DNA of 64,000 bases from Margaritifera margaritifera (lineage: Eukaryota > Mollusca > Bivalvia > Unionida > Margaritiferidae). This document shows positions 1-64,000 of this stretch, one piece after another. The stretch is taken from positions 620,001 to 684,000 of the forward strand of contig JAQPZY010001521.1 of assembly GCA_029931535.1 (NCBI GenBank). Direction: 5' to 3'. Each line of letters begins with the position of its first letter. Position 1 is the stretch's first letter. Under the pieces are notes generated by a model. That model was not told the DNA's origin, searched no databases, and saw only the letters and a list, made by a program, of their open reading frames with translations. Position numbers and translations under genes: made by a program.

Positions 1-936
1 ATGTGACTGTCGGCACCGAGTCTGAGGACAGATTAACATTATGTTTACCTCCTGTAACAGTTTTTGTGTTCTTGTGTAATAAATAAAACATACTAATAAA
101 CTGGTTTTTGTCAGTGTTTCTCCATCTTGCAAACTTGAATAATAAACTTGAATAATAAAACCTCCGAAGAGTGGTGATTTGTGCAGTGTCAAATACACTG
201 TCTGGTGACACAGTCTTTCTACTTCTCGAGAGCTTTCATTTCCACAGGATCCATTGCCTGGCAAAAGATACTCTCCTTCCAGTTGGCATCAGCCAACGGA
301 AACCACTAAAAGAAGTAATTGAAGAAAGAATGACTAATACGTAGGTTGTACTATAATGGCAATATAACAGTAAAAGCTAATATGAATGTCCCATTTTGGT
401 ATTTAAGACCAGATTCGTAATGCATGGCTCAATTATTATTAAAGATTAAATAATTACCTCTTTGAGAGACCACATAAAATGAAAGACGACTTTTAGTTGG
501 CAAGGTTTTATTGTATAAGCACAAGACTGTATCTAAAAGAGAAAAGGATGTAATTGTCAGATACACTTGAACAGGGTACTTGACCTATACTCTATTGCAA
601 ATGACAAATACAACTTTTAGTCAGAAATAAATAAAACACTAGAGACATACATGTACAGATAAATCATATATCTCTGCACACAGACAAACATAAACATTTT
701 TAAAAGCATAATTGTACACATTATGTGACACAGAACCTACGATATGCTTAAGTTTTGTCCCAAACTAATTGAATTATATCGCCTGCACGCATATTGGCAA
801 CCGTAATGTATATCCGATCAACCACTGTATACAATACCCAACCTCCAATCAAACCCTAACACAGATAAGGTGGATCTCTTACTATTTAAATCAACAATCA
901 AATTCATATTAGGTAGTACTAAAAATAAAATTGAAC
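1..936. other. AT-rich sequence without a recognisable gene
   Basis: I see no open frame of useful length, no repeat structure and no RNA gene in this stretch. It lies downstream (minus sense) of the candidate exon that follows, so it could hold intron sequence of that gene, but no matching second exon was recognised. Confidence 0.5.
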
Positions 937-1200
937 TTATCTTTTTGAAATATAAATAGTTAAACATACAGAAAACGGTACATAACAGTTCGTGTTAACA
1001 AGTCTGATGATGTTGATATCGTCTTTCGCATCCGAGTTCTCGTCAGATCCATGAGCTTCAGAGCTATCAAAATCAAGGAGTTCGTTCGACAACGGCTCAA
1101 ATCGGTATGACTGGATTTCTGAGTAATCCAAATGTCGGTCCACACTTGAAACTGTTTTGCTTATTTCCAAAATTACTAAATTCAGGCATAAAAAGTTCAC
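937..1200 (-). CDS. Candidate N-terminal exon of a P2RX7_C-type protein
   Basis: The frame encodes a short acidic N-terminus containing the string SEIQSYRFEPL, then an Asp/Glu/Ser-rich stretch, then IIRLVNTNCY. From memory, a similar start (a Y-x-FEP motif, an acidic linker, then an R-L-x-N-T segment leading into a Cys-rich domain) is common in invertebrate proteins annotated as P2X-purinoceptor-7-like zinc-binding proteins, many of which are mobile or multicopy. The Cys-rich domain itself is not visible here. If the gene is real, the exon would leave through a GT near 970-985 into an intron. The start codon is uncertain: the first Met gives an unusually hydrophobic leader. A chance frame cannot be excluded. 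Confidence 0.25.
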   Translation of the reverse strand: MNFLCLNLVILEISKTVSSVDRHLDYSEIQSYRFEPLSNELLDFDSSEAHGSDENSDAKDDINIIRLVNTNCYVPFSVCLTIYISKR

Positions 1201-1240
1201 AACATGACTAACTAACCGAATGCTTCAGGTGGTCCGTCTC

Positions 1241-1248
1241 TGACGTCA
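1241..1248. promoter_or_regulatory. Palindromic CRE-like site (TGACGTCA)
   Basis: A perfect TGACGTCA octamer, the consensus CREB/ATF site, lies about 40 bases upstream of the candidate minus-strand exon and close to a CACATG E-box-like hexamer. Its position fits a promoter for that exon, but an eight-base motif can occur by chance. Confidence 0.3.
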
Positions 1249-1329
1249 CATAGTCACATGACCAGGAAGCTCATTACTGTTCGGAACAGTCAAAAGATCT
1301 CGTATACTTTAGTCATTTTTCTGAGAACT

Positions 1330-2900
1330 ACACAGATACGGGCGGCTGCAGGAATATGCGACGTATTTGATTATATTTTTAATGCTGAATAGCAACAAAA
1401 AAAGCTAACTGTTAAAAACCACGGAACAAATCCTTTAAAATGTGTCAAGACTGTTGACCCTCTAGTATACATTTATGTAATAAATGAGAAGGCGCCATCA
1501 AGTATGCCTAAAACTGAACCCGAAACAACAAAAAGCAGGTTTCAAGTATTAACTTTGTTTAATTATTTTTCCACATGAATCATGCAAATTGACAATAACT
1601 GAACTTGCATGACCTGTTGCTATTCGATGTTCTGTGTCACCCATGGAGTATCGTAGTTACACTCAACGACAAATGGTACACATTTGTAAGAAAAACTCTT
1701 GATTACATATAGTAACAAAATTGTTTAAGTAGCGATTTTAACTGTTATCACAATCATAATCGTGTAAGAAAACGATGGAGAAGTCAGGCATGTATTAATG
1801 TAGATTGCAAACCGAAACTGAGTGACAATGAAAATTTGGGTACAGCGTCTGTTACCGAAATAGACTGCAAGCTTGCCAACAAACAAAAATTCACGTATGA
1901 ATGTAGAAATAAACAAAAATAGAAACAAAATACCTTACAAGTAAACTCACAATCATTAAAATCTGCTGTTTAATGATGTTACGTTTTGAAATCTGTTGCA
2001 CCGTTCTGTAATGTTTCTACTCTAATGTACTCGGACCCCAGCAATGTTCACTCAATCAATTCGCGCAAGAAATGTGTTAACGAAAATAAAAATCTCTTCT
2101 TTTTCATACGAAAACATTCATTAATTTGACACAATACACAATTTAAAGCATTATATGTACAATCTAAATTTGTAAAATGTCGTTGTCCTAAATTTATTGT
2201 AAAATTTCGGAACTTCAATTTATTGATGTAGTAATGCCGCCGTTAATCACATTGACCCAGAATGGAGAAATAAATCCATGCAAAACGGAAGGTTTTTTCT
2301 TTAAAAAAATACAATAATAAAATAATCTGGGCTTTTTTTAGTAGATATAATGAAATAGCCAATAGTGACAATACAATGTTTTGACTACACTCGTAAAAAT
2401 ATCTTCTGTATTTTCACTTTCAGAACACTTGCACTTTTGAAAAACTCGCCCATTTTTACTACCTAATCGTCTCAAAATTTTACTCCTCCATAAAATTCCC
2501 GAAGGGTTTACTTTTTTTTTTTTTACTGCTACAATTTGACATGACTTTTCCATTTAAGAAAGTCACTGCAGTGTTTATATGGAGATTTCTAAAAAGCGAG
2601 TTTTAAACTATGCAATGTTAATAGATAATAAAAATGCAGTTAGTTAGTCAGTCAGTAAGTTCATTTGTTTACTGTCAACTAGCTTGCGTTATGAGACATC
2701 TTGTAGGAATTCTTTTAAAGAAAAAAAATACAATCACGATTAAGTTTCTCGGACAAAATGTTTAACAGTAGTTTTATTGCATCACAAAGCGAGGCGCCTT
2801 TCTCGAGGTAGGTTGGTTTAGGAACTGAAACATAGATATAGGATTAAGATATCCTAGGAAACGTAATACATAAGCTATTCATGATTTTTCATTCCATGAG
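1330..2900. other. AT-rich sequence, no gene seen
   Basis: Only short frames in all directions. The minus frame at 2338-2553 is Lys-rich because of a T run and has no recognisable motif. Nothing else is supported. Confidence 0.5.
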
Positions 2901-3359
2901 ACACAAATTATAAGTTCGATGATAAATTATTTTTTGAAATGAGGTTAATTACCATTTCTGGTAGATTGGCACAGCACCACTTTCTGGCATATCTATTACG
3001 AACGTTGTGTCAGCTCGTAGCTTCCATTCTTAAACCTGATTGCAGGGATTAGCTCAGAGTATACAGGACATCATGACCTCTTTAATTACCCATCTTATTG
3101 TATCATGTTACTTTTTGTATATGTCAAGATGTAATAATTAAATATTTGTTTGTGAAAATCACACTTATTCTTGGACGTTCAAAAAGGGTACTTGGCCTAC
3201 AGGTAACAAACTTAGAACATTTAAATGCTTCAATGTTGTTTTCAGTACTCTCGTACGTTTCACACTTGTAATAAATGCTCTTCAGTGTCTCTGAGTACAT
3301 TATGTAGGAGAGGTCCATCAGTGTTGCGAGAATTTATATCAGATCGAGTTTCCGTTGAT

Positions 3360-4680
3360 TTCTCCTTGAAATATTTCGAATTAATACTGACACTTCGTTT
3401 ATAATGTTCACATTTATTGAACGTACATGCATGTTCTTCAGTCACCTTGTGTAACATTGTTTTGAATGGTACAAATGTGTTAATATGCTTCTTCTGAGTA
3501 GCTGTGAAAAGTTATCTCTCAAAACCTGGCCGCTAGGTGTCGTGCGTGTAAGATAAGATAGTGACGCAATTGTTTATGTTGACATGTGCTGGTATTAAAG
3601 TTCTTGCTGTCTATCGTAATGCGAGGGTGAAATGGCTAATATGGTGTATTTAGCGAAATGTTTGTAATTCCAGTAGTTATGAATCGACTGCGTCTTCTGG
3701 CATGTGACTGGTTGTAAACGGTCACGTGATACTGACTGAAACGTTTTATACATAGGACAATTCTGGGGACTATTAGTCTCCATTTGGTTAGAAGTGCTAT
3801 TCATTCAAACCTTTTCCTGTATCAACTCATTACAACGTCTACAACAACATCAACAACAACAATCTCAGCCCCTTCAATCACTCACATCTGCAGCCAAATA
3901 AAGAATATGGCAGGTTTGAAGAGCAAATGTATCTTCATAATTACTGCATTTTTGCTTGACATCGTGTTTTAATCAGCTGTTATTTAGGGTCATGGTCATA
4001 TGACGTTAGAGCAGCGGATCTCACTAAAAATAAACTTGAGTTGATTTTATTAAATTCTTTTTTTCTTAAAGATCGAAATGCATAGAAAACAAGAACAAGT
4101 AATACTAAACACGTACAGTGTATTTACTCAGTAAACCATGATGGTGACCCTCATTAACTCTTGTGTTGTGATTTTGTACCGGCTAAGTCATTCTCGCTTA
4201 CCAAGGGTAGTTGATGCACTTAGTTCCACATGGACGATAACAACAACAACAACAACAACAAAAAACAAAAGAAAGAAAGAAAGAAAAACAAAGTGCTACC
4301 TAAAAGGAGGATAATTGGAATTATAATTAACTGTATAGTCAAATGGAGATACACTTATGCCTCAAATGCGTGACTATTATAATTGTTGAAATTTATAAAC
4401 TCGAATGTGGTCGGTGTATGTGACGTATTGAGAGACAGAAGTTTTCAAGAGTGTCATTTAAACTTTATGAACTTCTATTATAAAGGAAATGTAATTGGAA
4501 TGAATGTATTTCTAATTGAAATACATTTTCCTAATTGCTAAACTTTATCAAGTAAGTCATTCATCCTGACAGTTGATGTTAGGTTGCAGGTTGTATTTAT
4601 GGTCTGTACGACGATACTTCGTCGTGTTTTTTAATCCTACTTTCCAGCACCATGCAAAACTAAAACTGTTTTTCCAAACT
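3360..4680. other. Non-coding part of unit 1 with AAC/AAG simple repeat
   Basis: No recognised gene. An AAC trinucleotide run followed by GAAA repeats lies at about 4,231-4,290. Several short minus-strand frames are present without motifs. Confidence 0.45.
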
Positions 4681-4948
4681 GAATCGTATCTATTTGAAAA
4701 GTCGCGTATTATATGATACAGAAACGTAGCAATAGAGATTACTGAAATCATGCCCTGCCTTTCATTCACATACTCTCTATGAAACGATGCTTCAAGAAGG
4801 GCTGGCAATTATACTCCCCGATTATGCAGCTATAAAAATAAACATTATACACATCTTCGTCCATGGCGCAGAGACAGGTATTGTGTATATCTGTGTATTT
4901 TATATTGATACAGAGAGAGAAAATAGTGGCACGTTTCAAGTGTAACAT
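4557..4948 (-). pseudogene. Decayed coding-like block shared by both tandem units
   Basis: The minus-strand frame ending in the string IIGEYN plus about 14 residues before a stop is repeated in unit 2 (about 10,170-10,260) with the same frame and the same terminal stop position. This would fit the last exon of a duplicated gene. It would equally fit plain sequence identity between recent copies. The protein is not recognised and no splice site was verified. Confidence 0.2.
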
Positions 4949-5723
4949 TTAGGGTGTCGGTTAAACCTACTTTATACCTTAACGGTTTTGTCAATGGAAT
5001 ACCCGACATACCAAAAGCCCCGGCGCTTTATTCATTAGGTAAACATATCTGGCGATCTAGTGAACGATTTATATTCTCTTTGTCAACAATTTAGCTCAGT
5101 TCTCAGGGTTGAACATGCTCAAGGTTATCCCATTCATAGACAGACACATACTTCATACGAACAAACGTATATGGGTTTATAGTACTAGCACACCTTTAAT
5201 TGGTAAAGTAGGTCAAATGCATAAAAGGAGGTAAATATGGGGGAACTTTCGATGAGAAAGAACTGAACAATCATCGACATTTTCAGAAAACAAAACATAG
5301 TTTTCTTTGCTGAAAGATGACTTTATCAGGGATCTGAGTTCTGCACATCCTACACGTGCAATTTAAAACGAAACTGATATCAAAGTGGGACATTCCTCCA
5401 ATTCATATATTCGGAGATTTACAGTGAATTAAAAAATATACGATAATTTGTCATCAGATTAGATGATCTGACCCTGTTGGAGAAACTGCTGATTAGATTT
5501 ACGATGTAGATAACCACTGAAAATTTCCGCACTTATAAGATTTGGCAATTTTCGTTTACTTTTAACAAAACATGGAGACAATACAAAGAGGACAGATGGA
5601 CTTCAACATTACATTTATTATATAGGAATTTATGATAAAGCAATCTCATAATTGGCATTACAAGTTTTAATATACATACGGATCTGGGAGAATACGACAA
5701 AGACCTCGTGGCTAAAATAAACA

Positions 5724-5954
5724 CAGAGAATGAGTTACATGAGTCAAACGATAAATACAGAGAATGTGTTACATGAGTCAAACGATACATGCAGAGAATG
5801 AGTTACATGAGTCCAACGATATACAGAGAATGAGTTACATGAGTCAAACGATAAATACAGAGAATGAGTTACATGAGTTAAACAATAAATACAGAGAATG
5901 AGTTACACGAGTCAAACGATAAATGCAGAGAATTTGTTACATGAGGCAAACGAA
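5724..5954. repeat. 34-bp minisatellite, about seven copies
   Basis: Tandem repeats with core CAGAGAATGAGTTACATGAG followed by a TCAAACGATAAATA-like tail, period 34 with one 32-base unit. Unit 2 has only one related copy near 11,350, so the array expanded after the duplication. Confidence 0.85.
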
Positions 5955-6459
5955 GTTACATTGTTTAATAATTGTAGCAAACTACCATATATTATATTAC
6001 ACATTTTTCACACATATATCGCATCACGTGTATTTTTCATGCAAACTGCTTCAATGCTCTTATCTTGAGAATAGCAGGTTATTTCATGTATACTTTCATC
6101 TAATTACTTGCGCGTAACATCATAATTATCATCATAGAAGCAAAGAAAGAGAACGCGTTCAGGCATTTGCAGCAAAAATATTAAGCACGCAAAGCTAGCG
6201 AAAGAAAGATTATCTTTCTATACATACTTAACAGTACCTACTTCTAGTCCAGTGGCAATTTATTGAATCGACAGCACACCATTAAGAAAATCGTCCTTAG
6301 ACAAGATATCGCTTTGGCTCAACTCGTCCAAAAGAACCTTCGTCTAAACATACAAGAACAATGTTTTAACGAAGGAACATTATAGACTGTATGTAAGGAA
6401 ACTTATTTTCTCCTGTTCTTTTGTAACAGTCTTTAAAAGTATTGGTTAATGAGAGGAAA

Positions 6460-6461
<2 letters not shown>

Positions 6462-6506
<45 letters not shown>
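6462..6506. repeat. TA dinucleotide microsatellite
   Basis: Uninterrupted TA run of about 45 bases. Confidence 0.95.
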
Positions 6507-6509
<3 letters not shown>

Positions 6510-6600
6510 GAGTTCGTTAGGAAGTGATCAGCTATTAGAGTTTTCAATCAAAATGCATTTTAATGAAGGCTATTTCTAGTTACTTCCTCTCCGAATACCT

Positions 6601-6880
6601 TCATGGTATACTCCTCAGTTTTACTAGAAACAGCCCACTTTTCCGGCCACATTGTATGTATGAGAGTTTTCTACACTTCGCGTTATAGCAACCGTATCCT
6701 ATGATATTCATATATTTGCTGTTGCTGTACCACATGGAAGTATGATTATTTCTGTTGATGCTGTCTAAAGGGAATTCACAAATACTTAATTGAGCCTTGG
6801 TCATGATTGTGTACTCAACCTTCTCATCTGTTCTTATATATGGCACTCTCTTGAGTACATATGTAATCTTTAAAAAAAAT
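6601..6880 (-). pseudogene. Exon-like frame of unknown Cys-containing protein (unit 1)
   Basis: The frame contains VPYIRTDEKVEY and then ICEFPLDSINRNNHTSMWY, ending in a GYGCYNAKC motif. The same frame recurs in unit 2 (about 12,815-12,985) as LNICKFPSDSLNRNNHTSMWF and then GYDCYN, with the differences falling mostly as conservative replacements. After the cysteine motif the copies read on in different frames. Unit 2 keeps VSSKADEYSMKDF, while in unit 1 the matching VSSKTEEYTMKVF lies in the shifted frame, so at least one copy has a frameshift. Upstream sequence offers an AG acceptor (about 6,862). I do not recognise the family. Spacing of Cys and Trp suggests a small extracellular domain, but that is inference. 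Confidence 0.35.
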
Positions 6881-6930
6881 TCAACCTCCAGCTAAAAGAT
6901 CCGCTAGAGTTTATTTATTTACTTGCTTAT

Positions 6931-7182
6931 TTAACTGTAGACAAATTTGGCACTGTATGGTTTGTCTTCCTGTACCTCATTTATATCATCTGCACCACGG
7001 GGCTTCTCACGCTTAAATGTTAAGTTGTCTTGCAAAATTAACAAACAAAAATGGCAGTAGCTTTTAAATGCTACAATGGACTGCTGTTGCGTATGACATT
7101 CATTGTTTCTTATTTCATCGAAATGTTCGTGGATCAACCAAAAGTGGTAGATTTTTAAACTAGCCGCTGAGTATCTGTTCAT
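6931..7182 (-). pseudogene. Second exon-like frame of the unknown duplicated gene (unit 1)
   Basis: The minus frame contains KSYCHFCLLILQDNL followed by a charged tail. Unit 2 (about 13,060-13,330) keeps KSCSHVCLLILKHNL in a partly open frame with stops around it. Conservation of the hydrophobic core and two Cys residues hints at a former coding exon upstream of the 6.6 kb exon. No domain is recognised. Confidence 0.25.
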
Positions 7183-7672
7183 CCATTGTAATGCTGCTAT
7201 AACATGATTCAGATATATTCTTGAAAGAGTTCGAACATACTTTAAATTAAAATCCTTCCAAAATGTATAACCTTCAAATTGTAGTCATGGAGTTCAGTAA
7301 GTTATCTTAAAAAATAGACGTGTTCTGACCATATCACTGGGCGAGTTGTTGTTCAGAAGAGGTTGTTTCTTGCAGCACTAAACCATCATTGGGAGGAAGT
7401 TGGTTCGCTGTCAAGTCATTTTACGTTGTATCTTAATACATGTGAATTGTCTGAATTAAATGACACTAAGTAAATCTGACGCATAATGATACTTGAAACT
7501 TCGGGGTAAATTAATTTCTCTTTCAATTGAGTTAAATATGTTACTCTCAGTATGTACACGATCATATAAAATACACACCACATATAGCACATGGTTATTA
7601 TAAATTGACTGTTAAATCAGATTTAGAGACTATTCTATTCGGAAATTCGGAGAAAATGTGCGATCATTTCAT

Positions 7673-7891
7673 AGCCGTCTATACTCGCGTGTAACTCGAG
7701 TCCAAATGTAAACAAAACAGACCCTAACCTGCCATTGCATAATGTGTCGGCAGATCAGGGTCTATTTTGTTTGTTGTACTGATTAGTCCTTACAAACTGC
7801 ATAGACCCAGATCTGCCGGCGCATTATGCGACGGCAGATCTGGGTCTGTGCAGTTTGCAGTTGCTATCAACTTACGCGAGTACAGACGGTA
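7673..7891. mobile_element. MITE-like element copy 1 (about 219 bp)
   Basis: The ends are inverted repeats: GCCGTCTATACTCGCGT on the left and its complement (ACGCGAGTACAGACGG) on the right. Inside are nested inverted repeats containing AGATCTGCCG, so the right half alone can fold into a long hairpin. A second copy with the same ends and core lies at 9,837-10,042. There is no coding capacity, so it would be non-autonomous. The short flanking TA could be the target duplication, but it is too short to be sure. Confidence 0.7.
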
Positions 7892-8649
7892 TATACAAAT
7901 ATGGACAAATAAATAACACCAGCAGCGAACAAAATATATTAGATGTAGTTGTGGAAACAGCAATAGTGTTAGTAGTGGTAGTTGTGGTTGTGGCAAGAAA
8001 GTGGTTGTAGCAGTAGAAGCAGTACGATTAGCTTATCGTCAGATAACGGTCTCCTTACATAGTTAGCTGCCTGACATTTAAAAATAAAAATGTCAAAATC
8101 ACCGTCGCATATAAAGTTATGCTTGACGAACCTAACTCTAAAAAAAGCCAACGAAGAGTTATTTTTTAATTATACGATTAGTCGGAAAGTGTCGTTGCCC
8201 CTTTATTTAACTTATATGCCACGACGACCTTCGATAAGTATATTGTGTCAGATCGATAAGCTAAACTTCTATTCTCAAAACCTGATTGCAGTGATGAACT
8301 CAGTGGAATTTTTAAATAATCAACCTTGTACACTGAGCTTCAAGATTTGTTTTCTTCTATATTCTTACATCTTATTGTATCATATATAAATCAAAATGTA
8401 AATAATTACTTGTCAGGAGAAAAGATACTCATTCTTAGACGTTGAAAACCGTGTTAGACAAGTAGATGGAATGTCTGAATTCGTACAATAATCTTCTTTA
8501 TATGATTTTGACGAATTGTTTGAATTTGTCGTCTTGATTTTTATAGGAATCACGTATTCTAAGAATTTCATGCATTACTTTACTTGATATGAGTTGCGAG
8601 AATCTGTGTGAATTGACAGATCTTATCTGATTTCATGTATGATAAAGAC

Positions 8650-9836
8650 CCGAGTGAGTATTCTCTGAAATTAATGTAGTAAACCATGAAGTGAATTTCA
8701 TTGATTCATTTCTATAATTGAGACGTGAACTGAAACTATTATGTCTCGTGTGATGTTAATGTGAGTCAGTGATGAAATAGCCGTTAGAAAATACATTAAT
8801 ATTCTGAAACTAGGTTTGTTTATGGTCTGTCAGGCTTGGCCTGATCAGATAGCCTTTGGTATCTGTTTGAATTCCGATAGGACGATATCTGACGTAACGA
8901 GAGTGGCGTAATGTTCTATTCCCAGGAGGAAAATCTGACGGGATATTTAGGTTGCTTCTTGTTTTATTTTTAAGGGGAAAATAGCTCCACCTACCTATCT
9001 ACATATCCACCTATCCACATATCCACCGATCCACCTACCTACCTACCCACACAAAGTTTGAGGGCCGAAAGAGGCGAGATAAGAGAGAGTGAGAAGAAAA
9101 GGAAAAAAAAAATCGGAGAACAGCAACATTGAATATGGAGTGACCAGCGATAGCAGGTTATGCAGGCATGCTGGGCAATAACTTCGATTGTTCACTCGAT
9201 TCTATGATGAACTAAGTCGATCGTTTTCAACAGATTGGCTATTTACATAAGTATATTTGTGTTGAAATTCGGTAAATGATTTATTTCAAAAAGAAGTGTA
9301 TCTTCCTAATGTTATGTATCATCTCAATTTGTTTTATGTAATTTATTAAATTGTTATATTTCATGTACGGGGGCTCGTGTTATTCTGTTCTATATATCTG
9401 CTCAGATCTCAATTTATTCTATCTATAAGTTTCATAATTTATATTATTATTTACTCGATCAGGGCAATAACACCGAGCTCGATCATCCTCTAGATAACGA
9501 TAACCAACCAAATCGTACACCTTGTAACGAGGGGGCCCCGCCACACAGGAACACTTAAATTCTTCCAAACCTCTCTCTAGTACATATTTGTAATAAATGC
9601 CCCGGCGTTCTTTTCTATGTCTACGTAAACAATATGTGGGATAGAATGATTAATGATGAGAGTATTCATAGCAGATTGAAATGCCATTAATTACCCTTTG
9701 AAACATTTCAAATAATAGTGGCATTTATTTTATTTATTTATTGGCTATATATTGCATATGTTTATTTACTTATCACGCGAAAAAAAAATCCACGTCATAG
9801 TGTGAATTCAATTGTTGATAATATTGCACATACAAG
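8650..9836. other. Intergenic part of unit 2
   Basis: Contains a short CCTACC/CCACC-rich patch (about 8,990-9,050) and a GC-richer patch near 9,530, but no gene, RNA or named repeat that I can support. Confidence 0.45.
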
Positions 9837-10042
9837 TACCGTACATAATCGCTTATAGTTTGAGCCCAACTGCTAACAGCATAGAACATAATGCACCAGC
9901 AGATTAATGTTTATGTTGTTTGTTCTACTGATTCCTCCTAACAAACTGCATAGACCCAGATCTGCCAGCGCAATACACGACGGCAGATCTGGAACTGTGC
10001 AGTGTGCAGTTGGGCTCAAAATATAAGCGAGTATAGACGGTA
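9837..10042. mobile_element. MITE-like element copy 2 (about 206 bp)
   Basis: Left end TACCGT followed by CGCTTATAGTTTGAGCCCAAC; right end carries the matching complement ending AGCGAGTATAGACGGTA. The core shares the CATAGACCCAGATCTGCC hairpin with copy 1. Its location within unit 2 does not correspond to that of copy 1 in unit 1, which argues for independent insertion rather than co-duplication. Confidence 0.7.
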
Positions 10043-10304
10043 TGTGTTCTGCTGCCGGGATTGTGGTTCAACTTGAATAACATTTTTGCTCAATGATAAA
10101 TATTAGTTAATTTTATAATACAGAAACTTGGCAATGGAGATAACTGAAATCATGCCCAGTCTATCATTCATATATTTGGTAGAAAAATATGGTTGAAGTT
10201 TGGTAGGAAATTATATTCCCCGATTATGTAGAGGTAAAAGGAAAACATACACAACTGTACGTCCCTACGCGCTGCGGCTACCAGTGCCGGGTCCAGTAAC
10301 ATCC

Positions 10305-10305
<1 letters not shown>

Positions 10306-10365
<60 letters not shown>
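10306..10365. repeat. GT dinucleotide microsatellite
   Basis: About 30 GT repeats. It produces artefactual Cys-Val and Thr-His reading frames on the two strands. Confidence 0.95.
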
Positions 10366-12518
10366 GGGGGATGATTTAAACCATCGAACTGTAAAGACAA
10401 TGAAACGTTCCAGTTCTTTCGCGCTCATTGTTGGGGAGAGTGGGAGGGGGGAATGGGGAGAGAGAGATGGGGCGACGGATACGACCCTGCCTGCTATGAA
10501 GCTGCAGATCCGGTATATTTGGATGCAAGGAGATAAAAGCATTACGTTTAAGTCTGTAATATGATAGTGTCACCTAAAAGCAGTTGCCCTCAACAGTTCT
10601 CTCAAATGAATTCTCAACATACCAAAAGCACTAGATAATATCACATTATCCATACAAAGCGGGAGATATAGTGAATGGTTTATGTTCTCTTTGTCATCAG
10701 GTTAGCTGAGTTCTCACGCTTTGACATCATCAAGGTCATCCCACTAATAAATCAACACTGACTTCATGCGAACTAAGGTATGTGGGTTTATAGTACTAGC
10801 GGTACAGTAGGCGGAACGCGAAAAAGTCGGTAGTACATGGGGAATTTTAAAAGAGAAAGATTTTAACTTTTAACACCCATCGCCATTTTCTGAAAATAAT
10901 CACAGAATTTTCTATGCTGAATTTTTTTTTTCTTCAGGGATTTAAATCATGGATGTAACTCGTCATACATATGTAATTTTTTACTAATTTGAAATCGAAG
11001 TGGGACTTTCTAAAGCTCCAACACACTTTTAAAAATAATCTATTTCGAGATTAACTTTGGATTCAAAATATTTTATAATTTTTCATCAGATTCGATTATG
11101 TAACCATGTTCGAGAAAAAGCTCATTAGATTTATGACACATTTAAAATTCGACAATTTCCACACTTACAAGATGTACCAGTTTTCACTTACTTTTATAAC
11201 ACAACATGAAAATATAAATAGGGCAGATGACCTTCGACATTACAATTATTATGTAGAAATTTTACGACGAAATCAATCTTATAATCGACATTACAATTTA
11301 CAACATGCATTTGAATCTGTGAGAATGCAATAAAGATCATGGAGCTAAAATAAACGAAGATAAATGAGTTGCGTGCAACAAACGAAGACACGTTGTTTAA
11401 CAATTATAGCCAATTAATGAAGAGGATATTGCTATTCTTCATTCATGTAAATCTATTGTATCATATGTATGTTGTTCATGTAAATCTCTCCTATGCGCTT
11501 ATCGTTAGAAAAGCAGTTTATTTAAGGAATCCGTTTAAAATTATTTACGCGTAATATCATACTTATTCCTAGAGAAAGAGAGCAAAAGAATGCATCCATA
11601 GAGAACTTGCAGCGAATATTTATTAGGCACCGTTGTATGGCATGTAGGAAAAAACCGCAAAGAACGAAAGAAAGAAAAAAAAAGATTCTCATTATAAACA
11701 TTACCTACTTCTAGTCCAGTGAAAATGTATGGATTCGATAGCATGCCGATTAGAAATTCGTCAGGAGTGAAATTCGCCGAAAAGTCGTCTTATGACAAGA
11801 TATCGCTTTGGCTACTTCTCGTCAAAAAAAGGACCTTCGTCGCAAGCTACTAGAAAAAATCAATTATGGTGGAAGAACTATCATAGTTAGTATATATGTG
11901 AGTTTATGTTTTCATGGTCGTTTGATACGGTTTTTGAATTGTCTATTCTTAAGAGGAAAGAAGATTAAGGCCTTTGAAGGCATATTTGTACTAGACAGAA
12001 ATTAACTAATTTGATCGAATTATTGTATTTGTAAGAAAATAAAATATAGTAAATTTTAGTATAAAAAACACGGAGTATTATTTTTATAAATAGTAATTAA
12101 AAGACAAAGACTTTAACTTTACAAACGTGACAAAAGGAAAAAAAAATGTCCGAGTCTATCTATGTAAAAATAGGAGATTACACAGCCAAACAATCCAACC
12201 CCTTTCTACATCAGGTGAAATTATTAAGTTCAAAGCATTGCTATATTCTATTTAAAGTGGTTGAAAAGTTTCGTAGCCATTGTACTGTAATTAACAAGGG
12301 AGGCTACAATACGAAAAAAAGGTTCACGGTTTCATCTCTGTTTGCAATTTAATTACCTTTAAGTATATAGACGAGTTCGTTAGCAAGCGATTACCTATTA
12401 GTATTTATAAATGTAAATACACGAAAGCTGTCTCTAGTTACTTCCTCGCAGAAATCTTTCATGCTATATTCATCAGCTTTACTAGAAACATCCCGCTTAT
12501 CTAGACACAGAGTATGGG

Positions 12519-12810
12519 AGCAGTGGCGGCGCGAGGGTTCGAGACGCCTGTGTGCAATGTTCTTTAGTGGAGCCACTTTGCCACTGAGAACAGTTTTTAT
12601 GTCAGTATCAACCTCCCTCCTTCCCACCCCCACCCCAATCCTAAATATACATTTTGTGAAGAATTGCCCCGTTACATAAGGTGAGGTGAAATACTATGAA
12701 AATTTCAGCTGCAAAAAAAAAAAAAAGCTCCCGACGGCGCCGACCTTTGCCTGGCACCCAGGGACAATTGCTCCCCCCCCCCCTTCGACTTCTCCCCTCC
12801 CCTTTACTAA
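12519..12810. mobile_element. Approx. 290 bp insertion starting CAGTGGCGG
   Basis: Alignment by eye of unit 2 with unit 1 shows an uninterrupted match broken only here: unit 1 goes straight through at about 6,650-6,680. The inserted DNA is GC-rich, starts CAGTGGCGGCGCGAGGG and contains A13-15 and C10 runs. Many hAT-type elements begin with CAGTGGCG, so a degenerate non-autonomous hAT element is the best guess. The far end (CCCTCCCCTTTACT) is not a clear inverted repeat and no 8-bp target duplication was confirmed. Confidence 0.45.
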
Positions 12811-12814
12811 ACGG

Positions 12815-13330
12815 CGCGTTATAGCAATCGTATCCTCGGATCTTCATCTACTATGCGCTCTGGCTGAACCACATGGAAGTATGATTGTTTCTGTTTAAGC
12901 TGTCTGAGGGGAATTTACAAATATTTAATTACTGCATGTCTATGATTTGTATTCAACCTTCTGAGTTGTTGTTTATATGAGGCACACTCTTGAGTACACT
13001 GGTAGTCTTAAATAAAACCCAAACTACCAGTTAAACTATCTGCTATTACTTATTTATATATCGAAAGACAAATATACCACTACATGATTTGTCTTTCTAC
13101 TCTTGTCTGCTTCAGGCCGTTCCTCGCGTTTCGAACTTTTAAGTTGTGTTTCAGAATTAGCAAGCAAACATGGGAGCAGCTTTTAAACGGTTACCGTTGA
13201 ATGTTGTTGCGTATGATATTCATTTATTTTTCCTTTATGTGTAAGAGGATCAACCAAAAGAGGTAGACTTATTTAACTAACCGCTGCTGATCTCTATCAT
13301 CCCCAGTAATACTGCCATATTGTATTTCTT
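12815..13330 (-). pseudogene. Unit 2 copy of the unknown duplicated gene, interrupted
   Basis: Counterpart of the 6.6-7.2 kb frames. In-frame stops and the 290 bp insertion at 12,519-12,810 between the GYDCYN motif and the VSSKADEYSMKDF segment (about 12,440-12,490) show that this copy cannot make the full product without splicing out the insertion. Confidence 0.3.
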
Positions 13331-13699
13331 TGACTTCTTATATCAAGAGATATATTCAGTAGAGGTAAAGAAAAAAAAAACAACTTTATAAATTAAATTC
13401 CTTCATACTCTGTAACCTACCAATTATAGGCATGCAGGTCGATACGTTATCTGGAAAAAGAAAAGAACAAAAAAAAAAGACGTATTCAAGCGATACCATT
13501 TGGCGCGATGTTCAGATGATGTTGCTTCATGCAGCCATTGTGTAGACTAAACCTTTACTGGAAAGTTGGTTCGCAGTCAAGTTATTCTCCATTGTCTGGA
13601 CTAAATGACACTAAGTAAATCTGAAGTGTAAATATATTTGAAACTTCAAGGTCAGAATTAGCTTTTGCATCATCTCTATATTGATATAAGTTTATGATA

Positions 13700-14550
13700 A
13701 CAGCAATCTTACTAATTCGACTCCATGAGATAAGGTTTCTTTTAATATTCTCAGACATTTTTGAAAAAAAGCGATTTTTAATTTTGAGTTTAATGATTAT
13801 GCAACGTTAACTAGCTTCTCCCATAGCTCGAATAATATTTGCATGACTAATAATATATTGGATGGTTGCAAAACAAGATATGGCAACAATTACAGGTTTC
13901 TCTTTGACTAAAAAGGTTAATGAATTTCTCATTGACTCCAAGCAGGATATACAAGTAAAAAGTATTTGATTTAGATTGCAAAGATTATTCTCTTACTAAT
14001 TGGTGTCTATAATATGCAATTGTAGCTTAGCTACCGACTGACATCTTGTTTTATATTTGTTTTGTGTTGCATTTCGTTGTTGCTTAATTTACTGAACAGA
14101 AAACAAATCTTATGAATTTCAATAGCATAAACAGCAAATAACTGAGTAAGATCAAAAACAACTAGTGGACACATTACAGAGTCAGAGATTGGGACAAAAA
14201 GACATAAATACTAAAACATCCAAAACAAGACAAGCTTTTGCACCTTTAATGTCATTTGGACATCATCCAACATACAGGCAACTATTTTGATACAAGAAAC
14301 GAGTTTTATCTTAAATTACACTAGTAAAATTGAAATGGATGTATATTATTGAATAGCTGTAATAAAACAAAATATAACAATATCATTCACTTGACCCGAC
14401 AAGTCAATGGAAGCTCATATCAAAAGATGTGTATGCACCACAGCCCCAATTGATACAAGCATTGTTCACGTCCGACGGTAATTTTTAACACAAAGTGATC
14501 ATCACAGTGTGAATGTAAGCCATTCACTTTCCCTCTGTGATAATTTTGAA
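13700..14550. other. AT-rich sequence, no gene seen
   Basis: Nothing recognisable on either strand; only very short frames. Confidence 0.45.
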
Positions 14551-14559
14551 AAACATTGT

Positions 14560-14860
14560 GTACTAAACAACTTGATACAATTCAAAATAGTTGCCATCCA
14601 GCCCGTTTTTGAGATATTCTACTTGCCTTGAATCCACATGTCTACTGCTGTGGGTGACTAGCTCTGCTTCATAGCCGACTATTGGTATTTCACTGTCAAC
14701 ATACTCTGATGTAACTATGGAAGGTCTACATGCCTCACATTAATTTTAAAAGCAGCACAATCCCGAAACACCTGATTCACAAATATATCCATATCTTTCA
14801 TTATTAAACAGTAATCGCTGAAAAAGTCACAGCATAGCTTTAAGTTAAGAAATGTAACAG
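14560..14860 (-). pseudogene. Decayed coding-like stretch, unknown
   Basis: On the minus strand two consecutive open segments in different frames read plausibly as protein: IMKDMDIFVNQVFRDCAAF, then SEYVDSEIPIVGYEAELVTH and LKNGLDGNYFELYQV. The frame change between them suggests one frameshift in a former exon or transposon ORF. I do not recognise the family. Confidence 0.2.
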
Positions 14861-16900
14861 GGTCCAGTTTACGAAACTATCCGCTGCCACCGTACATAAG
14901 GCGAATCATACAAGGAAGGTCTTCGCCTGTTGAGCTCACCTCTAGTGACTGTCTAATCAAATGTCACCTCATATCAATAAAAAGGTTCCACTGTTTTAAA
15001 TGTCATCAATATAACAATTGGTAGAAGTTAGTTAAAGTGTGTATTTCAAAGTTTTGAGCTTACATGCTTTACGTGTTTATTTGTTTATGAATGTAATCTT
15101 AGTAATTAATGAAAGTATTTAACAGGCGACCACCACACGTTTTATTGATAGAGAGCCGAAATATTATACTGCCAGAAATTCCGACGTTCAACCAATCAGA
15201 AAGCGCTTTAGATTCGTACGTGTGTTTGGAGGTACTAGTATATCGACCTTTTCCAATCTTTGCAAAGCAAAATGAATAAATAGATGAATTGGAAGACAAA
15301 CAAGCTGCTCCCCAGGTTTTCGTTCGATCGCTTCTCTGCCACTACAAGTTACTTTCTACAACATTTTGGAGAAACTCACGTTCTTGTTTTAACCGCTTGT
15401 TCAAAGGATTACGCAAAAGGTAAAGTAAAGCATATAAATGAAAGGCTAGTCGATTTAGCGCTGTAGTTTTTCTTTGTTGTATGAGATGTGCTATGGTGGC
15501 GCTCTACATATATTACGTACTTCTAATAGAGTGACAGGTGTAAGGTGAAGTTGTTTGAATTCGCAGCATGCACAATGGAGAGAATGTTGGTATACCTCTA
15601 TGCTACTTTCATGTACTGTGGCTGACATTTCTTTACATATTGTACATGATCTAACCATACTGCTGACCAAAATGCCTCTCCAATGTGCTCGAAAAATCAG
15701 CCTGAACTAGTCCAAAGTATACTACTAACGTTAACAGTTATTACAATAGGGAAACGATTTTTCCAGAGTAGACAACATCAGCTTGTGAGAGTGCAATCAG
15801 TGAATTACAAAATATATAAAATGTCAAAAAGAGTTACCAGATCTTGTTTTTTACAATTTATCTTTGAAGTTCAGGATGTGTAAATGACCAGTTTTTTTTA
15901 ATGGTGTACATCTGAAGTAACGCCAAACTATATACTCTATAACCCAAAAAACACCTATTAAACATGCACCAAAATAAAGGGACTTAAAAGAAAAAGATGT
16001 AACCAAAAGCGTAACATTGCAATAACTGTTTGAAAATATTGAATATAAAGGAGCACAATTTTGTAGGACATTTTACACAGCTAGATCGAAATGTCTACGA
16101 AAACACTGAAAGGATTAACGAAACAGGTAATAGATTGAAGCAATTGTTTAAGAAAAGGGTATAACAATAGCAGCTGAGGTTACAGCGATAGCAATTATTA
16201 CAAAACATTTTGCTGTTTATAGGAAATTTGATTAAAAGTACCGTCTTTTTCTGCTTCTCCACCTCTACCTATTACTTCACCTACTCCATCCTCTTACTTC
16301 ATGCATTCTGCCTGCTCATCTGGCTCTACATCCTCCTTCTCCAGGCGAATCATTGAGATAATGAAAAACTTGAAAAACTTAGCCAATTATTTGTTTGAGT
16401 TAGTAAAATAAGTAGCAGTAGCAATAGTGGTTAGTCTGATGAGTTGGTTATTTAAGTGTGCTGGCCAGATTGTTTCTTTCCTTGCTGATTACGTCAAATT
16501 ACATTTTTTAACATTAGCAGGATTCGTGTTTGCATTGTTGATCACAGGTGTAAGCAAAGTATTTAACCTAATTAGATGCTGGTCAACGTAGTTGCTGTCA
16601 CTCAGGAACACCTCGCCGGACACGAAGCGTCTGTGTTCAGTGCTTTGTATACCTTCGACTCACTTAAAAAAGAGCACAAACTATTTAATAAAATAAACCA
16701 TAATAGCTCCTACAGTCATTAGTATCAATATAAATGATTGTTTATTTCATTTTCAGGTTGTGTCTGCTATTCGCCATCAATATTGTTTTTTGACGTTTAT
16801 AAATTGTCACGTGTCGTTTGAACTTGTGAGTATCGGATAGCAGGCGTGACAGTGGGAACGACTGGGCATGCGCTAAGAGCATCATCATTATCGTAATAGT
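14860..16900. other. Intergenic sequence, no supported gene
   Basis: Short frames only. A CT-rich patch lies at about 16,250-16,345. No repeats or RNA genes recognised. Confidence 0.45.
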
Positions 16901-16989
16901 TTAGCGCCACACAATGGTTTCCTTTAGTCCTCTTTTGTTGTTGCCATCCACAATTTCTTGTCGTTCTACAGCATACTGTTTATCATCCT

Positions 16990-18145
16990 TTGGAATACCA
17001 TTCTATTTTCCCTCGTTATTAATGCTTGGGTTTAATCGGTCTTTGGATTTTTGTGTCAGTCGTTGCTGTATCCAACGATACTACCCATTTTCATAACCAT
17101 GTCAGTCGGTAACAGAAATGCACCGTCATCACCGACAGCGCAGTCCATTTTCATTTTTGATTCTGTTATGCTCATCATTGAAATTTTACCATCACGTTTC
17201 CATCTGTGTCGTAAACTTCTCCGATACTGTCAAAAGAACCCGCGTAATAGATGTTTTTTTAGAACTTGTGCTAATTATATACATATTATATAAGACGTAA
17301 CACTTGATTTAACATTGCAATACTTTCATCCATGTGTCTGTTGATTTCCCGTTGATAAATGTAAGTCCATCTAGTGTGTTGATCATTGTCTGTTTTCAAA
17401 TTCATTTCATCATCTGACAATGCTCCAATGTTTAACAGTACCTACTCTATAGTTCTATTTACGTTTGTAAGCTGCCAACACAACAGGAGGTCTTGGATCC
17501 CAAAACCATTGGTGTGCAGTTTTATGTTATTCTGTATTTTGTCCCATAAAATATCTCCAGACATGCCGCGGTGGAATTTTAAAATTGATTTTAATGCATC
17601 GTCGTCAGGTAAAGATATTTTACATTCAGACAGCAGTTTTTGTATCTGGAAATAAACACGAAATATGCATACTGAATTGGCTGATTCTGGCACATATACA
17701 AATGCACTGAAGAAATTCCACTATCAGGTGTTGCCATCCGCGACGCATTGTTTATTTAATTTTGACAATATTTCATGTTACCCTGTGCTCTGTACCGAGT
17801 CATAGATTCATCGCTTTCAAACTTTAAAGCGCAGCTATCAGAAACGTTTATGACTTGTATGTGCAAAATTGAGTTTCAGCTTTCAGTGTGGTAAATGTTT
17901 ATTTTGTTAACTATTTGCGCGATACCCTGAGCTTCTATTTGCTGTTTTTTTATATTTATTAATACCCCCTCCTTTATGCTCTTCAAATACTCTTCATCTG
18001 TACTATGTAAATGCGGGGCTTTACACATCCACTTACCTGACACCCAGGAAAAGATCAAATTCAGCTTGGGCTCCTCAAGTTGAGCAAAACAATTGAGAGA
18101 GGTCATGCTCAATTCATAATGCTTTATGTTCTGCAATTGTATCAC
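16990..18145 (-). pseudogene. Fragmented coding-like region of unknown origin
   Basis: Minus-strand frames 17,876-18,145 and 17,442-17,693, plus a shorter one around 17,170-17,260 (GSFDSIGEVYDTDGNVMVKF), have protein-like composition and follow one another in one direction, but stops and frame changes separate them. One passage (about 17,560-17,650) reads LPDDDALKSILKFH. The 17.2 kb piece superficially resembles a small SH3-like beta fold of the MIB/HERC2 type, but too weakly to call. The region lies just outside the Polinton remnant and could be a decayed flanking gene or an eroded end of that element. Confidence 0.25.
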
Positions 18146-18162
18146 TCTACAATCTCAACACA

Positions 18163-18230
<68 letters not shown>
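18163..18230. repeat. TA dinucleotide microsatellite
   Basis: Uninterrupted TA run of about 68 bases. Confidence 0.95.
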
Positions 18231-18233
<3 letters not shown>

Positions 18234-18955
18234 CATCTTTATTTCGCGTTTATATGTTTATATGTAAAGCATTCTTCATTACATCACTGCGCATTATCTT
18301 TCAACTATCGATCCTTTATTTCACATTATATACTTTCGAAGTCTATCATTTCCATCTTATAGTCAGTGCCAAGGTCAGTTTCGCATTTTCTCAAGCAGAC
18401 ATGATGATGTGAATATTTATTATTTAAAACAAGTTTTGACAAATAGGGAATAAATAAACAATCCGCTCGTCAAATATTGCTTTTATTCATGTTATTGATT
18501 TTAAGATGATTTTAGTGATAATTATTAACAAAATAAATTGAGATTTCTTTGATAGATGTGTTTGGAAATAAAAGGCACTCATCTCTAATGATCAGGCACC
18601 TGGAGTTTGTTATACCAAAAATGTAGCACCCACAAGCGGTGTTTAGATTATCATTTATTGTTTACGTGATAATTACAGGAGACCGACACATACTTGCTCC
18701 TTGACAAATAATTAAAATGGATACAAAAAAGTGTTCTCAAAAATCACCTTGTTTATGATTATTTTGATGCGTGTCATACATTTCAAGGTGACACGTGGAA
18801 ACGTCTGGGTGCAACACGCACACGCACTTCCAACCAATTAGCTTTCTTCATTGATACAACTGTCATGCAATCATAGACAATATGTTCCAGGGAATATGTA
18901 TGTCTCCGGCGATTATTTGCCAGCTGCTACATTCGCCTAGCAATGCACCGTTAAT
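18231..18955. other. AT-rich spacer before the Polinton remnant
   Basis: No gene seen. Base composition changes to GC-richer sequence near 18.95 kb, which I take as the eroded edge of the Polinton. No terminal inverted repeat could be identified. Confidence 0.4.
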
Positions 18956-18984
18956 ACCCTTGGATCCTGCCTTTAACGATCGTT

Positions 18985-19800
18985 CTAGTTTCGTCCAAGA
19001 ACTGTTACAAGTACAAGCGCGTCCTGGTTGAAGATTAGTCTGGGTCTTTCTTTCGCCGGTCGAGTTATTGTTGGTTTGATATGATTGTCGGAGAATTTTA
19101 TCCCAGTGGACTTATTGGTGAACATAACTTCGTTGTTGTAGAAACAATTCTTGGATGTTTTCACGCCTGATGGTGCCATCCGCGGCCATGTGTTTTCGCG
19201 TGGTAATGCGATGATTCCAATCTGGCCTCGAATTGGTATTGACACACCAGGGTGGTCCCAACGGTCAATTTCTGTTTGGCCCTTGGAAAAGAATATATTT
19301 CAGTGTATACGTGGGCTAGTTAACACAATTCTGAAGCAGATATTCTTCGACAAGTATAACAAAATATCCCTCGATGTCAACATCTCCTGTCAGCTGATCT
19401 AACACCCCGTAGGTAAATTCCCCAACATCGTCATCGTGTGGCTGTTCAGAATCCACCACGTATATGTAATGATAAATCTTAAACACAGACGCCAAAGATG
19501 GTTAAGTGCCCGCACTGATAGATATTGAGTCATTCAAGCTGAATTTCATCTCCGGCGACTAATAATATAGATATCGATTATATGAAAGATGTTTTAATAT
19601 TGACATCTCCGGTGGTATGAATCACAGATGGTCTATGACGCTTGTGATCATTTAACAATATTGTCATTCCACCCCACCAGCGACCAAATACTCTTAAGAA
19701 AAACAAATACGACCCAGGCTCGCGCACCTTTAAGATCTGAGGTTTAGGTCTATCAAAACCATCCCCGACAAAAAATGAAAATAAGTCGAACATTTGTTAC
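18985..19800 (-). pseudogene. Unassigned Polinton ORF remains (structural-gene side)
   Basis: Three adjacent minus frames read as protein: 19,578-19,793 (ending GDVNIKTSFI), an interrupted stretch at about 19,320-19,560 with LVAGDEIQ and VFKIYHYIYVVDSEQPHDDD, and 18,985-19,245. The frames change at least twice, so one original gene was probably broken. Its position beyond the protease would fit a minor capsid (penton-like) or unknown virion gene of Polintons. No diagnostic motif was seen, so the assignment rests on context only. Confidence 0.35.
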
Positions 19801-19869
19801 GCGGTCATCTTTTCTCTCTCCTTTACTGGTTAATATTCGTTGGATTGATGCTCATGAATTTACTATGCG

Positions 19870-20215
19870 CATAGGCGAGGATATGGCTGATAGCACATGG
19901 CTGACCTTTATATCCACGTATTGTCTCATCTCAACATTGGCCACATCGATGTAGTCTTTGATAAAAGCAACCGACACACCAGAGTCTCTGATTCCCTGGT
20001 TCTCTGTGATTTCAGCCAGGTTTTTTGCGATGGCTCCTCGCGGCTTCTAAACAATATCGTTGATGTCCACGCTGGAAGTTTGCAGTTTTCCATCTCGATC
20101 TTGAAATATCACAAGCTCGTTTGGGTCGACGCCAACAACAACCCGGTTGCTCAACTCTATCAAATCAGTTTTTTGGCTTGGAAATCTGGTTAAATCCACA
20201 TCGGCACCTTGTTAG
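19870..20215 (-). pseudogene. Unassigned Polinton ORF with one in-frame stop
   Basis: The minus strand reads VGVDPNELVIFQDRDGKL, then a stop, then IRDSGVSVAFIKDYIDVANV in the same frame. Apart from that TAG the frame stays open over roughly 110 codons. The plus-strand frame over the same bases (19,897-20,193) is its shadow. It lies directly downstream of the protease. A small virion protein is possible, but no family motif is recognised. Confidence 0.35.
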
Positions 20216-20269
20216 GTCGCTGCGCTCACGCGTCCGTAAATGTCAACAGCCATCGTATATACTTTAACG

Positions 20270-20710
20270 CGTTGCTTCTAAGTGACAATGCAAAATTAAC
20301 ATTCGCTTGCGGTATCGGGCTTCTTGCAAGTACATGCAGTACTTCAGCGACAAGATGTCCACATCTGGGCCGCCTGTTCGGGTTTGTAACGGCAGCATCG
20401 AATAAAACAGCTGTAGACGACTTTATGGTCCAGATGCTTCGCGACCATGTAGGTAATGAACGACTTCACGTGGCGGTGCAAGTCCGTAGGAATCAAAATA
20501 TAAAAAATGTCGAGGCGTTATCGTGTATGCGACCCAATGCATTCCAGGTCCTGTTGGCGAATCCAGGTTAAAGATTCCAGTTTCCCACGTGCGTGGAATC
20601 ATTGATGCAAGTTCATCCCGCATGAAGTCCCTCCGGAAATGTTTGACTAATTTTGTCATGGCGAGTAAATCAAAACTGGTCCACGGACGCCCAAGAAGCT
20701 TTTGTGGTCC
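20270..20710 (-). pseudogene. Adenain-like maturation protease (Polinton PRO), frameshifted
   Basis: Polintons and adenoviruses encode a Ulp1-fold cysteine protease that processes virion proteins. The first frame (20,423-20,659) holds the expected histidine in GPGMHWVAYTI and the acidic residue in YFDSYGLAPP. The catalytic cysteine context CGHL is present at 20,352-20,363 but in another frame, so a frameshift separates it from the histidine and aspartate. Spacing and order (His, Asp, Cys) match the family. The large plus-strand frame at 20,209-20,571 is a shadow. The upstream neighbour is the pVI/pX-like ORF, a common Polinton arrangement. The product would not be functional as it stands. Confidence 0.65.
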
Positions 20711-20789
20711 TCAACAGCGAGACGACAGCCGAAGACCTCTTCCGCTCTGAGTCCGCCCGGGTAGTCGAGGACCTTCGTCTTTTACAGAG

Positions 20790-21000
20790 TCATCCCAGAT
20801 GTAGTTCCGATGGTCTCTAACGCAGCTGCTATTGCAACCGTGTGGTCCTGCAGCCACCAACAGCGCTGGAATGGCCGCGAGAAATGGAAATATTCCTCCT
20901 CAATTTTGTGTTTTCGCAACTCCAACTTCGATAACTTTAATATTGCTGTGGCGTTCTTTTATTTGGCCTTCTGAAACTGTTAAGATGTGTTTCAGTTAGC
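20790..21000 (-). pseudogene. Short pVI/pX-like Polinton protein
   Basis: Just upstream of the protease the minus strand reads a short basic segment (EGQIKERHSNIKVIEVG), a stop, then GGIFPFLAAIPALLVAAGP. A Gly-Gly followed by an Ala/Leu/Pro-rich hydrophobic helix is typical, as I recall, of the small membrane-active or core proteins (pVI/pX-like) found next to the capsid and protease genes of Polintons and adintoviruses. One in-frame stop is visible. The assignment rests on composition and position. Confidence 0.4.
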
Positions 21001-21317
21001 AACAGGGGAAGAATTTTAGTTAACTTTGCCGGAGAAAGCCTCAATTTGAGCCCGCGATCGTTTTTTATCACTTTTTATTGTCTCAAGCTTATTTTTGCTA
21101 AGGACAACCTTAACTTCGTGATATGACATTATTTATTAATTGTGCTGTTTAATTATAAATTTGTGAAAACCACTAAGAGTTTTCTTCAGGCGCATCAATG
21201 ACCCTCGATCGACCACCTGTGTCCTCCAACATCAAAGCCTTAGAGGAGATGATCACAGCAATGCATCTTAACACCAGGTATATTTACATGTGCATTTAAG
21301 TTCATGTCGACCATAGA

Positions 21318-22025
21318 CTACATGAACAGTTCAAGGTGTTCCAACGAAAAGTAATAAATCGGGTACAACGTAGTGAAGTCTGTTAGAGAAATCTGCCGAC
21401 CTGTGTCAATGTTTTGATCCGGGCCCATGTACGACCACATCTTGTGATGTGCACGTGCGACTTGATTGGCTTCCAAATCAAGCAATCTTTCTTCGGACAA
21501 CAAACGCACTTCTGTGGCCAATGATAGGGTTATCACAGGCACAACACAACTTGACTATCGACGAGACCAGCATTACGCCAAAATACATCGTTACCTTTTC
21601 GGGTTAACACGACTGTGAGTTTGGCTTCAAAAATAACATTATGGACGGACCAGCGGACCTCGCGTAATCATCACTGGAACGGGCGAGTCCGAGAGTTGTA
21701 GTGTCAACGTCGACGTTGTCCAAATATGCTTCGATTTCTTTTACGTCGATGAGGTATCGTACACCGTGGAACAATGCCACGATGCCGTTGTTAACAAATC
21801 CAACCAAATCCAACCTTAGTACCGTCGGAGTAATCGTTGTTGTCGTTATGAACAAGTTTTCCATCGATTTCCAAAGGTCTCACACACTTGTAATTCTTTT
21901 CGTCTATGTTCATTGGTGTTCCTAGCTCGGTACGAATAATGCTGATAATCTCGGACGCTTCGATCTCGCAACACAGGCGCGTCTATGTCCAACGCGCGAT
22001 CGGATATATATTTAAATCCGGCCAT
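21318..22025 (-). pseudogene. Major capsid protein (double jelly-roll), internally deleted
   Basis: Two separated minus frames match the two ends of a Polinton/adintovirus hexon-like capsid protein. The N-terminal part (21,604-21,864) contains FVNNGIVALFHGVRYLIDVK and then LGLARSSDDYARS. The C-terminal part (21,318-21,542) contains DLEANQVARAH and LTDFTTLYPIYYFSLEHLE. Only about 60 bases lie between them, where the family has roughly 200 residues, so most of the two barrels is deleted. The probable start (MAGFKYISD, at about 22,025) lies in another frame, so there is also at least one frameshift near the N-terminus. Intact family members are about 450-600 residues. Recognition is from pattern memory; a profile search would settle it. 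Confidence 0.6.
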
Positions 22026-22186
22026 GGTGAAACTTTATATATTATCGGTTTTGTCTAATACCTTCTGTGCCGTCCAAGGCCGCTTTGGGAAGCTCCGCTT
22101 CAAATTACCAGATTTGAAATCATTGAAACAGCATTCGCTTGTGCCAGACATTGTTGAGCGGCTTCATTGATGATTCTGTTAACCAG

Positions 22187-22725
22187 TGTTACGACTGTAG
22201 GTATAAAAATAGGCAACAGAAAGAAAGTGAAACCAGCAATGTAAGTAAAATCAACAAGCAATTTATTTCCAGACAATTAAAGTGAAAATTCAAAAGACAC
22301 AATTTGTGAGTTAAATTCCAAAATAATTCTAAATGTTCTAATCACAAGTCAAAAAATATATTGAATGTCCTGATGAACGACAATTCTTAAATGTCCTGAT
22401 GAACCACCATGATAAAATCCGTAATGTTTTGAACGAATTCACATACATCACACAAAGTCATAAATCTATGAGCACTTTAGTATTTCCAATGAATATTTTA
22501 AATAAATAATTCTCTCTCTGAATTAGATCTGGTTTCAACAATACAACTAAAATAGATTCCTGACAGACTGATCTTTTAGAATCGAAATTCTAGAATAGGA
22601 ATGAATTTGTTCACCAAAATCTGTATATAAATACACATGCCTACATGACCCATGTCACATAAGACTAATTGTGAAATGATATGAAACTACTGGCCTCACT
22701 TTTGCTTAAATTAATCGTCCGATTT
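22187..22725 (-). repeat. 3' LTR of Gmr1-like copy 1 (partly deleted)
   Basis: Matches the LTR at 26,908 onward, beginning TGTTACGACT and sharing AAGCAATTTATTTC and TTAAAGTGAAAATTCAAAAG. The inner side runs directly into reverse-transcriptase sequence at about 22,725 without a polypurine tract, so the LTR edge and the RNase H gene were removed together. Confidence 0.75.
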
Positions 22726-23140
22726 GCATCACCGAGTAGATTGAAGAATTTCCGAATAGTTTCCAAGTGATCTGTCCAGGTGTCGTTTTAGATAATGACG
22801 TCAACGATGTATGCGTCACAATTATTTAGACCAGATGCTATCATGCTCATAAGACGCTGGAATGCTGCTGGAGAATTTTTCATACAAAAGGCGTCACTTT
22901 ATACTGATGAAGCCTATCTGGAGTTACAAATGCTGACATTACTTTTGCTCTTTCCGTGAGTGCAATTTGCCAGAATCCTTTTAAAAGGTCAAACTTGGTG
23001 ACATATTTCGCATTCCTAATCGTATCAATGCAATCATTCATTCTTGGTATTGGATATATATCCGTTTTGGTGACACTGTTGACTTTTCTATAGTCAGTAC
23101 ACATGCGGAATGTATTATATGGGTTAGGCACAAGAATACA
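22725..23140 (-). pseudogene. Reverse transcriptase of Gmr1-like copy 1, truncated
   Basis: The frame at 22,880-23,131 contains CTDYRKVN, IPRMNDCID and KFDLLKGFWQIAL, the conserved early blocks of Gypsy-type RT. It continues after a frame change with SPAAFQRLM and then AYIVDVII at 22,800-22,811, where the catalytic YxDD box is expected; the third position reads Val, so a catalytic Asp is altered. A stop follows (DVII*). The thumb and RNase H are missing: homology stops at about 22,725 at the LTR. In copy 2 at 56.3-57.1 kb the same region keeps YIDD and continues into RNase H. Confidence 0.75.
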
Positions 23141-23529
23141 TGGTGAACTCTAGTTAGTTTAACTTAGTTCTATAAAGTCATTCTCCAGTAAATATTGAAT
23201 TTCTTTCTTCAAATATTCCTGTTTGAGAGAATTCATCCTGTAAGTATGCTGTTTCACAGGTGTAGAATCTACAATGTTAACGTCATGATACATTTCATTT
23301 GTTCGTGTAGGAACACCAGGAAAAAAGTGCTCATACTCAAATAGTAGATGTGTTAGCTCATTACTTTCCTGTTGTTGTTGATGTTAAAGTTTCTGGTCCA
23401 GATTGTTCAATATTTCTGAATTTCGAAGGTTGGTTAAACTAGAATCACTATTCCATCGTATACATCCCCACTGTGAGGGACAGGTACAACTAAATTAATT
23501 GAATAATTAACTGGACTATCTCTGTCAAA

Positions 23530-24657
23530 TTACTCCTTTATAATATGTAAGTGGCAACGTTGTTTCTGTTTCCACCTCCTGGGAGTGTTAAAGATATAAT
23601 TTAAGTCATTTACTTTCTTTTCAACGGTATAAGGACCATACAATTTAGCCCGAAGAGGATTTGGAGGTATGGGCAAGAGAGCTCGAACTTTCTCACCTGG
23701 CTTAAAACTCCTTTCCTGTGTATTTCTGTCATACCTTAATTTCATTTTAGTTCTTGCTACTTCACAAGCCTTTGACAACTTATATTTGAAACCTGAGACA
23801 TAGTCAAGAAGATTAATCTTTGAATCTTCATTTGAAAGATGTTTCTCTTTCAATGATTTCAATGGTCCACGGACAGTATGTCCAAAAACCAATTCAAATG
23901 GACCGGAACCCAATGAATTTGAACTGATTCCCTAACAACAAACAACAACAAATGAACACCCTCATCCCAATCCTTTCCTGTATCAAAGCAATAAGACCGA
24001 ATCATATTCTTCAAAGTTTGATGAAATCTTTCTAAAGCCCCTTGACTTTCAGGGTGATAGGCAGAAGCTTTAAACTGTTGAATGCCTTATTCATGCATAA
24101 CTTGTTGGAAAATTCCAGACATAAAAGGTGACCCTTGATCAGACTGAACAGATTTGGGAAGGCCAACAAGTGTAAAAACTTCACCAAAGCTATTACAATG
24201 GTTTTAGTTTTAATATTTCTCAAAGGAATTGCCTCTGGAAATCTTGTCGACGCACACATTATGGTCAACAAGTATTGGTTGCCTGACTTGGTCTTAGGTA
24301 ATGGACCGACGCAGTATACCATTATTCTACTAAATGGTTCGTCAAAAGCAGGCATAGGTTGCAGATGAGCCTTGGGTATCTTCTGATTGGGTTTTCCTAC
24401 CATTTGACAAGTGTGACAAGATCTACAGTATTTAGAAACATCACTTTTACGTTTCGGCCAGTAAAATGAGTCAAGATCTTGTGATAAGTCTTATTGAGTC
24501 CTAAATCACCAACCAAGGGAGTTTCATGGGCTAGACTAAGAATGTCTTGTTGATATGACCTCGGTACGACAATTTGATAACTCACTGACCACTTGTCACC
24601 AGCGTGTACCTCAAGTAGTCTCCATTTTCTCATAAGGAATTGTTCACAAAGAAACAC
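23530..24657 (-). pseudogene. Integrase of Gmr1-like copy 1
   Basis: From N to C: the zinc-binding H2C2 region (LSLAHETPLVGDLGLNKTYH, then CRSCHTCQ across a frame change near 24,410), the catalytic core (LPKTKSGNQYLLTIMCASTR at about 24,260-24,320), and the C-terminal region with a GPY module (LYGPYTVEKKVNDLNYIF, 23,530-23,913). The first catalytic Asp position before CVGPLP reads Tyr (IMVYCVGPL); copy 2 has Asp there. Another frameshift separates the core from its second Asp region. It lies upstream of the reverse transcriptase in the direction of transcription. Confidence 0.8.
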
Positions 24658-24661
24658 ACTG

Positions 24662-25330
24662 TCACTTGTGTGATTTCAGTTTCACTAATAGTTCTCTGAA
24701 ATAAACAGTCGATCTCAGGATCTTGTTCCTGTTTGACAAAGAGTGATTGTCTTTTGTCACGCTGAATAGAATAGAGAGAATAAGTTGTAAAAATAGGATC
24801 ACTGTGATCAATACCTTCTGATTGATCAATGTCAGGAGAGAAAGTGACCTCGTCAAAATACTGACCAATAAATGTGTCAGCTAAAGGAATAATTTCCTGC
24901 TCAACATCATTCTCAAGAGCTCCTTTTGCCATATCTCTGATAACTGCACAAGCAGGAAACAAATCAGGGATTTCAATCTCAATAGAAACAACTTTTTGAT
25001 CCAAACAAGGCTTGTCAGTTACAAGTCGATCAACCACGACCAATACTCCAGCAAGGTCATTGCCTAGTAACAATCTTCAATACGTAAACAAGTCACTCCC
25101 GAAACAGTCACAGGTCCTGAAACTAAGTCTGATACCAAATTGACACAATGGAGAGTAACATTTACATAGCCGCACTCTACTCCCTGAATAATTGCACTTT
25201 CACTAGAAGAAGACTTCTCAGACAAAGGCAAAGTACCTGACAACAATAGAGACTAAGACGCTCCTGTGTCCCTTAATATTTTAATATTGATAGGTTTGGC
25301 TGAATCGCCAATAAGTGATATAGAACCTTA
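24662..25330 (-). pseudogene. Aspartic protease and linker of Gmr1-like copy 1
   Basis: The retroviral-type protease active site DTGA lies at 25,259-25,270 (context ILRDTGAS, followed by a TAG). The frame continues with GVECGYVNVTLHCVNLVSD and, after a frame change, LLLGNDLAGVLVVVD, a typical second protease block. A long acidic linker to the integrase follows (24,662-25,000). Confidence 0.7.
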
Positions 25331-26767
25331 TGACATGAATAGTTCATAAGTCTCCATAATAGAATGAGACTGGAGTTTGTTTGACTCAACAAATGTATTG
25401 CTTTCAATACAAGACTGTGACCATGACCTCTTTGAAATAAGAGCATTTGGAATAGTTCTGTCTTTATTCTGTTGCTTATTTTTCAACCTGAGAGCAATCA
25501 GAATTGACGTGCCCTTTCTTTTTACAATAAGTGCATGTAGGAAGAGATAAGGATTCTGCTCAGTCTTATCAGACATTTGATTTCTAACAGTTGTGCTGAA
25601 ATTACTGGTTTTTTTTATTACCATAAAACTGCTTAGAGGAAGATCTATTGCCAAATAAACTTTTGTGAGTCAAGGAATAATCATCAGCCATACGAGCAGC
25701 ATTTTCCAAAGTTTCCACTTTCTGCTCGTTAAGATAAGTCTTGACATCAGTATGGATGCATCTCTTGAACTCTTCAAGTAATACGAGCTGTTTGAAGTTA
25801 TCGTAATCTTGATCAACCTTCTTGGCTGAGCACCACCTATCAAATAGTTGTTCTTTTTCCTTTGGAAATTCGAGATGAGTTTGTCCAGTTTTCTTTTCTA
25901 TAACTCCTAAAGTTTTGTCGATATGCCTCAGGTACCAAATCATTACCCTTACAGATGTACTCCTTAGCCACATCATAATCAGTGCTTTGTTGTACTGACA
26001 GTGAAGTGTAGACTTCACGAGCGTTGCCAATAAGTACACTTTGTAATAACTAAGTCCAATGCTCTCTTGGTCATTTTAAGTTTTCAGCAATTTTCTCAAA
26101 GTGAAGAAAGTATTTATCTACTTCTTTATCCTGAAAGGGGATACTAATCTAATATATCTGGATCTGGTAACATCAAAACCTGAACTTGTGTGTAAATGGG
26201 GGGGGGGGGGAGTGCTCCGCTTGCCAGTTATAATTCTTTTAATCTATATTGCATTTGTCTTTGCGTATGTCTCTCCTCTTTCTCTCTCTCGTTCGCAGCA
26301 TCTGCATTTCCCTTTCCTTCATTTCCCTCTCTTCTTTCTCTCATTTTCCTCTCCTCTTTTTTCTCTCTCTCTCTTTCTCTTCCATCTCTCTCCATTTCCT
26401 CTTTCACTCTCTCTGCATCTGCAGTTCCCTTTCCTTCGTTTCCGTCTTCTTCTCCTTTTTCTGAATTTGCAGTTCCAAGCTGAAGCGTACTTAATTCTAA
26501 TTCAACCTGGTTTGTTTCAGCTGTAATTCCTTTAATTTCCTATTAAACTAGATACAGTCTTATCAATTAAACCCAAATCACTATTATCCAAACTTACCTT
26601 CCCACCAAATATGGAATTAAAATATTATTTATCTCTTCCTTTGCCAAAGACGCTTTCGCCTCAGAAATATCATAATGTCTGGCAGGCTCAAGCAACTCGT
26701 CCTTTTTCGTAGACTCGAACCTTACCTGGGTAAGACTTGAAATAAAGTTCTCAACCTTAGATGACAT
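25330..26767 (-). pseudogene. Gag of Gmr1-like copy 1
   Basis: The likely start is the ATG at 26,765-26,767 (MSSKVENFISSLTQ), about 120 bases downstream of the primer-binding site. A highly charged Glu/Arg/Lys region follows, encoded by the CT-rich plus-strand tract at 26,270-26,470. Then comes a capsid-like segment (25,602-26,039, with VLLEEFKRCIHTDVKTYL and AARMADDYSLTH). A zinc knuckle CTYCKKKGHVNSDC at 25,494-25,535 lies in another frame. Several stops and frame changes interrupt it. Plus-strand Ser/Leu/Phe-rich frames here are shadows. Confidence 0.75.
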
Positions 26768-26884
26768 TGTGAATGCTTGCTCGTTTCATTAAAGAGTTCT
26801 CAAATGGGTGAAATAAAATCTTTAACAGAAACAATGAAAATTCCAAAACAAAGACAATTTAAATTGTAATTTAAAGAAATTCAC

Positions 26885-26902
26885 ATCCCAAACGATCCCC
26901 CA
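26885..26902 (-). promoter_or_regulatory. Primer-binding site, tRNA-Pro type
   Basis: On the minus strand TGGGGGATCGTTTGGGAT begins five bases inside the 5' LTR. It differs at three of 18 positions from the tRNA-Pro primer-binding site known from murine leukaemia virus, so proline tRNA is the likely primer. Confidence 0.7.
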
Positions 26903-26907
26903 ATTTC

Positions 26908-27610
26908 TGTTACGACTCTAGGTCTAACAAATATGTAAGAAAAGAAAGTGAAACCAACAATGTAAGTAAAATCCGCAAGCAATTTATTTCTAGACAATTA
27001 AAGTGAAAATTCAAAAGACACTTACAATATTGTAAATTAAAATCAAAATAATCCACTAATTCTAAGTGTCCTAATCACTCGTCCAAAAATATAGAATTTT
27101 CCGAATTAAATGTAACACCTTTGAATGTACTGATGTGCCAGTAGTCTTAAATGTCCTGATATGCCTGAATGACGTAATCCAGAATATCTTTGAATAAATT
27201 AACACAATCCCAAAGTCATGTATCAATTAAAAATGAGAATGAGCACTTTAGTAATTCCAATGAATATTTTAAATAAATAATTCCTCTCTCTGAGTTTGCT
27301 CTGACTTTCACAACACAGAAATAAACATCTGATTTTTAAAATGATTCTTCATAGACTGACCATTAGAACAAGAATAAACTATTGTTTACCAAACTCCCAA
27401 CGTATAAACACAGGACACCTGACATAATTGTCTAGAAAAGTATATGCCTACATGACCAAAATCAGTAATTCTAGTGGAAAACCAATCTAATCGTAAACAA
27501 AAGCAACCCTGACCTCGAATTCTAAATAAACAACTTTTGTGCATCCTACTATCAAGGAATAAGTTAAATATGTATGACAAAAGTTAAATATGTAAAAATT
27601 ATACATAACA
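26908..27610 (-). repeat. 5' LTR of Gmr1-like copy 1
   Basis: Starts TGTTACGACT and shares long stretches with the LTR at 22,187. The distal end is placed where AT-rich LTR sequence gives way to GC-richer Polinton sequence, between about 27,600 and 27,640. Divergence from the other LTR, including indels, shows the insertion is not recent. Confidence 0.7.
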
Positions 27611-27629
27611 ATTAAATATCTGGTCGATG

Positions 27630-28215
27630 TCTAATGTACAGTTGTATCGTTAGAGTCTCATCAGGGAGGTCCAGGAAGATACACGGGCGCCGTTGGTGTC
27701 ACCCGGAGTGCATTCGGGGAGAACCAGAACAATATGTAACCCTGCGCAGCTACGCTTCCCGATCCTGAAAGGTTCGCTCTCTAACTGCCACTGATGGCGT
27801 CACAGGTCAGATTAACCGGAATTGTTTAGGTGCTCTTGACAATATCTGGAGCGATATTGTATCCAGGGCATCCGAGTCTTGCGCGCATAATTCATTCGCG
27901 TTCGGGAATCTTATTGATATCTTCGGTCCGCTCAAGAACTGTTCTCAGCTACGATTGTGCAATATCCACCGCGTACTGTGGAGACTCGATCGAGATGACA
28001 GAGCTGATTGTGGGCTCGGGTACGTGTATGAAAATAAATTTTAGATTCTTTTCCGGTTACCAATGAAATCCTCCATCGGATTTCATCATTGAACGAGTCA
28101 GTCTCTTACGCGCCCGTGGGAAGCCCAACAACGCTCTAGGCTGCGTCCGAGTAAGACGAAAACACGAGCGAGTTAGTCGTGTAAAGGCCTTCCAACGGAG
28201 TCGATCGGATGTTAG
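27630..28215 (-). pseudogene. Unassigned Polinton coding remnant
   Basis: GC-rich sequence with interrupted minus frames, such as ISSVISIESPQYAVDIAQS and, after a stop, LERTEDINKIPERE followed by IMRARLGCPGYNIAP. It lies between the retrotransposon and the ATPase side. It could be part of a capsid or minor capsid gene. No motif is conclusive. Confidence 0.3.
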
Positions 28216-28222
28216 GCCAATT

Positions 28223-28474
28223 CTAATAAACGCGCAACGACGCTAATGCGATCTCGAGTGTGCGGGTAGTTGGCGTCGGAAAAACCACGTGGAATTCTGG
28301 TTTCGTTGACGAGATTCTAATCATCGAGGTGGCGCTCGGGTTTGTATTTGCAACGACAGGCTGCATCGCAGCATTGATTTCGCGAAACACACGGAGCGTT
28401 TCAACACAAAAAGTTTCCTCAGAACTCATCGGTGTTGTATACATTATCGATATATTTTCGGTGTCGGTCAGCAC
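28223..28474 (-). pseudogene. Unassigned short Polinton ORF
   Basis: An 83-codon minus frame (start MLTDTENISIMYTTPMSSEE) lies directly downstream of the ATPase. It contains FREINAAMQPVVANTNPSA. The plus-strand frame over 28,260-28,526 is equally long, so coding on the minus strand is inferred from neighbours. No family is recognised. Confidence 0.3.
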
Positions 28475-28510
28475 CCTTTGCTATGACATCGCTGGCAGGT
28501 TTTCTCATCG

Positions 28511-29150
28511 TATATATTTATCATGATTGTCATATTGCTTCACAAATCCGCGTCCAGACCTGCGCGATACTTGAGCTGTCCACCACTCAAGTCGATCGTG
28601 AGGAAACCATACGGGACCAGGATGACCTTCGCGAAGATATTTCAAAACGCATCCCATGAAGCTTTGGCGGCACACCAGGTCCAAGGAATGTTTGTGAGGC
28701 CATGCGCGTCAACCCCACGAAATATCATCAACATGTTGCAGTTGTCCCAGATCACGTTATGCACGTGTCCGTATCGTTGGGTCACATATATCACGTCTGT
28801 TTTTTTGGCCGGCCCCGGAAAATATTCTCGCGGGTTTGTCTTGCTAGTCAAGCATCACATTGTCGTACACGACAAAATTATTGTTTTCCGGGTCGAGGTC
28901 GTCAATGGTACGGGCTTCATCGATCGTGAAAAAGAACTGAATGGTGGACGATGAAGACGTCTTCGACGACGCAAGCGCTTCGATGAAATCCCCGAGTACG
29001 TCATAACACGGCTGATCATCCGCGGCTGGTGCAATCACGTACAATCGATCCGACGTTAACCATCGCACGATCACTTTCAGCAACAATTGGGTTTTCTTGG
29101 ATCCACCCGGGGAAATAATTAACACGCGAACCGAGTTTGGAAACAGATAA
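28511..29150 (-). pseudogene. Genome-packaging ATPase (A32/FtsK-HerA type), broken
   Basis: Polinton ATPases pump DNA into capsids. The minus frame starts with a degenerate Walker A loop, ISPGGSKKTQLLLK (about 29,080-29,120), where Lys replaces the usual Gly before the catalytic Lys. It is followed by a Walker B-like FVVYDNVMLD at about 28,845-28,880. In the next frame come an aromatic/Gln block (DVIYVTQRYGHVHN) and Asn-Cys-Asn, matching the conserved order of this family (sensor Gln, then an RxN-like segment). At least one frameshift separates the two halves and more stops follow towards 28,510. The N-terminus runs out at the edge of the remnant near 29.19 kb. Confidence 0.6.
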
Positions 29151-29449
29151 CTGGTTCCACAGAACTAGGCCTGGGCCTCCGAGGCTTCACAGACGCAGAA
29201 AAGTCAATGACGGTGCAAATCTTCGGTTTTTACTGATATGTGAAAATCATGTTTATATTATCAAGACATTTTCTATTAAATAATTAACCCATTTTCTATT
29301 CTTTTAAGTATTAAAAAGTTATTTTCTCATATTATAAATGTGTATCCTAACATTATTGTTTTTGTTGTTATTTTTTTTATATAGAAAGAATTGTGCAGCA
29401 GTTTCAAAACCCATCTCAGCAATAAGACACTCGAATGTTTTAAACACCG

Positions 29450-29560
29450 AAGAGTATTTTGAACTTAGGCTCAAAGGACTCTAGAGTGTTCTGAACCTCG
29501 GGTCAAATAACTCGAGAGTATTATGAACCTAAGCTCGAAACACTACTTAATACACTAAAA
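29450..29560. repeat. Short 32-bp repeat, three copies, at each unit start
   Basis: Three tandem variants of a GAGTATT-x-TGAACCTAGG-CTCAAA motif spaced 32 bases apart. The related stretch at 38,690-38,760 and 46,010-46,070 keeps two copies, so the small array predates the unit duplications. Confidence 0.5.
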
Positions 29561-29959
29561 TTGTCTTTGTGTATTCACATAAAAAGCTCCCAATAAATAT
29601 TTAACACCGTCAAATAAAGAATGGATGAAAAAGAAATTAGTGTTTACAGTTCTATAATTATCTATACCCGATTTATTAGCAGCAAGAAACTATTATATGC
29701 ATTAAATTGTGGGGCTTTCCCTTTTAAACAGTACTATAAAACCTTCCTTTATTTTGCTCTAAGAAAACAGGTAGAGAGTTGTGTCCCTTACCCTTTTATT
29801 TCGGTGTGACTCTGTTATTTAGCACATTATCTAGTCTTCATACACATTTAGATAATTATTTACGAATATGCATATTATGTGGTCAGAAACATTGTGGAAA
29901 ATGATTTGGGACTTACACAAGACGTAGTATAAAACAAACTACTTTTGCAATGACCACAT

Positions 29960-30140
29960 AATTCCATAAAGGAATCCTCACATAACTGCTCCAAGAGCAA
30001 CTATAGCCAAATTTTCAAACTTTGCCGATAGAGACTTAGTTCTATACAAAGCAGATAAATTTCCGTGCACCAGCAAGTGAATTATGCTGGACCTTCATCC
30101 TAGCACGAATACAGAGCGAGTCAAATTGTCTGCGTTTGGT
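29960..30140 (-). pseudogene. Single-membrane-span exon-like block, unit A (broken)
   Basis: The minus strand reads DNLTRSVFVLG, stop, then LSAKFENLAIVALGAVM, stop, then GFLYGIMWSL. It aligns with the open copy in unit B and the copy in unit C. A putative splice acceptor (CAAACGCAG) precedes it. Two in-frame stops make this copy a pseudogene. It lies about 1.8 kb downstream of the intact secreted-protein gene. Confidence 0.35.
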
Positions 30141-30144
30141 TGAA

Positions 30145-31870
30145 CGAGTCTAGAGTCTATTTTTGGAACAGATACATTTTAAAATCTCCTACTTCTTGAA
30201 TGAGGCAAATATTGCCTTTAATATAGCTCTCGTGATTAGCAATACGATGAAAAGTAAAATAGACTAAATAACTCGCCTACTGGTCATAATTTAGTGGATG
30301 AGAGCGATGCTGGCTTCAGTGTGATCTATATCGAAATTCCTATAAGGTAGAAAGTGACTGCTACTGCTCTATTGAAGATATGTTTCAGCACACATTGAAC
30401 ATCAAGAAGCCATCATAATATATTATGGCATTTCATTATTGAAAATTAATACCCACGACATTCTAGCAAACAAAAAACACTACAAAAATTTAAAAAGTAA
30501 CAAATACTTCAACAAAAAGTACTTATGGAATAATCATCAAAGTATTAATTTTATACTATACAAATTGAAAACGAAATGTGTTTTCATTAAATGTACGTTA
30601 CGCGAAGCTAAATTCACAGACTGTTATTTTTCTTTTATGACTGAGCATTTATTGCAAATAACATGTTAACATCCGTTCCCAAAATTTAGTACGATTATGT
30701 TTGACAAAGTCAGTGATAACAGGATTGGAGAATTTAAAGACAAGATTAAGGATAAGACCTGAGAAAACAAAATCTTTTCACCTATCGGAAACAGCGGTGT
30801 AGATTGGTGTAACACGTATGTTAAAACTATGTATTGTAAGGCAGATAAAATGTGATAACTGAAAATCAAGAGTATCATCCTAAGTGTTTGGAAGTCACTT
30901 CATATAACTATCTTCTTCTCTTTTGGCCACAAAGAAAGTTGTTGTGAGATTGAAAATACCATTTAGGACATCTTTGAAGAGTAAAAACTACATAAAAAAG
31001 ACTTACGTTTAGTACGAAAAATAGAATTTATTCAATAAAAAATAAGTATCACAGACATAGTTTCTACAGCTCTTAAGATCTATACAATTATTTGAGACAT
31101 TTCAATCACACGTGCAATAAATAAATTAATGGATATTACTTGATCTTTCATTCCAAAACACTTATTCCTGACATTTTCACAATAGGTTAGAATTATTTAC
31201 AATTGTCCAATATAACTGTTCTTTCCATCCGCCTCACATAAAATATGTAATTATGGATTTACAATGTCTAACGCATTCAATTTGATTCGGAACTGAGAAA
31301 GTAGTGAAAAACTGCATCACAATAAACATTACAAATTCAAAACAACATTGTGTTCCACATTCACATGTATATAACAAAATGCAGTAACAAAAGAGTAGCA
31401 TACACTTACATAAATCAACAATACAAAATAGCATCTTAAATGTTATGCTACAAATTCAATTAAAACACCCATTTCTGTTCGTACACACATTGATAAAACA
31501 AAGATAAATTAGACATTTCCAGAAAAAGATAAATAAACAAAAGCCAGAAGAAGAGGAAGAAGAAAAGAAGAAATTTGAACACATTCAAATAGTCAAAATT
31601 TAAAAGAACAAATATAATATTTAGGAACTGCATTATGTGGTTGGATTTCATTTTGCGTTCCATATTGCAATATACCTCTCAGATGATCTTATTGTTAAGA
31701 ACGTGAATATATTGCCATGCAATATATCAATGACCGTCTTATTGCACTGATTGAGTAAACAAAACAATTTAATACTTGAGATGAAAAATACCAATTGATG
31801 AATAAAATAGGCAGCACCTGATATATTTAGTGGCGACAGACCCACGCTCTTTCTTGAAGTTGCCCGTAGC
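30145..31870. other. Unit A spacer without a recognised gene
   Basis: Parts of this spacer (about 30,900-31,500) recur at 41,100-41,600 in unit B, but frames are not conserved. It would include the 3' untranslated region and downstream flank of the four-exon gene. Confidence 0.45.
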
Positions 31871-31877
31871 AGACAAA

Positions 31878-32486
31878 TTATAATATATCTTTAATATACT
31901 TATACAGAAGGCTGAATTGTCCTAGGTTTTTCTCAACATCCCGCATAATAATGTAGTTGCGGAATAAGATTTCTTCCGGGGAGGTAACTAGGAGAACTTG
32001 GTCGCTAATTATGGAAGAATTCAAGTACTGAGTGATAGATTCTCCCTGGCTCAAGGTTCCGATTTGAAGCTCACATAAGATAGTCCACAACTTGTTCAAC
32101 ACGGCTTTGATGTTGACCACGTGATTGGCGGCTGCATCACTAGAGGCCAAATTAGTATAGATGACTAGTTCAGAGAAATTTCCGAAGTTGCTCTTGAAAA
32201 GTTTTCCCAGCTGAAAGGATCAAAATAGAGATAGATAAAATGCAACAAATGTCAAACAATTAACAGCTACAATAATATGTTTGTGTCGGGAGAAGAAGAA
32301 TGTCCTGCATCAATCGTTCCCTTTTTGCATCGTTATAATCAATAGTTATTGCTCTTTGGATTCATATCCCTATATGTAATTTCTATTCATACAAATAAAG
32401 TATGTTCCATGCATACCAAATCTGACATTACAGTAGGTGATTGGTAACTCGACTTTTGTTGAAATTCGTTATAAGGTGAACAAAGA

Positions 32487-32566
<80 letters not shown>

Positions 32567-34387
32567 CTTGAAATGAATAGAATGCAATTGATAATAGGGA
32601 TCGTGAGTCAATCTGCAGATTACTGTCGTTTGTAACTGGAAAACTCAAAATACGTTGAATTTCACTTTCAAGGAAATGTCTACTTACATCTTTCTTAATG
32701 TCGAGGCCCGCTTTAACTTCTTCAGCGCTGATAGTTTTGAAAAACTTCAAGCTGTCCAAAAACATGACCATATCAGAGTTACCAATAGCCTGAGTCATCT
32801 GCAAATGTGCAAAAGAAAGCAAAAGTAATGTATTGGAAATAACCACTAGAACTTCTTATGGCAAATTATATTTCGCTAATAGTTAAACTGTTGTTGTACG
32901 ATCTGAGCATTCTTTCACCGTTTCTGTTTTAATTTATTAATTTATTTTAATTTTTAGGGGGATGAAATTGATTAAATATCTCATGAAACTTATATGTAAT
33001 GTTGATACACAGTGACCAATTTAGAAGGGATTCAAAGATAGTGGGTAGGTGCACACCCGTTCTTTTAAAACAGAAAATTTTGCAACAATAGACAGATAAA
33101 TTTAGACATATTCAGCAAAAAAATTGAAGCTAGTGTGTTATACAATGCTAAATATGCTAATGTCGAATGTTAATGTTAAACAATTCATGTTAAATATACT
33201 GACCTCGAATTTTGACGTTCCTGCAAGAGATTTTGCCTCATTGACGAGTATATGTAGTTGTGATATCGTCTCGTTGCTTGTTTTCTTATTTGCTTCCGTA
33301 ATCGTTACGGGGACCCCGCATGGTGTCTTGATGGCGTTGTTAATATCGCCAACTGGGGCACTTGAGGCGCCAAATAACTCTAGAGTAACCAAGAGACTGC
33401 TGAGAACCCAGCTGTATGCAGTACCTAAAGATAAGTATATACGGTAAGTTAGTGACACATTTTATTATACATGTAATATAGGTAGGAGGTGTGCGTGTTT
33501 CAACAATAATTTAATTTATTGACTCACACAAGGGTTCAGTCACTTATTTGTTATATATATATCTACGAAGCTAACGCGTAAATGTGTACAGCCGGTTCGA
33601 TTCACTTGCAATTCTTGACGAAAAGATTTTTTTTTCATCAGTGGAAACGCTGTCTGTTATAACAAAATGGCACTTATTAAAATGTTCCTTTTTTGTCATG
33701 CTCCTTTTTTTGAAAACAATAGTATTTTGTGGTTAATATGAATTGAGAAAGTGATAGAAGTTTTCAAAGGTCTATGAATGTAAATTTTAAGTGATATAGA
33801 TAACATTTTTCACTTTAAAGGCAGTATCTTTTAACTGCTCCACCTACATTTCGACCATTTTATCGTGTACATGGAGGTATTGTTTCATATAATGCAGCTT
33901 TTAGATTGAATGTGGCTATTTTCGATTTTCTGACATAAATATCTCTACCAAAGAAGGAAACAGTTTGAAATGGAGCGGGAACTTCACTCTGTTGTAGGAA
34001 GCGTATATTTCTCAGAGATCATGAGCCAACTACGCAAGAAAAGAGATGTCCGATGCAGATCAGGATTTAACTCGGAGTCCGTGCTGTGGAGGATGTTTTC
34101 TTTGAATACTGCTACTTTAGTGACTCGAATAAAGTATACGTTGACATTACAGCGGTAACCTGCATATGGTTACAATGAACATATACATACACCAAATTTC
34201 CACAACTTTAGTCAGTAAGATACAGAAGTTTAGCTACGAAAAATAATAAGAAGAGAATTAATTCCAGGATGAAATTGAGAAAAATGAAACGATAATTAAA
34301 ATCTTATCATGCGATATATGTGTATGTGCATGTCCGAGCGTATTTAGAGAGAGAGAGAGAGAGATACCTACCCAAATTGAATATCAT
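31878..34387 (-). CDS. Secreted four-helix cytokine-like protein (intact, 4 exons)
   Basis: Minus-strand exons: 34,372-34,387 (16 nt, MIFNL+G), 33,204-33,424, 32,688-32,798 and 31,878-32,210, giving 226 codons and a TAA. Donors are GTAGGT, GTCAGT and GTAAGT; acceptors end TTATCTTTAG, CACATTTGCAG and GATCCTTTCAG. Intron phases are 1, 0, 0. Residues 1-28 look like a signal peptide (cleavage near GASSA/PVG). The mature part has four probable amphipathic helices: A about 57-82, B about 103-135, C about 141-165, D about 194-225 (SPEEILFRNYIIMRDVEKN). The AB and CD loops are long and the BC loop short, as in up-up-down-down class I cytokines. Two Cys (41, 162) could pair; N-glycosylation sites are N56 and N180. 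The tiny first exon inside the signal peptide and the 1-0-0 phases also fit long-chain cytokine genes as I remember them. Sequence identity to a named cytokine is not evident; function is inference. Confidence 0.7.
32490..32560. repeat. TA microsatellite in intron 3 of the secreted-protein gene
   Basis: About 70 bases of TA repeats between exons 3 and 4 of the intact gene. It creates Ile-Tyr artefact frames. Confidence 0.95.
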
Positions 34388-34855
34388 TTTTGAAAATATA
34401 CGAACTGTTGAAAATTGTTATAGAAAATTCAATTGCAGTTTTGCAAAGTTATTTGCTTTTTTCATAAGGTCTGTTATAGTGTAGATTGTAGGTTGCTTTT
34501 ATACCATATATTGCCTACATCTGGAGTTTTCCAATGTGTCATTAGATTACCCAGATTTGCCGGCAGGATGAACATTCGGATATATCTAGACACATTACTA
34601 GGTAGCCAGTTTTTCTATGCCGAATTGCCTAATGAATTTACAAAGTATGTAACATTCTTCCGGCAAGCCTTGGTTGGCTGCGCTCAATTTTATCGGAAAC
34701 AGGCGGGTAAAACCAGGAAGTTTATTATGTGACATTCTGTATTGCACGAACATCGTTTTTAGAGTCAAACAGTTAACAAAAAATATAGGTAGGAGGTGTG
34801 CGTGTTTGAACAATAATTTAGTTTATTGACTCACACAAGGGTTCAGTTATTTATG

Positions 34856-34919
<64 letters not shown>

Positions 34920-35260
34920 GGAGCTAACGCGTAAATGTGTACAGCCGGTTCGATTCACTTGCAATTCTTGACGAAAAGATTTTTTTCATCAGTGGAAACG
35001 CTGTCTGTTATAACACAATGGCAATGGATGAAAATTCGGATATATTTATACACATTACTAGGTAGCCAGTTTTTCTATGCCGAGTTGCCTAATGAATTTA
35101 CATGGTATGTAACATTCTTCTGTCACGCCTTGCTTGGCTGCGTTCAATTTTCTCGGAAACGGGCGGGTAAAACCAGGAAATTTATTATGTGACATGCTGT
35201 ATTGCACGAACATCATTTTAAGAGTCAAACAGTTAACAACATTTACCTGGCTTGTTATTA
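33478..35260. repeat. Local duplication around and upstream of the first exon
   Basis: The block at 33,478-33,662 (intron 1, with GGAGGTGTGCGTGTTT and GCTAACGCGTAAATGTGTAC) reappears at 34,787-35,020. The block at 34,563-34,775 (with GGTAGCCAGTTTTTCTATGC) reappears at 35,030-35,240. Both also have copies in unit D at 54,786-54,965 and 55,858-56,045. The second block lies 180-390 bases upstream of the start codon, so promoter sequence may be duplicated. Open frames on both strands here are not conserved in unit D and are probably not genes. Confidence 0.6.
34855..34918. repeat. TA microsatellite
   Basis: About 64 bases of TA repeats inside the duplicated upstream block; absent from the parental block at 33.5 kb, where only a short TATATATAT is found. 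Confidence 0.95.
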
Positions 35261-35299
35261 GCAATTATTTAGGCTGTATCGGAAAGCAAGCTAGGTACA

Positions 35300-38200
35300 G
35301 TGAGCATATTTTAAAATAACTTTTTAATTATCTACACATATGTAGGAAAACGTTTTACACCGATATGCTTTTATCCCCAGTAGTGATGATATGACTGTGA
35401 TGACGACCAAATGTATGCATACAAATTACAAGCAATTCATTGTTTAAGAGAATCAGTTTAAAATGAGCGTAGCCTTACCGCTTAACAGTCGGTACAAGAA
35501 TAACACACGATTAAGGGTACTTGTGGGTCCGACGGCGAATAACGTTAAAACGAGAGATTTGCGCGAAAGCGGTCAAATTTTAAATATTATAAATACTAGT
35601 GATAATTGTATTAGGATAGGTCTTACCTAAAATTAAGTTATCAGTGTGATTGTGGAATCTATTTGAACCTCGTGTTTGGGTGTATGACGGACATAGAAAT
35701 ATTGGGGTACAGACGGGTGAGCAGATTATTTAGAGAAGAACAAAGTAAAAAACTTTAGGTTTTAAGTATTTTTGTACAAATTGATTTGAACAAATTGACT
35801 GCTTTAGAAATACTATCCAATCTACTTTAACACCGTACGCATATGTGTTGCGTAGAAAATCTTCGACTTTTTGAAGGGATGCCGTCTTTCTTTTATATAC
35901 CTTTTACAGAATTTAAGATTTTTATCGTTTCATCTTTTTCATTTAGTACTGAATGTTTAATTGTTACTTTTCGAATACTCTATCTTCTATTTTTTTTTTT
36001 TTAATTTTTTGTGTGGTTCGTTATATTTGCATTTATGGAACTTTACTTTCAATTGACAGCATATAGTAAGTATCATACCGATTTGCTTTTTAACGCTACA
36101 ATTGTTACAACTGTGTTTCATATGTTTTGGATCAAATTGGATGTGCATTTGCTGAAACGTCGCTTAAGTGGTGAATTGTGAATAAAGTCAATTAGCACAG
36201 ACGTGTATCTCAACAGATATGCGAAAGGAAATACATCGAAGTCTCATCGCATGCATATGCAAAATTCAATGAGGAGAGACTGTAGCAATATCCGGCTTTC
36301 CTTTTCTTTGGGGGTGGGGGTGGGTGGGAAAAATAATTCAGTTGCATTTGTGAAGTCATTACAAAATTGTAAAATCTGCCCTTGAGAAGAGTTGAGCATC
36401 CAACTTTAGAATGTATTGCCTCTATACAGACTAAAATAATTATTATGCCGCCATTATAACTGTTTAAAAGATATCGATCATTTTAAAAATATTACTCGGA
36501 TTTGTAAAACGAACTTCACTGCGAGGTACTTCAGTTATATCCGCCATGATTAACAACAGAATTGGAAAGCCCGTCATTCATCGTCCTGACTCAGTATGCA
36601 ATCGTCAAAAATGTAGGGGACTTCACGTGGGCTTCATATTGTGGTGGTTGGAATCTTATCTTAGCGTATGATTGCAAAAATGTGTTTACTCAATACTATG
36701 GACCCGTTGACCCTGAAAAATATGTTGGTGCCTGGTACTGCAGTCTCAGAGAGAAATGATTACTTAATTTCCTATAGCAATGAACCTTTATCGTAGTGAA
36801 TTTGGTAGTACGATGATTATTATTATTATTATTAATTATTATTATTTGACAATGTATAATAAAAGGTTAGAGTGTGCGTTATGCACTTGAAAAGACAGAT
36901 AGATGAATAAGCTTGCATCATATAAAATATTAAATGTTAATTTCTGATGAGGGTTGAAATTGGATCAATAGATCAGGGTTGATGTATACATTGAGTACAA
37001 GCATATAATTGATAAGGAGTCCTGGAGGTGGTTTGTAACTTTATAGTTGTGAAACAGAACAGATTTTACTTAAGCTAATGAGTGCTAGCACACAGTTAAA
37101 TGAAATCTAATATAAAAGGTTCCATTTCGTATCTTTTGATCTAATTAGAAAATGTCCAGAAGTTTATTACAATCAACGACAATATGTCCCGTCATGAACA
37201 GATACACTTGATTATCTGTATTTTTTAATTTGAAGTACATCTGTAGATGTTGTTGAAAAGTGTATTGGTTTCCAGACTTCCATAATTCAGTGTTATGCAT
37301 ATTCCAACATTTGTGTTTACCTAATTGTCAACTCTAATCAATTCAAAATGCCAGATGAATGTCTTCGTATAGCAAAATGTGCGACAAAAAATGACAAAAA
37401 ATGAATTATATAAAGCTCTTACAAAAGAACATTGTATATTTTGAACATTAATATTTTAAAATGTCCAGAAATAAATCAAACCCGCCAGGTGTCAATTGGG
37501 TTTTAAATACCAATGTTGCGAGGTCAGCGGACATCTCAGCACAAGAGGCTCATGATTTATTTCTTTTGTAGAATATGTATCAATGATTTAATCACCTCTA
37601 CTGAAAAAAAAATCAAATTCAGTGTTTTCCCGAAATGTGCATGCTACAAAGCAAGAAATGTATTATATTATGTGTCACTTGTATTGCCCGGAGGTATCTG
37701 GAATACTCGGAGCAATGCCACCGATTTTCAAAGACAGAATTAAAAATGGATATGAAAAAAGATATAGAATAAACTGTTATTATAGTTGCTTTTTTAATAA
37801 AATGCAGAACATTGATGTGAATGTATTAATTGTTTATTTTTTGCACCCGAATACTCATGAGACCTTAAGAGGACAAAAAGGCTGCACTTAAAATTTCATA
37901 CAGTTGAAAGATGTTAAACTTTTTAAACAAAAACAACAAGATAACAAAATGCTCGTTGCTAGTGCATTTGTATCCAGGAAACGTTTTGGACAACAAAAAA
38001 AAAAACAAAACAAAAAACAACAAACATTTTCTAATGAAGGAAATCATTATTTATAATGTTAGAAAAACAATGTTTAAAGCATTTGGAAATCCCCCTGGAT
38101 TTCTTTCAGAATGAAATCATTTACTGAAAAACCCAACTATTTCCTTAATTTTCTAATAATAGATAATTGCTTCCTAACATTACAAGATTAAAAGATGAAT

Positions 38201-38600
38201 TTCTGGTATTACAAAATGACTATCCATTATTTTAAAATACATTTCTAAAGATAGAAAATCAATTTATCATAATACAAAATAATCAGCTGTATTCCAATTT
38301 ATATATATAATGCCTTTCCGACGACCAATTAGAAACGAAAATGGAAACTTCTAAATATCAGTAAATGAAATTATATTCTGGGGAAATAATTGTCGGAGAT
38401 TAGACAACGCTTTTCTGATATGGGTAAAACATACATTTATATTAGGAAGATATTGTCTGTTAAACATAGGCCGATTTTCTACATTAGGAAAGGTATTGTC
38501 TAGTATAGGAAACTGATTTTATGATATTAGAATTAATTTCCTCAAATTATACAAATGTCAATTTTTGTTCGCAACATTTTGCAATACAGGTCCACAGTTT
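35300..38600. other. Unit A distal part, no supported gene
   Basis: A plus frame at 36,562-36,759 (with FTWASYCGGWNLILAYDC) overlaps a block that recurs at 44,940-45,140 and 48,900-49,040, but the copies have stops, so I treat it as non-coding repeat sequence or an old pseudogene. A similar case is 37,513-37,890, matched at 45,410-45,680 and 49,850-50,110. An ATT run sits at about 36,815. Confidence 0.4.
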
Positions 38601-39169
38601 TTGAAAAAAAAACTTTTATAGCAGTTTCTTAACACATCTCTGCAATAAAGACTATAAAATGTTTTGAGCCAAGTTTTGGTTTCAAAACATCGAAGCGTAT
38701 TCGGAACCTAGGGTCAAAGCACTCTAGAGTATTACTAACCTTAGTTTGAAAACACTCCTTACTACAATACAAAATTTATATCCACATGGAAAGCTCTCAA
38801 TAAACATTTTATTGTGAAAAAATGGATACAAAACCCATTTATGTTATAATTATGAATGTCCTGTTTAATAGCAATAAGAAATTGTTAAGATATTTTATAT
38901 TTAATACATGAAATTGTGGTACTTTCCATTTTTAACGGTACAACAAAATTTCCCTTACTGGTTTTTCGCCTTAAAGATAACAGTTATTGAGTTAGTTTTT
39001 TTAAAATATTTTTTATTGCTGTTCCCCTGACCTTAACTTGCGAGCGTGACACTGTTATTTAAGACACTATCTAGTAGTGACATATATTTGGGTAATTATT
39101 TATGAAAATGCATCGTGTGTATTCAGGAATTGATTTAGAACTAAAAGAAAACATTCTATACAACAGTAC

Positions 39170-39372
39170 CTTTACAATGCACACAGAAGTCCATATAGGA
39201 ATCCTAAAATAGCTGCTTCAAGAGCAATTATAGCCAAATTTTGAAACTTTGCAGACCGAGAGTTAGCTCTATCCAAAGCAGTTACGTTTTGGGGTACCAG
39301 GAAGATAGTTTTGCACGACCATCCGCATACCATGAGCACGAAGAAAGAGCGCGATAAACTGTCTTGGACAAG
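39170..39372 (-). CDS. Single-membrane-span exon-like block, unit B (open)
   Basis: The minus frame runs open from a possible acceptor (ACGCTTAG at about 39,371) through DSLSRSFFVLMVCGWS, VTALDRANSRSAKFQNLAII and ALEAAILGFLYGLLCAL to a TAA. The last 20-25 residues form a hydrophobic helix near the C-terminus. The copies in units A (two stops) and C (open over the same core) support a real former exon. A loose likeness to the C-terminal half of dispanin/IFITM (CD225) proteins, an Ala/Ser/Lys segment followed by a terminal helix, is too weak to name it. No upstream exon was identified. Confidence 0.35.
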
Positions 39373-39550
39373 GCTAAGCGTTTACAAACTAGAACCAATT
39401 ACATTGCGGTCATTATGGTCCATGGGAATAGCGACAGATAGGGGACAATATGGCAACTGATAGAAGAAAGTGACTGCCTTAAGTGAATTTAACTTGACCC
39501 AAATATTGTATTCATTAATTCATTAGGAATGAAATGACATGTGTGTCTCT

Positions 39551-39685
39551 CTGTGTGTGTGTGTGTGTGTGTGTGTAATTTTATATATCTGTGCACCTAA
39601 ATTAATAATCTATTTCATGGGCCAACTTTGAATCACGTGGCATTTCAAGTATGTATGTATGTATGAATGTATGTATGTATTTATT
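39551..39685. repeat. GT run and TGTA/TATG tetranucleotide repeat
   Basis: A GT run of about 27 bases (39,551-39,577) and a GTAT tetranucleotide run (39,648-39,681) lie close together. Confidence 0.9.
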
Positions 39686-40129
39686 ATCAACCCTCTCTAA
39701 GTTTAAAAATGTAGGTGAACATTCAAATGTTTTGTATAAAATCGGAAGTTTTGTGATAAAATGTGGAAAATCTCATCTTAGTGAACTGACTGTCTTGAAG
39801 AACTATCCGACAAGCATTACCGTCGATATCCTAGATATTGTTTTAATTGAAAAGCATGGTACATCTTTTCTTCCTAAAACATGCATGGTTTAGTCAATGT
39901 TAGATACAAAATATTGACCATTCATGAAATTTTAGCAAAGCAAATTTTGTCAATTTTACTAATCGAAACTGGTCTTGTCTAAATATGAAATGTGAAATGA
40001 TTGCTGTGTTTATGTCATTGATATTATAAATCAATAGTTTGTAAATGTTCATGCTATTGAAAACGCAGCTTGTGACCCTAATTAATATGGTAATGTTTCG
40101 TATAAACATGGACAGCTTTGTTAACTGAC

Positions 40130-41950
40130 TGAGACAAGGCTCAGGTATTGGCGTCTGCTTATAAAGTGATACCTAATGATACCTCTTTAAGATTACAATG
40201 AACTTTTAGCTTCAGCGATTATAGAAAGTATGTCTATATACAGTATGAGACAGCGAGAAATGTCTTTGTAGTTTCGCTTCTACAAGGTTTGACCGAAGCG
40301 CCCTCTATCGGCAACGGAGATCAATCAAGAATTTTACAAGACAATCTTATTGAGGCGGTCGCACGGAGCTACGCACAAATTTATTTGAACGAGACTAGAC
40401 ACATTATACAATTTCCTACTACTTGAATGAGACAAATATTGCCTTTTATATAGCTCTCGTGACTTGTATGATGAACTGTGGAATAGTCTGAATAAAACAA
40501 CGACTGGTTGTTATATATAATAGAGGATAACGATGTTGGTTCGAATGTGGCCTTTTTCAAATTTCACATAAGCTACGGAGTAAAATACTACTGTTCTGTT
40601 GAATATATGTTTCGGTACATCGGGATCATCAAGAAGCCATAAGAATTTTGTTAAGGCTTTTTGCGATTGAAATTCGATACCCACCAAATTCGAGCGTACA
40701 GAAAGCGCATTAAAGGATGGAAAAAGGAACACATGCTTGAGCACAAAGTACTTATGAAATAATCAATAAAGTAGTAATTTATTAAATATAAAATAAAAAG
40801 GAGCGTGTCTTTTCCTTAAATGTACCTTACGCGTGGCTATATGCACCAAGTGATATTTTTGTTTATGACTGATCATCTATTCCGAATAACATTATAACAT
40901 TTATTCCCAAGATTTACCACGAATTATTTTGAGAAATTGAATGAATACACAATTAGAGAACTTAAGGTCAAGATGAAATATAAGACGTCAGAAAACAAAA
41001 TGTGTTTATGTACCGGAAACAGAGGTATAGACCAGTCTAAGACGTATGTTAAAATTATGTATTGTAAAGCAGATAAAACGTGTTGGAATAGTAATAAATC
41101 CGCAAATAAATCACTTACCTTTTAGTACCAAAAATTAGAATGATGTTAATAAAAATGAATGTCACAGACATGATTTTTACAGCTTTTCAGAGCTGTCAAA
41201 TTATCTGAGACATGCAAATCACATGTGCAGTATAAATTGCTGGAAAAAAACAGGCATCCCAAAGCACTGATTCATAACATTTTCACAATAAGTTGATATT
41301 ATTTACAACTGTCAGCCACAACAGTTCATATTTCCATCAGCCACACTTGAAATACTTAATTATGGATGTACAATGAATAACTAACTGAGTTTGATTACGA
41401 ACTGAGAAAGTAATGTAAAACTGCATTACAGTTAACGTGCAAATTTAAACAACCTTGCGTTCTACATTTTGATGTATTCAAAATACGGGTGTAATGAATG
41501 AACTGCGCAGACTTACGTTAATTAACACTTAAAAATATAATGTTAAATTTAATTGTAACAATTCATTTAATGCTCCCATTTCTTTCCAAAGATTTATTGG
41601 CATGACAAAGGCAATTTAGACATTTACAGTGACCGGATCAATACATAAAAAAAAGAAGAAGAAGAGAAAAAGAACAAATTTGAACACATTCATACAAATA
41701 TAATTTTTAAAAAACAACTGCAATACTTATAAATTGCATTAAGTGGTATGATTTCGTTTTGGGTCCCACAATACAATATACAGTATACCTATTGCCATGC
41801 AATATATCAATGACCACCTTATTGAACTGATCGAGGAAAGAAAACATCTTCATATTTTATATGAAATATGCCAATCTATAAATAAAATAGGCAGCAAGTG
41901 ATATATTTATTGGCGACCGATCCACGCTATTTGGTGAATTTACCCGTAGC
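40130..41950. other. Unit B spacer, no gene seen
   Basis: Matches the corresponding spacer of unit A in patches (for example 40,700-41,100 with 30,440-30,860). No conserved frame is visible across the copies. Confidence 0.45.
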
Positions 41951-41957
41951 AGATACA

Positions 41958-43279
41958 TTATAATCTATCTTTAATATACTTATATAGAAAGCTAAATTGT
42001 TCTAGATTTTTCTCAGCATCCTGCTTAATGATGTAGTTACGGATTAAGATTTCCTCCGGGAAGGTAACTAGGAGAATTTGGTCTCCAATTATGGATGAAT
42101 TAAAGTATTGAGTGATAAATTCTCCTTGACTCAACTTTCAGATTTGAAGCTCACATAAAATGGTCCACAACTTGTTCAACACGGCATTGATGTTGACCAC
42201 ATGATTGGAGGCTGCATTACTAGCGGCCAAATTAATGTAGATGGCTAGCTCTGCGAAACTTCCGAAATTTCCGAAAAATACAGATAGAACAAATGCACGA
42301 AATGACAATCGCACCGCAATATTACATTAACAACCAGAGTAGGCCTGAATCATGGCTCCATTTTTCTTACCTTCGATTCCATATTCCTATGTATAAGTTA
42401 TATTCATACATATATTATTTGTTCCATGTATGCCAAATACGACAGTATAATAGGCGATTCGTAACTCGATATATACTGGATATATCGGTTCGATTCATTG
42501 TGTTTCAGTGAGTTGCATTTTATATGAAGCATTTCTTTCACAGACATATTTTCACACACACACACATATTTTCCCTGGCAATGCATATTTATAAAAAATA
42601 ATATGAAGAGTATAGGTACTTCAATCTAAACTTGAGATCAGGAAGACAAGAAATGAGGTATGTTGCCTCTCAAGATAGGACCCGTATGTCAATCTGCAGA
42701 TTACTGATTTTAATAAAGTAATCCCTACTGGAAAGTCAAAACACACCGCGTTTTATTGAGATCTACATTCACAATTTTTTGAATCTCAAGGCCCGCTATC
42801 ATTTTGTCAGTGTTGATAGTCTTAAAAAACTGGCAGTTGTTGTTGTCTAAAGACGTGCCCATCTTGGAGTTACTTGTAGCTTGAGTCATCTGCAAATTTG
42901 CAAGTGGAGGAAATACCATGTATCTGAAATTATAACGTCAACCTTTTGTCTGAAATTATATTTCGTCGCTCATACCGCCTAATATGTCAAATAATGTGGC
43001 AGTTTTGGGAGGTATATTTCACTGTTTTCCATTTCTAGTTCTAAAATTTCATTATATTTCTCATGAAACTTTCTTCTGTTATTTTAAATTGCGGCTCATT
43101 TAGAGAGTTTCATTGGAATACCACCCTTTCTGCAGTTAAAAAAGAATTTTTTTATAACGAAAGACAGTGAGATTTTTGGCATTTTCACCAACAGAACTAC
43201 ATAATCAAGATACTCTCCCCACCACCACCCACCCTGTAGAAAACATCATGGATCTACGCCTGCTAAAGTATCAATCATT

Positions 43280-43313
<34 letters not shown>

Positions 43314-44269
43314 CATTGTAAAGTGTAGGTTACGTCGTAATCCAACATTTCAACAAGTTTTATTGTTTCCGGGTGATTGAAAAGGAAACAAAAAACCAAA
43401 GGAAATTTAGCTTTCCATTGCACATTTCCGTGTTTAGTTTTCTTTTCACGTATTCAAATCGTCCTCAGACCCAAACCTATCCCTCTGATAGTGACGCTGA
43501 ATCATAAACCTATATTCTCCACATTTAGTATGTGTATTCTTCCCATGGTTATCTAGATTCTCGAGATTAACTAAGCATGCTAAGTAATGATGGTGGTGGT
43601 AGAGCGGATAGAAAAGGGTAGAAAGAGAATGGCATAAAGAGCGATGGTCTAATCAATATTTTGGATATACATGACAAAATGGGATTTAGCAATAATATAC
43701 ATAACTCCTTTGAGAATCGGAATGATTTAAATATAATTTCTATACATTTATTTCATCTAATCAGTAGGTCAAGATTTGTATTATTAAGCAACTTTACATG
43801 TGTAAATATTTGTGTTATTTAGCAACTTTGTATGTCTTAATATTTGTGTTATTAAACAACTTTGTATATATTAAAACTGCGTTATTTAGCAGCTTTGTAT
43901 GTTTTAATATTTGTGATGTTTAGCAACTTTGTATGTATTAATATTTGTATTCTTAAGCGACATTATATGTATTCAAATGTATTTAATGCTAAATATACCG
44001 CCCTCGGAATTTGTCTTATACAATGCATGTAAAATATACTGACCTAGGATTTTAACTTTCCAGCAAGAGATTGTGCCTTATTGACCAGTATATGTAGCTG
44101 TAATATCGTGTCTTTGCTTGTTTTGTTTTTTTATTTGATTCGGTAATCGTTACGGGGTTCCTGCCTGGTGTCTTGGTGGTTTTGTTGGGATCATTATGTC
44201 GGGCGCTAAAGGTACCACATAACTCTATAATAATCAAAAGAGCGCTGAGAACACAGCTGTATGCAGTGT
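41958..44269 (-). pseudogene. Decayed copy B of the four-helix secreted protein gene
   Basis: Exons equivalent to 2-4 of the intact gene: 44,044-44,269, 42,773-42,889 and 41,958-42,264. The signal-peptide exon keeps TAYSCVLSALLIIIELCG but has a 5-base insertion causing a frameshift, and its last codon before the donor is TAG. Exon 3 is two codons longer than in copy A (39 codons, as in copy C) and its donor reads GTGAAT. Exon 4 has lost its acceptor and first codons by deletion and has a TGA after LCELQI, but keeps helix D (PEEILIRNYIIKQDAEKN). The first coding exon was not found. Confidence 0.75.
43282..43311. repeat. GA microsatellite
   Basis: About 15 GA repeats, within intron sequence of copy B; comparable GA runs occur near the first exon of copies A (34,349-34,364) and D (55,644-55,658). 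Confidence 0.9.
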
Positions 44270-44299
44270 CTGAAAAGTAGGTAAATAGGTTAAGTCAGG

Positions 44300-46250
44300 G
44301 ACATATTTCATTATACGAGTAATACAGGTTGGAAGTATGCCTGTTTGAACTAAGGATTGGTTTATTGACTATTACAAGGGATCAGTTACTTAAGTGATGT
44401 ACACTGAGATAACGTGTGAATGTGTACATCCGGTTGGCATTTACTTGCCATTTTTTCACGAACGGAATATGTCTTTTATTTGCAGACATTTTTATGTACA
44501 GAAAAACAGCTTATGTTCAATTTCTCAAAGTTTAAACAAAATCCACTTCTGCTTTCCACTCAGTGGATTCATGATAAGTGTCAGTGACATTTTTGTTTCA
44601 CTGCATACAAACTATATATTGATGTACACTGCTTCAAAGTCTGTCAACAAAAAGGTATGGATCTTTCTTGGCTGTAAGTTTTTTCACAAACTCACTGCTG
44701 AGTGTTACTAGATATTTTAGTGAAGGAAATAGGATATGACTATTACCAAAACTTTAGAGCCATTTCTTCATAATCAGAGTACCATCCCCCACCCACCTGT
44801 AATGAATAGCCGTTAAGACTAAAATACTACGTTATAACGCCATTATAGCTTTTTGACAGACTTTGTTAAAATTACGTCACGCACATATCCGGATTTGTAG
44901 AATAAATATGATTGCATGCGAGTTAATTTAGTCACACCCCCATGACTCACAACAGAACTGGAATGCCTGACATTCATTTTCATGGACTTATTATCGAATC
45001 ATCACAAATGTAGGGGGCTTCACCAAAGCTTTACCCTGTAGTGGGTGGAAACCAATCCAAGAGTAGGATTGCAAAAAGTTGCTCACTCATTATATTGGAC
45101 CCGTGGACACTGAAATAAATATGAAGGTGCCTCGTACTGGAAATTCAACGTGAATTCTTTACTTGATTTCCAAATTATGTCATTATTATCGTGGATGTTG
45201 TGGCATTATTATTATTATTATTATTTGATACCTACAACGGGTTAGAGGGTGCGTCATGCACTTGAATAGACAGACAAATAGTTTGATACATAGATAGATA
45301 AATAGATCGAAAAAACTGTATGAGATAGATAGATAAATTATGTAATGCTCTGTCTGTTGCAATATAACATTGTTTTATTTAGCATACTTAAGAAATAGAG
45401 CATACTCGTCATATGTCATTTATCCCAGATAAACATCTGTTTTGTGAGCAGAAGGGGTGCTTTGATTATTGGTTTTGTGTGTGTAATATATTTCATACTT
45501 ATTTGGTCATATCTCCTAAAGTGAAAGTAGGTGTGTTTCTGTTTAGTGCATTCCGTTTTATCCGAAATGGGGATGCTACAAATCAGAAAGTTTATTATGT
45601 GATCTGTCCTTTGTGTGGCTGGAACGTATTTGGAATAATCACAATAATGACACCGATTTTCATAGCCAGAACTTATTAGAGAAAGGAATGAAAATCGATG
45701 CAGAAAAATCGAGTATTAAAGCAGCTTTCATCAATTGCCGCATAATTACGAAACTGTGAAAGAAAAAATGTTTGTACTGAAATTTCATGTAGTTGTTAAA
45801 ATCTTAAATAAAAAAAAAAACATAAAGATGCTCGTGCTATGCATCCAGGAACCGTTGTGAACAAAACCAAACGTTTTCTAATACACAAAAGTCTTATTTT
45901 TAATATTAGATACAGTTTTTCTAGTATTTGCAAATACCCCTGGTTTTCATTTATTGGCAGAAGTTGCAAAACCCATCTCTGCAGTAAGACTGTTTAATGT
46001 TTTGAACGTGGAACAGTATTTTGTACTTAGGGCCAAAACAATCGAGTGTATTATGAACCTTAGTTTCAAACATTTCTAAATACATTACAAAATTAGTGTG
46101 TGTATCCACATCAGCAATAAGAAACTATTAAACTATGTTATACATGAAATTGTGGTATTTTTCCTTTCACACTGTACAACAAACTTTCCCTTATTTCGCT
46201 TTAAGAAAAGAGTAATGAGTTACGTTTTCTATTGCCGTGATCCTGACTTT
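44300..46250. other. Unit B/C junction region, no supported gene
   Basis: Contains the B copies of the blocks at 36.5 and 37.5 kb and an ATT run near 45,208. Frames at 44,394-44,711 and 45,413-45,679 are open but have no conserved counterpart. Confidence 0.4.
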
Positions 46251-46361
46251 AAAATTCATGAGTGACTCTGTTATTTAACACATTATCTAGTCATGATACA
46301 CAGTTGAATAATTCTTTACGAAAATGCATATGATGTGGTCAGAAACATTATATAAAATGAT

Positions 46362-46595
46362 TTATGGCCACAAGAGGACATTGTCAACAACAACATACAG
46401 TTGCAATGACAACACAATTCCATTTAAGAATCCTAATATAGATGCTCCAACAGCAATTATAGCCAACTGTTCAAACGTTGCTGGTATGGAGTTAGTTCTA
46501 TTCAAAGCAGGTAAGCTTGATGGTACCAGGAAGGGAGTTATGATCGACCTTCTACCAAGCATGAAGAAAGAGCTGGTAGCACTTTTTGAGACACT
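46362..46595 (-). pseudogene. Single-membrane-span exon-like block, unit C
   Basis: The minus frame reads SSFFMLGRRSIITPFLVP, PALNRTNSIPATFEQ and LAIIAVGASILGFLNGIV, then continues about 20 residues beyond the stop position of unit B. A possible acceptor (AATCCTATAG) lies near 46,600. A plus-strand frame over 46,324-46,611 is longer, but its counterparts in units A and B are not open, so the minus strand is favoured. Confidence 0.35.
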
Positions 46596-47170
46596 CTATA
46601 GGATTAGGTAGGATGAGAGTTTAAAAACTAGAACCTGGGACATTGGTGTCATCATGGTCCTTGAGACTAGAGAGAGAATGTTTGATATAGCGAAAATTGT
46701 CTCTGTAGTTTCACTTCTAGTAGGTTTGCTCGAAGTGTCTTCTATCTGTAACAGCGATCATTCAAGTATTTTGCAAGACCCTCTTATGGCGGCTGTCGCA
46801 CAGAGCCACGCAAGAGTTTGGACAACGACACAATAGAGAATTTAATTTTCCAACCGATACATTATACAATTTCCTATAAGATAATTATTCCCCTTAATAT
46901 AGCTCTTGTGATCAGTACGATGAGGAGTAAAATAGTCTAAATAACTCGCCTACTGGACGAAATATAATATAACATAGCAATGCAAGCTTCAGGGTGATCA
47001 GTATCAAAATTTCGATACCATCAAAATATATGATGGCATTTTATTATTAAACATCAACACCCACAAGATTCGAGAGAACAGAAAATACCAAAGAATGGAA
47101 AGAGGAACAAAGAAAAGCACCAATTTATGAATAAAAGAGGCAGAACCTGATATATTTACTGGCGACATGC

Positions 47171-48223
47171 CTACGTTCTTTGGTGACTGAATTGTTCAAG
47201 GTTTTTCTCAACATCCCGCATAATGATGTAGTTACGGATTAATATTTCCTCTGGGAAGGTAATTAGGAGAACTTGGTCGCTAATTATGGAACTATTTAAG
47301 TACAGAGTGATAGATTCTCCCTGACTGAAGGTTTTGTTTTGAAGTTCACATAAGATGGTCCAGAACTTGTTCAAAGCGGCCTTCATATTGACTACATGAA
47401 TGGCGACTGCATCACCAGCGGCCAAATCAGTATAGATGGCTAGCTTTGGAAAATATCGAAGTTGCTCGTGAAACGTTTTCCAAGCTGAAAGGCCAACAAA
47501 TACTGATAGATAAAATCCACGAAATGACAACCAAATATCGCAATAACAATATTACGTCTGTCTTAAGCAAACCGGTGTTCTCAGTATGTTGCCGCTTTAT
47601 CTTACCTTGTCATTCAATATCTACTCATATTCAGATTCCATATTCCTATATAGAATTTATATTCGGACATATAACATTTGTTCCACGCATGCCAAATCAG
47701 AGAGTATAACAGGTTATTGGTAAATTTACTCGGATTGAAACTGGGTATATAGTGGGCCATGAGTCACGTTATATACTGGATATATCGATTCGATTCATTA
47801 TGATTGTCTGACTCTCATTTTATATAAAATATTTCCTTCAGAGACATATATTTACACAAACACACACGCACATATTTTCACTGACAATAAATATTTATAA
47901 AAATACTATTAAGAGTATAGATACTTCAATCCAAACGCGAGATCAGGAAAACTAGAAATGAAGTATTTCTCGAATAGCTAAAATGAATTCTGCTGCATCA
48001 GAATATAGGAAACATGTGTCAATCTGGCGACTACTCGTTTTAATAATGTAATCCCTTTTAGAAAGATCAAAACACATTGAATGTTCGCTGTTATCGAGAT
48101 CTATACCTGCACATTTTGAAAATCAAGGCTCGCTATCATTTCTTCAGCGTGGAGAGTCTTAAAATTCTTGAAGTTGTTGTCCAAAGACGTGACCATCTCG
48201 GAGTTACCTATAGCTTGAGTCAA
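47171..48223 (-). pseudogene. Decayed copy C of the four-helix secreted protein gene
   Basis: Exon 3 (48,107-48,223) has acceptor CTATCAG, starts TTG instead of ATG (LTQAIGNSEMVTSLDNNFKN) and ends at a GTATAG donor. Exon 4 (47,171-47,484) keeps its CTTTCAG acceptor but has a one-base deletion near LGKRFTSNFDIF that shifts the frame. After the shift helices C and D are well kept (EEILIRNYIIMRDVEKN). A deletion of about 50 bases removes the normal C-terminus, giving EQFSHQRT before a stop. Exons 1 and 2 were not found upstream. Confidence 0.75.
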
Positions 48224-48593
48224 CTGATAGGAAAACAATGCATTTGAAATTAGAACGTAAACTTTTATCCGAGATTATATTTCGTTGGTCATACTATTTA
48301 AATGATGTGGCAGGGATTAGAGTATTTTTGTTTTACTGCTTTCCATTTAAAGTTGTAAAGTTTAGTTCAATTGCTCATGAAACTTTCCCGAATGCGATTA
48401 AACTGTGGCTCATTTAGAGGGCTTCCTTTGAATTGTCCCATTTCTGCAGTTGAAAGAGAACATATTTGTTGTAACGAAAGACAGAGATATTTTACCATTT
48501 TCACCAACAGAACTACATAATAAACCTCCCACGACCACCACCACCCCTGTAAAAATAAATTATGGATCCACGCCTGCTAGAGTACCAATCATC

Positions 48594-48596
<3 letters not shown>

Positions 48597-48646
<50 letters not shown>
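48597..48646. repeat. GA microsatellite
   Basis: About 25 GA repeats upstream of copy C exon 3. Confidence 0.9.
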
Positions 48647-48647
<1 letters not shown>

Positions 48648-48659
48648 TGTTAAACTGTG

Positions 48660-51220
48660 AGTAAAGTCAATTAACATAGATGTAAATCTGAAGAGGCAGA
48701 TAGGCGAAAAGACGTTTATAAAATGATTTTCCGATACGTTATGAAAAGAAATTCTTAAAAGAGATATGCAGCTGTATATGTAAACATCATTACATAAAGT
48801 TAAACCTGTCGCTGAGAAGGGTTGTGAATCCTATTTAATGAACTTATTGAAACTATAAAGACTAAAATACTAAATAATAGAAAACAAATTATAACTCGAA
48901 TGACTGCCATTCATTGTCACCGACACATTAGCCAATCGTCGAACTTAATTCATGCGTAGGTGTGCAAAACATATATGCTCACACAGTATATTGGATCCGT
49001 GGGCGATTAAAAATATGAAGGTGTCTCTTACCGGATCTTCAAAGTGAATTAAAGGGAATTAAATGCTTGATTTCCTAGTGATGACATTATTATCGTGAAA
49101 TGTGTGGTATCTTTAATACTATCAATATTATGATTGTGATTTACTCATCAAAAAGGATTAGAGTGTGTAGTATGCACTTGAAAAAATAGACAGATAACAA
49201 TGCAGCATAGACAGACAGACAGATATATATATAGATATATAAAAGAGTATTTAAAACAGTAAAGATTCATTTGTGATAGAAGGTTGAAATTGGATCAATA
49301 GATCAGGACTGATGTATGCATGAACTACTAGAATGCACTTGATAAAGAGTCCAGGAGGTGGTTTTGAACTTAACAGTTGCAAAATAGAACAGATTTTACT
49401 TAAGCTCATAAGTGCTAGCACATAGTTAAGTGAAATCTGATATAAAATGTTCCATGTTTGCATTTTTCATCTAACTTAAAATGTGGAACATTTTACTACT
49501 ATCAACAACAATATGTCCAGTCTTGTCCATTCTTGAAATAGGTGCACTTGGTTTTTGTATTATTCAATGTTAATTACAACTGCAGATATCATTGTATATT
49601 TTATTGTTTTACAACCTTTCAGAGAAATGCATAATTCATTTTTATACATATTCCAATATTGTTCGTTATTTATTTGTCAGTACTGATCAATTTAAAATAC
49701 CATTTTGAATATCTTCTCAGGGCAAAATGTGCGATTGAAAATGAATTATTTATTGCTCTGCATATTGCCAAAGACCATTGTATATGTTGTATATTTAAGT
49801 CAAAAATCATACCCATCAAGAATTAATTGTCCAAGTAATCGTTGGTTTTGTGAGCACGGGGGGGGGGGTGAAAACACTATGATGTATGATGTATTTCTTT
49901 TTTAACATACTTCATAACGATTTTGTCATATCTATTAAAGTAAATTTAGGTACGCTTCAGTTTGGTATTTTCAGTGCTTTCAGCAATGGAGATGCTACGA
50001 GGCATGAAGATTATTATATAATGTGTCATTTGTAATGCTCGAAGGTATTTTGAATACGCAGAATAATGACAACAATTGTCATAGTCAGAACCTATTAGAG
50101 AAAGAGAAAAAGTCTAATATTAGAGTAAGTCTCATCAAGCAGCAAACATAAATGAAGCCAATGTATTAAAACATATATTTTTTACCTGAATAGTTATTAG
50201 ACTATGGAAAAACAAATAGTGTGTTCCCAAAATGTCAAGCAGTTGGAAGATATTAAGAAAATAAAGATATTAGTGCATAGGTACCCAGGAGCCTTTGTGG
50301 ACAAAAAACAAAAGTTTTCTCATCTAAAAAATCATTTTTAATATTAGCAAAAAAGTATAAAAAAACAAATAATCAATTTCTTATATCAGAAAATCATTTT
50401 CTTATATTAACAAATAATTTTCCAGTATAATAAAATCATTGTTTACTTCAAGAAATCTAATTTCGTATATATCGTATACGTTCTTATGTAAGAAGAGCAA
50501 TTTCTAATATTACAGAATATGCATCCATAGCTTGAATCTTTTTAATAAATAATATTAGAAAATGAAAAAACGTTCCGTTTTCCAATTTTAGAAATGGGGA
50601 TTTTATTATAAAATTCTTATTTAATTCCACCATACCTTCCCAGAAATCATTGGAGATAAAAATGGGTATTTGCATGTATTAGAATATGTATTGGTAGAGT
50701 TGGACCTTCATATGTTAATATGAAACATGACCTTCGGTTTCTTTGTTTATGATGCTTTTAATGTGCTTAATTCTGTTGATCTCTATAACTTTTTTTTATT
50801 GACTTTTAACGCATCAAACATAGCAAGATAGCAAGATATTTTAAATTACTTTGGTTTTGCCACCTTTGATGCATATTTGTACTAGATTTAAAATTGCATC
50901 TTATGTGGTGTTTCCGTAAAAATTATATATATGCCAGTTCTGGTGTGCGATCACACGAAGCATATATTGTTTAAGTGAAATAAAATGAGATGTAAATCTT
51001 GTTCAGTATTGTTTGCAATATGCATTGATGGAATCATATAATGGAGTGATGAGAGTTGCGTTAAAGTTAGATTTAGATATAGGGTGTGTTTTCTGTGACA
51101 TTAAAATGAGATTTACATGTACCATACACAACTTAGATAAATATGTTAATTTTAATATTTCTGCCTATTTTCAAGATTTGTGCTGAATCTGAATTTAATT
51201 AGAAAATCACACAGCTTACA
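48660..51220. other. Unit C distal part and spacer, no gene seen
   Basis: AT-rich with an AG/AT-rich stretch at 50,330-50,620 (repeated TTTTCTTATATTA-like phrases). G8-10 runs occur near 49,860. No supported gene. Confidence 0.4.
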
Positions 51221-51229
51221 ACCATTAAG

Positions 51230-51700
51230 TTTACACTTAAAACAACCACGTTGTCGATACTCGGTACTTTAGATATAACAGACCCAGATGTTCGTACTGT
51301 TCTTTCATTACTGAAAATACTTATTTTAGTGGCACCAATACTAAAGAACCATTTAGGATGCGTTGTGATACTAATTGTGCAACATCAAATGTTATTTATT
51401 GGATAACCTGTATAAAGTGTGGCATACAAGATGTTGGACTAACCCGTCAGCCAGTATCAAAACATCGAAACGCATGAACAAACATAGATTTGACATAAAT
51501 AACTTTATAGATCCATCTCTTTCATCTCTTGTTGCCAAACACTTTAATGACGGCTCCCATAATTTATAAGATATTTCTTTTAATCCAATTGATATTGTTA
51601 ATTCGGAAATGGAACGTCTGTTAAAAGAAACATATTAGATTCACCGTCTGGATACTTTCTATCCCAAAGGTCTAAATTTAAAGATTATATATGAAATTCT
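51230..51700 (+). pseudogene. Penelope-like element C-terminal GIY-YIG endonuclease fragment
   Basis: Across two frames the plus strand reads CDTNCATSNVIYWITCIKCG, then IQDVGLTRQPVSKHRN, KHRFDINNFID, VAKHFNDGSHN, SEMERLLKETY and IHRLDTFYPKGLNLK. This is the block order at the C-terminus of Penelope-like retroelement proteins: a Cys-rich entry, a GIY-YIG-type nuclease core (here YWIT and QDVGLT), a His/Asn segment, and a terminal LDT-x-x-P-x-GLN. At least two frame changes and a stop show it is dead. No reverse transcriptase domain was seen upstream. Confidence 0.6.
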
Positions 51701-51719
51701 TTAACAAAGTCATAATATT

Positions 51720-52755
51720 TGGTCATTTGTATTTTTTTTTATAGTTTATATTCACTATTTACTATATATCACAAATATCACATGTGCTGGCGTGCACTCA
51801 AAGCATACAAGATGTTATACAGTTTCATATGCATAAGACGTAACAAAATCATAAATTTCACAAATGAATATAAACACAATAAGGTTTCAGTTGTGAGAAA
51901 AATTGATTGATTTACAAATATCACTTGTGCAGACGTGTATTCACTACATATAACATTGTATACATTTTTTTTGGTCGTTTTTTTTTTTGTTGCTTTCTTT
52001 TTTTGGGGGGAGGGGGGATAGAATAATACGAAATGTAAAATGTCACAGATGAATATAAAAACAACAGGACAAGCTGCCTATTTTGTTTTAAGGGCAAGTA
52101 TTTAACAAGTGGTATCTATCTACACACAAACCAAAGAGGCTAGCCATTCACTGGCTGATTTACCATGGGTTCGTTAGTAGAGGATTGTAGAGAAAGAATA
52201 TTTATTAACTTCGCATCTGTTATTTAATCAATGGAGAACGTCCCAGCCTGCCGTGGTACTATATCAAACGGGAAATGTATATCGCAGTATCTGATATTAT
52301 CAAACTGACATTGCAGTGCCGGCTAGCTGCCAGTATAACCAAATAAGGCTACGATGCAAAGTAACACTCCCAATTTAAGATCAATTTCAGCTAACCACCT
52401 TTCCATTCCAAATCCAAATAAAGAACTCTTTAAGAAAGATTTTCAATTCGGGGTCACTAATTTAGAACAGAGATCCAAAAGAAATTAGAGAAAGTACAAA
52501 TATAAATGCATTTAATTATAATTTAATTCAATGGATGAAAAGTGAAATCTGTTCGATTTGACAAATACATTACAACTTTAAGTACAAATTCTCAAACCTT
52601 CTACTATGTTGTCTCACTTTTCTTGTACTGGTATATACACAATATACCTAGTTGGAGTATATTCTTACAAAATGTTCTGTTTATTATGTCCATATATACA
52701 CACAGCTTATTACTTATTATTATTATTATTTGTGCAATTGTACATGTACTCTATA
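51720..52755. other. AT-rich spacer, no gene seen
   Basis: Poly-T and G-rich patch near 51,967-52,018. The frame at 52,542-52,760 is hydrophobic and contains a TTATTA run; there is no evidence that it is a gene. Confidence 0.4.
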
Positions 52756-52764
52756 TGTAAATAT

Positions 52765-52850
52765 GCATATAATTGAGGGCCACAAGGAGGATTAGTTCCA
52801 TACAACTAATTGTGTCACCCTCTTTAAATAAAGTCGCTATTATTATTATT
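52765..52850 (+). mobile_element. Possible 3' end of a retroposon with ATT tail
   Basis: GGGCCACAAGGAGGATTAG... followed by TCTTTAAATAAAGTCGCTATTATTATT. An AATAAA signal just before an ATT-repeat tail is typical of LINE/SINE 3' ends in invertebrate genomes. No coding part is attached, so the family is not assigned. Confidence 0.35.
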
Positions 52851-52854
52851 AACG

Positions 52855-53000
52855 GACAAGTAAAACATAATTCAACATTATTTCTGAAATGGAACGTATT
52901 TTAAAGAAAATATGTAAAAAAATATATATATTGGATTGATCGTTTGGATACTGGCAGACAAAATTTTAAAAAGTTCCAAGTCTAAGATTATTTATAATCT
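52855..53000 (+). pseudogene. Second Penelope-like C-terminal scrap
   Basis: Reads IISEMERILKKI followed, after a frame change, by IDRLDTG-like sequence, paralleling the SEMERLLKE and HRLDT parts of the fragment at 51.6 kb. Short and degenerate. Confidence 0.35.
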
Positions 53001-53123
53001 TCATTCATTTATAAATTCATAATAGTCAATAAATTATACATATTTAAAACGAAAAACACTGTTTATCTCCATTTTTCATATATGTTCTAAATTCATATAT
53101 ACATACGTACTTAATGCGTACAT

Positions 53124-53242
53124 AGATACATACATACATACATACATACATACATACATACATACATACATACATACATACATACATACATACATACATA
53201 CATACATACATACAAACATACATACATACATACATACATAAA
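53124..53242. repeat. TACA tetranucleotide microsatellite
   Basis: About 28 repeats of CATA/TACA with one interruption. It yields Met-Tyr-Val-Cys artefact frames on the minus strand. Confidence 0.95.
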
Positions 53243-53705
53243 TGCATACATACAGACATACAGACACAAATAGATGCGTGGTTATGTATTGAACTTAGTT
53301 TCGTACATGACTGATGCTGCCCAGTTTAAATAGCTGTAGATGTGATATGTATCATTGACACCCTCAATTAAATGATTGTATAAATAATGTCTGTATGAAT
53401 ATATATCAGGTGGTGATTATTGGAACTTGCTGTTTTATTGTAGGATATGTTATACTAGTCAGTTCTTCGAACATGAAGCTACCGCGATAAAGCTGTTTGA
53501 ATAGGGTTACCATATACGAACTTTCAAAAAAGAGGAGACTAAATTTGGCTCTTAATATCTTTGGGGGCTATACTTAACGGCATATTGGGCAAGGGGTACT
53601 GGGAGGGTGAAATGTGCTTTGTAGTGGTTTATTCTGCTGTCCATAAATTAAATATATTTTTAATTACAGCATAAAAAGAATCATTATAGTTTTCACACGA
53701 ATGGA

Positions 53706-53709
<4 letters not shown>

Positions 53710-53771
<62 letters not shown>
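53710..53771. repeat. CT microsatellite
   Basis: About 30 CT repeats. Confidence 0.95.
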
Positions 53772-53776
<5 letters not shown>

Positions 53777-53880
53777 TCATAAAAGCATAAGGCAAAAGTT
53801 GAGCAAAGGAAAAATTTATGCATCAACTATCTAAGTTAAACGATACTCTAAATCTTCCTGTTTACTTGGAGATACCTATT

Positions 53881-54114
53881 GATATTCATTCACATGATCT
53901 GTAATAAGATAGTCTATAGATATTCATTCACATGATCTGTAATAAGATAGTCTAAAGATATTCATTCACATGATCTATAATAAGATAGTCTATAGATAGT
54001 CATTCACATGATCTATAATAAGATAGTCTATTGATATTCATTCACATGATCTATAATAAGATAGTCTATTGATATTCATTCACATGATATATAATAAGAT
54101 AGTCTATAGATATT
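53881..54114. repeat. 38-bp minisatellite, six copies
   Basis: Period of 38 bases with core GATATTCATTCACATGATCT then RTAATAAGATAGTCTATA. Copies differ by one to three bases. There are no unique spacers between copies, so it is not a CRISPR array. Confidence 0.9.
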
Positions 54115-54347
54115 CAATATCTTAAATTATAGACTGTTTCTCACCAACACTAGAAAGCAACGAACAATAAACATGAAAACATGTCTGTCTTTATGCTTTA
54201 ATCAGAGACAGACAGGACATATTGATACATAATCCGGATATAAGATATTCACTCGCTATTAAAAAAGTCAAACAGGAAAAAATGTCAAATATTTTTGTCA
54301 GAAACAAATTCTGTTTTTGTAGACATGAAATTGATGAATTGTTTCAA

Positions 54348-54354
54348 GAATACA

Positions 54355-54418
<64 letters not shown>

Positions 54419-54425
54419 TGTATTC
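54348..54425. repeat. Perfect palindrome: TA run flanked by inverted GAATACACTGATA
   Basis: A TA run of about 60 bases is bounded on the left by GAATACACTGATA and on the right by its exact complement TATCAGTGTATTC, so the whole 78 bases are self-complementary. Confidence 0.9.
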
Positions 54426-54530
54426 ATGTTTAAAGCAGCAAATTTGCCCCCCAAAAAAGATATAAATAGCAGAATAATACACGATGATGTCGAATTTTAA
54501 TATAAAACAATTCATGATAAATATACTGAC

Positions 54531-55681
54531 CTCGAATGTTGACGTCCCTGCAAGAGATTTTGCGTCATTGACGACTATGTGATATCGTCTCTTTGCTCGT
54601 TTTCTTATTTGCGGGGCCCCCACAGGGTGTCTTCATGGAGCAGTTAATATCGACAACTGGAGCACTAAATATACCATATAACTCTAGAGTAACCAAAAGA
54701 CCGCTGAGAACTTAGATATATGCAGTACATAAAGATAAGTAAATACGGTAAGTAAGTAACACATATGAGTATAGATGTAATACAGGTAGGAGATGTGCGT
54801 ATTTCAACAATTATTTACTTTATTGACTCATGCTACGGTTCAGTTTCTTAAGTTATATACACAGAGCTAAGGCGAAAATTTGTTCAGCCGGTTGGAATAA
54901 CTTGCCAGTCTTTACGAAAAAAGGATGAGATTGTTTGCTTGATTGTAACGCTGCCTGTTAAAATAAAACGGCAATCATTAAATTATTTTTCTTTTCCTTT
55001 TGTCATCGTCCTTTTATTGAAAACAAAATTAGTCAGCTGTGGTTAGTAAGTTTGAGAAATGTGAAAGAAACTTTCCAGGAATTATCAAAGTGATTTTTAA
55101 ATGATACATGTAACATTTTTCATCTTAAAGTCAGTACCTTTAAAATGCTCTACCTGGCAACATTTCGACCATTTTATCGTGTACAAGGAGGTATATTTGT
55201 CTATAATGGAGCTTATATATTAAATTTGACTATTTTCGATTGTTCTGACTTAAATATCTTTTTAAAGGGAGGGTACTGTTTGAAATGGAGTGGGAACTTA
55301 CCTCTGTTATAGAATCACGAGCCAACTACATTAGAATAGAAATGTCTACTTCCGATCAGGATTTGACTCAGAGTCCGTGCTGTGGAGGAGTTTCGACTTG
55401 GAATACTGCTACTTTAATGACTCGGATAAAGTATACGTTGACAACACATCCCTGACCTGCATATGGTTATAATGAAAATATACATATACCAAATTTCCAC
55501 AATTTTAGCCAGTAGATAGAAAAGTTTAGCCACTAAAAATAATAATAAAATGAATTCCAGGAATGTAATAGAGAAACATGGAATGATAATGAAAATCTTA
55601 TCATGTGATGTAGATATTTTTGTGTGTAAGACCATATTTAAAGAGAAAGAGAGAGAGATGCCTACCCAAATTGAATTTCAT
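54531..55681 (-). pseudogene. Decayed copy D (first two exons only) of the secreted protein gene
   Basis: The first exon (55,666-55,681, MKFNL+G, donor GTAGGC) and second exon (54,531-54,728) resemble those of the intact gene. The acceptor AG has become AT, a TAA follows four codons later, and two deletions (23 bases net) shift the frame before the kept AKSLAGTSTFE end and GTCAGT donor. Exons 3 and 4 are absent downstream. Confidence 0.75.
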
Positions 55682-55689
55682 TTTCGAAA

Positions 55690-56280
55690 ATATGTGAACT
55701 TATAAAAATTAGTATAAAATATTCAACTGAAGTTTCGCAAAGTTATGCTCTGTGTATAAAGTCTGTGGAAGTATAGATTGTATGTTGCTTTTATACCATG
55801 TCTTACCTACATGTGGAATTTCCCGTTGTCTCAGTAGATGATCCAGCTTTCCCTGCAGGATGAAATTTCGGATATTTGTTATCACATTACTAGACAGCGA
55901 ATTTGTCCTTGCCCACTTGCCTAATGAATTTACACGGTATGTAACATTCTTCCGGTAAGCTTTGGTTAGCTGCGTTCAATTTATCGGAAACGGACAAGTA
56001 AAACCAAGAAGTTTATTATGTGACATTTTTACTGTATTGCACGAACTGAATTAAATAGTTCACAAAATTTGTCTAGCTTTTTGTTAGGAATTATTTACGA
56101 TCGTATGTTAAGAATAGATTTTTAATTTTCTACACATATGTAGTCAAAAGTATTAGAATGAGATCATTTTAACCCCAGTAGTGATCATATAGCCTGGATA
56201 ACGACCAAATGTAATTAGTTGGTTGAGAGAATCAATTTGAAATGAACGACAGGTTACCGCTTAAGAGCAGTTAGGTATAG
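55690..56280. other. Unit D upstream flank
   Basis: Corresponds to 34.4-35.5 kb of unit A, including the GCCAGTTTTTCTATGC-like block in a more diverged form. The match breaks off at about 56,280, where retrotransposon sequence begins. Confidence 0.5.
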
Positions 56281-56284
56281 CACA

Positions 56285-57130
56285 CTGGATGAACCACACC
56301 ATTTTTGTCTTCTTGAATCAATACTCCAAACTCCTACATCACTTGCATCAACAACCATTTTAAATAATTGGCTGAAATTTGGTGCAGAAAGAACTGGTGC
56401 ATTCCGAAGCATGGCCTTTAATTTATCAAAGTATTCTTGACACTGCTTAGACTAATGAAACTTGGATTTCTTACTCAACGAATTGGTCAAAGGTTCGGCA
56501 ATTATGGAACAATTTGAACAAAATTTCCAATAATATCCAGCCATACGTAAAACTCGCATCAGTTGCTTTTTACAAACAAGCATAGTGAATTCAGAGATAG
56601 CCTTGACCTTAACTTGACCTCGTCCCACAATATGTCTTAAAAATGTGGCACAGGCATGGCAAAACTCACTTTTCCTTAAATGAATAGTCAGATTTGCATC
56701 AGTGAGTCGACCGAAGAATTTCCGAATGGTTTCCAAGTGATCTTCCCAGGTGTCGTTTTAGATATTGACGTCATCGATGTACGCATCACAATTGTCTAGC
56801 CCAGGTGTTATCATGTTCATAACACGCTAGAATGTTCCCGGAGAATTTTCATACAAAAAGGTTGATAAATATTGATAAAGCCCATCTGGAGTTACAAATA
56901 CTGAAATGTTTTGCCCTTTCCGTGAGTGGAATTAGCCAGAATCCTTGTAAAGGGTCAAACTTGGGGACATATTTCGCATTTCCAATTTTATCAATGCAAT
57001 CATCCCGTATTGGCATTTAAAATGAATCCGTTTTCGTGACACTGTTGACTTTTCTATAGCCAGTACACATGCGGAATGTATTATCTGGCTTAGGCACAAG
57101 AATACACGGTGAACTCCCGTTACTTTAACT
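56285..57130 (-). pseudogene. Reverse transcriptase and RNase H start, Gmr1-like copy 2
   Basis: RT palm with an intact YIDD box at 56,770-56,781. It is followed by TDANLTIHLRKSEFC, a thumb/connection region (56,452-56,736, with VLRMAGYYWKFC), and the RNase H beginning VVDASDVGVWSILIQED at about 56,300-56,370. It is then cut off at 56,285. Upstream palm blocks around 56,880-57,080 (CTGY-type and VTKTD-like) are interrupted by frame changes and a stop after YIDDVNI. This copy supplies the RNase H that copy 1 lacks. Confidence 0.75.
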
Positions 57131-57499
57131 TGGTTTTATAAAAATCATTCTCCAGTAAATATTGAATTTCTTTCTTCAAATATTCCTGTTTGAGAGGATT
57201 CATCCTGTAATGATGCTATTCCACAGGCGTAGAATCTACAATGTCAACGTCATGATAGATTTGATATGTTCGTGCAGGAACACCAGGAAACAAGTGCTCA
57301 TATTCATGTAATAGCTGTTTTAGTTCGTTCCTTTATTTTGTTGTAGATGTGAAAGTTTCTGGTCCAGATTGTTCAATATTTCTGAATTCCGAAGGTTGAT
57401 TAAACCCGAATCACTACAGTCAGATTACATTCCACTGTGTGCGACAGGTGCAACTAAATTAATTGAATAATTAACTGGGCTATCTCTGTCACAATATTC

Positions 57500-58500
57500 C
57501 TTTAACATATTTATGTGACAAAGTTGTTTCTGTTTCCGACGCTCAGCAGTGTTAATGATATAATTAAGCCATTTACTTTCTTTTAAACGGTATAAGGACC
57601 ATACAAGTTAGCCTGATTACTATTTTGAGATATGGACAAAAGAGTCAGAACTTTATCACTAGGTTTAAAACTCCTTTCCTGTGTATTTCTGTCATCCTTT
57701 AATTTTATTTTTGACTGAGTAGAGTGAAGATTAGTTCTTGCTACTTCACAAGCCTTTAACAACTTATATTTGAAATCTGAGACATAGTCAAGAAGATTAG
57801 TCTTTGAATCTTCATTTGAAAGAAGTTTCTATTTCCATAATTTCAATCCTTCTCTGTATCAAAGCAATATGATCGAATCAAATTATTTCACGTTTGATGA
57901 AATCTTTCCAAAGCTTCTTGACTTTGAGGATGATTGGCAGAAGATTTAAACTGTTGGATGCCTAATTCATGCATAACTTGTTGGAAAATTCCAGACATAA
58001 AAGTTGACCCTTGATCCGAATGGACAGATTTGGGAAGGTCAGCAAGTGTAAAAAAAAACTTCACCAAAGCTTTTACAATGGTTTTAGTTTTAATCTTTCT
58101 CAATCGAATTGCGTCTGGAAATCATGTCGACGCACACATTATGGTCAACAAGTATTGGTCGCCTGACTTGGTCTTACGTAAGTGACCGACATAGTCTACT
58201 ATTATTCTACTAAATGGTTCGTCAAAAGCAGGCATAGGTTGCAGATGACACTTAGGTATCTTCTGATTGGGTTGTCCTACCATTTGACAAACGTGACAAG
58301 ATCTACAGTATTTAGAAACATCACTTGTAAGTTTCGGCCAGTAAAAATGATTCAAGATCTTATCTTATTGACTCCTAAATGACCAGCCAAGGGAGTTTCA
58401 GTGGCTTGACCAAGAATATTCTGTCGATATGACTTCGGAACGACAATTTGATAACTCACTGATCACTCGTCACCAGAGGGTACCTCAGGGGGTCTCCATT
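57500..58500 (-). pseudogene. Integrase, Gmr1-like copy 2
   Basis: The zinc-binding part ends in KYCRSCHVCQMVGQPNQK (58,122-58,355). The core keeps the first catalytic Asp (RIIVDYVGHL) and the second (VHSDQGSTFMSGIF, 57,888-58,103). At the position where the catalytic Glu is expected the copy reads Gln (NHPQSQEALERF), so it would be inactive. The C-terminal region (57,500-57,830) is frame-broken. Confidence 0.75.
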
Positions 58501-58559
58501 TTCTCATAAGGACCCCATGTTTCACAAAGTAACAAAATGGAACTTTTGCGGCTTCGGTT

Positions 58560-59330
58560 TCAATAAAAGCCCTCTGAAACAAACAGGAGATCTCTGAATC
58601 TTGTTCCTGCGAGAAAAGAAGTTATTGTCTTTTGTCACCCTGATTAGAATAGAGAGAATGAGTTATAAAAAGAGGATTACTGTGGTCAATACATCTGATT
58701 GATCAATATCACGAGAAAAAGTGACTTCATCATAAGACTGACCAATATATGTGCCAGCTAAAGGAATACTTTCCTGTTCAACATCATTCTCAAGAGCTCT
58801 TTTTTCCATAACTCTGGTAACTGCACAAGCAGGATACAAATCAGGGATTTTAATTTCAATAGGATCAACTTTTTATCCAAACAAGGCAAGTCAGTTAAAA
58901 GTGGATTAATCACGACCTTATGTCCAGCTCTATCTTTGTCTAGTAACAAATGGATACTTTCTATGGGTAATCAAGTCACTGCCCCAACGGTCAGAAGTCC
59001 GGAAACTAAATCTGATGACAAGTTGATACAATGGAGAGGAACATTTACATAGCCGCACTCTACTCCCTGAATAAGTACACTTTCACTAGAAGAAGACTTC
59101 AAAGTAACTGATAACAAAAGATTCAGAGAAGCTCCTGTGTCCCTTAATATTGTAATAGGGATAGGTTTGTCAGATTCATTAATAAGTGATATAGAACCTT
59201 CTGACATGAACGGTTCATAAGTCTTCAGAATAGAATCAGACTGGAGTTTATTTGACTCAACAAACGTTTTGCTATCAATAGAAGACTGTGACCTTGACCT
59301 CTTTGAAATAAGAACATTTGGAATAGCTCG
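58560..59330 (-). pseudogene. Protease and linker, Gmr1-like copy 2
   Basis: Active-site DTGA at 59,130-59,141 in ITILRDTGASLNLL, then GVECGYVNVPLHCINLSSD and a frame-broken linker. The element stops at about 59,330 in the segment upstream of the protease; sequence beyond that no longer matches copy 1. Confidence 0.7.
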
Positions 59331-59332
59331 GG

Positions 59333-59650
59333 AGTTCGGGTTCAGCTTCGAGTTCGTACGATTGTACGGTTTGGGTTTCGTATGATTGTCCGGGTTCAGG
59401 TGAACGTGCTTGCTGCCTGGGAAGTTGACTAGGTCCAGGTGGATATATATAACTTCTTATATATTGTTCCACAATTCATTCCCTCCTTCAAAGTTCTCGT
59501 TTACATATTCGTCAAGCCGGCTTTTGAAAAGATTCCTTTTATTACCTTTAGCATATTTTCTTCCCACTAAACTCCATGAATACCAGCTGGGGCCATACTT
59601 CGTTCATGTGTGCACGATATGTCTCTTCAGTGGTATTTTCAACAAGATTT
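59333..59650 (-). pseudogene. Pro/Glu/Ser-rich tail of an unassigned Polinton ORF
   Basis: The minus frame from 59,472 reads YPPGPSQLPRQQARSPEPG and then QSYETQTVQSYELEAEPELP, and fuses directly into retrotransposon sequence at about 59,330. Further upstream, fragments such as SRLDEYVNENFEGGNELW lie in another frame. Low complexity; not recognised. Confidence 0.3.
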
Positions 59651-59654
59651 TGTC

Positions 59655-60150
59655 CTAGTTGTTGAGTGTGTAAAAAGTGGCACTCATGAGATTTTCAATG
59701 ATCCACTGGTGACCTTTTTCCGTAAAGGATTGAACTCGTGTTCGCATCTTTGACTTATACTTGGGTGATGGTCGTGGAATATTCGCATGTATCTCTCTAA
59801 CATATTCGTCGAGTACATGTGTGCCTTTTGCTCCAACACTAACTTCCGCCCCTATGTCCTCGATGTCATCTCGGATTCGCGCAATCGCCTCTGGCAAGTG
59901 TGCGATAGTATCCGCGGTTTATCTCGTGTCTTGACAATCGGACCAGGTGTTGTTCTGTTCGCATCATCTTTGCCACTTGTTCTGCGGTTTTGCGTGCGGG
60001 CTTGGTCAGTGGTGCAAACATTTGTTCGAAGCCCGCTGTGAGGTCTTCCTGTGTGGCCCGTAGAGACTGAAACATATCTTTGACGCGTTCGCTGGCACCT
60101 ATGTAAACCGCGTCGAAACTGCATGTTACCAACATGATCTTATAAAACAT
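59655..60150 (-). pseudogene. Unassigned coiled-coil Polinton ORF
   Basis: Two minus frames give a helical protein: DMFQSLRATQEDLTAGFEQM with PARKTAEQVAKMM, then PEAIARIRDDIEDIGAEVSV and VLDEYVREIHANIPRPSPK. A frameshift separates them. It follows the polymerase remains directly. The composition suggests a coiled coil. No family is recognised. Confidence 0.35.
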
Positions 60151-63100
60151 CGAACGATATCCGTGCGCGTCGAAAAGCTGACGTGGATTTCATCCATGAC
60201 TTGAATGCGTTTACGGGACCGGCTGTTGGAGAAAGAATCGCATGATGGATTGTCAAAGGAGGCATGAAGTCTAATATCGGCGCGCATTCGTTTTCGCGGA
60301 TATTCCGCGCTTTTCCCAAGCACGGATCCGTTCATCAACTTAAAGAAGCTTTTTTTTTCTTCAAATTCGTTCGTGGCGGCCGTCTGCAAATCCGTATTCA
60401 ACGAATGTAAGGGGCCATCAACTGATGGATCCGTGACACACACATCCCCAACCGTAGATACAACTGCAGGTTTCGTACGTAAACGACATAGTTGATCTTC
60501 GAGCGCAGATTAGGAAATAGCTTGCTGCATTCGACGAACTCACCTCCGGAATCATCCACGAGCACAAACTGGTAAGGTGACTGGGACGGTGACAACCACT
60601 TGCGTGTATCCGACATCTATTCCGGGGCGATGAAGATCGTCGGAGTATTCCAATTCAACTCCAAAAAGGTATCCGTGGTTGCTGTTTTTATTGTACTCTC
60701 ATTTGTGTTTTTGGATGTCTACATCCGCAGGATTGATCGTCGTAAACGCACAATCAGGCATTGTGTGTATCATTGCATAGTCATACAAGTTATGAGTATC
60801 AAGATACATCATGTAACAGATTGGGAGGGCGGGGTCTTATCCGTCCACGCTCAGGTGCCGCGGATACGATGATCAATAAACAAATGTTTATCGATGTCAG
60901 TGAACAGGTCCAACTTGATCTTGGCCTTCGATAGCAGTGCATTACAGGCCATTCATGGCAATGAGAAGTAATGCGTGGGGTCGAGCTTGTACACACGCAT
61001 GGTGGTATCGCGAAACGTCTCAAAGACACCCGCGAGCAGCAACACATCCGTGCGCAAATACAGATCGTGATAGTCGCCAAAATTTCGACAACCAAACGCC
61101 GAGCAGACGTTGTTCGCGTGCACGTAGTCGTTGACGGAAATGCCTTCGCAGGAAAGCGACGAATGGAAGGCGTCAATCGGTGGTAACTGAGTTTCAGACA
61201 ACTTTTCGCAATCGTGTATGTATCCGTAGGGGTAGATTCCTCTGCGCGTACGCAACTTGAACCTTTCATGTTCAGCGCCACCTTATCGACTAATAATCCT
61301 AACGCGGTCATCGCAAAGGTTGTTAACGATAGTGTCCAGGCTGGAATTGAGAAACTGCAGCGAGTCAATGAAGTGCAGCTGGCCCAGTCGAAACGTATGT
61401 ATTTTTTCATGATGGGAATGACACTTATTGCCGCATGCGATGCCCTTGAGATTCTTCGCATGATTAAGTGATCATCATACCCGTGCATGTTATGAATCAC
61501 AACCGGAATTCTTATTTTACCGGGGTAAATTCGCAGCTGCAGGTTGCATGCACTGTGTGCGGCTCCTCTGTACGCGCCAGTGATGTGGCAGTGATCGCGA
61601 ATTTTATTTTTATCGGTGGAGCTGAAAGCTCCATCACAGATCGAGCAATGAGTCGCCGCGGAAAACTCGCGAATGTCATCACGGGTCAAAATAATGTCTC
61701 AGGGCGAGGAAAAATGTCGGATCCATTTCGTTGTAACTTCGAGCGATTTAATAAACACCTCAACCGAGTTTCCTGCCGCGGTTTGACATTGGCGGCTCAG
61801 TCGCTCCGTTGCCTCTGATAACATTGTAGCAAAATCCGGATTGAACAGCGGGTGGCGGCGAAGCGTTCTTCGGAAATGTTCAAGCATTCAAAGTCCGCGT
61901 AAATGATATATGTAACTTTCATCTTCCGCTGTACCGCTGTAAATTTCAGAATATTCTTGCCAGGTTCTGGCATAATCGCACGCTGCGGCGTCTCGCTAAC
62001 ACCTCCCCCGCGGTAAAAATCATGGCCGTCAAGCAGCTGTTTGGTGCAAAATACATGCAGGCAGCGTCGACGTGAAAACGTTATATCATGGTGTTTGCTG
62101 AGCCGGCAAACTTTTCGTGGAAAATTTTTTTTCCACATGTAGTGGTACCGCGCCGCTGGAGTTTAAGAGCCGTCCACGTTTTACATGTTTCTCAATGACA
62201 GCAGATTAATAGGATTAGTCCGCAAAAGGGTGGATAATCAAATCGGCTGAAGACCACTGTACCAAATAAACACATTAATGGCGATATCGGGATTGAGTCG
62301 TTCAAACTTACTGATGTCAGTAACCTGTACAGGGAATTCTCTGTTACCAAGTTTGAGTTCACCCATGAACTGTTTGTATTTTCGAGGTTGATCTGTATGA
62401 TCGCAAGCAGAATAAGATCGCCCATTCGAAATACATGTCATTGTTTTCGACGTTTATTACTGCCCACCGTGGAATACACGCTGGTGTTGGAATATAACTC
62501 GACACACGGAAAGGTCTGTACCAGGAACTATGAAGTTGAACTTCCAAGCATATGGAAAAACTTTATTCTGAACCTCCTTGGTTGTAATTATCAAACGCCG
62601 CGAGGATCTTTGTCGATTTCACCATTCATAGCATCTGTGTCTCTGTGGTTTAAGATTACACGGGCACCACAGTGAAACCACCGGCGTACGAAATGAACGC
62701 TTTTGAAGGAGTAAATCACCATGATAAACTCCACATTGAGAATAATGTCCACCTTGAATCCAGACTGTAGAGCTGTTGCGCCCGCGTGCTGCAATGATAA
62801 TATTATTCCTAGACGCATGTTTGAAAGAAGCTTCACAGAGTATCTGTCTGGCTTGTATTCGTTTGGGATAATTGCCCGATAATCTTCGAAAGCATTAGGG
62901 CGCTTGTCTGGCTTGTGCAACTTAAACTCTGGGACTTGGATTTGTTGACGAGACAGTGCGGCAGCCTCAGAGGCAATAGTAGCTGCGATATGGCGGCGGT
63001 TTTCCTCATCAGCGACCACATATGCCATTTCTGCAAGCTTGGCCCGTGAAGGAATCTTGATATGTGAATGCGCTCCTGTTGCACGAAGCTGTCTCACAGT

Positions 63101-63220
63101 TAACAGTGGTTCATCTGGAGAAAATCTTAATATTTCAAGTCTAGCTGCCTTTCTTGTACCTCTCGGTATCCTTATTCCAAGGTCTTGCGCGGATTGATTG
63201 AGCTGGTTTACAGTCAGCAT
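60126..63220 (-). pseudogene. Protein-primed type B DNA polymerase (Polinton pPolB), broken
   Basis: Replicates the linear element from a protein primer. The likely start is the Met at 63,220. Two SAP-like motifs come first (LTVNQLNQSAQDLGIRIP and LLTVRQLRATGAHSHIKIP). Then come REFPVQVTDISKFERLNP (about 62,300), the exonuclease motif YIIYADFEC (DFE at 61,887-61,895), an endonuclease-VII-like Cys/His cluster (CSICDG, RDHCHITGAYRGAAH, about 61,550-61,640), and PPIDAFHSSLSCEGIS with FGDYHDLYLRTDVLLLAGV (60,953-61,255). The palm follows: YMMYLDTHNLYDYAM (about 60,760-60,805) and FFKLMNGSVLGKS (about 60,320-60,360). At least five frame changes and stops break it, and no YxDTDS-type motif C is seen before homology ends near 60,130. 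Confidence 0.8.
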
Positions 63221-63260
63221 GACCTTATATAATAAAATACATTGTCTAATTGCTTTGATC

Positions 63261-63614
63261 CTAGATATTATTTTTCCGTGACGACATCGTCGGCTTTTTC
63301 CTTGACGGATGTGTTGGCACGTCTTCGCCGCCGCTCGCGATAATACTTGGCGACAGATCCGCATGGTAGGCAAAGCTGATAGCACGACTTCGCTCAGATA
63401 ATTTTAAGGCATGGCCGAGCACCCGGGCCAGCACGTAACGCGAGCAGTGTGATTTGCGATATTCATAATCATATGTTCTGTTACAAAGGTCACGTTTTCC
63501 AAGGCATACGTCCTTACATCTATTGCTTCCCAATGCCATTAAACTTCTTATATATATGCAGAAACGTTTGGTTTCTAATTCAATTCCTGGTTGCTTCATT
63601 CTTTCTGTTTGCAT
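63261..63614 (-). pseudogene. Unassigned Cys-containing ORF upstream of the polymerase
   Basis: A 117-codon minus frame with NRCKDVCLGKRDLCNRTYDY and HCSRYVLARVLGHALKL. The four-Cys cluster could bind zinc. It overlaps the hypothetical 5' extension of the polymerase frame (to 63,385) in another register. Most of the overlap is probably coding for this ORF, with the polymerase starting at 63,220. No family assigned. Confidence 0.35.
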
Positions 63615-63692
63615 CGCCTTTCTATTATATTTTGCTTTACCAACTTTGGTATCCGAGAGAACACATTACAATCAAGAGGATAGTATGTGATT

Positions 63693-63960
63693 TTACAGCC
63701 ATGAATCGTACGGTGCATTTCTCCAATTGTGGTGATCTTCGCTGTCTTTGCAGGACGGTTCGCTGTCTACGCTGGACGGTTCGCTGTCTAGGCTGGACGT
63801 TTTGCTTTTAACGCTGGACGTTTCGCTATCTTCACTCAGTGGCGACTCAGTTAACGTCAGTGACTTAACATTTTCTAGTACAATATCATACAATGACTTT
63901 TCTGGCACTTTATTAGTTCTTCGCCAAGTTTCATTATACGCGCTCCAACGCGATCCTTAA
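63693..63960 (-). CDS. Acidic Ser/Asp-rich repeat protein, partial
   Basis: The minus frame enters from the window side (YNETWRRTNKVPEKSLYDIV), continues with a short helix and then has heptad repeats of the type SSLDSEPSSVDSEPS, encoded by four copies of a 21-bp DNA repeat (about 63,754-63,840). It ends at 63,693. Acidic low-complexity tails occur in several Polinton proteins, but the family is not identified, and the plus strand over the repeat is equally open. Confidence 0.35.
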
Positions 63961-64000
63961 CTCAGTTAATTTATCAAGGTGCTTCGGATATGTATTTGAC

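Follow-up and report, generated by a model that had tools for sequence, protein, structure and literature searches.

A four-exon gene on the minus strand belongs to a tandem family

The question raised by this locus is whether a minus-strand gene of the mussel Margaritifera margaritifera encodes a secreted ligand with four helices, similar in kind to the long-chain class I cytokines, as was proposed in an initial annotation made from the DNA letters alone. The gene lies in the window analysed here, a 64,000-nt stretch corresponding to C1224:620001–684000. At positions 34387–31878, four exons totalling 681 nt were determined to encode 226 codons plus the stop (Table 1), with introns of 947, 405 and 477 nt that are all of the GT...AG type and, because of the exon lengths, phases of 1-0-0, so the annotated gene model was confirmed. 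The 16-nt exon 1 recurs in paralogs, differing at no more than 3 of the 22 nt compared, and exon 1 and the splice sites are conserved in many paralogs. Upstream of the gene a TATA box is found; of 21 upstream regions compared, several of which are near-identical copies, 13 have its exact octamer at a distance of 93–145 nt from the ATG.

Table 1. Coordinates of the gene and of other features in the window
Feature	Position	Strand	Details
TATA box	34496..34503	-	TATAAAAG; first base 116 nt before the ATG
Exon 1	34372..34387	-	16 nt; ATG and first signal-peptide residues; donor GTAGGT; phase 1
Exon 2	33204..33424	-	221 nt; remaining signal peptide, Cys41 and the larger part of helix A; donor GTCAGT; phase 0
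Exon 3	32688..32798	-	111 nt; AB loop with the last part of helix A before it and the first part of helix B after it; donor GTAAGT; phase 0
Exon 4	31878..32210	-	333 nt including stop; rest of helix B, helix C with Cys162, CD loop, helix D
Broken paralog	41961..44267	-	tblastn; stop-containing exon 4 (42281-41961), stretch like exon 3 (42901-42752), exon 2 split over two frames (44267-44050)
Partial paralog	47186..48229	-	tblastn; exon 4 (47479-47186) and exon 3-like stretch (48229-48116)
Broken paralog fragment	54492..54738	-	tblastn; exon 2 with stop and frame change
Retroelement remains	23530-26075	-	three domain matches
Integrase C-terminal match, weak	23530-23931	-	under the cut-off
Integrase zinc-binding	24032-24490	-	E 3.6e-08
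SCAN-like frame	25602-26075	-	E 1.2e-08
Open frame, 299 aa	60799-61698	-	Endonuclease_7 match, E 2.7e-05

The gene is one copy of a tandem family, and three broken or partial copies, which the initial annotation had not noticed, were identified elsewhere in the window by tblastn (Table 1). Across the genome of this mussel (2.45 Gb, 1696 contigs), 83 exon-level matches to the family were found, 79 of them on contig C1224 between ~162 and 730 kb, three on C1202 and one on C1696. Modelling covered 29 gene places, i.e. the window gene and 28 places outside the window, the three copies mentioned above not being among them. An uninterrupted four-exon frame of >200 residues was obtained in 12 of the 29, with the phases kept in all 12; six of the other 17 are without an exon match, four lack exon 1 or a splice site, six contain a stop or end early, and one (L034) reads through with the end of exon 2 altered and was left out of the set, though some of these 17 non-intact calls may reflect limits of the script. 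Between 383 and 454 kb of C1224, seven near-identical copies follow one another with a spacing of 11.1–11.7 kb. When six of them were compared with the copy L013, three were identical after residue 6 and L012 differed at 8 of 218 places, and L033 and L034, owing to the altered exon 2 end, were left unmeasured by this ungapped comparison. Because these copies are near-identical to L013, this section of the array is young and arose by recent tandem amplification.

Homologs are confined to unionid mussels in the searches and the gene is under purifying selection

A protein search (E ≤ 0.001) yielded 15 homologs with 67–85% identity to the window protein, all annotated as hypothetical proteins and all from two unionid mussels, Potamilus streckersoni and Sinanodonta woodiana; query coverage was 96–100% in 14 of them and only 49% in P0015. 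A profile search (E ≤ 10), in which only the 7996 candidates with the most shared words were scored, returned 19 proteins, comprising these 15 together with four others, likewise from P. streckersoni and S. woodiana. The description of the gene as apparently undescribed holds within limits, given that the homologs are named only as hypothetical and that no paper on this mussel family was found in a literature search with thin coverage of subscription journals; as far as titles and the opening parts of abstracts show, none on molluscan ligands of such kind is evident either. In a midpoint-rooted FastTree of 22 proteins, L026 is the partner of the window gene (support 0.79). One group (0.95) unites seven of the ten copies from its own genome and a separate one (0.98) nine proteins of Sinanodonta and Potamilus; L017 is placed without support (0.00 and 0.25) beside P0001, P0004 and P0009. 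This grouping suggests that the family expanded separately in the lineages.

One protein of the profile search stands apart by its score: P0016 (Sinanodonta ACJMK2_005444, 420 aa) reached 724 bits versus ≤471 for single copies, and represents either two tandem genes fused in the annotation or a member with two domains.

The dN/dS values between the window gene and nine intact copies ranged from 0.11 to 0.44 (L026 0.11, L017 0.22, L027 0.27, L029 0.33, L011 0.36, L030 0.38, L012 0.40, L013 0.41 and L023 0.44). Over the 45 pairs of ten representatives, from which the L013 near-copies L014 and L035 were excluded, the whole frame had a median of 0.39, exon 4 a lower one (0.31) and exon 3 a higher one (0.58); selection on the family is purifying on average over whole sequences. 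The window copy is open throughout and has a dN/dS well below 1, and the claim that it is intact holds within limits. Together, the homologs, the kept splice sites and the dN/dS show a real gene and more than a chance assembly. That the model is spurious or the copy dead is hence extremely improbable: broken sister copies do exist in the window and among the fetched places, but the window copy is itself intact and under purifying selection, and the Sinanodonta proteins P0002, P0008 and P0010 likewise have 226 residues.

Protein features point to a probably secreted protein

Read by eye, the N-terminus contains a hydrophobic core at about residues 11–23 followed by GASSA/PVGD, from which we infer a signal peptide cleaved after Ala28 that leaves 198 residues; the family proteins are probably secreted. 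The mature protein has two cysteines in total, Cys41 and Cys162, both invariant in all 22 aligned family proteins, and of the N-glycosylation sequons N180 is kept by all 22, N127 by 21 and N56 by 11. Of 5000 shuffles each, 249, 266 and 730 attained the hydrophobic moment (at 100 degrees) of helices B, C and D, respectively, and 1436 that of helix A; the AB and CD loops have no raised moment, with 3040 and 3200 of 5000 shuffles reaching theirs. Of the ‘four long amphipathic helices’ originally described, B, C and D are thus borne out by high moments and helix A is not.

Sequence comparison detects no link to known cytokines

At the level of sequence, searches of Pfam with 16 members (E ≤ 10) gave no cytokine model, the best match being unrelated (E 0.051), with HMMER filters discarding most matches above E 0.1; the family fits none of the named subfamilies (IL6, LIF_OSM, CNTF, hormone_1 etc.), to which no profile match was obtained in the 16 members. 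NCBIfam, a prokaryote library, gave an unrelated best match far under the cut-offs (E 0.0077), and PDB sequences gave no match to the family profile at E ≤ 10. A profile comparison with cytokines, as the initial annotation had advised, was likewise null: hhalign returned probabilities of 0.04–0.34% with a LIF alignment of 45 sequences and with eight cytokines taken singly. A calibration among these nine yardsticks, of which LIF and OSM were checked against the PDB, showed that LIF finds OSM at 36.8% but IL-6, G-CSF and GH only at 0.13–0.26%. The hhalign null is therefore a weak test that cannot exclude membership, because known cytokines also fail to link to one another.

One of two structure models resembles long-chain class I cytokines

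Two AlphaFold models were obtained, and they disagree. The first (lead P0002, 18-row alignment) reached a pTM of 0.29 and had no cytokine among its matches listed, which counts against the cytokine reading. The second, of low confidence as well (pLDDT 43, pTM 0.44) and the source of the helix assignments in Table 1, has four main helices, the AB and CD loops being long and the BC loop short; among its 50 PDB matches listed, 47 are long-chain class I cytokines with IL-11 on top, and the helices are arranged as in the listed IL-11, IL-6, IL-27 and prolactin. An up-up-down-down bundle with these loop lengths is accordingly predicted, through its structure matches, by one low-confidence model and not by the other. 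For the proposed four-helix long-chain class I plan, then, the listed PDB matches of the second model speak in favour, and the first model, the low confidence and the missing sequence-level match speak against.

The protein might instead be a secreted helical bundle that is no cytokine, such as a lineage-specific effector or a reproductive or structural protein, whose four helices are cytokine-like only in outline. We regard this as possible but doubtful, for 47 of 50 listed matches of the second model falling into a single cytokine class would be unlikely from an arbitrary bundle; phases of 1-0-0, two cysteines and the loop lengths fit the long-chain class I plan, and selection is on average purifying and not diversifying. 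A helical ligand of another class, i.e. short-chain class I, class II (IL-10/interferon) or Unpaired-like, is considered unlikely. Five of the 50 matches listed from a viral-library search are named viral IL-10 homologs, and the calibration above indicates that the classes are indistinguishable by sequence alone, but none of the 50 PDB matches listed for the second model carries a class II or short-chain title, families outside that list being possible, and no Pfam family of those kinds was matched.

Likeness to and difference from known cytokine systems

The long-chain class I cytokines of the gp130 type, IL-11, IL-6 and IL-27, are the nearest solved structures to the second model among the matches listed, and share with it long loops AB and CD and a short loop BC, whereas no sequence similarity to the mussel family is detectable by Pfam, PDB sequences or hhalign. 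Genes of long-chain class I helical cytokines begin with a very short coding exon and have intron phases of 1-0-0(-0); the window gene shows both, with phases 1-0-0. The IL-6 gene has the phases 1-0-0-0, with an intron between the parts coding for helices C and D, whereas the mussel gene encodes both helices in a single exon. In LIF and OSM a disulfide joins the N-terminal arm to helix C, and the mussel cysteines lie correspondingly before helix A (Cys41) and near the end of helix C (Cys162); the further LIF/OSM bond has no counterpart, because the mature mussel protein has two cysteines, and the hhalign probability is 0.34% for LIF and 0.17% for OSM. Prolactin, growth hormone, G-CSF and leptin are among the structure matches listed and share the predicted fold class, but their disulfide plan differs and hhalign was null for GH, G-CSF and leptin. 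No literature source was found for 1-0-0(-0) as a class-defining plan, and the relevant text available from PMC4690019 treats the IL-3/IL-5/GM-CSF group. The insect Unpaired (Upd) proteins, the ligands of Domeless, are invertebrate JAK/STAT ligands according to the available text of PMC13203501, and no Upd family was among the Pfam matches of the mussel family.

Receptor and pathway

In the genome of M. margaritifera, STAT exons gave matches over the cut-off. A gp130/Domeless-type receptor, the partner that the initial annotation recommended looking for in the same genome, had no match over the cut-off in the receptor-domain search (IL6Ra-bind), and the JAK-domain search (Jak1_Phl) returned noise only, exon-split domains being hard to detect in this way. 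Two matches under the cut-off were rejected: one to IL6Ra-bind (C1607, E 0.42, with one stop), which lies in repeat-like frames with no fibronectin-like stretch by eye, and one to Jak1_Phl (C1158, E 0.019), which is a lysine-rich low-complexity sequence. A frame beside the former (L037, 1266–1520, minus strand) resembles by eye a laminin G-type stretch.

As far as its available text goes, a survey published in 2026 and covering 18 metazoan phyla or subphyla (PMC13203501) reports IL6R, JAK and STAT together in Mollusca and IL6 as absent from invertebrates, with Upd in insects, and suggests that alternative ligands act on the receptor. Its method, BLAST with E ≤ 1e-5 and identity ≥ 30%, would miss a link between a family such as the mussel one and IL-6; compare the hhalign results above. 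In the accessible part of PMC8226699, the text has the gp130 chain first appear in molluscs, but a figure legend there says lampreys. An IL-6/IL-11-type messenger is unreported in molluscs in the literature found.

Proposed function

Overall, the cytokine reading is partly supported. We consider it fairly probable, the fold being drawn from a model, that the product of the window gene is a glycoprotein secreted as a ligand and similar in kind to the long-chain class I helical cytokines, from a tandem family so far found only in Unionida. Such a protein would be secreted with its signal peptide cleaved after Ala28, and would fold into a four-helix bundle held by one disulfide, Cys41–Cys162, which ties the N-terminal arm to helix C. 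Judged from the fold class, the mature ligand might bridge two chains of a gp130/Domeless-like class I receptor, a kind reported for molluscs in the available parts of published papers, and so trigger JAK/STAT signalling; the multiple copies may provide dose and specificity variants. If it is a class I helical cytokine, the family would be a named candidate for the missing molluscan ligand, i.e. a new family of known kind that supplies a ligand where receptor and pathway have been reported without one, and the time of origin of IL-6-type ligands would become a question for a binding experiment.

The known range, an order with fish-parasitic larvae (unionid larvae parasitize fish, as stated in the available text of PMC10090606), and the tandem multiplication allow a further reading, which we hold to be very unlikely, namely that of a Unionida-only cytokine set at the mussel–fish interface, in which the glochidium would release IL-6/IL-11-like ligands acting on receptors of the fish host. 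Were it so, these ligands would shape cyst formation and tolerance, as an animal counterpart of viral cytokine mimics.

Other elements in the window

Besides the family copies, the window contains the remains of a retroelement and an Endonuclease_7 frame (Table 1). The latter is adjoined by more long frames reaching 63.8 kb, which together with it are probably a large mobile element. A similar stretch of ~80 nt (TGACTCACACAAGGGTTCAG-type sequence), recognised by eye both upstream of the gene (34866–34781) and in intron 1 (33551–33470), is perhaps a small mobile repeat.
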